Positions 1 through 64,000 of a stretch of DNA of 64,000 bases are shown here, in pieces (positions within the stretch are counted from its first letter, which is position 1; the number at the start of each line of letters is the position of its first letter). A program made the position numbers and the translations under genes. The DNA lies in the NCBI RefSeq assembly GCF_964275005.1, contig NC_092688.1, forward strand, positions 22,077,903-22,141,902, in the 5' to 3' direction. The notes under the pieces are model-generated. The model was not told the origin of the DNA. It did not search any database and saw only the letters and a program-made list of their open reading frames with translations. This DNA is from Diadema setosum (Eukaryota; Echinodermata; Echinoidea; Diadematoida; Diadematidae).

Positions 1-116
1 ATAGTGTGATCGTTGTATTCTCGAATCACATGACGGATGTCCGAATGGTTTAGGTCACGTGACTTTTGTAAGGTACACATGACTGCAGCTGCTGATCAGT
101 CTGCTATAGGGCCCTA

Positions 117-1289
117 TAGGGCTCACACCCATAAATATTTCCCCATAGGGATGTGTGTTAAAAATCAAATTTCAAAAAAAAAATTGTAAAATAGCTGGGA
201 GAAATGAGGTATTTCAGCTTCACTAATCTGGATAAGTGAGATATACCCTTTCATCCATCAAATTTTCAGGGTGGATTCTTCAGTCCAAATTCTGTCCAGG
301 GGTCCGCAAAGCCAGACTACGAGTTCTTAATTGTCACTCAAAAAAATCACCTATTTTCCGTACACGTACCCAATGAAATATGTGACCCTGCACCTCAAAA
401 CAAGCAAAAAGTCGCCAGACATGAATTTTTAGTTAAGACCATATTCTGAAAGAACAGACTTTAAGCTTTAAAATGATGTATAACTCAAATCAAATTGACT
501 CTCCTAACTTACCTAAATATTGGAAAGAAAGCACAAACTCAGGAAAAGTGTGAACTGAGAAAAGAGGCTCTGAAGTACAGTGTCTATATTCAAGCGCTTA
601 ATCTTTACCAAACCGTGCTGGCTGTGTGATGAATGGGACAAAAACTGGATGTAAACCACCAGAGTAACAACAATGAAGGAATTATCAGATTAAAATGAAA
701 TTAAGCATGCCTCATTAACACATTTTGTCCATAATTAATGCCAACTTTCAAAGCAGTAGCACTATCCTTTCAAAAGTTATTAGAGTTGAAAGTGAAGAGT
801 GTGGACAAGGTTTTTCAGAAATGAAAAAGGGATTCTAAAGACACACCTAATCACATTATTCTACCAAAAATGTTCGAGATAAACTGCTAAAAAATCACAC
901 TTTCCTGCCCGTTTTATGACACCAAATTTTAGCATAATATAAAAGAAGACCCACTCTTTCAGAAAATATGAAAAAGTCAAGTTCGGCTTGGTTGACCCAT
1001 TTCACTTATTTTCAGTCCTCACACAAAATCAGTGTGTGCGACTTTATGTTCGTTTTGAGGTGCACGGTCACATATAGTCCCCTCAAATTCCATCAGAAAA
1101 GCTTTCATCTTCCAACCAAAATGCAGTTTGTAGAGGAATTCATACTCAATATCTACAGCTATTCAGTTTTTTTGCCAAACTACATCATTGATTTTTAATC
1201 AGTTTTTTCCTTCATTTATTTTGGTATCTTTGGTACGAATTTGTGAAGGGGTCTGGGACATTCCATTGTATTTACGGGTGTGAGCCCTG
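117..1289. mobile_element. MITE family D, copy 1 (interrupted by MITE C)
   Basis: The terminal inverted repeats read roughly AGGGCTCACACC at the left and GGTGTGAGCCCT at the right. The body matches a second, uninterrupted copy at 43130-43586 in inverted orientation, for example the stretches about a 'gtccgcaaagcc' block and about the 'tgcagtttg' block. Without the nested 692-bp element this copy is about 480 bp, close to the 457 bp of the other. The TIR resembles the CAGGG ends of hAT elements, but I could not see a clear 8-bp target duplication, so the superfamily is a guess. No ORF is present, so it is non-autonomous. Confidence 0.8.
381..1072. mobile_element. MITE family C, copy 1 (TA target duplication)
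   Basis: A 692-bp element with TIRs TGTGACCCTGCACCTCAAAA / its complement, flanked on both sides by TA. It sits inside MITE D. The uninterrupted D copy at 43130-43586 carries the empty site (about 'gaaatatagtcc'), which proves that one TA was duplicated. TA duplication plus a short TIR fits a non-autonomous Tc1/mariner-type element. Other copies lie at 10516-11205 and 39812-40537. No transposase ORF is present. Confidence 0.85.
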
Positions 1290-1487
1290 TACTGTAGTTT
1301 ACAGCCCCTGACTATAGACTGGCCCTTTCAAATTGTCATACCAATAATCGCTTTCCCAACGCATGATCTTCGATGCACTGAGTGACTTTATAGGATTTTT
1401 TTTAAGAATCATGAATGCAATGCCAACATACTGCGGCGTTTTAGCAAAGGAGAGGAGAGGAGAGGAGAGGACATGGGATCTTCAAAA

Positions 1488-1815
1488 ATTCAATTCAATT
1501 CAATTCAATTCAATTCAATTCAATTCAATTCAATTCAATTCAATTCAATTCAATTCAATCAAATCAATTCAATTCAATTCATTTTAATCGTCCATTAAAA
1601 ACATTACAGGAAATTCAGTGCGGGATTTGTACATATAAATGACGAAACATAACAAATACAATGTAGGCCCTATACATAGAGAGAGAACAACACGAAATAG
1701 TGCATGATAGATAGATGAATAACCGAACATGTATGCAAAGCCAAACTGTAAAGAACAATCGTATAAAAACGTGGCATAAAAACTGACGCCATTCACGGCA
1801 TGAAAAGCTCCAGAC
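1488..1815 (-). repeat. (CAATT)n tract and probable non-LTR 3' tail
   Basis: About 19 tandem CAATT units (1488-1580) are followed directly by AT-rich sequence that, read on the minus strand, contains 'ggacgattaaaatg' and then the repeat. A 3' UTR ending in a short simple-repeat tail is typical of CR1/L2-like LINEs or of SINEs that borrow their ends. Similar tails occur at 9540-9745, 18120-18230 and 56380-56600. No reverse transcriptase segment is visible here, so the LINE assignment is an inference. Confidence 0.45.
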
Positions 1816-2146
1816 ACCTTCCCTGTTGCTACGTTCCTAGTCTCTACCCCCCCCCCCCCATGTCAGCCTGCGATGCGATAAACTGAAACATCTCAAATCA
1901 ACTCTCCCTAAAATACAACACAACATACATACAAAAACAATCTAACATCAGTGATTATATCATCATAATAATTTCTTTCTAGATCCCACCAATATTGCAC
2001 ATAATCACTTCACTAATTCTGAGATATGATAATGATAGACCTAACGAATATAGTTGTACGTCAATTTGCCAGAAAAAAAAAAGAGAAAAAGAGAGACAAA
2101 CCAAGGAGTTCCTTGGACAAACTCAGAAGAATAGAATCATCTCCAG
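1816..2146. other. Unassigned intergenic stretch
   Basis: The stretch contains a poly-C run near 1848-1859 and AT-rich sequence. No coding signal, RNA gene or repeat copy was recognised. Confidence 0.5.
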
Positions 2147-2252
2147 GGGCGGATCCAGGAATCCCGACAAGGGGAGGGGCGCCAAAAATATTTCTGACAA
2201 ATAAAAATGCAATGTAAATGGGGGGGGGGGGGCGCCTCTGGATCCGCTCATG
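2147..2252. mobile_element. Short MITE, family F, copy 1
   Basis: The left end CCAGGGGCGGATCCAGGA and the right end CTCTGGATCCGCTCATG are imperfect inverted repeats. The interior holds 'ggggcgcc' and a poly-G run. The GGGGCGGATCCAGG terminus recurs in the neighbouring element at 2451-2846. CAGGGG ends suggest a hAT-type MITE, which I infer from the terminus only. Confidence 0.6.
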
Positions 2253-2450
2253 AACTCTGTGGTGTTTGTAGAACCTGACCCACACAAATTCATGAAAAAC
2301 TAGCTGGTGTCTTTCACTGCTGTATACATAGATTATTTACTTTTCTCAACTCTTTTCGACATGATATCAAAAGGAGAGGAAAAAACCCCTATTTTCCTCC
2401 ACAATACCTTTGGATGCCATTTATGATTAGGGAGACAATACATGCATATA

Positions 2451-2846
2451 AGCGGATCCAGAAGGACGCCCCGGGCGCCCCCCCCCCCCCCCCCCCCCAT
2501 TTTTAAACGAACCAGAAATAAAAAGAAAAAGTGAAAGGGGGAGCGCGGGCGCCCCCCTTTAATTTTTGAAGAAACCATATCTTTGTCAGCCGATTGTACT
2601 GGCAGCAGAAAATTACTTGTCAGCCGATGAATCCCGTTAGTGGAAAAATTGCGCGCTGGAGGGTTTTGTTTGCTTGTTTCTTGTTTTGTTTTGTTTTGTT
2701 TTGTTCTGTTTTGTTTTGTTTTGTTTTGTTTTTTTTGTTTTTTTTTTTTTGGGGGGGGGGTGGTCAGCCGATGAAACCCGGAAGTGGCACCAGAAATATT
2801 TTGGCGCCCCCACCCCCTTTCAGAATTCCTGGATCCGCCCCTGACA
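2451..2846. mobile_element. MITE family F, copy 2
   Basis: The left end is 'gcggatccagaagg' and the right end 'cctggatccgcccctga', again inverted. The interior carries long poly-C, (TTTTG)n and poly-G tracts around 2480, 2690-2740 and 2751-2760. The two F copies lie 200 bp apart. The apparent ORFs crossing this element are low-complexity and are not genes. Confidence 0.6.
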
Positions 2847-2897
2847 TGGTCATAATAAGGAGACACTGACCTTAAGGAGACAATTTATATATTTCCA

Positions 2898-2953
2898 ATA
2901 TTATTATTATTATTATTATTGTCATCATCATCATTATCATCATTATATTATTT

Positions 2954-3008
<55 letters not shown>

Positions 3009-3050
3009 CATCATCATCATCATCATCATCATCACCATCATCACCACCGT
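2898..3050. repeat. (ATT/ATC)n microsatellite
   Basis: The tract is tandem ATT units grading into ATC/ACC units. Reading frames through it give poly-Asn and poly-Asp, which are artefacts. Confidence 0.9.
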
Positions 3051-3239
3051 CATCATTCTGTTCGTAAGATTTTACTTGAGAATAGGGCGGCATTATAGAA
3101 GCCAAAGGCGATGTCGCCATATTGAGGCCATCAATCTATTTTGTTTTTCAAACAAACCAGTGAAACAGCTCATCACAATTCACAAGAATATTTTTCGATG
3201 AATGAATGAAGCGGAACTTTTTTTGTGTGCACTAGTTGT

Positions 3240-3425
3240 GACTCTCTAAAATCAAGGAGTTTCTTGCTATGTTACGGGATCTCCCTTTAATGTCCAATCC
3301 CAAGGCTAGAGTGTTTTACCTACACCAGAGAAGGAACAACACACAACACTGCTAGACCCGGGATTCTGAACCCGAGTCATTTGGATCTGGAGGCAGACGA
3401 GCAACCGACTGAGCCATATCACAGG
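3240..3425 (-). repeat. tRNA-derived SINE-like segment
   Basis: On the minus strand, 3353-3420 reads as a degenerate tRNA. It has an A-box-like TGGCTCAGTCGG and a B-box-like GGGTTCAGAATCCCG containing an extra base. The following minus-strand sequence, with 'agggagatcccgtaac', looks like a SINE body. It lacks a convincing acceptor stem, so I call it a SINE head or tRNA pseudogene rather than a tRNA gene. Confidence 0.55.
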
Positions 3426-3780
3426 TACCGTCCATAAACATTTCAACAATCTGTTACAAACATGATAAGCAACTTGATATGGGTCCCGTAAAATCCATCA
3501 CTGCTGTACATGGAGTACTGTTTCGCAACAGAGAAATGGCGCACGGCAAGTTTTAAAATACGAGCTTATAGTTTAGCGTGTAGGTTATAGTAGTAAAGTT
3601 GTGCGCCAATAACATCGTCACCGTATACATCTGATTTGCAAATGGTTGCGTCTATCATGACCATTCAGTCATCACTATATGTTAGCTTTTCATTACTATA
3701 AGTACTAACACTTTTTTTTTTACACTGCATGACATTATACTGTCCAATTTGTTTGAATCAACAGTGAATTCTGCCATTGC

Positions 3781-6700
3781 TTATTTGAGTGGACGGATCA
3801 TCATAAAGCTGTCTTTGACCTGGACTCGTTTGTCCAGAGTCTTGATACTAGCGTTGTTCCATCGCATCCCTGACTGATCGTCGGGGGATTCAGTCCAATG
3901 TCGTCCGTTGAGGTTGGCCGTGGTGCACTTATTGTACCACCATCCACCGTATCGGGCGATGGCGCAGTTTCCGTTTTTGAACTTGTCGTTATCCGAGTCG
4001 TAGGTAGTGAAAAACATTTTATTCTGTGTTTTCAACGAGTCAGTCGCGTTCCCTCGGTAGTTAGCAAGTCGCAAGCGATACCTGTGAAAAAAGTAAACAT
4101 TACGATGGGTGTCATAGGAAATGGCGCTTAACGTGAATAATAAGGTGGTGGTTATGTTTGCTGTTAATTTTTAAGTCCGGCTTTTATTTCATAATTATTC
4201 TGACAATACAATAACTTTAAGATAAGGTAAGATAAGGCATGTTTGAAAAATGCGTAACTATAGAATTATCGTGACAAGTGTGGTAGAACAAGAAGAATTA
4301 GTGAAATACAATTCTGGTATTGGCAACAGTCACAAAGAAAATCCATTTGATTATTATTATTATTCATTTATTGTTTATTATTTAGAATGACATATTAGAG
4401 TTATTAATAACTATTGCTAATGCTGTCTGCTCGAAGAAAAACCTTGTCAATGGAATGGCATCAAATCATTATTGTTATTCTTATTCAATATCATTGCTCG
4501 CACAATACAAATTCTACAGTTTCGTATGCTTACACTGACAATGGCAAAATGTTAAATAGTTATCAACATCTAACAGAAAAAGCAATTAATTTTTCCGAAC
4601 TTCAGACATTCGATGTTTAAATATTTTTTCTTTGACATTCGTTCATAATTCTATAGTCAATCAACACTGCGGCTCAAATTGCTCAAACAATCCATAAGAC
4701 TTGGCATCAAAGTCGTTTGGGTGGTATATGGAGAATATTGTATGCTTATACCTCAAACCTACCTAAGGAGTTTACGAAGTAATCAAAGTAGGGCGCCTAC
4801 TGTCTTTCACAGCTGATCAACAAAAATTCAGCAAAACAAAACAAAAATAAGGATGACAAAAATGTAATCATAAATTTACAGGATTGGATCTCCAGCGAAA
4901 GGTATGGAATATTGTGCAAAGAAAAAAAAAAATGTGATTTTGTTCATCATGAACTTCGACAAACTGTGGGATCAAATTTGGATTCTTGCTTCTGTAAATA
5001 GTATGATGAACTTTGAGCAAACACTTTGAGCAGAAATGCCTTTTTTTTTTAAATCAAGATCGCTGAAAATAGACTCGATTCCAATTCGATCCCTATTATT
5101 ACAACAGTAAACCAATAATAATCCAATCAACTCACAATTCGGACGCATCTGACAGCACGAAATCGTACTCTGCGTAGAGGGGCACATCATCCAACCTTTT
5201 CATATCCACGCGGAGGCGGACGGACTGCTTGGCCAGACGATAAAGCTTCTCCAGCCCCAGCCAATGGTCTTCCGCCACGTCACCAAATCCTCTGACGTAG
5301 TCTCTCCACGAAGCATTGAATGACAATGCAGCACTGAAGCGCCGCTGTCAAGAGGAATGTTCATGTCGATTTGCCTTTGTCTTTTTAATTTTTTTTTATT
5401 TAAATGTGGCTTCTTCATTTTCACAATAGACAAATGATTATTAAACAAATCTGGCATACAGTTTCATTTGACAAAACTGAGAATTTGCCTTAAGATAATG
5501 GTTTGAATCCACTTTGACGCAAAGGAAGGTCCTGGCGCCGATTGTTTTAATAACTAATCTAGAAATCACTTCACTCGAATGAAAGCTGTTTTATGCATCT
5601 ACATCGACTTCCAAGTCACCTCCAATTGACTTTGTTTGTTCCTCCAAATTCTCACAGGGAAAAACTTTTCCGGGAAAATGAGGACTTTGCATAAACACGA
5701 AAATACTCAACAACGTTCACCGCGCTCGGGACAATGGCAATGAAACAACACAGTTGAAGCCATATCTAATTTGAACATATCCAAAATGAGGGCAGTTCTT
5801 CATTCTCTTTATCTCTCTTTTACGCTTTCATTAATCACGTTTTTCATTTATATTATTATGCAACCTCCCAAGCATTACCAAGACATACAGGGTATATCAA
5901 TCATAGTTTGCGCAAACAGTTGACAAAGGCTTGAGGTTTGGTGTACCCTTGGATATACAGTATGTAGGTTATTACATTACTTATTAAAGGACGTAATTTA
6001 ATTTGACAATCAAGGTTACAGTGTAATTATGCATTCTTTACAACCTCTTTTTCAAGTGGATGCTTGCTCTTTCAGTGAAGGTTGATTTTTGTTGGGTTTA
6101 ATTGGCTGATAATGAATTGCTTTCTCAAAAAAAGGGATTTTTCGCTGCTATTCATAAACATTTTTCAAGCGCCGTATTCCATTATGACTACATGCTCTTT
6201 GCGAAAGAAAATCCGTATACACGTTGTATAGAGAAAATAGGAAGCTCCAAGAAAACTTCCATCATTCCTTATTTTTATCTTATATAATCCTTATCTTTTA
6301 TGAACTGTAATCACACATATCGACTAAATTTGCTAAGACAAAGGTACGAATTCCCTCTTGATTTATTGTGCAGAGAATAAAATTATGATATGCTTAACCT
6401 TTGCAGTTGGTTTTAATAAGCCTTTTCTTTAATCTTATCGAAAATAAATGAATTACCTTACAGTGACTTTGAAATCTCAGTATGCACACACATACAGACG
6501 CAAATACACAAACATCGTATGATATAATTATAATTATACAAACTACATAATGACTGCTGTTTCATTACATCAATAGCACGGCGTGATGTAAAGTGAAACA
6601 GCATAATAAAGTTTGCAAGAGTGTCATAGAAATGTATTTTAATTGCATATCAACCACGTACACAACAAGGGAAATTACTCTCGAGACAGGCTAATGAAAG

Positions 6701-7621
6701 TGAGAATTATTACAATGCCCCATTTCGCTCTACCTGAAACAGTGTCCATCCTCCCCCGTCGGTCTCCATGTCACAGTAGACAAAAAAGGGTCCATCGCCC
6801 GGAGGGTTGATTGGAAAAACTCCGCTAGCGATACTATCCATGTCTGCATAATCTGCACATGTTTGGGCGACTGAGAAAAATCACACAAAAACTGGCATTG
6901 TTTGTTCATGTACATGTAATTCATTTGGTTTCCTCACAGAAATTATAATTTATTCCGGCGTATTCTACGCAATTTGTTTTCCTTTGTGTGGGGTGCGTGG
7001 GTGTGATATTATCATGATTACAGGTGCTCGCATAGCATAATATTTTGCATGTTGAATTTAAGCTGTGAATTCAGCATTATACTCATCAAATTTTCCTAAA
7101 GCAGAACAAGTTAATTTGTCACACTATATTACATGATAATGTTCCAAAATATCACGACTTGCATGTACATAGTTCATACTGACGTCCTAAACGGCGGTGG
7201 ATAACTTTTGAACGTAAAATGTATACATTTCCGCCAATGTTGTCTGGTAAAGGGTTTTCATTTCTTAACTATAAAGCTCTTTCTTTTTTTGTCTATGTAC
7301 ACCGAGAGGACGTGAATGTCATATATTTAAGTAAAATTATTCAATAGAGTAATTTTTCATTTGATTTGATAAATATTGTTTCAATGTGCCGTCACCACAT
7401 TTTTTTTTATTTCTTTGTTTGTTTGTTTGTTTGTTTGTTTGTTTAGGTTTTGAGTGCAATGAATGCAATGGGTATATACTCACCCGGCACACAAATGGCG
7501 CTTTCCAGCTGCGGCGCCACGTTGCTCAGAGCCTTTTGCAAATGACGATGTGTTGGTATCCGTCGTTGAAATGTTGGCAGCTTGGTATTTCCTTGTGCGA
7601 TTGGGCGACATTGGCTGTTGA
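3781..7621 (-). CDS. Fibrinogen-related domain (FReD) protein, four exons, 5' end unresolved
   Basis: Exons on the minus strand are 7621-7484, 6870-6734, 5344-5136 and 4081-3781 (stop TAA at 3783-3781). All are bounded by AG/GT and their phases agree (1, 0, 2). The first exon encodes a 46-residue linker ending in ESAICVP. The second holds CADYADMDSIASG and the domain-start motif YCDMETDGGGWTLFQ. The third begins RRFSAALSFNASWRDYVRGF and includes WLGLEKLYRL and YAEYDF. The fourth has the calcium-site-like TTYDSDNDKF, the NCA...WWYNKC cysteine pair, NLNGRH and the terminal MMIRP. These are diagnostic FReD features, and the domain appears complete at about 215 residues. The family includes secreted ficolin/tenascin/FREP-type lectins of innate immunity. 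I see no signal peptide, so at least one upstream exon is missing (candidate at 9932-9986). Ligand and exact subfamily cannot be told. Confidence 0.9.
4082..5135 (-). other. FReD intron, no further feature
   Basis: AT-rich intron between the third and last recognised exons. It contains a short ATT run near 4354 and no recognisable gene or repeat family. Confidence 0.6.
5345..6733 (-). other. FReD intron, no further feature
   Basis: AT-rich intron between the WTLFQ exon and the RRFSAA exon. I see no repeat family, RNA gene or coding signal in it. Confidence 0.6.
7416..7446. repeat. (GTTT)n microsatellite
   Basis: About eight tandem GTTT units lie inside the FReD intron, just downstream (minus strand) of the 7484 donor. 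Confidence 0.85.
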
Positions 7622-8217
7622 CTGAGATTGTCGACGAGGATGTACGAAGTGCCAATGAAAAAAAAAAAAAAAGAATCTTGGAAACACCACCACTGCTTTA
7701 CAATATTGAAAACCATAGCGCCCGGGTATTAAATATAGTGCAATTGGTTATTAGGTAGATGTATAGGTAATTTCAGGTCCAAAAGTGTACTCATGTTTAT
7801 TCTTATCACAGTTCTCATGTCAAAAATTATCTTATAGGTACACAAGTTAGGATACCTTCATCAGAAAATGCTTAACTTTCCATACTTTAGCATCTTCTAT
7901 TATTGTTAATTAAAAGTTCCAAATTTTCAAGATAACATAGTATACTTTAACAACTTTTGTAACTTCCCAAAAGCATCGATTTGCGGGCCTCTGCTTTTGC
8001 TGCTCCAAAATCTCGCATTTGACAGTCTCTATCATCTGACACAATGCCCTATGATAATTTTAAAAACATTCGTTTTAAGAAATCTATGAAAAATTAAGCA
8101 TCTCCTGCTTGCTCCGTTTCGTGTCTGTAATGCGAACGAAGGAACACCGCCATGATATACCACAGCACAATGCAAATGACTGTTCCTTCAATTGTCGTGA
8201 GAAAATTGATATTCTTA

Positions 8218-9331
8218 ATAATAATAATAATACTAATACTACTACTACTAATAATAATAATAATAATAGTCAGTACTTAGAACGCATAATACCATAAGAT
8301 ATACGTGTCTCTATACGTGTACAAAATTAATGAAAACAAAATCTCATCACATATTTCTCTATTCAAACATATAATCAACAATTATCAAAAAGGTGAGTTT
8401 TTAACACAGATTTGAATTTATCAAAATCTGTGATGCATCTAACGCTGAGAGGAAGATTATTCCATAATGACGGTGCCATTTTTCCAAAAGCCCTATCACC
8501 AAATGTCTTAGATTTGACACTTATTTCAGAGAGATTTTTTTTTTTTAATTTTGAGTGCAGATTACGACCAGGATGATATGGCGTGATGAGTTCACTGAGA
8601 TATACAGGGGCATTTCCATGAAAACATTTGAAAACAAGGGTCAAAACCAAAGACGCTTAACTATCTCTACTATCTTTGGTCAAAACCTTAAACCTGATAC
8701 GAGCTCTTATGGGCAACCAATGAAGACTACGAAGAATGCACTGTAAAAACATCGGTGTTAGATTTAACACCATGGGTGTTAAATCTAACACCGATCAAGC
8801 TTCAATAGAGGACCACACCAACAGGTGTAGAAATGTATTGTGACGGTGTTAATAAGTGTTCACCTGCCACTTCGTGGTGTAAATTTGACACTGTGGCTGG
8901 TGATATTTCTGACACTGCGCTAGAGTTAATTAAATAATGACACTGCATGGTGTTGATTTGATATTGATGGTGTTAATTTCAATGGTATAACACCCGTCCA
9001 GCTTCAATAGGAGACCACACCAACTGGTGTTACTGTGGTGTAAATGTGTTTACATATTTTTTCAAAAATCAAGTACTTTATCGGAAAATTCTTTATCGTC
9101 TTGTTGGTGTTCAAAATTAACAGGAAGTGTAGTCACTAAGAAACTATTCAAAAAACAATTTCATATTTTGAAATGACACCCGGAGGTGTTAATCTAGCAC
9201 CATGAATGAGCACCGGAAATTTAACACCAGCTCGGTGTTTCATATTTAACACAGGACTTTTTGCAGTGTGGGAGTTATATGATCAAATTTCCTTTTGCGG
9301 GTTACTTTTTAGCCCAAGGAAAGCAAAAAAA
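8218..9331 (-). mobile_element. LINE (CR1/L2/Jockey-type) 3' fragment, split by a MITE
   Basis: On the minus strand the end of a non-LTR reverse transcriptase ORF is readable. 9316-9272 gives KVTRKRKFDHITP. After the inserted MITE (9268-8739) the frame resumes with LRSLHWLPIRARIRF-like sequence and continues with VFKCFHGNAPVYLSELI, FGDRAFGKMAPSLWNNLP and FKSVLKTHLF (stop near 8375). These are the standard C-terminal motifs of CR1/L2-like LINE ORF2. The copy is 5'-truncated near 9331, has an internal stop near the LHWLPI region, and ends in an (ATT/AGT)n tail near 8218-8270. It is a dead copy. Confidence 0.85.
8739..9268. mobile_element. MITE family E, copy 1 (CACTGTAAAAA ends)
   Basis: A 530-bp element with TIRs CACTGTAAAAA / TTTTTGCAGTG and a 2-bp TG flank on each side. 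The interior is packed with 'ggtgtta' and 'aacacc' words in both orientations, so it can fold on itself. It interrupts a LINE ORF, and removing it with one TG copy restores the FDHITP-ILRSLHWLP reading. A second, inverted copy starts at 18610. No transposase is encoded. Confidence 0.85.
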
Positions 9332-9539
9332 AAAAAAAATCTTCGTAAAACGGCATGTAGGCCCATAATCATATTGTCAAATGTATGAATGAGATTTGAC
9401 TAACGGGTGTGTCGCGTGCCTCCCGTCACGTTCATCGCAGTGAGAACAATGAGTGCAACCCAGCAACGGACCTGTACACATAAAAATCGAAACCGATAAA
9501 AGAGAGCTCAGTTATGCTTCTAACGAAGACGAACAAAAA

Positions 9540-9745
9540 ATATATATATATTATCATGACGTTTTGTATGATTTCAATTTTCAATTTCAATTTCAATTTC
9601 AGTTTTATTTTCGTATTTCTCGATGGAAAATACATAAAATATAACAAAATAATGATACAGAATGTCCAGCTTGGATATTGTACAAAAAAGAAATACAAAA
9701 ACAAATACAAAAGAAATGAATGTATGTTAGTCTCTGTATAACGCA
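9540..9745 (-). repeat. Probable non-LTR 3' tail with (TTGAAA)n
   Basis: Read on the minus strand, an AT-rich 3' UTR-like sequence ends in 'aataaaactgaaattgaaattg'. This AATAAA-plus-simple-repeat arrangement matches the tails at 1488-1815 and 56380-56600. No coding part remains. Confidence 0.4.
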
Positions 9746-9818
9746 CGATGTATATTCAGCGTACAGTCACAGTGTTGAAAAACTCACCATTGTAAGAGGG
9801 ATTTAATCCATTTCACCG

Positions 9819-10029
9819 ATGAAATCCACGTCTGTTGCACACTTAAGTGACAGGAAAGTGTTCAACAAATCGCAGTCACGTCAAAAGAGTTATGACGTAC
9901 GATGCACCGTCGACGTAATCGGTGAACTCACGATTTTCGAGCTCCCCGACCACATACATGTCATACTCGTTGGCAAACATCAAAACTGGTCTTTAGATGA
10001 ATCAGATGCTGTTGCACCAACGAGTTTTG
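9819..10029 (+). CDS. Candidate coding exon, unrecognised (plus strand)
   Basis: An open frame from ATG 9822 runs about 69 codons with balanced composition (SYDVRCTVDVIGELTIF, HIHVILVGKHQNW) into a consensus donor, TTTTG|GTAAGT, at 10030. The GC content is raised against the flanks. I found no downstream plus-strand partner exon, because the next 330 bp are microsatellite. The complementary strand also has a plausible exon (9986-9932), so only one of the two is likely real. Function unknown. Confidence 0.3.
9932..9986 (-). CDS. Candidate 5' exon of the FReD gene
   Basis: On the minus strand an acceptor-like 'agaccag' precedes ATG at 9980. The frame reads MFANEYDMYVVGELEN and ends in a consensus donor (C|GTGAGT) at 9931 in phase 1. 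The next recognised FReD exon (7621) needs exactly phase 1. Against it, the resulting N-terminus has no signal peptide and the exon is short. It could also be a chance ORF antisense to the plus-strand candidate. Confidence 0.25.
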
Positions 10030-10074
10030 GTAAGTGTGTGTATGTGTGTATCATGGTGCCGTTGTTGTCTCTCC

Positions 10075-10355
10075 CTCCCTCTATCTATTATATCTATCTA
10101 TCTATCTGCCCCCGTCTCCCCCCTCCCTCTCTCTCTCTCTCTCTCTCTCCCTCCCTCCCTCTCTCTCCTGGATGTGTGTACAAGAGTGTGTCCATATTAT
10201 GGTTGTACATGATATATATATATATATGATAAAAATAGCAATAATAATAACCATAATAATAATAATAATAATAATATCATTATTATTATTATTATTGTTA
10301 TTATTATTATTATTATTATTATTGTTATTGTTATTGTTATTAATGATAATAATGT
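10075..10355. repeat. Microsatellite cluster (CTAT, CT, AT, AAT/ATT)
   Basis: In order the cluster holds (CTAT)n near 10085, (CT)n and CCCT near 10125-10167, (AT)n near 10212-10226, and a long (AAT)n then (ATT/GTT)n block at 10245-10345. Reading frames through it are poly-Leu, poly-Ile or poly-Asn and are not genes. Confidence 0.9.
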
Positions 10356-10515
10356 ACTCTTGGCACATGACACCACCACAGCATGCATTCGTACCCGTTT
10401 TAATCTATGATTCGATCAATGTAAAACCAAAAATAATTATTGATAATAAGAGCACTCTATATACCTCTTATCTTTATTACGTTAAAATAATACAGCTTTT
10501 CTAAGAGCCTGTATA

Positions 10516-11205
10516 TGTGACCGTGCACCTCAAAACGCACATAAAGTCGCACACACAGATTTTGCGTGAGGACTGTAAATAAGTGAAATGGGTCAACCTA
10601 GCCGAACTTGACTTTTTCATATTTTCTGAAAGAGCGGGTCTTCTTTTCCATTACGCTAAAATTTGGTATCGTAAAACGGGCAGGAAAGTGTGTTTTTTAG
10701 CAGTTTATCTCGAACATTTTTGGTAGAATAGTGTGATTAGGTGTGTCTTTAGAATTCCTTTTTTTCATTTCTGAAAAACCTTGTCCACACTCTTCACTTT
10801 CAACTCTAATAACTTTTTAAAGGATAGTGCTACTGCTTTGGAATTTGGCATTAATTATGGACAGAATGTTTTAATGAGGCATGCTTAATTTCAATTTAAT
10901 CTGACAATCCCTTCATTGTTGTTACTCTGGTGGTTTACTTCCTGCTTTGTCCCATTCATCGCACAGCCAGCACGGTTTGGTAAATATTAAGCGCTTGAAT
11001 AGACATTGTACTTCAGAGCCTCTTTTCTCATTTCACACTTTTCCTGAGTTTGTGCTTTCTTTCCAATATTTAGATAGGTTAGGAGAGTCCATTTGATTTG
11101 AGCTATTCATCATTTTAAAGCTTAAAGTCTGCTCTTTCAGAATATGGTGCTAACTAAATATTCATGTCTGGCGACTTTTTATTTGTTTTGAGGTGCAGGG
11201 TCACA
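10516..11205. mobile_element. MITE family C, copy 2
   Basis: A 690-bp copy with TIRs TGTGACCGTGCACCTCAAAA / complement and TA on both sides (10514-10515, 11206-11207). It is inverted relative to the copy at 381-1072 and collinear over its whole length. Confidence 0.85.
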
Positions 11206-12395
11206 TATTATCATAATACTTTTTATGACATAAACTTTATCATGTTATTCAAGTTCATGAAAATAAAACTACAAATCTAATGTGGGCCTACTCATGACAG
11301 TTATAAGTTAAAAAAAAAAAATCTTTTCTTTTTTTGTTTAATTTCTGTCTATAGATCTTGTCTAGTTCTTCAGTGATTATCTAATCTTTCACGACAGCGA
11401 AAGCCAAGCTACTGGAATATATTTTGCTGGAAAAGTAACTGACAATCTATAGTTGCCTTGAAATCAATAATAACTTGCAATCAGTAGTTATACAGTATGA
11501 TAATCATTTACACCATTTTTCCACATTATTACGTGATTATGCGCGATAAAGTGCTATGATATGCACGGCATGCGTCCTGGATTGCCACCAATTCTGTGCC
11601 ATCACTCGACACGTCGGATCTCATACCTGATATTAGCGAGCTTCAGATCTGCGACGCGAACGCTACGACGACGCCTCCTCCGATGTTGCGCAACGGAAAC
11701 AGCTGTCTCCGAGCATTTGCAGAACACCATTTTTTGCCTTCTAGCATCGTCTTAGCTTTTGCGTCGCGGATCTAAAGTTCGCATTACCACTATAAACTTG
11801 TGAAAGCAACGTCAAGTAGGCAAGCTGCCACTGCTAATTTTTTTTTTCTTCTTTTTTCGACAAGGTGAGCGCCTTCCTGGTGTATACCGCCCCAACCGCA
11901 ATATTCATGTCGGATCTTGTTTTGGTTTTATCAAACCTTACATACAACCGTTGGTTTTTTTTTTTTTTTCATAATGAATTTAGGATTGACCGTTCATCTC
12001 AAATTATTCTATAGTTTTAACGCTATATACCGACCCGATGCACCCATGCTTCGGAAAAGTTAAAATCACGATATTCAAGACAACAGTAGGTTTTGTATAG
12101 TTGTCTATACTGAATTCATTAAGTGGGTAAACTTCCCACAGAAATTACATATTTTAGTAGCTTTAGTGCATGTATCATTTATTGGGTTGACTCTATGGTT
12201 GTACTTTGACAGGATTTGACAGGGTAGGCAGTCAAGTCGTGTTCCCGGAGGAATTAAATAGCTTTTGCATGTGTTAAGAGGGATCTGATCTACAGCTCTT
12301 TTGTTATAATGTGACCATAGAAGTTATCATGTGCACAACCTATGGGGATTGTATTGTTTGGAATTGAATGGCTAACCCTGAATGTAATCAGCTCT
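11206..12395. other. Intergenic stretch with one CpG-rich patch
   Basis: Most of it is AT-rich and unassigned. 11560-11770 is clearly GC/CpG-richer. On the minus strand it carries a short frame from ATG 11730 (MVFCKCSETAVSV then an Arg-rich run) reaching a possible donor, CAG|GTATGA, at 11626. A first exon or promoter-proximal region is possible, but no partner exon in a matching phase was found, so I do not call a gene. Confidence 0.35.
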
Positions 12396-12546
12396 GGGCC
12401 CCGTTGCAACTGATTGTCACTGGCCAATCAAAATCATTGTTGCATGCATGTCTTCTTAATAGGGCAGACCCTGAGCCAATCAGAATGGTTGTTTCAGAAT
12501 TAGCAATTATTTGCAATTGATTGCAACTTTCTTGCAACGGGGCCCA
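12396..12546. mobile_element. Short MITE with GGGCCCCGTTGCAA ends
   Basis: A 150-bp element with imperfect inverted ends CTGGGCCCCGTTGCAAC / GTTGCAACGGGGCCCAG-like sequence and inner 'gccaatcaaaa' / 'gccaatcagaa' words. It is non-coding and single-copy here. The superfamily is not determined. Confidence 0.75.
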
Positions 12547-12941
12547 GAACATAGTGCGGATTAACTGTAGGGGAATGAACTTTTCTCTTTAGGATCTTTT
12601 GTTACGAGTTGTTGAGGTTTAGCTTTCTTGGCCGGATGGGAGAATCTGAAACTTGAGTTCGATGTACAGGCAGCTCTGTGAAAGGTAGCTCTGATTCTGG
12701 ATGTAAAGTCTACAGATAGTGGAATGTATTCTGGAAGCTTTTGCTGCAGTGAAGGTTTTATTCAAGATGAACTCTCTCATTTTGTTTTTGATAGGCTTAA
12801 GGGCTCGATGCATTGTGTTTTTAATTCTTTGTTAGGTCTTCCGATATAACCAAACTTTTAACATTATAATATTCAGTTGACTGTACACTTTTTTTATCTG
12901 AGACAACGTGGACATGATTATGGTGGAGCACCTTTCAAAAC

Positions 12942-14210
12942 CCCCGTCACACTAGAACGGATCGAACCAACGAATGCCCAGCGGATCCGAAAATTTGGAG
13001 ATACGCTCACATCCGTTGCTCGTCGTCGTGACCCGCTTGACGTTCGCTGTATCCGCTAGCTGTTCCCAGAGATTCGCAGCAGAGATCCGCCGGAGCCAAA
13101 TTTTGATTTTGGACATGTCCAAAATCTTGAGCGGATGACGAACGGAATGACAATTCGCTCTGTGTTCACTTAGTATCCGCTGATCGAAAGTTTTGGTCGC
13201 TCTGCATTCGTTTCTTATTCGTCTGCCGTTCGTCCAAATTCGCCCAGCAAATCAGCGCACCAACACACGTTAATCAAACGTAGTAGATAAAAAAGTAGAT
13301 ATTCATAACACACATGATAATAATAATGATAATTATAACAATAAGAAAAAAAAAGATCGTATTTACCCAGGGTAGCCTCTTCAGTGTTGCCACTGCTCTA
13401 CCAGAGGGCCCTGCCATTATTATTACCCTGGCGTTTCCAGGTACCCATTTATACACCTGGGTCGAGAAGGACATGGTGGGTAAAAAATCTTGTAAAAAAG
13501 CATGTAAGCACTGGGCGGGATTCGAACCCGGGTCCTCGGTTCGGGAGTCGGGAGTCTTATCGACTTATATGCCACAGCCCCCCACCCCCACATGACATTT
13601 CATTGTAGGTATTAATGGTAGATAATAACCGCACTTGCAGTGCTTGTATCGAGAACATTATTCTAAACCGCTGCTATAAAAGTCAACCTGTAGTAAATGG
13701 GAATCTCTGCATGGAAATTAGGAATTTTGAAAGTTCGACTCCAGTTGGAGGCACCAGACGCAATGGAGGATGTTGGACTACCAACATCATCGTCACGTGA
13801 TCATCAGAAGGAAGTGCACTTTAGGGGAATCTTGAGGACTGTCGAGGGTAGTGACATCAGGAGTACTTGGTGATGACTTCTGCTTCCTCCTTTTTGGGGC
13901 CATTTTCACAGTCACAACATCACTTGACACTGTCACTGCTCAAAATGATTTGGTGAAGTGTGCGTCAGCCGAGATCCGTCACGTGATTGCCGCAGTATCG
14001 CTCTGCATATGTTGGGCATTCACTGCTCATTCGCTTTGTCCGCTCAGCATCCGTTGGATGGACTGTACGCATTCGCTTTCATTCGTTACTTTATCCGCTC
14101 GAAATCACATTTTGCTTGCGAATTCGAGCGGATTCGAGCGTATCTGGACTTTGCCAAATTTTGCCCATCCGCTAGGCATTCCCTGATTTATACGCTGTAG
14201 TGTGACGGGG
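12942..14210. mobile_element. 1.27-kb TIR element, CCCCGTCACACTA ends
   Basis: The ends are CCCCGTCACACTA at the left and TAGTGTGACGGGG at the right. The inverted similarity continues inward for roughly 250 bp, with 'cggatccgaaaatttgg' against the complement of 'ccaaattttgcccatccg' and repeated 'ccgctcgaat' words. The middle holds a tRNA-derived SINE at 13360-13590. No transposase ORF is visible, so it is a long-TIR non-autonomous DNA transposon. I could not define a clean target duplication. Confidence 0.75.
13360..13590 (-). mobile_element. tRNA-derived SINE, nested in the TIR element
   Basis: On the minus strand the head carries a B box, GGGTTCGAATCCC-like, near 13525, preceded by an A-box-like segment. 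A body follows with GGTACCTGGAAACGCCAGGG and then GGGCCCTCTGGTAGAGCAGTG, CTGAAGAGGCTACCCTGGGTAAAT. The last 60 bp recur at 28262-28320 in the opposite orientation. The A/T-rich tail points to 13310-13350. It is a polymerase III SINE, not a functional tRNA. Confidence 0.75.
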
Positions 14211-15689
14211 CCTAGACTTATCGCATAGAGACACAAGATGTGGGTAAACGTAATAAAATAGTGATTGACAGACGCCACTCTCTCTACATTGCTGCATGGC
14301 GATGGCTCGATTGGCATTCTAACGAGAATGTGTAAGAATGTACCACTCTATTAGTCCTTTTCGGCCCTATTGTAAGTTACTATCATTGTTAACTGTGCAC
14401 CGCGCACTGTTATACGGAAGGACACAGTGTGTGGACAGTGGTTTACTTGGTAAGCCGTTGTGCTAACATTGCTTTCATATTGTTCATCATCCCCCTTCGC
14501 AATACATGCTAAAGATTTGTGTGGGCTATGAGCCTAATGGCTATTGGTACACTATGTAGATCTCTGAGACATATACCAGTATATTTGATTTGATATTCAC
14601 ATGCTCAAAGCAGTGGAAAACGTCAAGATGAGATGCCATTATCCCACCTAATGTCTATGATTATCATAAATGACGTCACTGCATTGTGACGTGTGAAACA
14701 TCAACCCTCCTTTCATTTTAGAATATTTTGTTAGCTTTCAATGAAACTTGCATTCTAATTGATTTCATGCCTCTCTATTTTACCTCTAACTAACAATACC
14801 CCAGATCTCGTTTGACATTCCTTCATTAAAACCAAGAAGCAAAGTGGCCCGAAATATTTGGATGGATGTGTGGTTAGGTTATTGGAGAGTATAAACGTGC
14901 AATGAGTGATAATGGTAATGACAATGATAATGGTATGTTAAAGATTCACTTGCAGCCAAGCATGCAGTCCGTGGCAGAATTTCAGAATTTTGTACATTTC
15001 CATTTGTATAACATACATAATTTAGCAATCATACTTTGATTAAAATGTAAAACTATACACTCATTATTGAAAAAAGAGACACACGATGAACAAAAAAAAA
15101 ACAACAACAACCCGTGATTAATTATTTTGTTGTACGTGTATATTTATATAGGCCTACATCGAAACAAGTTACTGATATACAAACAAATTAAACGTAATTA
15201 TAATTTCACAGTCTATACAATGTCATGTACACACATCCAAACTTATAAACCGAAATTTACGTAAATCATTGCGTATATTCATTTTTTGCGTATAGTTATT
15301 TGATATACTTTTGTTTATAAGCCAAGTGGTCGAGGCGCCATCTCCACTAGACTACCGAGCTTCCGCCCGACAGCAAGTGTTGGTTATAATCCTTGTAGCA
15401 TGCAGCGGTCACTGCGTAATTATTCAATTTCATGAATTTGAAGATGTAGAGCAGGATAAAACGGCTTAAATTTCTAGTCCCATTTTTACCACAATCGTTT
15501 ATCGTTTTAAAAGTACAACTCCTCTTTACATTCCTTTATTTCGGGGAGCTATTATCCCATGCCTCACCACGTGCCCTGGTTTTGACCCATCATCTTCCTC
15601 TCCCTTCTCCCTTTTCTCTGTAAACTGTCAAAAGGTAGTCTTTTTCTGTCATTCATTCCACCCTTATACGTTCCTTTCCTCTTTCCCTC
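14211..15689. other. Intergenic stretch without recognised features
   Basis: AT-rich unique-looking sequence. No splice-bounded coding segment, RNA gene or repeat family was recognised. Confidence 0.5.
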
Positions 15690-15990
15690 ATTACAAGAGA
15701 GCTGTCTTGTGTTTGTTCATTTGTTCATGTGTGTACTTAGTCTTTGTCTTACTTTGTTTGCCTCGTTTTATCAGTTATGGAACTAAGGATTTTTATGAGG
15801 GACCACAGACTACAAGCAGTCCCCTTCATTTTCAACCACTTTTTTTTTTGTACTCGACATGGAATTACAATTGTATTATTTTTAATAGTTTGTTTTTCAT
15901 TGCATTGTTGTAACATTACTAAATGTGTATTCAAATGTTGCAACCATAATGTGTTGGAAATGAAATAAAGCGAAACGAAATGAATACATC
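15690..15990 (+). repeat. Probable LINE 3' UTR and tail
   Basis: A T-rich segment ends with 'tgttggaaatgaaataaagcgaaacgaaatg'. A stop-rich, T-rich 3' UTR closing on a 'ggaaatgaaataaa' motif and degenerate short repeats is typical of CR1/L2-like LINEs. No reverse-transcriptase motif is left, so the assignment rests on the tail alone. Confidence 0.35.
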
Positions 15991-17389
15991 TAGCATACCG
16001 TCGTAAACCTTCCGCTTTTTTATGCACAAAATGACAAACTTATTTTGATGAGGATATGCATCACTACAGAAATCAATAGAGAATAAAAATTCACGAATTG
16101 TTACGAGAGTTAAGAGCAGTGAATACAAAAAGGACGATGATCATTATTCCTATAAAAGAACATTACGTCGAGCCCACTTACAGTAAAAGTTATCGTGTTT
16201 AATTTGTTCATTTTTCATCATTTTTTTTTATTGCACTCTAACCACAAAATATACTCAAATTTTCCCCTTCTTATTTCGGAACGTTTCGCTTTCTTAAGTG
16301 TTGTATAGACCATTGAATCTTTTCTCAAGTTCTAATAGCGTACCACTATATAAACAGAAGCATTTACATCCCGCAGAAGAAAGAGTATTATGCTTTTGAA
16401 TCTGGATTGATTTGGTATTCATCCCCACCAGAATTAGTAAGTTTCCCCGCAGTATCATGTAATACTGAATGTCATGTAAGTGCCGTCACATTATAGCAAA
16501 TCGGTTGTTTGATATCCTTTTTACCTGAAAATTGTCTCATTTGATCGCAACTGTATCCATACGTGACATATGTTCATTATCACAATGTAATGTTATAAAC
16601 TTGCATTTTTCAGTATGTGCCATATTACACAAGAAAAAGTGGCAAGTTGACTTGAATTGCATTGAATGATTTTGTCGCATTTGGGATAGCAGGGAGGTGG
16701 TTTCCTTTCACCTCCCTGGGGATTGGCTGTTTAAGATCGCCACGTAAAGGCCACATCATGAGAGGTTTACCATAAAACCTGAATCGAAGTTCGACCGTCG
16801 ATTATCTCCTTTCACTCACTACATGGGCTCCGCTCTTTGACCATTGGTCATAGGTGGTGTATTGTCAGCTAGTGACATAAGGACAACGCACACTAAGCAC
16901 GTCTCTCCCCTCAACCATGACAAACATACCAGTAGTTGTGGCAAGCGTTTGCTGATGCTGTGTTAAGGAAAGACGCGCGAGGGACTACACACGCACCCCC
17001 ATGGAGAACATCTACACGGTTGGAACGCCTTGGATTTTTGCCGACACTGGTTAGACGAACTGTATCAACACCAATGGTTAATTGTCTCCAATGTCAGGTT
17101 ATAGGCCATGGAGCAACCTACGCCATCATTTCATGGTGTCTTTGACTTTACCACGACTGGGCAGCTTCATGTGAGATCACTGGATCAGCTGGATAGCCTA
17201 TAGAGAATGAAATACCCCGTGATTGCTTGACATCGTTATCTTCACCTCTAATGCATGCAGCCAAGGAGGATATGGTAAGACGTTGTCACCGAATTACAAA
17301 CCTCTCTGTCTTGTCTGATTAATTTAATGCGCATACACTAAATGTATATATTCACCTTGAAGTGTCACACATCCAACTTCATGTTGATA
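15991..17389. other. Intergenic stretch, nothing firmly assigned
   Basis: 16690-17300 is somewhat GC-richer than its flanks and holds a short inverted pair 'agggaggtggtttcctttcacctccct'. I see no continuous or splice-bounded coding frame in it and no relation to other repeats in the window. Confidence 0.45.
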
Positions 17390-17935
17390 TATATTGCAAA
17401 GTATGACAGGGATTTTAAGGGGGCTTTGAAGACCATTAGTAACCCTGATTGGGCCTTTTCTTTTCTTTTTAATGTGAGGATCGAGGGTCGGATGACATCT
17501 ATTGGGAGTTTGTTCCAACTGTCTACCACACTCTCTGGCTGAAGAAGTGATTTCTTATGTCCGGTCTTGTCACATCTTGGCAAGTTTCTGGGAATGTCTT
17601 CGAGTACTATAATGATATGCATTGCTCTCTTTAAGATGGAGTTTGGGTCAATTTTTTTTTATTTGAGCTATGAAGCGATATGACTGAATGAGAACACCCT
17701 CCCCCCCCCCCCCGCCTCCTTCCTTCTGTCTTCCAGAGTTGTAAGATTGAGTCTCCTCTAACAATGTAGGTCCGACTTGGTAGGGTAAGTCTTTCAGCTA
17801 GATTGGGGGTGAGTTTGGTGACCCTGGCCTGTACTTCTCAAAGATTTTCTTGCATTTTTTGATAGTAGAGGACACCAGGCCTGCATACAGTAATCCAGGT
17901 GTGGTCTGACAACTTAGTGACTACAGTTTTGGGAT
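17390..17935 (-). mobile_element. LINE 3' fragment, second lineage
   Basis: On the minus strand, across several frames, are LSDHTWITVC / LVRPHLDYCMQAW, KVQARVTKLTPNL-like, LTTLEDRRK and finally SVVDSWNKLPIDVI. The order LVRPHLEYC - EKVQRRATK - LEDRRRRGD - VVDxWNxLP is the C-terminal end of a different reverse-transcriptase clade from the copy at 8.2-9.3 kb. The frame changes several times, so this is a decayed fossil. Confidence 0.75.
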
Positions 17936-18119
17936 TAGCGCGTCACAAAATCGTTTTTGTAATTCCATCAAAGTTAAAATCAAGATTTCATGCTTTCTTG
18001 GATGCACTAACCGAAATATATAATATCTAAATATATATATATATATACATGAAATAATGTATTTGAATATAATGTCAATGTAGTGTATGATAGAAATATA
18101 TTATTCTGAAAATCTATGC

Positions 18120-18230
18120 AGTCAATAAAGATGAATGAATGAATGAATGAATGAATGAATGAATGAATGAATTGCTTTATTGTCCGTAAAGGAAATTCTC
18201 TTTTCACTGTTTTTTTTTACATGTAGTCCA
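18120..18230 (-). repeat. (GAAT)n microsatellite with retroposon-like tail
   Basis: About ten GAAT units follow 'cagtcaataaagat' on the plus strand and precede 'gctttattgtccgtaaagg'. The AATAAA-like words beside a tetranucleotide repeat suggest adjoining retroposon tails. The assignment is weak. Confidence 0.5.
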
Positions 18231-18609
18231 CATAATGAACAAGACAAAAAAAAATTTCAATTACATATTACAAATTGACAAATTCATCATAGTTCAAAGG
18301 TACATATTGCATAACATATAATTCTGCTTGCCCAATGTATACATAAGGATAGCATATGAAATAGACCAAGTATGGATAATATACAACTCTCTTGTCAATC
18401 AATTTTGGCCAAAAAGTTCTGTATCATATAAGTCATAAAAAGAAAACTTTCAATAATTGCTCATATAATGTTTTTAAAGAAAAAAAAATATAATGATCTT
18501 TAATTACAACACAGCTTTTTGATGTCATATGTAATGATTTTCTGTACTTCCGGTTGTACATGTACATGTAACAGTATACTGTATACTGTATTGCTGTATG
18601 AAGCTATCA
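18231..18609. other. AT-rich intergenic stretch
   Basis: No gene, RNA or repeat family was recognised. Confidence 0.5.
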
Positions 18610-19013
18610 CACTGTAAAAAGTGCGGTGTTAAATATGAAACACCGAGCTGGTGTTAAATTTCCGATGCTCATTTATGGCGTTAGATTAACACCTCCGGGT
18701 GTCATTTCAAAATATAAAATTGTTATTTGAATAGTTTCTTAGTTACTGTTCTTGTTGACTCAAGTTTTGAACGTCAATAAGACGATCAAGAAATTTCCGA
18801 TAAAGTACTTGATTTCTGAAAAAAAAAGTGTGAACACATTTACACCACAGTAACACCAGATGGTGTGGTCTCCTATTGAAGCTGGACGGGTGTAATACCA
18901 TTGACATTAACGCCAGCAATATCAAATCAACACCATGCGGTGTCATTGTTGAACTAACACCAGCGCAGTGTGAAAAATATCATCAGCTACAATGTCAAAT
19001 TACACACCACGAA
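18610..19013. mobile_element. MITE family E, copy 2, left part
   Basis: The copy starts CACTGTAAAAAGTGCGGTGTT and matches the complement of copy 1 (8739-9268) down to 'ttacacaccacgaa'. There it stops at the end of the 6.95-kb palindrome. The next bases of the family ('caggtgaacacttattaacacc') reappear beyond that element at 25964-26003 as 'ccaggttaacacttttcaacacc'. This MITE was therefore present first and was split by the large element. Confidence 0.8.
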
Positions 19014-19955
19014 CAGGCCATGGGCTAGTGGGGGTCAACGTGCACCCCCTCTGCACTTAACATTAATTGTTGTTTCCATGTATCCCTTGGTCTGGAGAGT
19101 CAGAAAAGTGATGTTAACGAAAAAAAAAACTTGGGTGCCAAGACCCGCTCCGTGACGTTTTGTGACGTCACTTCCGAAAAGACCTTTTCGCGAATACGGG
19201 GGAATAGCATTTGGGTATTATCCTAATAAAGTGATCCCCATGCCTTTATTTTTCATTGATAACCAAAGATTTTGGTATTTCTAGAATCCTCAGAAGATGG
19301 GAAATATGATGCAAAGCAAAGTTTGGCAATATAAGCCCTCAGTTTGTCGTCATCGACAACGAAATGGGCAACGATGTCGACAAAATTCAACAAAATTTTG
19401 CAAAATTTGTGCCATTTTTCAAGTTTCACCCTTTAAGTTTGTATATTTTTGTGAAAAATTTGTTAAATGACTTGAAATTTGGTCTGGATATTAAATGAAT
19501 ATCCCTTTTTACGAAAACAAAAGATTTGGGCCTAATTATAATCCGATCTTCTTCTGTTGACATTCAAGTGCGCAGGTGCGGTGTCTGGAAATTAGCCTCC
19601 GAAATGCCTTTTTTTGATGTCCAGTATCAAAAATGAGTTACAACGAATCTTTTTATCATGTAAATTCAAAACTTTCATCAATTTTTGCAATCAGCAATCA
19701 CCTGATTGAATAAAAGTTACCTTAAAATGAGAAATCAAAGATGATTATGGTTCTTTTTGATGATGACGTTGGCCACGACATCGAAGATGAAGACGACGTC
19801 AAAGACTAGAAATACGACATAGCAGGGATTCGTTTAAACAAATCTCATTTTCAATTGATTGATTTTAGCGATAAATTTACAGTAAAGGAAATCAAGATAA
19901 TGAATTTTCAATTCTACTGGCATTTTATTTCTTTGCAATAAACTCAAATCCTGCT

Positions 19956-20526
19956 TAAAGGGGAAATCCAGTCTAAAAATAAGTTAGTCTGATGAAAAAA
20001 GAGTAAAATCTTACAAGTTTAATGGTTAGAATTTGACTGTAATCTGATGAAAAATAAGGAAGTTATTATTTTTTGCTAATTTCTGCAAAACATTTCTTGT
20101 ACAGTGGATAAGAATATGCAAATGAGTAACCTGACCATGTCATAACCTCACAATTTTCCATTGATCGTTTACAAAAGATAAAGAAAATTCAATGTTTCAG
20201 TCATTGAAGTCTGACAAATGATGTTATTCCTGGTTGCATAACTTGGTAATAGATATCATGTTTTGAGCCTCGGCCATAATTGCGTTTGAATGAAAAGCTG
20301 GAAATGTCAAAATTTTATGTACAAACTATATGGCAAGATGTGAGGGGATGACATGCTCACTTTGTCATTTGCATATTCATATCGACCGTTCAAGAACTAT
20401 TTCCTCAAAAAAATAGCGAAACTTCATATTTTTCATGCGATTTCGATCACAATTTTACCACTGCACTCGTAATATTTTACTTTTTCTTCTCGGACTAACT
20501 TTTATTTGGACTGGATTTCCCCTTTA
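19956..20526. mobile_element. MITE family A, copy 1 (TTAAAGGGGAAATCCAGTC ends)
   Basis: TIRs are TTAAAGGGGAAATCCAGTC / GACTGGATTTCCCCTTTA, about 570 bp, with inner words 'ataagttagtc' and 'gactaactttta'. It sits in the left palindrome arm only, so it arrived after the arms formed. A diverged copy lies at 33468-34314. Confidence 0.8.
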
Positions 20527-20821
20527 GATAAAGGCTTATAACTAGCTTCACAATTAAAACACTTATCTCAACTACGCTGCACTCACTGGTACATTTCTAA
20601 ATACTGTATCAGGCGTGGATAATATTTTGACATGATTTTTCCTCTATTTTCTTCAGAAATTGCATCCACATTGAACTTGTCACCGAAATGACACTATACA
20701 TGATGCATAATAGAGACAACGGACTTTTAGAGGCCTAAATTACTTTAATGCTTGTTTGTTTGTTTGTTTGTTTGTTTGTTTTTTAATTTGGGAATGCTAA
20801 TTTGTGGGTTCTTGGCAGTTC

Positions 20822-20890
20822 TGTGGCATAATGGGTAAAACTCCCGATCGGAGGACCCGAGTTCTAGTCACGATTCAATCACGATGTACA
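20822..20890 (+). repeat. tRNA-like segment, probable SINE head
   Basis: The plus strand reads TGTGGCATAATGGGTAAAACTC (A-box-like) and then ACCCGAGTTCTAGTCACGATTC (degenerate B box). The spacing resembles a tRNA, but there is no acceptor-stem pairing that I can see. It lies in the left palindrome arm without an evident partner on the right. Confidence 0.45.
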
Positions 20891-21239
20891 ATTTCTCGAT
20901 GGTGATGATTATATTAACATCATTTTCATTTTATTTCGAAAATTTGGGAATACGGACTTGCAGGTCATCGACAATGAAGTTGGCATACATGAGGTTGACA
21001 AACTTTAAAGTCCACGCAGTTTTTTGCAAGTTCTCATGCTAAAACATCTAAATATCCATTATTTGTGGTAATATCATTAAATGAAATTAAATCTAGTCTG
21101 GATATTAGATAAATAACAATGTTTAACAAAAAGCAAAACAAATAAGGCTTTATCTTAATTCAGGCATCTTCTGTAGACATTTAACTTCACTCTTTTGTTA
21201 GATCAGCCATGGTGCCTTATGGATGTCCAGAAGCTGACG

Positions 21240-21690
21240 CTGATTCACCGGGTGCACCTCACGAATTCGACACCCACGAATCATAGAACCCATGAGTCAC
21301 AGAGCCCGCGAGTTATACAGTCTGTGAGTCCTACAGCCCATGAGTTCGACACCCTTGAGTCTTACACCAGGCAAGCCAGGCCCACGAGTATGACACGTAA
21401 GAAACAAGACCCACGAGAAAAACACATTTACGCCCTGCGATGTGAATATCGAACTCGTGGATCGTTTTTAACTTGTGAGGTTTTTTTCTTCTTTTTTTTT
21501 TTTGGGGGGGGGGAGGTTGTTGTTGCTTAGAAAAGTGTCAAACTCGTGGGCCTTGTTTGTCTAGTTTCAAACTTGCGGGCCTTGTTTGTATACTGTCGGA
21601 CTCATGGGCCTTATTTGCCCGCTGTCGAAGTCATGGGCTGTACGACTCGTTTTCTGTATAATTCGTGGATGTCGAACTCGTGGGATGACA
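21240..21690. repeat. Fold-back array H, copy 1: diverged ~22-bp units
   Basis: The first half is a run of diverged units of the type 'acgagttcgacaccc' (cacgaattcgacaccc, catgagttcgacaccc, cacgagtatgaca). After an AT/G-rich spacer near 21480-21515 the second half carries the same unit in reverse ('gtcaaactcgtgggcc', 'gtcgaactcgtggg'). The array therefore folds into a long imperfect hairpin. It has no matching segment in the right arm of the palindrome, so it is an insertion or a local expansion. Copy 2 is at 49490-49765. Confidence 0.75.
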
Positions 21691-22599
21691 ACGAATCACT
21701 TTGCCATCCTTTGAAAGTCTGAAATTCTTTTGAGCTCTGAATCGAATTCCAATGTCACCATCGTTGTCATCTTATGAGTGTATAGGTTTAATAAATTCAT
21801 TTTTGCTCCTGTCACTGCTTCTATGCCAGTATCGGGCTTTGATGCATCACCCATGGTGCCTTTCAGAACGTCCACAAGCTGATGCGGCATCACCTCCCCT
21901 GAGGTGAAGTCAACAGAGGTCGCATTAGATCTTCATCCTTCGTCTATCCATGATCTTCATTTGGTCCGTTGCTGGCTTCCATATTCTTAGTTTGATAATT
22001 GCTACGGAGAACATGCTGTTCAGAGACGTTTCTGAGAAGCCAGATCAAAAGTGTTTGCCTTTGTGACATAAATCATTTTACCGCAGTTAGACTGTATCGT
22101 CAAGAATCGCAGAGGATCCACCTCCAAATTCTTCTGTTACCATGCAAAACACAGCAAAATATTTTCAGTTCGTCCATCACCTCAGCTGTCCCATTTCATG
22201 ATTCAGCCCTTGTATACGTACATAATTTCTAGGACTCCATGCATTTACTGGCTGCAATACTACTAGTGCCTTATAGGTAAGGGGAAGGTAAAAACAATGT
22301 CGGGGCTGATGAGTCATTTCAAGCTGTATTTCCAAAGCTTGGTGAATCTTGAAATGTTAAAGATGAGATGAAGATGAACTGGAACGATTTACCTGTGCCT
22401 TGTATGGTAACAGAAGACGGTGAATGCCCTCCAAACTCTTTTCAGTCCAAGTGCAGTGAAATGGCTAATGTCACAAAGGCAAAAAACTTTGATCTGGCTA
22501 TGATACCGCCCTGCTGAAAGGTTTTAAAGCAGCATGTCCTATGCAATTATCAAATAAGAATATGAAAACTAGTAACAAACCCAAACGAAAGACATGGAT

Positions 22600-23055
22600 G
22601 GACAAAGGATGAAGATCTAATGCGACCTCTGTGGACCTCAAGGGAGGTGCTGCCGCGTCAGCTTGGGGACATGCATCCTGGAAGTCACTGTGGCTGATGA
22701 ATCGGAGCCGATACTGGTATGGCAACAGTGACATGAGTAAAAATGGATTAATTCAACATAACCGCACTCGGAAAATGACCATTATGGACATTGGAATTTG
22801 ATTTGGTTCAGAACTCATGCGCAAATGAATATCAGACACTGACAGGATGGGGAGATGATTTCGCATCAGTTTGGGGACATCTTGTTAGGCACCATGACCT
22901 ATGAATCGGAGCCCGATACTGATAGTGACAGTGAAAGTGACAGTAAACTAATTCATTCAACCAATAGAATCACAGAGTTACAATGATAGTGACATCGGAA
23001 TTTAATTGTAACAGTGGTCATGGGCAAACGAGTGTCAGACTTTGAAGGATAACTT
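22600..23055. repeat. Tandem pair inside the palindrome right arm
   Basis: 22640-22850 and 22860-23055 are diverged direct copies of one unit. Both run from 'cagcttggggaca' / 'cagtttggggaca' through 'gaatcggagc..gatactg' and 'gacattggaattt' to 'tgtcagac'. The first copy pairs with 21690-21930 in the left arm, and the start of the second pairs with 21205-21245. The tandem unit therefore existed before the inversion or was copied within it. Confidence 0.65.
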
Positions 23056-24221
23056 AGAGCTGGTATATGACTCCATCAATTTCAACATATCGGTATTAAA
23101 CCAGTGGTAATCATTTTAAGCATTTCGATGTTGCACCCTCAATAATTTCATCGGAAGTAGATCATGCTGGAAAAAAATACATAATAATTAGCAAATAAGT
23201 TTTTTTTAATGAAACATCATATAACCAATTCTACTGTGAACAATGTTACATTTACAAAGTTTCTTTATACTTTCAGATGGAATACAAAAATTTTAAAAAG
23301 AGGTATCACAAATATAATTGGTTGGTGTTGACTTAAGTATGAATGCTAATGATATTTTCAAAGCATAAGTTACGAAACCTGACTAAACAAAAAAAAAATA
23401 CTCTTGAAAAAAAAAAAGGATATTGGAATTTGAGTATCTAACAGCAACCAACTTTTAGCAAAGAATGAATGTATTATATGCCTTATATGATCTATGAAAT
23501 TAAACTCTTATTACTGAACTATCATTGTCTAATAACCATGTCAGATAATGTCCCATGAATTGGGGAATTGCTTATAATAGAAATGGTGACAAGAGGCCTG
23601 TATAGTTGCTTCCAATTTCTCATTTTAAGCCAAATTTCTCTTAGTTATTTTCTTTTATATTTTCTTTAAGGCAAATTATAATACTTGAAGTTTAAGATCT
23701 TCGACGAAAAACTGATTGCTAGACAGCAGAAAAGAACTTACGGCGGCTTGTTTCACACACCTTGCATGCATACTAAACATCTTAAAAGACTTCAGGATTA
23801 TTAAAAAAAAACATACTAAATTCTCTTTAAAGGATCGAGATTGTTGAGAAGGCAAAATGCAGATGTAATCAAAATCTTCTTTTCCTCATAGCTAATGGTG
23901 TTAATCTTTGAGGGTCGTCTTAAAGTAATTGCTAAATTCAGTTGAATGTGGTATTTAGACGAAACTCCAATGTGAATTTTGTCATCGACGCCGCTGTCTT
24001 TGCCGTCATCACTGAAGTCAAACGTATTTCAGCAGGCAATTGATGATTTAAACAAAATTATTAAAGTTCCGATTCTACTTGAAATATACGAGTTAACATA
24101 TCAATTTACTAGTCACCAAAAGGGACATTTTGTTGGTTCTTATTTCGCACTCCTCCTGCCCTCTTGAACATCTACAGAAGAGGCCAGGATTAGAATAATG
24201 GCTCATTTGTTCTTTTTCAAT
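23056..24221. other. Palindrome right arm, AT-rich portion
   Basis: No gene or known repeat is seen. I did not find a left-arm counterpart for most of this stretch, so it may be right-arm-specific or too diverged to see by eye. Confidence 0.4.
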
Positions 24222-24811
24222 GAAAGATGGCCAGGAAAAGTTCAACTTGACAGATATGGATTGAGTGAATACACCAATATTAGAAGAACACATCAATGAG
24301 AGTTTGAGGAAAATCAGACAATCCGTTCAAAAGTTATGAATAATAATTTTTGAAGTTTCTGCTCGCTCACTGCTGGATGAGAAGACTAATACAGCTTGTG
24401 ATGTCACTGTCATGTGTAGAACGATATAAAGAAAATAAAAATAAAATTCAACATATTTTCACTTTTCTTACAAAATAAAGAACAATTGACTTGTCTCTGT
24501 CAGAAGACAGGAAGAATAATATCCTTAATATACGTCACTGACATGTGGAAGAAATGTGCACGTTTTTCAAGAAATAAGATTTTGTAGAATTCTCTTTATA
24601 TTTTCCTTTCATTGTATATATCGTTCTACGCATGTGACATCACACACTGTAGTAGTCTTCTCATCCAGCAGTGACAGTGCAGATACTGTAAAAATTCAAA
24701 ACTTTTGAATGGATTGTCCGCTATCCCCAAACTTTTACTGATGTGGAATTCTACTAATATTGCAGCATTATACTTCACCTACATGTTAACGAAGCTGGAC
24801 TTATCCTTTAA
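24222..24811. mobile_element. MITE family B, copy 1
   Basis: Inverted ends are a diverged '..aaaagttcaacttgac..' at the left and '..agctggacttatcctttaa' at the right. The inner inverted pair is 'tcactgctggatgagaagac' / 'gtcttctcatccagcagtga', with 'gtagaacgatat' / 'atatcgttctac'. It is present only in the right palindrome arm. Further copies are at 36712-37191 and 38278-38685. Confidence 0.75.
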
Positions 24812-25963
24812 CATCCAGACTAAATTCCAATTAATATAGTCAATTAACCATAAAGTAATGAATACCTAAATTAGCATAAGAGCTCGTGCTGACTTAGTTT
24901 GTCGACCTCACTAATGCCCATTTCGTTGCTGATGACCTGTAAGTCTCTATTGCCAAAATAGTTTAGGTCATACTGCGTATTAATCAAATGAATATAAATT
25001 CAGTGAAATCAACGGAATAAACAAAAAATCAGATATTGACGTTGATAAAATCATTACCAACGAGGGGGATATTTGACTGACCCAATTACAAACATGACTT
25101 ACAATATTTTACGAAATTTTAAAAGAGACTAAAACATATCTAAAATAATCTCTGCTATATGTCGTAATTCTAGTCTTTGACGTCGTCTTCATCTTCGATG
25201 TCGTGACCAACGTCATCATCAAAAAGAATCATGGTCACCTGTGATTTCTCATTTTAAGGCAACTTTTATTCAATCAGGTGATTGCTGATTGCAAAAAATT
25301 GATTAAAGTTGTGAATTTACATGATAAAAAGATTCGTTGTGACTCATTTTTTATACTGGACATAAAAAAAGGCATGTTGGAGGCTGATTTCCAGACACCG
25401 CGCATGCGCACTTGAATGTCTAAAGAAGAAGATCGGATTACAATTAGGCCCAAATCTTTTGTTTTCGTGAAAAGGGATATTCATTCAATATCCAGACCAA
25501 ATTTCAAGTCATTTAACAAATGTTTCACAAAAATATACAAACTTAAAGGTGAAACTTGAAAAATTGCACAAATTTTGCAAAATTTTGTTGAATCTTGTCG
25601 ACATCGTTGCCCATTTCGTTGTCGATGACGACAAACTGAGGGCTTATATTGCCAAACTTTGCTTTGCATCATATTTCCCATCTTCTGAGGAATCTAGAAA
25701 TACCAAAATCTTTGGTTATCATTGAAAAATAAAGGCATGGGGACCACTTTATTAGGATAATACCCAAATGCTATTCCCCCCATATTCGCGAAGAGGTCGT
25801 TCCGGAAGTGACGTCACAAAACGTCATGGCGCGGGTCTTGGGACCCAACTTTTTTTTTGTTAACATCACTTTTCTGACTCTCCAGACCAACGGCTACATG
25901 GAAACTACAATGAATGTTAGGTGCAGAGGGGGTGCACGTTGACCCCTACTAGCCCATGGCCTG

Positions 25964-26005
25964 CCAGGTTAACACTTTTCAACACCCTCACAACATACTT
26001 TACTT
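25964..26005. mobile_element. MITE family E, copy 2, right remnant
   Basis: 'ccaggttaacacttttcaacaccctcacaac' matches the continuation of the MITE interrupted at 19013, at about 80% by eye, and then ends. It marks the right edge of the large insertion. Confidence 0.55.
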
Positions 26006-26116
26006 TTTCACTCACTTTTTCCTGAACCTAAATGCAGTTGAATGCTCTCACGCCTCATACATAATAATATATATATATATATTTCGTTTCTCCTCCCCCT
26101 CCCAATCCTGAAACAG

Positions 26117-29100
26117 AAGCGGGTGTTGGGGCTCACGGTTCTCTTATTCGCCACTTCGTGTGCAGTGAACTACCTCGCGTCAGTTCAACAACGGACTGAA
26201 GGTGTAGGGCCTCTTCCCCTCACTGTAGCTCGGAGCTCACATCAAAATGCGGGGGTAACGAAAGCAGGAGGCCTCGCATCGTGGCTTGATCTCATCACTC
26301 TGGAATCAGACACGGGAATTGGTGGCAAACCAACTCAGAGCACTTCAGCCCTAGAGCAGGGAAATGATAGCCTGGAGGACAGAGCTGCAGTTGCACAGTT
26401 GAACCAGAACACTGAAAGACAAGAAGTAGAAAAGGATACAGAGAGCCGATCTGGGAACAGAAAGAAAGAAGTTAGAGTAGACTTATCGAAAGATGAGGTG
26501 ACCAGTGAAAACAGATTTCGAGATGAAAGTCATATGAAGGGCAAAGAAGAATTTAGAGACACTGGGCAAAATGCGTCAGAGAACTTACAAAAAAGCTTAT
26601 CAAGAAATCCAAAGGAAAGCTCACCAGGAGACAAAAACGAATCGTCGGGAAGAGAGAAAACGCAACCAGCAACGAAAACTGTACTGGCAAAGAATGACGT
26701 TGATCCAGTTGTAGGTGAAGGAGAGCCACCGTCGCCACCAAAAGGAAAAAAGAAGAATGCTTATGTTGCAAGCAGAAAAGTTGGAGAGTTGACTGGAAAA
26801 GAAAATGCATCCGCATCTTTAAGGAAGCTTCAAGTAAAATGGGACAATGTTCCTCCAGAGGTTATCCAAATGGCGCCGGAAGTGAGTATGAAAAATTCTT
26901 TGGATAATACCCACATCGGCCTACAAGCACCACAACCACACTCACACACACTCTTACACACAAAATATACAATGAAGAACAGGAAACTTGATCACTATAC
27001 AGTCATGCACTTCGATCTGGGTACCGTTTCATGAAAGTTGTCAGCGCTGACAAGTTGTCAGTCTCTGACAATCACCATGGTAACAGTCAGTGACCAGAGC
27101 ATCTCAGCCAATCAAAACCAAGGATTTTGCTGAAATTGTCAGAGACTGACAACTTGTCAGCGCTGACTACATTGATGAAACACCCCCAGGTTGCATACTG
27201 TAGTTTCAAATTCAAATTCGAGGCGCGTTCTTGCAGATGCCTTAATTTCAAGTTTCACACAGGTTGTTATAGTGGGGACAGCTATGAAGGCAAATGTAAG
27301 GACGATGAACAGAAGTGAAAGGTCGACTGAAATGACATGATAAACAAGTCAGTGTATTGCTTTTAGGGATTTAAATTGGTAATGTGTCTCCTGGAAGTAG
27401 CGCTGTCATAAAAGAATATATTTTTTTTTTTTTAGTTTCCATCACTTTGGGATAACAAGAAGAGATGCGGATAATCAAATAAATATTGTTTCTTGATGAC
27501 GTTTATCACAAGCATCCTAGGATCCATAGCAGCCTGAAAAGAAAAAATTGTTGAAATGATGTGTTGAAAGTTAGAGAAAAAAGAATTACCCCCACCATTT
27601 TTCTTTTCCCCCCAAGATGTTCGCCAAAGTTCCTCGCCAGTTCCTGCCTGAATTTAAGAACCCATGCTGGTACCGGGGTTCCAGTGAACTTGTCTGTCTC
27701 CCCTACTTCTACATTATCGGCATGCCGAAATGTGGGACGACGGATGTGTGGGATAAGCTTATAGCCCATCCTGACGTTGTCGGAGGGGTGCCTAAAGAGC
27801 CCCACTGGTGGGCGCGACGAAGGAAGGGGTGGACTGAGACACCCATTCACAAAAAGACAGGTGATTTAACATCGGTAGAAGATATGAAGCTTATGATATC
27901 AGTTTCATGTTAGATACGTGTTTGTGTATACGCCGTAGCATACGAGTTTAAGTTTGTGTTTGTTATATTAGTGTGTATCTTGTGCCTGCTGACGCATCAA
28001 ATTGTCAGTTATATCTGATAAAAGCAGCCGGGAATATACAAATGATATTAACTACCATGCAGTTTTGCTGTGGGCCCTGCTATATGATTATGAAACTTCG
28101 CATTTTGTGGAAAATCTGTTCTGTAGAACTGTCAGACTAAGAAGTATATAATATACATTCTCTCAGATTATCGCATTTCCCCCTCTCTTTGAAGTACCCA
28201 TCAACGTCATTTCAAAGCAAACTTCTATAGTATCGTAACAGAATAGGATATTATGCGCTATGATGATGACGGGGCCCTCTGGTAGAGCTGTGGCAATACT
28301 GAAGAGGCTACCCTGGATAAATAAGACCTAAATATAATTATCATGATGTGTTGCACTATTTCGCCATATATAGTGAATCGGCACGACTGGCATATACAAA
28401 ATATGCCGAACTCATCACATAGATCATTACCTGCATGTTAACTTTCAGTCTCTTAACAAAATTCACACAATTAGTGTGCCTCATTATGACGCCATTGTCT
28501 AGCCTTCTACCCTGACGTTTAACCAACATACTTCACTGATCAGTGCAAATTCGCCACCAGTGCATTGAGTGGGCAAGGCGAGCGGAGTTTTCGAACAGTG
28601 GTTGCATGCAAGATGCATCAAGAGTATGCGAAAGCTATAGGCTGGTGGTGGAAATTAAGAAGCCGCGTATACGAACAAGAGAACAAAGAAAGTGCTCTGG
28701 CTTAGTGAAAAACACACAATGTAGGCCCTATGCAAAGAAGCGCTCTCCGAGAGCTGGGTTTTCTTTTGCTCTGTCTTCTTGCAGTTCTATTGATTCGTAA
28801 TCAGACGGGAGGAAAGAATGACGCCTCCTTTGAGTGGTATCTCAACTGGTTCAAGAATGTGGCAGTGGAGGTGATAAAAGAACGACCGTGGAACAGCTCA
28901 GAGGACTCAGTTACTTACCCCATGGTATTTGGTAAGTCTGATTATCTTTTGGTAATTCGGACCATATTTATGAACTTAGTGGTACTGTACCACCTCCAAT
29001 TGGAAGGACTAAAAACGTTTTATCTGGAGGATTGGGGTGTTTTGTTTGTTTTTTTTTGGGGGGGGGGGCAAATGTGCGGTAAGGAGGAGCGGGAGGAAAC

Positions 29101-32100
29101 GGGTTGTGACATAAAAGTTACAGTGTGTTCAGCACTGGAACTTCATCCTGCTTGAATATTGGAAAGAGGAGTACAAGGGTTCAATTTCACTCCAAATCTT
29201 TCTCACGTTTTGGAACTGTTGGCAAACGTGGAAAGTACAGTCTAATATAATACACGCCATTTAAATTTACAGTAGGCATGATTTCTGTCTTTGTTGTCAA
29301 ACAAGGGATGGATGCTTTCGACATGTTCATTATAATACACTTCTTTGTACCAAACCCCTCTGACATTTTGGCATAATCCACGATATATCAAAGACAATGA
29401 CACAGAAATCCACATGCTTTGTACCAAATGATGGTCTCGTGATGGTATTGCTCTTTATCGCAAATGCAAAGTACCTGACATTATGATGTCATGGGGCCTA
29501 GAGATTCACAACACTGCTCCTGGTCCGTGCACAAAACAATGATATTTGATAAAACTATATGCTTTGGCCAATGGTTTGGAAATTACAACCTTTCCTGTCT
29601 ATTGCATTCATAATCGTAATTAATGACAATTACTGTAACTCAGTAAGACTTTGATGTGAATTCGAGAACACCAGTTGTTTTATTTTCATTTTATTCTATA
29701 TAAGATTTGCGTGTATATAAGTCATGCAGTATAGGAGATATGAGGCCATAAAATCATTGGTCACATCGTAATTCCGAAAGTTCGTTATACTATTACTTTA
29801 ACGAACCATAATCAATTCGGATTAACGAACCTCTTGGAATAATTGACTTTATTAATTGTTCAGATTAACGAACCTTCGAAAGAGCGAACCTTCGGAAAAA
29901 CGTCACAAATTTTCGGGTTATAGTGAACCATTGCCATTTTCGGATAAACGGACATCTAGGTATTATTATGGAACTTGTGTGTTTCGGAATAATGAGCCTT
30001 CGGAATAGCGAACCATATTCCATTTTCGGATTAACGAACCTTCGGAATAATGGACAAAACCCAAATCATCACCCTATCCAATGTACATATTTGACTATTA
30101 TTCATATCAATGTTTCTTTTAGATATCATTAATCTTTCATATTCCATGTCTTTCTGTCTCCACGTCCGATTTTATGGTACATCCAACATTCTGCTTAGTT
30201 TGTCATTGCGCGTAACATTTGTGCATTCAAATCAATTGACCATTACAAAAGATTAAAGCGCTATTTCAAGATTAATCCAATGTCAACCGTAATTCGCATT
30301 TCTATCTATAAGATGAATCTAAGCTGACGATCGTTGGTTACTTAGCGAAGAAAAAGAGGTTGAAATTTATAACTCACTACCATAACACTTAAATCTACTT
30401 TGCATCATCAAAACAAACATAAAAAATAAGTGTCTGTGAAGCTGAAATTAATAAGAATGTGATAATGAACTTTTGGAGTCCCTGCCAAGATTGAACTGAT
30501 AATTTTCTGATGTTGAATTGTAAAGTCGGGGTTCTTAATTGAGCAAAGTCCTTGTATGATAATGCACTGGGCTATACAAGGCAGGAAAACCTTGAAGAAT
30601 CAGCTACCCGATACAAAACAGATTAATTGAGTGGAAAACGGGTCATCTTATAACAACGGTGAAGGCACTGATGTCGGCACTCCCCACCATACTTTTTTTT
30701 TTTTTTTTTTTGCGAAAAGCGCTGTTAAACCGTTGAGAAGTTGTCACTTATACCAGCAATGGACGTGGTGGGGATCTGGACTCGCTTTGTTTTCATTGCC
30801 TATTTTAATGCATTCCGAATGGTGTTATAGCCATGATAGCCGTCAGTCCTGTTTATCCTTGCTTCATAGCATTTAATACTTTCTCAATGCGGACTATGCG
30901 AAATTAATGAAATACAGTCACTGAAATGGAAGAAAAAAAAAGCTAAGGCACGCTAAGGAACCGATTATAGGTGATTTCCTGAAGAGAAAATACAAACACA
31001 TCTATGATTGAAAATGTATTCATATACACGTACCGCTATATCAAAGGTTATTACGAAAGAAGAAAGCTTGCTATACTGTAGAGGCTGTCCGACACACTGA
31101 CCACAACCTGCTCACATCATGCAAGAATATTTGAGTTTCAGGAGGCAAACGTCCACAGTCTAATTACCATTATATACAATGTATTTAACTGTTCAGTCGA
31201 TACATTATTGCATATTGCCCTGCAGGTGATGCGTCGATCAGCACAGCTTGGGACAATGGAAAGCAATGGCGGGGAGAGCTCGACCACCGCACCAATGCCG
31301 ACCTCATTCACGCCATCCAACCTACAGCAAAGATAATAATGGTCTTAAGGAATCCAACCGATCGGTGAGGCGTGTCATCAACGTTTGTATATATTATACA
31401 GTATATGTATGACATGACGTGTGTGCGTATGTATAATGCAAACTCCAGCTTATATGTTATTGTGAACATGAAGATGTTTAGATTTAATTCCAATAAATGC
31501 TTGGCATCACCAAGGATGAACCCAGTTTAATGCATTAGTGGTTATCTTGTGCTGTTGAATTGTAGCTTCTGAAATGAGAACGCATTTAGGGCGCACATAG
31601 CACATCAGCCTATGCGACATTTAATGTTTTTCATCTCATGCCGTGAAATAAATTTGAAGTTTGTTTTATTTCCTTTCTGTTCTGGACCACATCCCCTCAT
31701 TGTCTGTTCCATTCATGGTCAGATAACCTGATATCATGGTGAAGTGCAAATCATTGTATAGAATCTTTTTGTGGCAGATCCACAAATTACCGACGACTTG
31801 TGTGCAACAATAGTCTTGATAATACCCGTGACGCGCATGTTCAACCAGAACCACTGAAAAGAAATCAAACGATGTAATATTGATAACATTTCACTTTTGC
31901 GTAACACCGCTGTTGAAATGCAAGTATTTTTTTCTACACGATTTCAATGCAGTTTAAAGAAGCGTTATACGTTGTACATCTCCAGGAGGAGCAATACTGC
32001 AGGGAATAATATTTTCAACTGCAACATGAAAAAGCGATTGCGTCGATATTACTATTAGTTGTATGATAATTTGTCATAATTATATTATGTTTTTGCGTGA

Positions 32101-34618
32101 GGTTTATTTTTTGTGGGTTTGTTTTAGTTGTTGCTGTTGGTGACACTGTACTTTGTTTCACGCGCATTTTTTTTTTGTTTTGTTTTTTTATTAAGTTAAA
32201 AAAAAAAGTTCTGTCAATGAAAGACGTGATGTTGAAGCGGGAAAATTCACATTAAAATTTTGACACCAGTCAGCACCAGTCTGTCTATTGTGTGTTCTGT
32301 CAAACAGAGATTACTCGGCATATTACTACAACGGTGGAACTAGTGACAGCGCTTTCCATCAAACAGTGTCGTCCCATGTCGGTTGCTTCCGGAAATGCCT
32401 GTCATCGCAGCGTGAGGAATACTGTACCTATGTGGCACGATGTGTAAGTCCTTTCTCCCCTTATCATTCTCCTTTCGTCACGTTACTAATCTGCAAAGGG
32501 TGAAAGGTGGATGTTTAGAGCTTTGGCATTGATTAACAGAAAATTTTCTCATCAGTCTGTTCCAAAAAAATGACGCATTCTCTAATAGAATAATGATGGT
32601 GCCATTATGTGCGTGCATGTTGTGTGTTCAACGATATCATATCAGTATCCATTTTTTGTTTAACTTAGTGGAAAAAAGCCCCGACTGATATAAGAGCAAT
32701 TCAAAAGTGAATACAAAGTATATGAATTACGATATATACCTGTTTAAATCTATCACTCACACGCAGCCTAATTTCCAGCAGTATGTCATACCTATAGACA
32801 TCGTACGTTTTAAATCATATTCATCATGTGAGGTCCAAAGAATGTTATTGTATAGAAAGTTGAAGAAAATGAAGCATTTCTCTTGAGCATGAGATATCAT
32901 ACAGAGCTGAAATTTTGCATAATGGTTCGGATTTATTTGGCAAAGATTTCGTTCAACAAATATTGACATTGGTATCCAAATGCATCGCCTGTGGATATCT
33001 TTACAGAATCGGCATAAAAGTCTGTACCTGTTCTACGTAAAAGACTGGATACGAGCCTACGGGCGCAGTGGCGTACACTTCATGACACTGGAGGATTGGC
33101 ATGCAGATACTGCCGGAGAATACCGCAAGCTTCTTCGCTTTCTCCAACTCCGTGAGTATTCAAGCAGTTGAGGAAGTTTATAAAATTTACGGCAGAATTC
33201 AGACAAAAGATAAAGATTTGTTAAACAAATTTCGTGAGAATGTGAATTAAAATAAATCTGCCATGTCTTACAGCTAACATAATTCCAATTCAATTTGCTG
33301 TGCCTGTTAAGTTATATCATTCTGTTCATTGTTTGTCTTAATGGGATCTAATATAGATTCACATAGTTCACTGTCATTCAATATTAAAGTCGTTACTGAC
33401 TGAATAACATGTTACTACATAATCATCTGAGTCATTATCATTGTAAGCTAATCATAAAACCATTTCAGTGCAGTTGAAAGTCTGAAAAGAAGAAGTAAAA
33501 TTTTCTCAACAACAAAAAAAAATGAAAATTTTATCAAATTCAGATGAAAATTAATGAAGTTATGACATTTTGAAGATTTGCTAATTTTTCAGGAAACAAT
33601 TAATGAACAGTCAATATCAACATGCAAATAAAGCAAGCGAAGACAGTAGATGAATACAATGTCTGGAAAAACAACAACTTAAGGTTTTATATCCAATATT
33701 GGAACCGTAGGCCTATCATTTAGGCTGTTTGTAGGTACCAGTCAAATCGTATCATTATACCATGTACCATGTGGCGTGACGTTTATTTCTACGTGAATGT
33801 TTATGTGAATAATTTTTTTTTAGTGGAAAAAATGAATAGACAAAAAATTTGATAGTCATGGGAAGATGTCATCCCCTCACAACTTGGCATTTATAGGTTT
33901 CACATAAAATTGTGGCATTTCCGGTTTTCATTCAAACGCAAACGCAATAAGAGCCCTCTCATATCCTGACATATATCTAATTAATCATTGATCTGAAACT
34001 ATCCAACCAGGAATAATATCATGTTTTACACTTTGAAAGCAAAAAGATTACATTTTTTGTCATTTTTTTTCTTTACACGATCAATGAAAATTGTGAGGTG
34101 ATAACATCATCAGCTCACTCAAACATGAGCATAATATTCATAGCAACTGGAAGAGAACCATTCTGCGCAAATTAGCGAAACTTCATGCAATAATTTCATA
34201 TCCTCACTAATTTCTATCCGATTTTGATCAGATTTTCACTGTTTATATGCAATTTGCAAAAGTTTACTGTTTCTTTTCAGGCTAACTTATTACTGGACTG
34301 GAATTCTTCTTTATGTATTAATTTGCAGTCGGGATTTGTTAGCTACAAAGCATTGTCTCCGCATTGTCTTATCCCTTTTTATTTTCTCTCTCTGATGTTT
34401 GAGCAGGTGACCTCACTGACGAACAGATAGGACACATCACTGCCAGAAAGTCTCAGAACGTTAACTCGAGGAAGGCGGGTGGGGGTACCATGTGGAACTC
34501 TACGCAGCAAATCCTTGACGACTTTTATCGACCATACAATGTCAGGCTTGCCCACTTCCTAAACGATACCAAGTACACTTTTAGCAGGCAAAGAACACAG
34601 CCCTTGGTGTTTCCGTAA
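26117..34618 (+). CDS. CHST15: CHST15-like N-acetylgalactosamine 4-sulfate 6-O-sulfotransferase
   Basis: Seven exons with agreeing phases: 26117-26881, 27617-27860, 28785-28931, 31226-31364, 32308-32443, 33007-33151 and 34407-34618 (stop TAA 34616), giving about 595 residues. Exon 1 starts with a hydrophobic anchor (VLGLTVLLFATSCAVNYLA) and then about 220 residues of charged, disordered stem, as in type II Golgi enzymes. Exon 2 has NPCWYRG, LPYFYIIGMPKCGTTDVWD (5'-phosphosulfate loop GMPKCGTT) and KEPHWW. Exon 4 has GDASISTAWDN and KIIMVLRNPTDR, which continues in exon 5 as DYSAYYYN (the 3'-phosphate loop). Exon 6 has LYLFYVKDW and MTLEDW, and exon 7 DFYRPYN. This order matches vertebrate CHST15, which transfers sulfate from PAPS to C6 of GalNAc-4-sulfate in chondroitin to make the CS-E disaccharide. 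The start codon is uncertain. An acceptor (CTGAAACAG) at 26116 suggests an upstream exon, although an in-frame ATG at 26042 exists. The stem is longer than usual. Confidence 0.92.
27019..27188. mobile_element. MITE family I, copy 1 (hairpin)
   Basis: A 170-bp near-perfect hairpin with GTCAGCGCTGACAAGTTGTC-type arms, each arm holding 'gtcagtctctgacaat', and 'tgatgaaacaccc' at the edge. It lies in intron 1 of the CHST15-like gene, 140 bp past the donor. The second copy, inverted, is at 62115-62288. Confidence 0.85.
28262..28350 (+). mobile_element. SINE 3' fragment
   Basis: GGGGCCCTCTGGTAGAGCTG followed by GAAGAGGCTACCCTGGATAAAT matches the 3' part of the SINE at 13360-13590 with few differences. 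The tRNA head is missing, so the copy is 5'-truncated. It lies in intron 2 of the CHST15-like gene. Confidence 0.7.
29775..30060. repeat. Palindromic-unit repeat K, copy 1
   Basis: The region is built from diverged repeats of 'ttcggattaacgaaccttcggaataa' and its variants ('ttcggaatagcgaacc', 'ttcgttatac'). Each unit is itself partly palindromic. It lies in the CHST15-like intron 3. A second array of the same unit is at 58880-59160. It resembles an expanded satellite or fold-back element and has no coding content. Confidence 0.7.
30061..31225 (+). other. CHST15-like intron 3, remainder
   Basis: Unassigned AT-rich intron with a poly-T run near 30692-30710. No exon-like segment fits the gene's phase. 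Confidence 0.5.
33468..34314. mobile_element. MITE family A, copy 2 (diverged)
   Basis: The right end 'gctaacttattactggactggaattcttcttta' and inner words 'gatgtcatcccctcacaac' and 'catttccggttttcattcaaacgcaa' correspond, inverted, to the copy at 19956-20526. It fills most of the last intron of the CHST15-like gene. It is longer (about 850 bp) and more decayed than copy 1. Confidence 0.65.
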
Positions 34619-34669
34619 CATGCGAACGAAATTAATGCAATATTGTGTAGACCGGCAATCCCTCTGTAC

Positions 34670-34675
34670 AATAAA
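34670..34675 (+). terminator. Polyadenylation signal of the CHST15-like gene
   Basis: AATAAA lies 52 bp after the stop codon and is followed about 12 bp later by a genomic A-run. The implied 3' UTR is very short. The assignment is by position only. Confidence 0.6.
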
Positions 34676-34689
34676 ATGTGTCTTTCAAA

Positions 34690-36711
34690 AAAAAAATCGA
34701 ATAATCGACTACAATTTGCACAGTGTCAGTGTGTCAATGTATGATAGGAAATATTGTGAAATATTTAATTAGAATGGGACAAAAATGCTCCATTAATTGC
34801 ATTGCTGTATTATGTGATGATTGAATCGAATGATGGGAATGCAGTGCCATGCTGAAAACTGGCATCTTCCATCATTTTCGCCAGATAACGAAAGTGGGCT
34901 ACATCGCCTTTTTTCTTATTCTGCAGTAAACATGATTTGCCAGTACTAAGAAATAGCAACTTTAATTCACTACCATTTTTCAAATCCACAGAAAGGTTCT
35001 CTTTTCTTACCCACGATTCGTCTTCGAGAAAATCTATTTTACAAAAATAATGTGAGAAAGACATGGTCAATCAGCGTATTGTGGTTATGCGTCTGTATAC
35101 TGCATTGTGTTTTCGTGTGAGTATAAAAATTGTCATGATGCTTACTATAATATCATGTGCACCTCAAACGGCAGTAAGGTTTAATAAGTAGTGGTATGAT
35201 GTGACAGTATTGTTATCTACTGTTTTAAATCACTGTTATATTTTATTACTATTACCACCTTAAAGATCAAGAAAAATCAAAATGATATCTATCTCATGTG
35301 AGACTTGACTCAAAAGTCTTATGCAGATGCTAAATGCCGTAGAACATCATGAAATCATATAGTAAATCTATGACGTATTTAACTTGAATAGCAATTATAA
35401 CTTGCACTGGTTTCAGACGACTGCAAAACAAAATCCACATTTTATATCCACGTGATTAGATGTTGCCACGCATAACCACAGGTGTGTATTGTTTACTTTA
35501 GCTTGCCTTCTTATCGTTTCTATAGTTTGTTTGTTTGTCTGTTGTTGTTTTTTGGTCTGTTATACAAGAAATGTAAGCCTTTTGACAATGCAAAATTGCC
35601 AACCAAAATGAAAATACATGTATTATCAGTTGATATCGATTTAGAGTTCTACGCCATGTTTAAGTTGATTTTCATGCATAAATTTGAGCTGGCCGAAATA
35701 GTAACAGTTACAGAAGTCAGACCTAGTAAGCCCACAATATTACAAAATTCGGAATTAAAAAGTACATTTTTGTAAGTCAACTCAAACCGCATTATACAAA
35801 CATTCTTATCGACCTGAAGCGAATCAATCAGGATTGCCAGAATCTAAATCAGAATGTACCAAAAAAAAAAAAAAAAAAAAAACAGTAACATTATTGTAGC
35901 AAACAAAATCATGGCCAGTCATCACCGGTAGCCGTAAAACCTACTGCTTTTATTACACTGTAAGTGCAACATCAAAAAAGTGTTCGTTCTTTTCCCTTGT
36001 AGTCCCTTGTAGTCTTTAATTCTAACTTTCATTTCTTTTCCAACAAGTGACAGAATCATTTCAACAGCCTAGGTTTGATAACTGCCTCTCACGCTATATT
36101 TGTGCTTTGCTTGATGATAACCATGAGGGGTTTTGTTTTTAGTTTTCCATTTTGTAAATACATTATCAATATGATTTACTAGAAAAAAAATGTGATCCCT
36201 GAAAATGTGAAATTAATAAAATATTATATAAATCTAAGTTCAAAGCAGCCTTTGGCTTTTAAAAAGAACGTGTGCGTATGCTTGTGTTTTGCGTGCTATT
36301 GATCTCAGAAGTGATTACCGTGGTTACAGTGAAGAAACAATGTTCATGCATTTCAGCTAATTCAGCATGTCTGATGCTAATGCCTGAGGGAGCTCATTCA
36401 TATTGTAGGAACAATCGCTAAGGGGCGTCACTGTGCTTCCACAATTTTATGAACCTGGGAATACATGTATTTAACTTTCTTTATTGCACAAAATATATTC
36501 GTTTTTTAATGATTACGTTTGTATTTGTCTTTAGGGTGTTTTTTTGAAAGCAAACAAAAGTGGTTCCAAGCTATTAAAAAAAAATCCAAAACGATTTATG
36601 CTATACTTTGTACTCATACTCACCCACAATGCAACATGAAAAACTGGTAACGGTGGTTCGAGTCGTGCAATCATGCAATCATATTTGGAATAGCGAGCTT
36701 GCTCTTAATAA
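34690..36711. other. Intergenic stretch without recognised genes
   Basis: AT-rich, with a poly-A run at 35861-35882. Several short open frames occur, but none has splice sites plus coding composition. Confidence 0.5.
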
Positions 36712-37191
36712 AGTTAAAAACTTTTGAAGTTTCTGCGCAGTCACTGCTGGATGAGAAGACTTCTGCGGTGTATGTCACATGTAGAGCAAGGAAAATGTAA
36801 CGAGAATTCCACGAAATTTCGTATTTTCAAAAAAAAAAACACATTCCCTTGATTCGTTACTGAAGTATGTTATGAGTAATATGATTCCCACTGCCTTTAG
36901 AAAGAGGCAAGTCAAAGAGCTCTTTTACTATGAAAGAAAAGTGAAAATAATATTATGTTGAAGTTTCTTTTTTCTTTATATCGTTCTACGCATAATGATT
37001 ATGAGATCACCAGCTGCTGCTGTAGTAGTCTTCTCCAGCAATGGCGGAGAAACTTCAAAAATGCATAACTTTTGAACGAGTTGTCCGATTTTACTCAAAC
37101 ATTCACTGATGTGTTCTGCTAAAATAATGTAATTGTTGCATTCACTCAATCCATGCACATGTATGATTATGAAGGTTGACTTGTCCTTTAT
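36712..37191. mobile_element. MITE family B, copy 2
   Basis: It carries 'agtcactgctggatgagaagac', 'atatcgttctacgcat' and the right end 'gaaggttgacttgtccttta', as in the copy at 24222-24811. The left TIR appears to be missing. Confidence 0.7.
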
Positions 37192-37289
37192 TAACACTTC
37201 ATCTTCGACCCACCGCCCCCCCCCCCCTCCCGCTTTGTCGGCATTTAAAAAGATGGTATTGGCTGAGGTGACAAGAAACCACATCATGA

Positions 37290-37535
37290 AATGTTGAAAA
37301 ACATACAATTCTAAGAGGAATTCAAACTTTATTTGATGAAAGATCGGTTTTGAAATGGCTGGGATGTCCAAAAACAAAGTAAAACAAAACAATCCTAATA
37401 AAATTCGGGTCCCAACTTTTATTAGGATTGCTTTGTTTTGGATAGCTCAGCCATTTCAAAACCAGTTTTCATCAAATAAACTTGGATATTCCTCTTAGAA
37501 GTACATGTCCTTTCATTATTTCATAAGAGGTTTCT
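37290..37535. repeat. Head-to-head hairpin around GGGTCCCAAC
   Basis: The left arm (37300-37405) 'ttctaagaggaat..tttatttgatgaaa..ggttttgaaatggctg..caatcctaataaaa' is repeated inverted at 37422-37505. The two arms meet at 'ttcgggtcccaac'. The arms are about 85-90% alike by eye. It looks like two MITE ends facing each other, or a complete short fold-back element. Confidence 0.75.
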
Positions 37536-37979
37536 CATTATTAAAAAAAAAATAATCATAAAAGATATACTGGAAACCTCAGCAACATCTCAACAAAACT
37601 GTACCATCCCTGTAAAATGGTTGAGAGTCTTAAATTGACTCCTCGAGTCAACGGCTGAGCGAGATACCTTAAGTGCTATAGTATGACCCAAATTCGACAC
37701 AACTGGGAGGAAGTTTTTTTTTTCAGACTAGGACATTAGATTTACATTTTTTTTTGTGTGAGAGAAAATCACGAAACAATTATTGTGAGAATATATTCGG
37801 GATATCTGTCACCCATGCATTCACTGCCGTTTATTTTGTCATTGCCGGTGAGCGCATGCATCCACCTCCAAAGAATGAGTAAAGGACATACATATAGTGA
37901 AGATTATAAATGATTATATACGTACATAATCATGTTTTAATGCAAATGTCCACTTTTACTAATTTTAACCCCCCCCCCC

Positions 37980-38212
37980 CCATCTTGGTTTCGGGCTTGA
38001 TCATTATCGCAGTCAGTTTGTTTGAGTGTTATTGCTGGTGTGTTTACCGAAATCCTTGGAAAGATGGTGATTCAGTACGTGTCTACATTGCATTTGCAGC
38101 TATTCTTCGAGAGCTGATCATAAATGAGGATCAATCCCGCGTCCCTTGCTATGAGCAACACTCTGAACAAAAGATCATTAACACCTATAAACAATTGTCG
38201 GGGAAAAGGTGA
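37980..38212 (+). CDS. Possible coding segment, unrecognised
   Basis: An open frame after a poly-C run includes AAILRELIINEDQSRVPCYE and continues to a TGA at 38210. 38098-38211 is bounded by a reasonable acceptor (ttgcatttgcag) and a weak donor (AG|GTGATC). Composition is coding-like, but I know no homologue and the flanks are MITEs. It could be chance. Confidence 0.2.
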
Positions 38213-38277
38213 TCTCCCTAACTGGAGATATTATAAAGATGTTGCAGTTATATAATTATGCAGTTGCTTTGAATGCC

Positions 38278-38685
38278 GTAAAGAAAGCAATACAAAGGGA
38301 ATTCCACAAAATTCCATTTTTCGAAAATTGCACACATTCCCTCCATCTATTATTAATATCATGTTAAGGGTGATAACATTCCCCCTGCCTTCTGAAATAG
38401 CAAGTCAAGTAATCTTTATTATGAGTGAAAAGTTGAAATAAATGGATTTGCTTTATGTTTTCTTTATATTACGAGACACGTGTGAAATCACAAACAGTAT
38501 AGTAGGCCTATAGACTTTTCATCCAGTGATGACGGCACTGAAACTTCAAAAAAAATTTAAACTTTTGAACTTTTGAACGGATTTGTCCGATTTTCCTCAA
38601 ACTAGTACTGATGTAACCTGATCTATACTAATAATTGCGGCACACATTCAAGACACATGTTTATTAAGATGATTACTTGTCCTTG
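38278..38685. mobile_element. MITE family B, copy 3
   Basis: A third copy, with 'gggaattccacaaaattcc', 'tcatccagtgatgac', 'tgtccgattttcctcaaac' and the right end 'gattacttgtcctt'. It ends 90 bp before the orphan exon at 38777. Confidence 0.7.
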
Positions 38686-38776
38686 AAGGAGGAATAGTTT
38701 TGGTTAAGATGGGGATTCATTTTGCGAGATGATTTTTATCAAAAACTTAACTTAAATACTTGTCTTTTTTTCTCAG

Positions 38777-38923
38777 TTATCTTGGGATGAAGAGATTGTG
38801 TGTAGGCCCTACTCACAAGACCTGGCATGTCTGTATAGTCGAGATCTATGTAATCCATCGGATGAATTGACCATCAGTCTCATCGGCAATATTAAGAGAT
38901 TCTTTTCGAGATTCAAGCACAAG
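38777..38923 (+). CDS. Orphan internal exon, unrecognised protein
   Basis: A strong acceptor (TCTTTTTTTCTCAG) and a strong donor (CACAAG|GTAAGG) bound 147 bp that stay open as 49 codons in phase 0. The frame contains LSWDEEIVCRPYSQDL, YSRDLCNPSDELTISLIG and NIKRFFSRFKHK. The other two frames contain stops. It has no Met, so it is an internal exon. Its phase does not fit the LIAT1-like exon at 39389 (entry phase 1). It probably belongs to a separate plus-strand gene whose other exons I could not find, or to an upstream alternative exon. No family recognised. Confidence 0.55.
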
Positions 38924-39388
38924 GTAAGGGCGTGGCCGAAAAGGGACAAGGGGTAACATACATCAGTGACTGGTCAGGGAAGACAAACACAACAAAACAA
39001 AACAAGGTTTTCCAGCATATTCATCCCGAGGGTTGAGCGGCTACTGCAGCTGCTGCAGCAGGCCTTGCAGCCAAAAAATTATTGTTGATTGTTTTGCTGC
39101 TTTTTTTTTCTGCCATCAATGGCGAGTCTGGCGAGTCTGACGCCCTCTACGAAATTCTGTAACTTGATCGCCGAGCAACGGTCAAAGGTCACGACCGGCG
39201 TACGTCGTAACCGTGTATTCAGTCATGTATCGTAGTCCCACGCGTATAAGTTTTCGCAGTAAAGAGGTTTTGAAGTTCTTCCATTCGGTATCGCACGAAA
39301 AAAAAACGATCGTTTTGCCATCGTGATACTTTATTATCAATAAAGCAACCATGAATTGAGTTCTGTCTTACAATATGTAGCGCCCAAT

Positions 39389-42300
39389 ATGGATGAGAAA
39401 CCACCGCCGAGCCGAAGATCGTCTGGACACAGCGAAAAAGCTAAGAAATCTAACAAAAAGAAGAAGAAGAGCAAATACAAAGAACGAAAACGTGGAAAAT
39501 CGAGTCCCGACGAAACAAATTCGGACAGTGCGTTGGAGACTGGTGAGAAGTTTACTTTTAAAGTCATTCTTTAGTCTCGTTAGTCAAACGTCAAGTGAAA
39601 TAGAGCCTAATTATCAAGCTATTTACAGCAAAAATTTCATGTTTCGTTCATATTGTCATATTCAGCTCAGGCTGCCAATTTTGGGTTAGGGTTGGAGTGA
39701 TCTAACCGGTAGTGAGACACTGACTGTTATAATTAATAATGAGAGAGGGATCGAAGCGACGGTGGTCATGGGGGGGGGGGGGGGGGGGGGGATCGTGTGA
39801 AGGGAAGTATATGTGACCCTGCACCACAAAACCAACAAAAAGTCGCCAGATATGGATTTTTAGTTAATGACAGATTCTGAAAGAGCAGACTCTAGATCCT
39901 AATTGTTAAGCTTTAAAATGATGTATCAATTCAAATGACCTCCCCTAACCTACCTAATTAGTAAGTACTGGAAAGAATACACACACTCTGGAAAAGTGTG
40001 AACTGAGAAAAGAGGCTCTGAAGTACAGGGCCTATTCAAGCACTTAATCTTTACTAAGCCGTGCTAGCTGTCCAATGTAAGGGACAAAACACAGGATGTA
40101 AACCACTGGAGCAATAACAATGAACTAGAAGGGATTATCAGATTAAGCTGAAATTGAATATGTTCTATTAACACATTCTGGCCATGATTAATGCCAACTT
40201 TCAAAGCAGTAGCGTCATCTTTTCAAAAGTTATTACACTTGATTGAAAGTGAGGAGTGTGCAAAGGATTTCAAGACATGAAAAGTGGCCTCTAAGACATA
40301 CATTGTACCTGATCATTCTACTCTTCCCCCCAAAAGGGGTTGAAGAACAACTGCTAAAAACACACTTTCCCATTCATGTGAAGATCCCAAACTGAAGAAT
40401 AATGTAGAAGAAGGATAGCTCTTTCAGAAAGTATGTAAAACTCGAGATTGACTTGGTTGAACCATTTCACCTTTTTTGAGTCCTCACGTGAAAGCAAGGG
40501 GTGCTACTTTTTGTTTGTTTTGTGATGCACGGTTACATATCTCTCCCCTCCCCCTTTCCACTGGAGGGAGCTTTGACAATTTTACGTTTTAAATGGTGCA
40601 CTCTGGTGCATACACCACTTCAGATTCAGTGAAGATTTCAACTTGTGCATAGAGTAGAGTCTAGAGAGGGTGTGCCTGTCATACATGCAGCTGTGGGAAA
40701 ATCTCGAAATTTTGGACTAGGTGTCTAGTTGCATGTTTGGATGATCAGAGATTTTGGGGACATTCCTTTTTCTCACTTTCTGATTTCGCGTTTCAGCCTG
40801 AGAATTCTTTCCTCAGAGTGATACAGTCAAAATTTGATGAATTGTGTGAGTTTCTTGCCTGAGAGTTGGCAGCCCAGTTATTACCCATCAACCCCAGGGC
40901 ATTCCATTGTAAAGTTGTAGAAAGTGTGGGAGATGGATTGCTTGCGTTTGGGCTGGACGCAATTAATTACCCATTACAGATTGTATTAACACTGGCCGGA
41001 ATGCGAAGCCGCTACCTCTTCATGGCAGTGCCTTGGGGTTCATTAAATACCCGTGTTCTTGTTGATCTAAAAAGACCAGACCCATAATTGAAAGTAGGTT
41101 TATCAGAGCTAAATTCTAAAGAAAAACTCTCCTCTTAATCTTGATACTATTGGGTTAGTTCTAGACCTGTAGTATCAGGCCTATTAATAGTTGACCAAAA
41201 AATCGGTCTGTATCTTGTTGGGGATATGTTCTGCAGAGACTACATCTGGCTTCACAGAATCCCCTCCGGAGAAGAGCTCTAATTAAGTTTAAAAAAAGAA
41301 TGATAAAAAAAACACTCCTTTGGACAGACAGATTTTTCTGTGTAGCCTGTTAGCAGCATTCCAAGAATAGGGGTCTACACACTCTACGTTTTCACCTCTA
41401 GATTTATATTGCTGTCATGAAGAGATCTCATTGAATCATAATACAACTACAACCAATATTGTTATGACTGTCACTGACTATTAATTGGAGTATACTATCA
41501 TTATTATTATTGTTGTTGTTATTGTTATTGTTATTGTTATTATTATTACTATTGTTGTTATTATTATTGTTATCATTATTATTGTTGTTATCATTGTTAT
41601 TATTATTTTTATTATTATTATTATTTATTCGACCAGGTAAAGAATATAGGACACATATCATAAACATTACTGTTTTCTACTTGGTAGTCTACACCCGTTC
41701 TAGGGCTCATACCAATATTATAACTACTACCAACTTTGTACATGTACAAGGCTGTACTACAGTTGTAGCTGTGTGCTCACTAGAAATGAAAGAAAATGGC
41801 ATAGATCTAGAACCTATATGATTGTATGTCTAGGTCTAGAACTACATGGTATGTGTTATCTTGGCTTTTGAGAGACTCCACTTCTCGTCTTGCTTATCAA
41901 TTTTATGCCTCCGTCACGGAGTGTCGCCGGAGGCATTATGTTTTTTGTTTCTTTTGTTTACTGTTTTGTGGAATTGAATTATTGACATCAAATTTGTGTT
42001 TGTGTGTGTGTGTGTGTGTGTGTTTGACAAATGTCTGTAAGTTTCATGGGCTGCAGTTCAGGATGTGTTTTAGGGTGGGGGAGGGTGTGATTTTTTTCCC
42101 CCTAAATAGATTTTTTTTCTTCTTTACTGACCAGAAAAAGTGTGGGGGAGGCTACACCCCCCCCCCCCACCCCACGTTGTTCTGCACCCCTGAGTTTTGT
42201 GTATAGTTGTAGAGTACTTGTCCCGCACACTTTCTTACTTTTTCGTTGACAAGTGGATTTATCTTCATGATTTCACTTCAGTGCTGCTGCAGTAATTTAC

Positions 42301-45300
42301 AACATTAATCATTTGTTATGATGATGTGCCTGTGCCAACATTTTAAATCTGAAAACATCAACCTGTATCTGAATTCTCAGGACTGATTGCAGATTACACC
42401 AGCATTGATCTGATACATGCCATCCATATTATGTCCTTGAACTTCATAAGACCTTTCCTTCGCTTTGAACAGTCAGCACAAAATCAAATCAAAGGAAAAT
42501 GTATAGGCCTGGAAAGGGTCAACACTGTATTACTTACGATATATTTTGCCCTCTCTGAACCTGTGCACCTTAAAACTGGGTTCCTGCAGTCATGGAAAAC
42601 CTGGAAAAATTGTGGAATTTTGAAAATGGTTTATTTTTTTTTTTTCCCCAAGCCTGGAAAAGTCATAGAAAATTATATAGATATGGCCTTTAATAATAAT
42701 CTGTAAAGCACATTGAGATATTTAACAAGTGTGAAATGCGCTGTATGAAAACTAGCAAAAATCATGATTATTCTTATCATAGCATGAAAAAGTCATGGAA
42801 ATTTTTACATTTTTATATCATTTGCCTTTTAGTGATCTTTTTTTTTTTTCAATTTACTTTTACATTAGAAACAAACTTAAGCGATCTAATATACAGTCCT
42901 GGAGGAACTGGCTGTCTAGGTTTCAATGAACCAAAAGTCTACAGGTGATCCTTGCCATCAAATTCTTCATAACTTTGAGCTTGGCTATGCCAATATCAAA
43001 TATGCACACTGTAATTCAAATCAGGTGAATGATAGCCAGCACACTTTGCACGCTCGATTCTGGTAAGTTAGCAGTACGTGAAGAGCGCCATCTTGCGACC
43101 AAAGACAGACTAGACAGCTTTCACTAATTTTCAGGGCTCACACTTGTAAATAAAATGGAATGTCCCAGACCCCTTCACAAATTCGTACCAAAGATACCAA
43201 AATAATTGAAGAAAAAATGAATTAAAAATCAATGATGCAGTTTGGCATTAACACTGAATAGCTGCAGATATTGTATGAATTCCTCTATGAACTGCATTTT
43301 GGTTTGAAGATGAAAGCTTCTCTCATGGATTTTGAAGGGACTATATTTCATTGGGTGCATGTACAGAAAATAGGTGATTTTTTTTGAGTGATGAAAAAAA
43401 GGCTTTGCGGACCCTTAGACAGAGTTTGAGATGAAGAACCTGCCTTGGAAATTTGATGGATGACAGGGTATAGCTCACTTATCCAGGTTAGTGAAGACGA
43501 AACACCTCATTTCTCCCATCTATTTTACAGAATTTTTTGAATTTTAACACACGTCTCTACGGGGAATTATTTACCCGTGTGAGCCTTTCAGCCAAGTCGG
43601 GAGGTGAGACGATCAGTGAAAATATCAAAATCTATAGACGAGTACATCCGAAGTACAGTGTACACAAGGCTTCGAAACGTATTTCAGTAAGGAGAGGTGG
43701 GGGGGGGGGGGGAGCCTGTGGAGGTAGGGGTGGTGCTCGTTGGGTCGTTGTCACCTCCGCAGCCTCAATCGGAATAATTGCGGGTGGAAACCTCAGAGTC
43801 GTGTTATATTTTTGTTATGTGTGTGTGTGTGTGTACATATGTGTAAGTGTGTTTCGGTTTGTTTTGTTTTGTTTTTGTTTGTGTATTGTAAGAGCCAAAA
43901 GGGCAGAGTGCATGTATGGGGGGGGGGGGGGGGGCTGTAGTCCCCACATCGTGAACCATGTATTCATGTAACCAGCTGCCTGAAAAGATAAAGATTACAA
44001 AAATTTGCACTGCTTTGTAAAATCTCATGTCACGTGTCACTAAGTTTATTATGTAGGTGTTTTGTATTCACTAGGGCTTATTATGTCTTTATTTCAATAC
44101 AGTGGAAGTTCAAAAGTGGACAAAATTGGGACCTGATTATCACATTTTCATCTTATCTTGATAACACGTGGTCAGATTCGTCACCAAATTTGTAATAGCA
44201 GGCATTATCATGAGGGTGACAGAGTATATATTTATACAAATGAATGACATGCCCCACATCTCTGGGGACCCATGGGGGATACCAAGATTCCCCAATTCGG
44301 AAAATCTTGAAAAAAAAAAAAAAACTGTATAAAGGCAGAAATACTTTGAGTAAGTACATTAACGAACGTAGTTTCAAGGTTATGGTAGATCTGAATAGGG
44401 TGGCCACAGAGCTGGGACCGAATTTTGGCTAGGTTTTAACACTTTGATCTCCTTTTTGAAAATGCATGATCAATTTTTCAACGTCTTTGGAAGGTTGTTG
44501 TTGTTTTTTTAAATCAGTGTGATAAATATACAAATGGACACCATGCCCCATGGAGGCCTTGAGACCCTCCCCCCCCCCCCCCCCCTCCTTCTTGTAGGCC
44601 TATGGTCTGGAACAATGTATGGAAGGTGAACTTGTGATTCTCAGGTGAGCACGACACTCCCGGGTCTTTTTGGCTTAACTCATGTGACGATAAAGCTTCT
44701 CTCGCTATGCTTTTCAAGGTGATAAAACATCGACAAATTGGAGCGTATTATTGTTTAGTTCAGCTATTGTAGCTATATTTAAAGTTGCAATGTAAGTGTT
44801 CTGGACTTGGAAAAAGCATGTATTTTGAAAAAACTTTAAAAAAGAATTGAAATGACAGAATTGAGATAAAGCATATATATCCATAAATAGTAGCCGGGGC
44901 GCTTAAATATATTGACAAAAATAATTGCCCATGGACCGCAAAGTACGAGTATCCATCATTTGCCCTTGCAATTAACATCTGTAGTGTAAAAATAACATGA
45001 ACAGCATCACCAGAGGAACACACAACTAGAACTACAATTTGTATATTCATTGTCCGAAGGCTATTCAGATGTTGCCTTGAATGTTGCTGAGTCTGTCACA
45101 CTCAACATCCTTTGCTCTCACTGTTATTATAAGTACAAACAAATGAGACGGGTATATTGTATGGACCGAGATATGTTATGAATGTCCTACCCTGAAGTCA
45201 TGTCAAAATGAATAATGCTGTATATGCTGGGTGCTTTTGAATGATATCGAGCGATATTCCTAAGCCTGTTTTGCCAATCGATCCGCCAAGGAGGTTAGCC

Positions 45301-48300
45301 CTCGTTCCTTTGGTCCCGACAATTGTCTCGCCACCTCACTCTCAGACGAGCTGATATTCTTTCAGAAGCTCGAAGGTTTCTTCAATGCTAGGCCTTTGTT
45401 GGCCGACATCGGCCCATCACAATGCCATAAACCCCGACCCTTGTCCGGGCTGAGTTTGCCTTAGAGCACAGATATAACTTACGTAATGTTGTGGACAAAA
45501 GAATAGTAAAATAATGAAAGCTATTGATGGAAGGGCTTCATTACAGACGCGGGCTCTTGAGAAGTGGCATCTCCTTTGATGTGCCCACCTTTTTGCGGAG
45601 ATTTTGATTAGCGAGGTTCTAATAGTATTAAATCGCTGCCAGGTGTGTTGCAACGCTTATCAGTGTCCCGTTGTATTCGCCAAAGTCGTCGAGAGGTGTC
45701 GACGCATTCTTCTTCGCGAAAAGTTGTTCTGGGAGATCATCAAACTATTCTGGAAGAGACGTTGCTTAGGAGGAGGTAGCGCTGTTAACTCTGCTTGGAC
45801 TATGATAATATTTATTAAAGGACACTTCCTTCGTTAAACTGTGTCAAGATTGCGTTGGATTTTCTGTGGAAGTTTTTTATTGTCTATTCTGCAGAACCAT
45901 CCGGGGTACCATGGGCATCGGTGTCTGTGTGGTACATATTGTACCAGGAATTCCTACTTCTTGACAGGCAGTTCTAACAGGGGATATAGAACTACATGAT
46001 GCTCGCTTGTGCAGTGTGCTTACACCGCCTTCTCGCTGTACTACCAGAAAACCGGAGCAGATATTGTCACATGCGCACGAATTGGACTACTTTAATGAGA
46101 TCTAGAAAAAGGCGTGTGAGATCCGAACCATTGCGTCAGATCCTTTAAAATCCTGGAGATATCCATCCACTGAGAGAGAAAGTGATGCCTACGTATATCC
46201 GTAGGAATGGCTGATCACTACGATGTTAAAGACAATTACCGGCATAATGCCAGGGACGTGTTGCTTTGAATCGATCTAAATTCAAGAACTATCAAATGGA
46301 CTCATGTCAGGCTTTTGAAATCGTTCAGATGACTTTTGGCTCAGTGTTTGATAGAGGTCAGTTGTCAAGCACTGTCAATACGAGAGCAATAGCTGCGGTG
46401 AAACTGCGCTAAGAAAAACCGCAAGGCGCTTTAATGCAGTGAAAGACACAAACATCGGCTCAGGCGACTGTCTCCAAAAATGAGTCATTAAAATGACAAA
46501 AAGCCGTGCAAAACTATTTTTTTAAATCAGTAAGATTGAGCAGAAATGTATTCCAATCGAGTAAAGTTATAGGGGAAACATGACTACTGTCTCCCAACTG
46601 GCAGGGGTGCGTTGGATCGTGCCCCGATGCGAGGGGGGAACACGGAGTCACCTGATATGACCGAAGTGGCGCCAGGTTTGGATCCTTAGACGACGTACAG
46701 CGAAGATCGATGTAAGCCACATGACATTGAAACAAATCTCTCACCTCAAGCGAGTAACAATACTAAGTGCTGTGAGGATACTCATTGTTCGACGGCAGTA
46801 ACCAAGTGGGCCGATCTAAGAAATATTGACAGGGAATCCAGAGATCTATTAATTATTCAGCTTCCAGTCACATTAAAAGGCGTGGCACAAAGAGGGATTG
46901 TTATCCAATGTGACGCTATTCACGCCGCATGGTGTCCCATTCAAATCCTATCGACCTCTCCCAGTGATCCCTCACACGGATAACGACTTGATGACTCTCC
47001 GTTTGTGTGTCACCCATGATTTCTTCTTTTTGTCAAAGTAAGGACAGGTTTGATTCAATAAATCCAACTCTGAACATTTTCGCAAGTTACCAAGAGGGAA
47101 CTAAGGAAACAGAATTTTCATCGCAACACAGTGATTGTAAGTAATGACGTGCAATCGGTTGTCCTGTGATAAAACTTCAGTGAGGCGAGATAGGAATGTT
47201 ATCATCGTGGTCTCCAAGGTAGTGCAATAGAACATCTCCATTTGCCATCACGGACAGATGGTGAGCTGGACAGTGATGTAGCCATATTTACCATCCCTGG
47301 AAAAAAAAATACAAATCTATGAAAGACGGCATGTTGTGCGTCAAAATCATTTGGCGGATTCTTTGGGGCGCGTAGATTGTGGCATTTAACTTGAGGAGTG
47401 CATCGATAGTATGTGGACATTGATCGCTGCATGCTCGTCAAACACTGATGTACATGTCATGTTATTCCTGAAATAGCAAAGCCAGCTATAGATAGATATT
47501 TGGAGATAGTGTGGTAGACATCAGTCGCCTAATTGATGGGCTTGGACAAAGCTTCTCAGCCAGCGACGATGCCGAGGTCGGGCAATCGAGAGCCTCTCCG
47601 CTTGCCCAGCATCGACAACGACTTCCTAGTGAGCACGTCACAGGACATTGGCGGGGCGACTAGTCCCACTAGCTGTAAGAAGTTGACCAGACTTGCCGGA
47701 GCGGGCACGAAGTCAGAGGAAAATTGTGCGTCATTTATGCAGGTTTAAACCTTATAGGGAATATAACTGTGATTGTGCTTTAGTGCTGTGTGTGTTTGGG
47801 GTGTGCGAGTGTTTCTTTATTATTTTTTTCTTGTTGCGTTTGCTTGTAAGCGTATACTCAACATGCCCAATTCAAACAAACACACATCGTGAGGTGCCAT
47901 TGCGATTTCAATTTACTCATTCCGGCTAATGGCACTATAGTTGCTTGATGTTTATTCTTTCCAACATAACTTGTTTTTTCACTTAATTTGTTTTTGTAAA
48001 ATGTTACAGAGACGTTTATGAACAGGATATTATCATTAATTGAGTCAAAACACTGGCTAAAATCGTACTCTTCATTTTTTTTTTCATTCAATTGTGTTCA
48101 AAACCGTTCAACGTACAAGTTATCGTGAAAAGTATTTGCACAGGTATATCTTTATTGAATGTTCTTTTCTGCTTTCAAACGTTCAAGGATATGCACTGCA
48201 TTTCTTTTGCATTTAACATACATTCAAGTTGTTTCTTATTTGTCATTCAGTATTTCTGTTTCATAATATCTTTAGTTTTGTAATTTTGTAAGCGCTCTGA

Positions 48301-49079
48301 GCCTCATGGAAAGAGTGTATTAAACATTCACTGTATTGTTTTGTTTTGTATTGTAGTAGAGTGCATATACATGAGAGACAATTTAAACTCAAGAAAAAAG
48401 GTACGACGACAACGCCCAAGTGCTACTCGAGCTCGTAAATTGTGTTTGTTTTTCTTTCCTTTGTAAGTTTGTTGGTAAACGTCATAAAATTCATCAGATA
48501 TTTCTTACAGTTTGGTAACAAAAAGTTTGTTGTTCATCGAAGGGGTAATATAGGAACTATGCTGCATTAAATCTCAAATATTCCTCATCTCTTTCTCTCC
48601 CACGTTTATGTGCAGGTCGCAAGCGGATATCACCTGACAAGAACCATTCTTCTCAGTCTACAGCTAAGTCCTGTTCCTCTGGGTCGGTGGACGCCAGGAA
48701 AAGCAAGAGTAACACCAGCAGCGGTTCGGGGGTCCGATCGCACGAGGAGTTTCTGCAGAAATGCATTGTAGACATTTTCGACAGCCATCGACAGGCTCCG
48801 AAGTCCAGTCGGGCCGCATCGAAGAGCAATTCGCGCGCTTCGGCCAACAGTCAAGAATCTTCGGACCTCGATAATGACTTAGACGACGTTTCGGAGGCGC
48901 TCAACGAGAGCCTGAGATGGGATAATCCGTGCTCCAATCCCAAAGACGAGGAAGAGCGGATTAGAATTTATAAGATAAATCGGCGAAAGAGATATTTGAT
49001 GGAATCTGTGAAGAACCGACACGACAAGGAGGGAGTTTTGAGGTTTGCCCGAGAGCTGGCAGCGGCCGACACAAGATAG
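39389..49079 (+). CDS. LIAT1: LIAT1-like protein (ligand of ATE1), two coding exons
   Basis: Exon 1 (39389-39542) starts MDEKPPPSRRSS and contains a lysine-rich block, KKSNKKKKKSKYKERKRGK. Exon 2 (48616-49079, stop TAG) runs through HEEFLQKCIVDIFDSHRQ, a Ser/Ala-rich linker, LDDVSEALNESLRWDN and EEERIRIYKINRRKRYL. Exon 1 leaves phase 1 and exon 2 enters in phase 1, so they join directly into about 205 residues. A poly-Lys disordered N-terminus followed by a short conserved SLRWD...EERIR(I/V)YKxNRRKRY domain is the layout of vertebrate LIAT1, which binds the arginyltransferase ATE1. The poly-Lys tract is reported to direct LIAT1 to nucleoli. The 9.07-kb intron is full of repeats and has candidate alternative exons. 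Family assignment is from memory of the motif, without a search. Confidence 0.75.
39812..40537. mobile_element. MITE family C, copy 3
   Basis: TIRs TGTGACCCTGCACCACAAAA / TTTTGTGATGCACGGTTACA with TA on each side (39810-39811, 40538-40539). It is 726 bp and more decayed than the other two copies. It lies in the LIAT1-like intron. Confidence 0.8.
40538..41499. other. LIAT1-like intron, unassigned
   Basis: An open frame at 40866-41087 has no splice context. 41241-41290 follows a good acceptor (atgttctgcag) and reads in phase 1 to a stop (TTSGFTESPPEKSS), so it could be a short alternative terminal exon. The evidence is weak. Confidence 0.25.
41500..41632. repeat. (ATT/GTT)n microsatellite
   Basis: Long tandem ATT and GTT units. 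Reading frames through it are poly-Leu or poly-Asn artefacts. Confidence 0.9.
42590..42810. repeat. 'cctggaaaagtcatgga' degenerate repeat
   Basis: Repeated words 'catggaaaacctggaaaaattgtgg', 'cctggaaaagtcatagaaaatt' and 'aaaaagtcatggaaattttt' flank an inserted segment with 'aaagcacattgagatatttaac..aatgcgctgtatg', a retroposon-like 3' motif. The organisation is unclear. Confidence 0.45.
42869..42944 (+). CDS. Candidate internal exon in the LIAT1-like intron
   Basis: A T-rich tract and acceptor (TACATTAG) lead into 76 bp open in one frame, reading TNLSDLIYSPGGTGCLGFNE and then PKVYR, ending AG|GTGATC. It enters in phase 1, which matches the donor phase of LIAT1-like exon 1, but it leaves in phase 2, which does not match exon 2. 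It would need one more exon. It may be an alternative exon or part of another gene. Confidence 0.35.
43130..43586. mobile_element. MITE family D, copy 2 (uninterrupted)
   Basis: CAGGGCTCACAC at the left and GTGTGAGCC at the right, 457 bp, inverted relative to the copy at 117-1289. It carries the intact site ('gactatatttcattgg') that MITE C occupies in the other copy. Confidence 0.8.
43587..45069. other. LIAT1-like intron with poly-G/poly-C and (GT)n tracts
   Basis: It holds poly-G near 43699 and 43918, (GT)n near 43818-43835, and poly-C near 44567-44585. No coding segment is supported. Confidence 0.5.
45070..47535. other. Repeat-free, GC-richer intronic block
   Basis: About 2.5 kb without microsatellites, MITE copies or long homopolymers, and GC-richer than the surrounding intron. 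Short open segments follow good acceptors (45371, KLEGFFNARPLLADIG; 45650, VVFAKVVERCRRILL), but none has a matching donor and phase. It may hold untranslated exons, a regulatory block or an unrecognised noncoding gene. Confidence 0.35.
47536..47748 (+). CDS. Candidate small ORF or terminal exon, unrecognised
   Basis: ATG 47536 to TAA 47748 gives 70 residues with coding-like, GC-rich third positions, including REPLRLPSIDNDFLVSTSQD and SPTSCKKLTRLAGAG. The upstream 'agacatcag' could be an acceptor, but the frame from it into the LIAT1-like phase meets a stop. It is either a short separate gene, a last exon of a transcript I cannot trace, or chance. Confidence 0.3.
   Translation: MGLDKASQPATMPRSGNREPLRLPSIDNDFLVSTSQDIGGATSPTSCKKLTRLAGAGTKSEENCASFMQV
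47749..48615 (+). other. 3' end of the LIAT1-like intron
   Basis: AT-rich. 48285-48350 ('taagcgctctgagcctcatggaaagagtg..') resembles a retroposon 3' end. The intron closes with TTTATGTGCAG at 48615. Confidence 0.45.
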
Positions 49080-49489
49080 TGATTGCCATCAAGTAATGAC
49101 GAACTGTTGCCATGAAGTAATGACGAACTGTGACCCCATGGGTGGTGAACGAACGTGCCCGGAGTTTTTGTCTCCCCCATCCAGCCTACTTAGTATTCTT
49201 GTTTCTCGTGTACGAGGACGCCCCCTTGCGGTGACAGTTATCTACTATGTCTACCGCATCGATCGTCTGTCACATGCACGATTTCAGAAAGTGAATGTTG
49301 CCTACACCGTATGTGCCAAGAGAGTATCGGTATAATAGTAGCCTGCATGTACTCTCTTCTTGTTTTTATCTCTGTCCATTTATCTTTGTCTATTTTAATT
49401 GCATTTCAAGTTGTGCAAAGATAAAGAGTCAAACCAATGCTTTACCACATAATCATGCTAGCACAGAAGGGATTATCCCATGTGATCGA

Positions 49490-49765
49490 CACCTTCGAGT
49501 CATCCAGCCCTCGAGCTAGACACCATGTAAAACGGGTCCACTAGCTAGACCTTTTTTGCCTATATAGTGTAGAGATCATATATGCCTTATTTTCCTAGGG
49601 TCTAACTCATGGAATGTGTAGCTCGTGGACCTATTTCAGTTGATGTCGAGCTCGTAGTCCTTGTTCACTTAGTGTCTAGCTCGTCGGCTGTATGGCTCGT
49701 AAGCTGTATTTCTAACTGTTGGGTTGTATGACTCGGTGGCCGTATGACTCGGGGGTGTCGAGCTT
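49490..49765. repeat. Fold-back array H, copy 2
   Basis: It carries the same style of unit as 21240-21690: 'tcgacaccttcgagtcatccagccctcgagctagacacc' at the left, then the reverse 'gtcgagctcgtag', 'gtctagctcgtcggctgtatggctcg' and 'gtatgactcgg' at the right. The consensus differs slightly (ctagctagac versus gagttcgac). It lies 410 bp past the LIAT1-like stop, possibly within its 3' UTR. Confidence 0.7.
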
Positions 49766-50201
49766 GTGACGTCACCACAGAGACACACTTACGTTGGACT
49801 TTTATCATAGTGAGCCTGAATACTCTCTACCTTGAAAATCATACGTCATTGGACAGACGATAGCAGTAGAATCTGAGTTATATTCAGTGAAATCTAAATG
49901 AAAAGAATATGATAATTATTATACACGTCTATGTATACTAGATCAAAATACGTTGTAACTGATAGTGTATCAGAGCTAGAGGCTGCAGAGCTACTACCAC
50001 GGTATAGAAAGCTGAAAGACGGGTACAGAGTGCATTTATTGGACGGAGAAGGATAACACGTGTATTGGAAGTAATGTATACGGATAGACAGAGTCTATAA
50101 TGTAAAAATGAGTTTTAAGATGGCGCCTTTTGCACCGCGTCAGATTCTGAGCTGTCCATTTCATTTTAAGATTATAAATGTATATAATAGAGATGATGTG
50201 C

Positions 50202-50207
50202 AATAAA
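50202..50207 (+). terminator. Possible polyadenylation signal, LIAT1-like gene
   Basis: AATAAA about 1.1 kb past the stop, at the end of AT-rich sequence. It is the first canonical hexamer I noticed downstream. Transcript data would be needed to tie it to the gene. Confidence 0.35.
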
Positions 50208-53058
50208 CCTTCACGATACCTTGAGTTTAGTTGAAGTCGTGTGCAGTGATCACACGAGTCTACACTATGGCATTGCATTCCAAATTTATAATGGCAGTGT
50301 TGTCTTTCCGTTGAACTTTTCTCTACAGTTTAATGCGTTTACTCTGGTACTTTATTGTCATCCTAAATGCAGATGTTGCATGCTTGATATCTTGCTGTAT
50401 AATATTCAATGTCCCCAGGACTTTTTAGTTCGTGAGTGTGTGAGGGTATAAGCCCTATAAGAGCGCTGTACTGATATATTTGATATTTTATGTAGTGTAT
50501 GACAAGGGTGGCGTATTTTTTGCTGACATTATTTCATACTTGCCTGCCTACAGCATGTTCAATTCAATGTTCACGATCACCAGAAGCCCCCCCCCCCCCC
50601 CGTATCTGACTGTGGTTTGGGACGAGTGGGGGAGTTTTGTAGACCTGCTTGCATGTGTCTCGCATGGGTAGGACGGAAGGAAATTAAGTGTTCGTTCTTC
50701 ATTACTTCGAGAGAGGAAAAAAAAAAAAAGAGATTATAGGATATAACTTGTGTATCAATTTTTTTTTCCAACTCTCTGTTGGATATTCGGTAAATGTGAT
50801 ACATTGTATCTGCAAATGCTAAGCCACGGCCAACTTCGACCATATGAGTGAACGTTTGAAGAGATTGCAAACCTTTGTGTGCACATATTGTAAATGTCTC
50901 TGCGCAATGTGTACCACAGAGTGTTTTGGTCTGATTTGGCATGAAAGTAATTCTCTTTCTGGAAACGAAAAACAACAACAAACAAACAAACCGAAATTCC
51001 TGATTGCAAATGATTATCCAGTACATTTGATCGTACATGAAAACTTATATTGAACCATATAAAAACCGTGTTAGTGTTAACATGCAAGGTGACGTGAAGT
51101 TTCCAATGTTTTAGAGAAAAAAAAGGGAAACACACAACTATAGCGCCCTCTAGAGGTCTAACTAGGCCAGTTGATGTGCCTGGCGTGGTAGCCAATGGTG
51201 GGGTTGTCGAAAGCTGACTTTACTCTTCACCACAAGGGGAGGAGAGAATAATTTCCGTTTTTCGTTAAATCATCATTTTGCATGGTACTGGTAGCCGATT
51301 TTCTACATTAGCTTAATTTCACATGAACAGTATGGCAACCGTTTCACCCCGGTTCAATAGCCAATGAAATCGATCTTTGCTTGTTTGTTGTGTTGGGTTT
51401 TTTGATTGTTTGTTGTTGTTTTTTGCATAATTGTTCATGAGCTGTTTTCAGCACAAAATGATGCATTGATTGTAACGACACATGCAAATCAGAAGAGACG
51501 ATGATGTTATCACCTCACAACTTTTTTCGTTGAAATACACAAAAATAAAATTTGTTCGATTAAATATATATATATATATCGATGTTTTGACGCCTATAGC
51601 ATTTTCCCCTCTTTGTCTTTGTCGCTATTGTATTGCAACGCTACGATAATCGGAAGGAAAGGATGAAACTTTAACATTCTGGTTGATTTCATGTCCAAAG
51701 AAGCAAGAAAGTCAAGATTTATAGAATAGATGCTATCACCATCACCTCTTCCAGTTTGCATGTGTGCGCAGTTGCAACTGTATTGTCACTACTTTGCACT
51801 TGGATACAATAGTCTAGTTGTGCGTACCAAGATCTACACAACAGTGTCTCTGTTTTCTTCAGGTTAGTCGCATGTTATTCTTTTATTGAAACAAAAACAA
51901 AAACAAAAAAATATTTTTCAGTTAAATCACAATTTTCCCTGTGTTTTGTTTTTCTTTTCTTTCTTTTTTTGTGTGTGTGTTGATAAGCCATTCACAGCGC
52001 TATCCGAGATACAGCACCGCGATAATATCAAAGAAAGAATTCCTTCCTTACTTGTGTCAAGAATAAAACAAAGATATTGTTTTTGTCCGATGTCCATAAA
52101 AACAAAAAAACCAATTCCATCGTCTGACGATGCGTAATATGATATAGGCCTACTTGATATATTACGTTTACTTTACGTACGTCTAAGGAGTCTTTGTAGA
52201 GGTTGTGAAATTAGTAAAAATTAAAGCACAAACATATTTTATTATGTATGGAGTATTTTGCACGCAACATCAGTCACGTTTGCTATATCATGGGATCCTT
52301 GTATAGTTGTATAAACTGTACGCAATGATGGATGACTTGCATTCATAAAGGCAGTCTCTGCCTTCATTTACTTTAATGTCCGTACAAACCCCGAATCATT
52401 TTCTTCCCTTGTTTCTCTTTGTTCATGGAATCTGAATGTCTTTTTTCGGTGTCATTTACGTCGTGTAAGGTTTCTATTGCGCAAACTATTCAGAAATGTG
52501 TGTTTTTCTTGAGTGTGATCTGCTCGCATAATAAATATAGTGTACAAGACATCGCGAAAGAATTAAAGCTGAGTGACACAGTACTGTATTTATATGAGTA
52601 TAATTAGTGAGTTATTATTCGTTGTTAAGTTTCGTCACATAAAAACAAATATATACATTCTGCAGCATGTTGCCAACTCCATCAATCCAACAACTACTCT
52701 ATACACGTACACAAAATGACAAATGAAATGACAAAAGAAATATATACAAGATGTACAAACAATACGCTTGCATTGCGAACATTGATCGGCCTTTCCTGGC
52801 TCAATAATGTACGGCGTCCATCACGTTGTACGTCGTTAAAACACCCACGTGAGGCTAGAATTGGCGAGGTGATAGTACGTGTGGTATACTGTCAACCTGC
52901 AGTTTAGCCGGTCCCAAGAGATGACGCCGAGATCAAAACGTGCTAACATGTTATTGTCATAATAAACTTATACACTGTATAATATTGCTGGCGAAAATAA
53001 GTTGTTTCTCCCTATGACCCATTAAAAGCGTGGTTATTTTCTGTGTAGTCATTTACAA

Positions 53059-53060
<2 letters not shown>

Positions 53061-53100
<40 letters not shown>
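53061..53100. repeat. (CT)n microsatellite
   Basis: About 19 tandem CT units. A shorter CT run is at 53770-53783. Confidence 0.9.
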
Positions 53101-53103
<3 letters not shown>

Positions 53104-54899
53104 AACTTCCCACTGTTCTTATACGGACAAAATCAATCACAAACAAAATATATTGGACACATTTTATACATTCCTTGGGGATATCGAGCTACAAACAGCA
53201 TTCCGTGCGATAGTGACGACCAGAACACGGTCACAACAGTATTTGTGAGTGTTTTATCACTCTGAATCCATCGTTTCAAACGAAAGCTAAATACACGATG
53301 TCACAATACAGACTTGGTGAGATGTCAAAATGCAGACTGTAAGTGATGGAAGAGTTTCGTAGTTGCTCGTACTTTGCTGAATTCCACTATGTATAATGCT
53401 GTCAGGAGGAATGTGTGTAATCAACGAATGTTTGACACGCTTTTGGCTAGCATTTATCCCGGGCAGGATTTTAACAGAAAAACAGTCAGGAGATGGTCTG
53501 TGCAAAATCTATTGAAGATATCAAGCTCATGTAAAAATACAACTGGAACGGGCAAAAATTAGCAAATAGATCGATGGTGTGTTAGTTTCTTGATGTGTGC
53601 TCACGCTTATAAACTTTGAAGTAAAAGTACTAGGCCTCTTGCGAGGGACTGATCACTGACACCTTCGCCCTGTCCTTCTGGAATGAAAATGACAAAGGAA
53701 TGAACATAATTATCACAACCTCCATTTTGTCCACGTGAAACATACTCTAGATCAACTCGTATTGGGTTTCTCTCTCTCTCTCTCCCTTCATTGATACGAT
53801 CCCTGAAGATATCACTCAAAGTGAATACAGCTCGATGATCAGTGACAATCGTTACGTCACAATTGCAATGCTTTCGTCGGCCAGTGCAGGCCCTAAGATA
53901 TGGCCCTTACAATAAGTATTTTTCCAATGAGAGACTGGTTTTATAAGAGCTAAGTGGCATAGACAACTCACATGCATTCTTACAGCACGCAGAGAAATAC
54001 ATGTATCATATTATTTGGGCGTTAAGATTATCCCTTGCATATTGTTCCAGTGATAACTATATTTCATTATTATTACTGAAACTGATATGTTTTAGATGTT
54101 TTAGATGAGGCCTTTCCATACAAACACCATTAATATCGCGTTAATTTTCATTAACATGCATCATAAAGAAAGGGATATACGAACACAGCATGAAGCTTGT
54201 CCGAAAACGTAATCAAGAAACCTTCGTTTGTTGTTCATTGTTCACACACGTATGAGGACCACACCACGATCAATCTAGGATTACAGTCTCTCCGGGTTTA
54301 GATATCAAGTATTCAATATGTAATTAGTATGTAATTCAAAGCACGAAAATATGTTACCACGATCCATACAGAAAACGACTCTTAATGGACTGATTTTAAC
54401 TAACTAACGCCTACACACAGATTTGTTTTGGTTGTAAAATCTGACCTCTAAGTACTCTCTACGATGATCCCAATTCAACACTAAGAAATGGGTACTGTAG
54501 TTTGATACGCAGTCTTACGGAATACTATACAGTACCAGCAGTATATGTTTTCTAACTTGAAGCTTACAATATGTTTTATATCTTGTCTTTCCATGTATTG
54601 AAAGCACCGCTTAGCTAAGAATTCAGCCTTTACATCACTATTTGACAAAGGAATGGCAATATCGACACCTCGGAAGTTGTAATGGATTCGACTGATTGAG
54701 GCTAACACTGACATCAATCTGATATTAATCAAACTACAATTGATATCAATCTAATAATAAAAAAAAAATTCCATTTTCTAGAGGATATATTCGTTGCAGG
54801 CACCTGAGCAAAAGTGAATAAGTATACATTTCACGGTGAGCTGTTACTGTTTGTGGTAGCGATAGTGGGGGCTTTGTTCTTACTGGTATTCAACTCAAA

Positions 54900-54995
54900 G
54901 ATGATGGTGATGATGGTGATGATGGTGATGGTGATGGTGACGGCGATGGCAATGGTGATGGCGGTGGTGATGGTGACGATTATGGTAGTAGTAGA
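54900..54995. repeat. (GATGGT)n-type trinucleotide repeat
   Basis: Tandem GATGGTGAT units with drift. The Met/Val-rich reading frame through it is an artefact. Confidence 0.85.
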
Positions 54996-55499
54996 AGTGG
55001 TAAATCTCTAAAGATACCATATTATGTGTCGATGGATATCTTATGAGTATGGACAGTATCGCAGATAGGGATACACTGTGCAGCTTCCGGAGAAGGTAGT
55101 GACTGCACTGTGACGTGAAAGATAGTTATTCATTTTAAAAGAAAACATCCCTTCAGAACTCGTTTCTAAACAGGCTGATAATTATTCCGAAAGTTCCTTA
55201 CAGTATAAAAGTAGTAGGATCTGGTTGGAATTCATCATCATTGCAATCATACGTGATTGCACGGACTCTCTTATTTTAGGAATATAACACTGGAGACGTA
55301 GCTCCATGATTAGATGTAACATTACACACTCAATATGCGTCACCGACTTCAGTGACACGCCCATCCATGTCCCGCTGTATGGTTTTGGATATAATCATTG
55401 TCTCTTATCATGGTAGTGATAGTCTCACTTCAATTCACTTGCACATAACAGTGGCTGGTGTCTATCACATCGTTCAAGTCCACACATTAGTGTCCAGAT

Positions 55500-56003
55500 T
55501 CATTCAATCTGCACAAATTTGACGGACACATAGTCTCTGGCCTCCATGTTGACGCCGACCTTGTACCACTTTATCGTCTCTTCGGCGGTGTGCTCCACGC
55601 TGCTGACGTACGTCTCTCGGACCGACTGGGGGAAGACGAAGACCGATGTGGAGTACTGCTTGGAGCTGGGGGCGTTGAGTCGGATGAAAACCGTTTCCCG
55701 GTAGCGGCGGTACTTGCTGTTGATGAAACACTGGGTCATCGTGGAGTAGTACCGGCCGGGATTGGTCTGGCCCGGTACGAGTCTGACTTCGTCCCTGTAG
55801 CGGCGAGAGTTGTCGATTTCGCAGTGCACGCCGTAGCGGTACTCCTGGTGCGCGGGCACGCGTACGAGGGACACGGACTCCGAATATTCGATGTTGGTAG
55901 GCGGGGACCGTTGAGGGAGCTGTTCATTCTCCAGGTGGACACCATTGCCGTTCTTCTCTGAAGCGTAGATTCGGCTGAGAGGTACCTCCGACTCACTCAC
56001 CTC
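55500..56003 (-). CDS. Last exon of a Tyr-x3-Val repeat protein, unrecognised
   Basis: On the minus strand an acceptor (TTTGCTGTAG) at 56004 opens a 504-bp frame in phase 0 ending TGA at 55502-55500, giving 167 residues. GC content is well above the flanks. After about 37 residues (EVSESEVPLSRIYASEKNG...) come about nine units of 14-16 residues starting with an aromatic and then x3 Val: EYSESV, EYRYGV, RYRDEV, YYSTMT, RYRETV, QYSTSV, TYVSSV, WYKVGV, DYVSV. Each then has a short hydrophobic run (SLVRV, FIRL, FVF). This predicts repeated beta-strands. I do not recognise the family. It lacks an obvious membrane segment or cysteine framework (two Cys only). Upstream exons were not found with confidence. 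Confidence 0.7.
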   Translation of the reverse strand, partial: EVSESEVPLSRIYASEKNGNGVHLENEQLPQRSPPTNIEYSESVSLVRVPAHQEYRYGVHCEIDNSRRYRDEVRLVPGQTNPGRYYSTMTQCFINSKYRRYRETVFIRLNAPSSKQYSTSVFVFPQSVRETYVSSVEHTAEETIKWYKVGVNMEARDYVSVKFVQIE

Positions 56004-57557
56004 CTACAGCAAAGAAACAAACGATACAATTCTGGTGACCAAACGGCAGCATATTGATTACAGATATATATGTAACATAACGCTCGTCTCGTATAGCTAT
56101 AACTATAGAGAAATCAATCCGTTACACTGACACATCATATATCAGAAAGACCAGGATAAACAAAACGCATAGCAAGCATAACAACACAAATCCTGACTTG
56201 TTTGTTGCTTATCTTGCCGAACGTCATATTTTAAATGTCCAATCTAAAAGATGAAAAAAAAAAGTTCATTTCAGGAGAAAATTAGTACAACACTTAACGA
56301 CTTGACGGAATCAAGTCGTAACATAAAGCGTTCTCCTCAGCTTCCAGCACAGTGCCAAATTAAGGCTAGCCTTATGCTCAGTTCAGTTCAGTTTATTTCT
56401 GCATTCCGTTTTCATTACGATGTATAACAAAATTTGACGATAATCATGTTAAAACTCATTGTTCCAACGAATTAATACAGATTATTGGGTATGGTTGTAT
56501 AAAGAAAATGTATAGGGAAAATATGCAACAATGTCAAATAGAATATAAATTGTACCATAAGGAACAGTTCAAATTGGGTGTAAAGTATCACCAAACATAC
56601 GAAGACCTCCTGCATCTATTTCCAGTTTGAATACAAATGAAAACTTCCAAGTTTTATTTCCATCCACTGACTCACGAAAGGCAGCCTACATCACACCCAG
56701 TCTTCACACATTTCATTTGTTAGAAACCAATTTATTTATCACCGATCCTACATAGTCAAAACACTGTCGATCGCACTTCTAGTCAACTTCAGCCTTGAGG
56801 GGCTTGTACAAGTATAAAGAGTCGCCTCAAGAATTGGGGAGGAAAAGACAAATATAGTATCATAACAGAGGAGCGAAAAAGAAACGTACTGACTAAAAGA
56901 CGTGGGTGAATGTGGCGAGGAGGAAATATAGGAGCAATTCGGAATCGTTGCCAAATAAAGACAGTAAGTTAACCATGCCTTGTCTGAGAATGTGAAATTA
57001 CAGCGCGAGTGTCATTAATACAAATTGGCAGAATGAGAGTACTCTCCTGCACCCGACATTGGACTTTGAGCCAGAAGCAAGGTACGTCGACCTGTATAAA
57101 ACGATGTTTTGCGCACAGCTTGAAAGTTAATGCCAACGAAGGTAAATGAGTGAAAGGGAACAGCGAGGCTGGAAATGACTGTGTGTGTGTTTAATGACTT
57201 GACTGTGCCGGGTAAACAGAGGACGTGGGCGAAAATATACCTGTAGGACCCTATGCTGATATCCCGACAGTCTAATCGATAGTCACGCAATCCATTTATC
57301 ATTTCAATATATGCATCATAGAATATAGTCTTGATTGTAAACCAGTCATTAGCTATCTTCATAAAAGGAAAAGTGCTAGGTATCGTGAATATGTGGCTTA
57401 GGTGCATTATCTTAAACACGGGATTTCCATGCACGTTTGATATAGATTGTCTTCATGAAAATGAAGAGAACATATCACCACACACGTCCACAAGCATACA
57501 CACACTATAGGCCCTATATAATATATATATATATACATTAATTTCTATTATCTAATT

Positions 57558-57604
<47 letters not shown>

Positions 57605-58879
57605 TAATTTTTATTTTTTATCCATTCATTTAGTCACTAACATGCGTACTTTTTTTTCTGATGCACAGACGCGGAGCGACAATCAAACCTGGGCATTATA
57701 CACATCTTTATTTTATCTAATTTCTATAAATACCTGCACTGGGACAAACAGACGGGAACTAAAGAGACAGTAGCCAGACGAACAAAGATTGAAATACATA
57801 CACACAACACAAGGACGTGTGAGATCGTGGGCGTGTGTTATGTCAACTCCGGACAAGGTTTCGATTGTGGGTTTCCATCGTGTACATTTCGTGACACTTT
57901 TGAAAAGAGCGCAGAGGCAACAACTGGAGGGAATGGGGTCGGAAAAAAAAACGCTCAATGACGAATTGACGAAAGAATCTGCGGAATTTTTTGTGAAATG
58001 TAGCTCCACAATATCAATAATTATGCACACTGTCTGTGTCCATCGGAGTGACGAGAGAATGACCTCTTTGCGCTTGAAATAACTGCTGACAGTTTTTTTT
58101 CCCGTTCTGTTCTGTTCGAGAAGGTCAAATTTCGACGGACCAAATTTCTGCAATGCCAACGGCCAAGTACTCTGCGGGATCATAGCCTTTGAACGGAATG
58201 TGTCAAAGCAGTCTTTGGGTCAGTGAGCAGGACGACAAGGCCAGAATTTGAAGCTCTCATCAAGTCAGTCGAGGAGCAGAATAAGCCAGTTCGTAGTTCT
58301 ACTTTGCGCATGAGCAGAAAAAGGTCATTTGTACCAAAACGCATGATGGTTTTTTAAATTCACGGAGATAAGCATCTGTCATATTATAATGATTATTCAC
58401 GCAATCCTTGTTCATGATACTTGCCATTACATCCACCTGACTGCAAACCTGGTATTTGGCAATACCAATTAACGCATTCAGTTCAAAACAAAGAAATGGA
58501 TGCTTCCCCCCGAGGGTTGTTTGACGGACATTCTGGTCACCTGGTCTAGCGTTGCCAGATCTTTTTTTTTTTTTTTTTTTTTTTTTAACATGAATTCCAT
58601 GAATTGTTACGCCAGACAAACTTAACCCAACGCATTGTGTTGCTTTGAATATGAGTGAAGTGCCTAACCAACTGACAAAATAGAAAGGTTGTTTGTACCA
58701 ACGTGCACATGTGCTAATTACGAACTGGCTTATTGACGAGAACTTCTGGCAGACTTTCCCTGAACTGCATCTATACCTTCCCTTTAAAATTTTTCCTGTA
58801 CTGGTTCGATCGTTCTTGTCTTAATTATTCTTTTGCATGGAGTATGATTATTACAAATCTCCTGTCCCAACATTTGTGG
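56004..58879. other. Upstream of the Tyr-x3-Val exon: repeats and weak ORFs
   Basis: 56380-56600 on the minus strand looks like a non-LTR 3' tail ('gcagaaataaactgaactgaact'). 57516-57602 is an (AT)n microsatellite in two blocks. Minus-strand open frames at 57015-57434 and 57713-58183 are long for this composition but have no recognisable motif. The first reaches a donor-like CAG|GTATAT at 57243 in a phase (2) that does not fit the exon at 56003. Confidence 0.4.
57516..57602. repeat. (AT)n microsatellite
   Basis: Two (AT)n blocks separated by about 35 bp, both followed by 'acattaatttttatt', so the pair may be a small tandem duplication. Confidence 0.85.
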
Positions 58880-59160
58880 TTACAGCTCGTTATTCCGGAG
58901 ATTCGTTATTTCGCAAAATGAAGGAAGGTTCTTTAATTCGAAGGTTTGTTACGAGTAATCCGAAAGTGAAGTAAGGTAATCTATTTCGGTGGTTCGTTAA
59001 TCCTAAAATGAAATGAGATTATTCATTCATGGAGTTCCCTTAATATCAAAAAATGAAATAGTAAAGAAGGTACAGTGTATAAAGGTTCGTAATTCCGAAG
59101 GTTCGTTAGGATGCAACCTTCTTTTGATTTTCGGATTAACGAACCTTCGGAATAGTGAAC
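58880..59160. repeat. Palindromic-unit repeat K, copy 2
   Basis: Diverged units 'ttccgaaggttcgttagg', 'ttcggattaacgaaccttcgg' and 'aattcgaaggtttgttacg' match the array at 29775-30060. The array is bounded by unique sequence. Confidence 0.7.
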
Positions 59161-59876
59161 ATCACTCATAATAAAGTGATGGAGTGAAGAGAAGATTATA
59201 GTGGATAGAGCTAGCTGTCACAGTGTATTATTTGTCTCCGTCCATGTAATTTCACTCTTTTACCTACAAAACTGTGAGGGATTTCATCTTTCACAACATT
59301 GTAGACATATCAACTTGACTATAATAAACTTCCATTGCCAAATATAGGCCTACAACCTACACTGTATGCAGATCTTAGTAAGTGTTAGACACACGAGGAA
59401 GAGAGAGGTAGTAAAACTAAGGAGGTACATTGTAGTTGGTATCCTTCTTGGTAAAACACTAGCCTCACTGAAATGATGTAGAATACCATGGCATGGTTTT
59501 TATGATGGAGATAGCGGCAAATAGGGCATCCCAACAAACACTTGTGTGCTGCACTCGCTCTATTAAACTTGAGCGATGAACTGCACTGGCTACAGCCTAA
59601 AGGGCTTTCCAGGTACAAGTACTTCGGTAAAGTAATCAAACCTCATTAACATCAGCCCTGATCGTCGACCCACGGGACATTTATTATAATAGTCACATTG
59701 CATAGGGCCTACACTGTAATGAACCGAAGAGGAAAATACACGATACGTATGCGTTGTGGCATATAGGGGAGCGCGTGTAGTGTATGTAATAAAGGAGTTC
59801 ACCTCCATGGTGGTTTGTGTAGATGCCAACATCGCTTCTTCGGGTCTTATGTTACTTGCCCTGATCTCTTTTCAGT

Positions 59877-59961
59877 TGTTTGTTTGTTTGTTTGTTTGTT
59901 TGTTTGTTTGTTTGTTTGTTTGTTTGTTTGTTTGTTTGTTTGTTTGTTTGTTTGTTTGTTT
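59877..59961. repeat. (TTTG)n microsatellite
   Basis: About 21 tandem TTTG units. The Cys/Leu/Phe/Val-rich frames through it are artefacts. Confidence 0.95.
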
Positions 59962-62114
59962 TACGTCTATCAATGAAACTTTTCCTCAAACCATGAATCC
60001 TCACTCAATAAAACTTTTTGGTTGCAAAGAAAAAAACAGTCTTTATATCCAACATCACTGATAAAGCATATAATAAACGTCATCTGAAAATGATTGCACG
60101 TCATTTTCTATAACAAGACCTATAACGTTTTTGATCGTCTTTCTCGAAGTATCAAGATCCTGAAAACCCTATATTGGACGAGATCATGATCGGAATTTCC
60201 TCTGTTTCAGCAAAGTTGTTATCAAGCAGGGCACACATCAGCAGTCCCCGCTGCAAGAGTGTCAGGACCTACCTCCCTGTTCCATGGAGGTTCTGCTCAC
60301 TTCCCTGCATGTTCAAACTCTCGCAACACAGCGAGTTTGGCCAGTTTTGGGCAAGCACTCCAGACGTTTCTGCTCTGGCCATGCGATATGGTTCCCTGAG
60401 GCAAGCTGACAAAACTCCCCGGTCATGTTATAGCGGCCCTAATCAATGTAGTCAATCAGCCCGCTGGAGAGTTTTGATAGGACCTGACGTGTAAATCTAA
60501 CTTCTTTGCATGATGACAAAATATCTGTATTTAGACTTGAGACGAGGTTTATTTCATTGGCGGACGGAACACAATAAGCTACAAGACGGTCAAGATTACC
60601 TCATTTTTTTTTCTCCCAACCTCTACAGCAAACTATGGAACATCATCTCTCTGTTTAACATACCTTAAACACACACAATGCACAGACGCCAGCCCCCCCC
60701 CCCCCCCCACAATACTCACTATATATGGAACCTCTGAATTTCATGTTGGAGTTGAGAGCACTTTGAGAAAATGATAAAATCAAGTATGATGGGCTAGCAC
60801 GGGGATGATAATAACACGAATTGAAATCTAATCACCAACGATCTGCATGCACTCGACCCTCATTCAATCGTACACTAAATTCGGGCTTCTTCAGAATACG
60901 CGTTCGTTCAACGACCCGGGGTAAACCGTTATCATAATGCAGGCCGCTATATATAGATGTAACTAGCTCAATGCGAAGGGAAATTGTATTTGAAATCGTA
61001 CTGCAGGAGAAGAACGCTAGAAAATCAAATCAATGGCAAAGCTACAGTTAGTTGTCTGACGTTATCGAGCTGTCGAATACAGTAGTGAGCGATTGGGGGA
61101 GTTGGGGGGCTGAGTTTGTGGAAGAATGGCGAGGTATCGTGCCAACTGCTAGCGTAAATCTAAATAAGCGTCATTGTTTGTGTGGAAATTAGAGTGTGAA
61201 TGAAATAATTACACTATCAACTTCATAATAATTACCATTTTTCATCTTTAGAGCTGCAACATCAGTGAATGATGGAAGGTCTACACAAAATGCAGAGTAC
61301 AATATAATCGCGCCTAAATGGAGTTAGCTAATCAAGCATGAAATTGGATAGCCGACTTGTACCTGTCAGTTATGGTGAAAGGAAGGCGGAGCTCTGAATT
61401 CTCTTGAGGTTTCCTCGTGCACCGGTGTGTAATGATATCACTCGGGGAAGCCCCCTCACGCAAAGGTCACGGGGTCATGGCACTGCCGTCGGAAAGTGCG
61501 TATTGCATTCTGGCCGGTTGTTGCAAAGGTTTGGGGAATGGAAAATCTTCTCGACAAACTTTTCGTAAAGAACTTTTGACGTCGCATCAAATTCTCCAGG
61601 AGTGACGCACTAAAAGTCGTATCGTATCCCCATGTTCACTTTCGGATTGTTTCCACAGGCAGGGGGTAAATGGATTGTTGTGTAAGCCCAAGGACCCCCC
61701 CCCCCCCCGCGCCAATGTTCTCCGATGACTCCTTGTTCCAGCGTATTTACTATCAATAATATAGTAGTGTTGTTGTTGATGATGATGTTTGGTTTGTTTG
61801 CTTTTACACGGACAGAAAGGGCATTATAAAGACAGTAATGCCAACACTGACGACATGAGATCGAAACAAGATGACAGAACAACAAGCAAATAACTCGTCT
61901 TGTTTGCCGGGGTCTCCTAACCAAAGAAACTACCGGTATGATATTCCCACCCCACTCATCCCTTTACCATTCTGATCATTCTTGCCGGCTCTCGTCATCA
62001 TTGTACTTACCCACCACCAAGAAGCAGACAAACAGACAGACAGACAGACATAAACACAATATACACATACAGCAAGGCTGTTCGTTGTTGCTGAGAATCA
62101 CTGAGTTCAGTTCT
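59962..62114. other. Intergenic stretch with one GC-rich patch
   Basis: 60213-60480 is about half GC and open on the plus strand (FGQFWASTPDVSALAMRYG), with no splice context or known domain. The rest is AT-rich with poly-C near 60693 and 61697. Confidence 0.4.
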
Positions 62115-62288
62115 GGGGGTGTTTCGTCAAGTTAGTCAGCGCTGACAAGTTGTCAGTCTCTGACGATTTCAGCAAAATCCTTGGTTTTGATTAGCTAAGA
62201 TGCTCTGGTCACTGACTGTTACTATGGTTATTATCAGAGACTGACAACTTGTCAGCGCTGACTAATTTGATGACCCCCCCCCCCCCCC
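62115..62288. mobile_element. MITE family I, copy 2 (hairpin)
   Basis: Begins GGGGGTGTTTCGTCAAG and ends TTTGATGACCCCCCC, with GTCAGCGCTGACAAGTTGTC arms, matching 27019-27188 in inverted orientation. A poly-C expansion marks its right end. Confidence 0.85.
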
Positions 62289-63870
62289 AGTTCAGTTCAG
62301 TTCAACTGAGTTCAGTTCATACTCCGTGCCGAGTATCAATGTTCAGTGTCTGTTCTGGACTCCCTCGTAAACCCCTAAAAGAGTGTTGCCTGCATCCTTT
62401 CTCGCCCTATCTCAACTCGCCATCCGCGGGGGTAAAATAGCCTCGCCCACGGGGGAAACGTATTAACATCCATCAAATCCTTAAAGTCCTCCGAACAGGA
62501 TATTGCACTTTAAATGTATTTCAGCCTCATGGGCGAAGGCATTTGAAGCCACTCTCGCCTTTATTACACCCTAACTTGACCTCTCCAACAGATGGTCTGC
62601 ACGCTGCAAGGCGTGAGTCAAACATGACCTGATCTCCGAGTACATGCTCATGATGCTGTCCATAAAGCTTCTGTGGTTTGGTTTAATTTGACCACAAATT
62701 AATGTCCATCCCTCTGTAAAGTATGTATAGAGACGACTGGGTATGAAGCCTAGAGAAAAAGCTTTCAATGTTGCCCTGATTACTGATTACTCTGTTGATT
62801 TCATTAGTGATTTGTTCATCTATTTCATCGTACATCAGCATTGACATATCACGCAACGTGTCCATAGAATTTGCCCCCCCCCCCGGAAAAAAACAAACAA
62901 ACAAACACTGTTAACGTGATAATAATCTTTGATCGGTCATTCCATTTACATGTGTGGCTAGAAAAAAACATGTTATTTCCTTTATTTACACAGGGGAATC
63001 TTCAGTATAGATCAGGACATTATTTGTTTGATATACCTCCACTTCAAAGCCCCATAATCCCTGAAACATATCCTCTTACAACATTTGAAAATGTCGGGGA
63101 TAATTGTTACCCTGCAGCGACACTGTGTGCACTTATTGAAGTTCTCATACATTTTAGAGGTTTATATGACATAATATTATAGTTGATATACCCTTGCTAT
63201 ATCAAATTCTGTCTACTCATGTCATAAAAGTGATCACGGCAATCGGGAATCACCCCTATTCACCAAGTAAGTACAGCAGGACTGATAGGCGTTATCCATG
63301 CTGACTTAATTTGAGAATGGAGTTCTTCATCGAGATTATAACTCCACTGATAACTTTTAGTGGTTGTTAAAGAAGTTAAAGGGGCGTTCGAGACGATGTA
63401 TATGATTTCACATCATGTAGCACAAAAATCAATTTTGTAAAAACTTATTGTGGTCCTTGAGCAGATCAACCAATACTCTGAAACAGCCAAAACATATTAG
63501 GATGATGGCATAGGAGATGATGACATAGGAGTCATATCACAATTCCACTTTTTGAACAGGTTCACCTGTGAAGAATTCATACATACAATGTATGCATGTT
63601 TTGTTCTTTTGTTCTGTTTCCTTGAGCACTCAATCATGCATTCTTATGTGAAGATGCGAAATCATCACCCTCGCTCACTGTGATTTGTTATGAATTTTGA
63701 AAACATTCCTATTCCAATCAACACGGATTCTGAAACTCTGTCCCCACTGCAACTGTATAACCGATTGATATAGTTGTTCAAATGCAAAAGTCCAACACAA
63801 AATCATCTGGATGCTGATATTGATGATGCTCCTTGTGTGAGTGATCTGCATCATCCTCATCATCACACAG
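62289..63870. other. Sequence before the terminal exon
   Basis: 62290-62325 is a short (CAGTT)n-like run and 62873-62884 is poly-C. A plus-strand frame after an acceptor-like 'tttatttacacag' at 62993 (NLQYRSGHYLFDIPPLQSP) stays open for 60 codons without a known domain or matching donor. No firm feature. Confidence 0.35.
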
Positions 63871-64000
63871 GGGAAGAAATACGGAGTCAGTAAACGGTCA
63901 TGGCTCTACAATACTTTCCAGGTGGTGGAGACGAGAAGCAGTGAAGAAAATGACAGCGTAGACGATGTGGAAATCGAATTAACTCTCAAGGACACGCCAT
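63871..64000 (+). CDS. Partial coding exon at the window edge, unrecognised
   Basis: The acceptor ATCATCACACAG at 63870 opens a frame in phase 0 that stays open to the window end (43 codons): GKKYGVSKRSWLYNTFQVVE and then SSEENDSVDDVEIELTLKD. The other two frames close. The acidic second half looks like a cytoplasmic tail or linker. It is cut by the window, so no function is proposed. Confidence 0.5.

Follow-up and report, generated by a model that had tools for sequence, protein, structure and literature searches.

The 6,950-bp element at positions 19014-25963 of the window (the whole stretch of 64,000 nucleotides of Diadema setosum DNA analysed here) belongs to a dispersed family. This family has many copies, with paired tips, target duplications and a composite interior that copies share; within a copy, the two terminal inverted repeats (TIRs) have more private bases in common than expected. 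With a probability that we place at roughly 0.8, these results reflect a non-autonomous cut-and-paste family with TIRs of ca. 0.82 kb, TAGG...CCTA tips and 3-bp target duplications, the arms of which exchange sequence, the junctions of the window copy having been damaged. The copies, when compared, suggest that sequence passes between the two ends of an element, and no longer between its older inner mirrored parts.

Terminal inverted repeats of the element

The TIRs are 823 bp long and 93.6% identical over 827 columns (Table 1), that is, very long and able to snap back as in foldback-like elements, which bears out the foldback-like build put forward in an earlier note on this DNA. No tandem array was reported inside 19014-19836 or 25141-25963, where FB/Tm1-type TIRs would carry short tandem repeats. 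Weaker inverted blocks, far above chance, lie in the interior between the TIRs; the best inverted self-match outside the TIRs has a score of 366, whereas 50 dinucleotide shuffles reached at most 26.

Table 1 Features of the element and its flanks (positions of the window)
Feature	Positions	Strand	Description
Left flank	18608..19013		Part of another repeat interrupted by the element; 88% vs 9270-8871
Left TIR	19014..19836	+	93.6% vs 25963-25141; 40 scored genome matches; tip CAGGCCATGGGC, family form TAGGCCATGGGC
MITE A	19956..20526		Self-palindromic, 67.9% vs own reverse complement; in siblings; fold z -11.6
Left inner block (TIR')	20943..21184	+	Diverged copy of TIR middle; 69% vs 24957-24809
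Array H	21255..21687		Tandem-like repeat, weakly self-palindromic (58.7%); at least partly present in siblings
Central palindrome	21694..22860		Arms about 21704-22205 and 22343-22850; has genome matches
Further diverged copy of central-palindrome arm	22849..23101		66.8% vs 21899-21656 inverted
Right inner block (TIR'), first part	24025..24225	-	64.6% vs 25267-25472 direct
MITE B	24233..24807		Self-palindromic, 68.5% vs own reverse complement; splits right inner block; in siblings
Right inner block (TIR'), second part	24809..24957	-	69% vs 21107-20943 inverted
Right TIR	25141..25963	-	93.6% vs left TIR; tip ...GCCCATGGCCTG
Right flank	25964..25993		Same repeat as in left flank continues for ~30 bp; 25/29 bases match copy at 8.87 kb

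Copies, tips and target duplications

Of 40 scored TIR matches, 30 can be joined into 15 inward-facing pairs; the spacing is 6.5-15.1 kb in 14 pairs and 37.5 kb in the remaining one. A search with the tip pattern yielded six further pairs. Altogether, paired tips were counted at 21 loci, one of them that of the window, and 11 more loci were single-ended, so that TIRs stand at both ends of dispersed copies, as in class II TIR DNA transposons. Ten siblings have the interior in common, with 92.4-96.4% identity per 250-bp bin (ungapped, alignments below 82% set aside). Junctions were read in 14 of the 20 other paired loci, 13 of which have an exact 3-bp duplication; the fixed-length duplication is absent from the window copy and from locus L037. 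Mobility, as proposed in the earlier note, is thus supported by many copies, by their paired tips and 3-bp duplications, and by the insertion of the window copy into another repeat, the uninterrupted site of which was found 761 times in the genome.

Among the long copies, the 15-kb one on C13 was rejected as an autonomous element because it contains a nested Gypsy-type retrotransposon, the 190-bp direct repeats of which are 99.5% identical. Different long insertions are present in a second 15-kb copy, on C6, and in the one of 37 kb on C3; no transposase was found among those frames of these two copies that were searched against Pfam. The match at C16:27059677 retains no more of the TIR than roughly its first 75 bases, and further tips were seen on C5, C7 and C14:4675548. 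The exact-tip match at C22:16828788, considered as a possible related family, was discarded as a single old, rearranged copy; a search with its TIR gave 53 candidates, and the 40 that were scored included no closer kin.

The family tips are TAGG...CCTA, and the other tips read start with TAGG, with single exceptions. The window copy is aberrant: it has CAGG tips, lacks the duplication and is missing the target triplet. Its CAGG 16-mer, CAGGCCATGGGCTAGT, occurs genome-wide only at its own two tips, so that the expectation of other copies with the same tips holds for the family, which appears with T as first base, and fails for the exact sequence; CAGG is not the family tip, as had been supposed, but a form that accompanies an aberrant junction. 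The junctions may have been damaged during or after insertion, for instance by an abortive excision rejoined minus a few bases. Alternatively, CAGG tips and a missing triplet could result from regular insertion, for instance at a site that had a deletion, and L037 likewise lacks a duplication; we consider this unlikely, however, given the TAGG-type tips and duplications of 13 of the 14 other copies, and given that, with two exceptions among the sites listed, the intact host repeat reads GTGT or GTGC at the insertion place.

Inner modules and symmetry

The symmetry of the element is discontinuous. Of its 6,950 bp, 1,547 (left) and 1,534 (right) belong to mirrored collinear blocks, and MITE A, array H, the central palindrome and MITE B are each palindromic about their own centres. 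The central palindrome matches itself inverted at 68.6% over 1,230 columns (E 3.5e-151), and the predicted fold of 21694-22690 has a z of -19.5 (20 shuffles). The inner pair 20943-21107/24809-24957, inverted at 69%, repeats a part of the TIR in diverged form (66.7% between 20964-21184 and 19349-19567), and together with the central palindrome it overlaps the inner pairs of the earlier note. Stretches related to MITE A (33866-34313) and to MITE B (36710-37154 and 38289-38614) are found elsewhere in the window.

A single palindrome from tip to tip, as first described, does not agree with this arrangement. A giant palindrome, formed when a whole arm of ca. 3.5 kb was duplicated in inverted orientation, and folding and moving as one unit, would fit the TIR, TIR' and central arms as three kinds of mirrored block in the right order, and modules that fold far better than shuffles, but it is very improbable, since more than half of the element lies outside the mirrored collinear blocks, four modules have centres of their own, the inner arms show no exchange (see below), and a subfamily without 21.79-24.42 kb (L043, C6) retains the tips and the 3-bp duplications. 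Our preferred reading, too, derives the arms from an old inverted duplication, which is compatible with rejecting the single palindrome.

MITE-like modules do interrupt the mirrored arms, MITE B splitting the right inner block, but they are not late insertions in the window copy, as had been thought: sibling copies carry MITE A, MITE B and array H, which therefore predate the spread of the family and were already present in the amplified master. The mirrored arms also predate this spread, in agreement with the old age that had been assigned to the inversion. One transposon family can thus disperse, as an intact unit, a composite that contains older MITE-like modules.

Probable exchange between the two TIRs of one copy

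Left and right TIRs of the same copy have a mean identity of 93.88%, versus 93.21% for permuted pairs, and 0 of 20,000 permutations reached the former value. Private substitutions common to both TIRs of one copy numbered 23 in 12 true pairs (about 1.6 expected) and 18 in 132 false left-right pairs, that is, 1.92 versus 0.136 per pair; one of the 12 copies (L033) had no shared private base. Within the inner arms none of 235 left-arm changes was shared, versus 21 of 263 in the TIR (Fisher p 1.1e-6), the inner-arm counts being small (TIR' contributes 12 changes). Exchange is limited: at eight columns the left and right TIRs can still be told apart in 10 or more of the 12 copies.

Descent plays a part too, since same-side TIR pairs of different copies share 38 doubletons in 132 pairs, and the identities among left TIRs (94.0%) and among right TIRs (94.4%) are slightly higher than between left and right ones (93.2%), which indicates that a descent structure exists. 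Both observations favour parallel mutation or unsampled subfamilies, rather than arm exchange, as the source of the bases common to both TIRs, but this account is highly improbable, because parallel mutation would hit false pairs equally, 12 of the 23 shared substitutions are transversions and one lies at a consensus CpG, and subfamily descent alone cannot place one new base on both arms, for which an ancestor would itself have needed to convert.

In our preferred reading, a transposase made elsewhere would have cut at the tips and multiplied a master in which the three modules and the central palindrome were already present, the arms of the element having probably arisen through the old inverted duplication. 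The outer TIRs may have stayed nearly identical because they copy from each other, by gene conversion within the element or by foldback or gap repair; the inner arms, by contrast, would have drifted to about 70% and ceased exchanging. We regard as doubtful, and rather improbable as a whole, the bolder proposal of an undescribed transposon lineage in which the long TIRs would be a self-correcting pair templating each other, so that working ends outlive mutation while the interior decays into hairpins; the window copy, with its broken junction and one unusual base repeated at either tip, might then be a repair event caught in place. A search of titles and abstract openings, outside Repbase and most subscription papers, found no published description of the family, which we do not claim to be unpublished. 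The idea of long ends that template each other becomes testable with a few dozen copies.

Coding content and search for a transposase

The longest stop-to-stop frame of the element is 117 aa, and a Pfam search with 10 of its 24 frames of at least 60 aa gave no match over a cut-off, in keeping with the reported lack of a transposase or long ORF. No transposase or autonomous partner of the family was found in the sequence read. A genome search with PF07592 (Zator-type, ISAzo13-like) gave no match, and the controls were equally silent. The Academ transposase bears a nuclease domain, named XPG; the search with XPG_I (PF00867), which a diverged domain could escape, gave three matches, none in a paired locus. 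PF13359 (DDE_Tnp_4, PIF/Harbinger) gave at least 153 matches, 150 of 324 candidates having been scored, and the matches listed all lie outside the paired loci.

Class assignment and comparison with known systems

The family is best read as a non-autonomous, foldback-like DNA transposon, which we assign to no superfamily. Polinton/Maverick, suggested by other copies that matched from query base 2 (AGG), was rejected, since PMC10045372 gives a 6-bp duplication for it and 3 bp were found. By the lengths given in the same paper, the 3-bp duplication of Zator matches that of our family, in which no transposase was found, and the 3-4 bp of AcademX also include it, a likeness of duplication length.

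Tm1, a Mutator/Foldback element of root-knot nematodes, is described in PMC3169594 as mostly small non-coding groups beside transposase copies. The TIRs of one Tm1 element average 93.15% identity, a likeness to our family, but Tm1 differs in its 9-bp duplications and in the 13-15 bp tandem repeats of its TIRs. Tetris of Drosophila virilis, as presented in PMC4079207, which cites sea-urchin long-TIR elements, resembles our family in its long TIRs (to 1,735 bp), in its non-coding middle and in that no autonomous copy was found, whereas it has 8-10 bp duplications and multi-domain TIRs; our family has 3 bp, and no tandem array was found in its TIRs.

Galileo, of the P superfamily, shares with our family long TIRs (mean 668 bp) and many non-autonomous copies, and differs in its 7-bp flanking sequences and P-type transposase, in place of which our family has 3-bp duplications and no transposase found (PMC3573991). 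Very long TIRs are met with repeatedly in unrelated transposons; the authors of the Galileo study put forward recombination as a reason, with exchange between arms and between copies (PMC3573991). The family described here permits a direct count within single elements, in which new bases are common to the outer arms and not to the inner ones.

Architecture of the element

The searches covered 912.7 Mb in 102 contigs, where the window corresponds to C4:22077903-22141902. The element is flanked by terminal inverted repeats (TIRs), and its interior consists of mirrored remnants together with separate hairpins (see table). An earlier note had described it as one giant palindrome running from tip to tip. 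The inverted TIRs, the inner pair and the central palindrome agree with that description, but the tip-to-tip symmetry does not hold: since, of the 6,950 bp, collinear mirrored blocks make up only 1,547 bp (left) and 1,534 bp (right), and the modules are separate hairpins, the description was an overstatement. The best inverted self-match of the interior scored 366, against at most 26 in 50 dinucleotide shuffles. Folding is far better than in shuffled versions for both MITE A (z -11.6 in 100 shuffles) and the central palindrome's first 997 bases (z -19.5 in 20 shuffles). Self-comparison identifies the inner pair as a diverged duplicate of mid-TIR sequence (66.7%).

Features of the window, with coordinates in the window
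Feature	Coordinates	Arrangement	Identity or match	Source
TIR pair	19014-19836 / 25141-25963	inverted	93.6%	self-comparison
MITE A	19956-20526	self-palindromic		more sensitive self-comparison
Inner pair (TIR')	20943-21107 / 24809-24957	inverted	69%	more sensitive self-comparison
Array H	21255-21687	self-palindromic		more sensitive self-comparison
Central palindrome	21694-22860		68.6% to own reverse complement	more sensitive self-comparison
MITE B	24233-24807	self-palindromic		more sensitive self-comparison
Host repeat	18608-19013; 8871-9270
Another dispersed repeat	373-1084; 10512-11214; 39809-40550	first two inverted	93.5% between first two; both 75-76% to third
29-bp tandem repeat	49613-49684	unit AATGTCGAGCTCGTAGACC...	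resembles array H unit
Open frame	55500-56003	minus strand	FAM101, E 9.9e-10

Copies in the genome

A search with the 823-bp TIR rendered 40 matches (the best 40 of 65 candidates scored), 30 of which form 15 inward-facing pairs, spaced 6.5-15.1 kb in 14 cases and 37.5 kb in one. The tip pattern TAGGCCATGGGCTAGT was found at 33 exact and 20 one-mismatch places, the latter including both window tips. At up to two mismatches it had 100 + 116 places versus 25 + 48 for the reversed control; because the control is also high, two-mismatch places were counted only when supported by the TIR search. The other copies that the earlier note proposed to seek with the outer TIR do exist: both searches together give at least 21 loci with both ends (window counted) and at least 11 single-ended loci, several of which also carry interior matches. 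These are lower bounds, since the searches score best candidates only. Further candidate one-mismatch tips lie at C5:21369555, C7:19028789 and C14:4675548, and interior matches with no associated tip at C20:33.10, C1:33.82, C12:30.61 and C3:7.04 Mb. An old copy at C22:16826624-16828823 (L056, L057, L058), with ca. 66% identity over 1 kb of TIR, adjoins a TIR'-like stretch in the orientation opposite to that in the window element.

The complete sequence was read for 14 of the 20 other paired loci, piecewise for three of these. Their tips are TAGG...CCTA, with one-sided changes within the first four bases in L037, L038 and L042. An exact 3-bp target duplication, of variable, A/T-rich sequence, surrounds 13 of the 14; L037 has none.

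Ten siblings (L033-L042) share the interior of the window copy. All have the central palindrome (interrupted in L041) and, where MITE A stands in the window copy, a palindrome; array H is at least partly present, and nine have the MITE B palindrome, L041 lacking about 23.92-24.59 kb. Identity of the window copy to the siblings (ungapped, alignments below 82% set aside) is 92.4-96.4% in every 250-bp bin, with no outlying segment. Locus L043 and the C6 copy constitute a deletion subfamily that retains 3-bp duplications; they lack 21.79-24.42 kb, with one breakpoint within MITE B, and carry an additional ca. 2 kb near 20.62 kb. This shared extra sequence (L043 2154-4189, L046 2162-4141) has some frames that look reverse-transcriptase-like by eye; four frames compared with Pfam gave nothing. 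Genome matches to the central palindrome fall in paired or single-ended loci of the family except on C10 (3.42 Mb), C14 (16.23 Mb), C5 (21.34 Mb) and C2 (33.85 Mb), the C14 and C5 matches being 22-28 kb from a tip.

Probable exchange between the two TIRs

Both TIRs of each of 15 copies were aligned and 12 copies used, L043, the C6 copy and the 37-kb C3 copy being left out of the counts as a diverged group. Mean identity of TIRs from the same copy was 93.88%, versus a permuted-pair mean of 93.21% (sd 0.09), and 93.88% was reached in 0 of 20,000 permutations; copy age cancels in this test because each TIR enters every permutation once. Of the 79 substitutions present in exactly two of the 24 TIRs, the 12 true pairs hold 23, or 1.92 each; the 132 false left-right pairs hold 18 (0.136 each) and the 132 same-side pairs 38 (0.29 each). 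The 23 are spread over 11 of the 12 copies (L033 has none) and include 11 transitions; one of the 23 is at a consensus CpG. One of the 23, the terminal base of the window copy's tip, may have a different cause. Seventeen fall between TIR positions 244 and 577, where left and right TIRs show no fixed difference (p 0.001, for a region chosen post hoc).

Shared private changes were absent from the inner arms, with 0 of 102 left-arm changes in the central palindrome (11 copies), 0 of 78 in MITE A (12 copies), 0 of 43 in MITE B (9 copies) and 0 of 12 in TIR' (8 copies), versus 21 of 263 by the same count on the TIR (11 copies; Fisher p 1.1e-6). Eight TIR columns still distinguish the left TIR from the right one in 10 or more of the 12 copies, which counts against strong exchange. 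Both the high similarity of the outer arms and the low similarity of the inner ones can be explained by exchange between the outer arms, so that this contrast need not mean different ages.

Junctions of the window copy

The tips of the window copy are CAGG and CCTG, and its tip 16-mer is unique in the genome. The identical tips reported earlier are thus correct for this copy, but CAGG is not the tip of the family. Insertion into another repeat was confirmed. This host repeat is abundant: a short pattern for its uninterrupted site occurs 394 + 367 times, at 761 places in all (control, 0 + 0). Uninterrupted sites read ACACCACGAA-GTGT or GTGC-CAGG in all but two of the sites listed, and the second copy in the window has GTGG at the same place. 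The window copy has no target duplication: the left flank ends in CACGAA and the right one restarts with CCAGG, so that, compared with the intact repeat, GTG is absent where two copies are expected. This junction may be the trace of an excision that aborted and was rejoined with the loss of a few bases.

Coding capacity

As the earlier note held, there is no long ORF, the longest frame having 117 aa, and 10 of the 24 frames of at least 60 aa had no Pfam match over the cut-off. The long insertion in the C13 copy (L044, L045; C13:33729757-33744436) holds a Gypsy-type retrotransposon, whose 190-bp direct repeats are 99.5% identical. In the C3 copy (C3:27716318-27753841; L048 6066 to L051 6269) ca. 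30 kb are inserted at the edge of MITE B, with ends that match in inverted orientation (57 columns, 91%), possibly a large nested element; this insertion has a P2RX7_C-like frame (Pfam, E 3e-15). Other frames from long insertions sent to Pfam gave nothing over the cut-off.

Genome searches for an autonomous partner rendered 0 matches with PF07592, three with PF00867, none inside a paired locus, and at least 153 with PF13359, none of those listed being inside a paired locus. A partner was not found in this way, and one may still exist: the PF07592 controls were equally silent, and the PF13359 result applies to the matches listed.

Mechanism and related elements

Elements with TIRs of this kind move by means of a TIR-recognising transposase supplied in trans. 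This family would have moved in the same way, which fits its 3-bp duplications. By length, these duplications fit Zator and AcademX (PMC10045372), and for Galileo long TIRs with exchange have been proposed (PMC3573991). The family is new but its kind is already known; the contrast between exchanging and non-exchanging arms is unusually clear.
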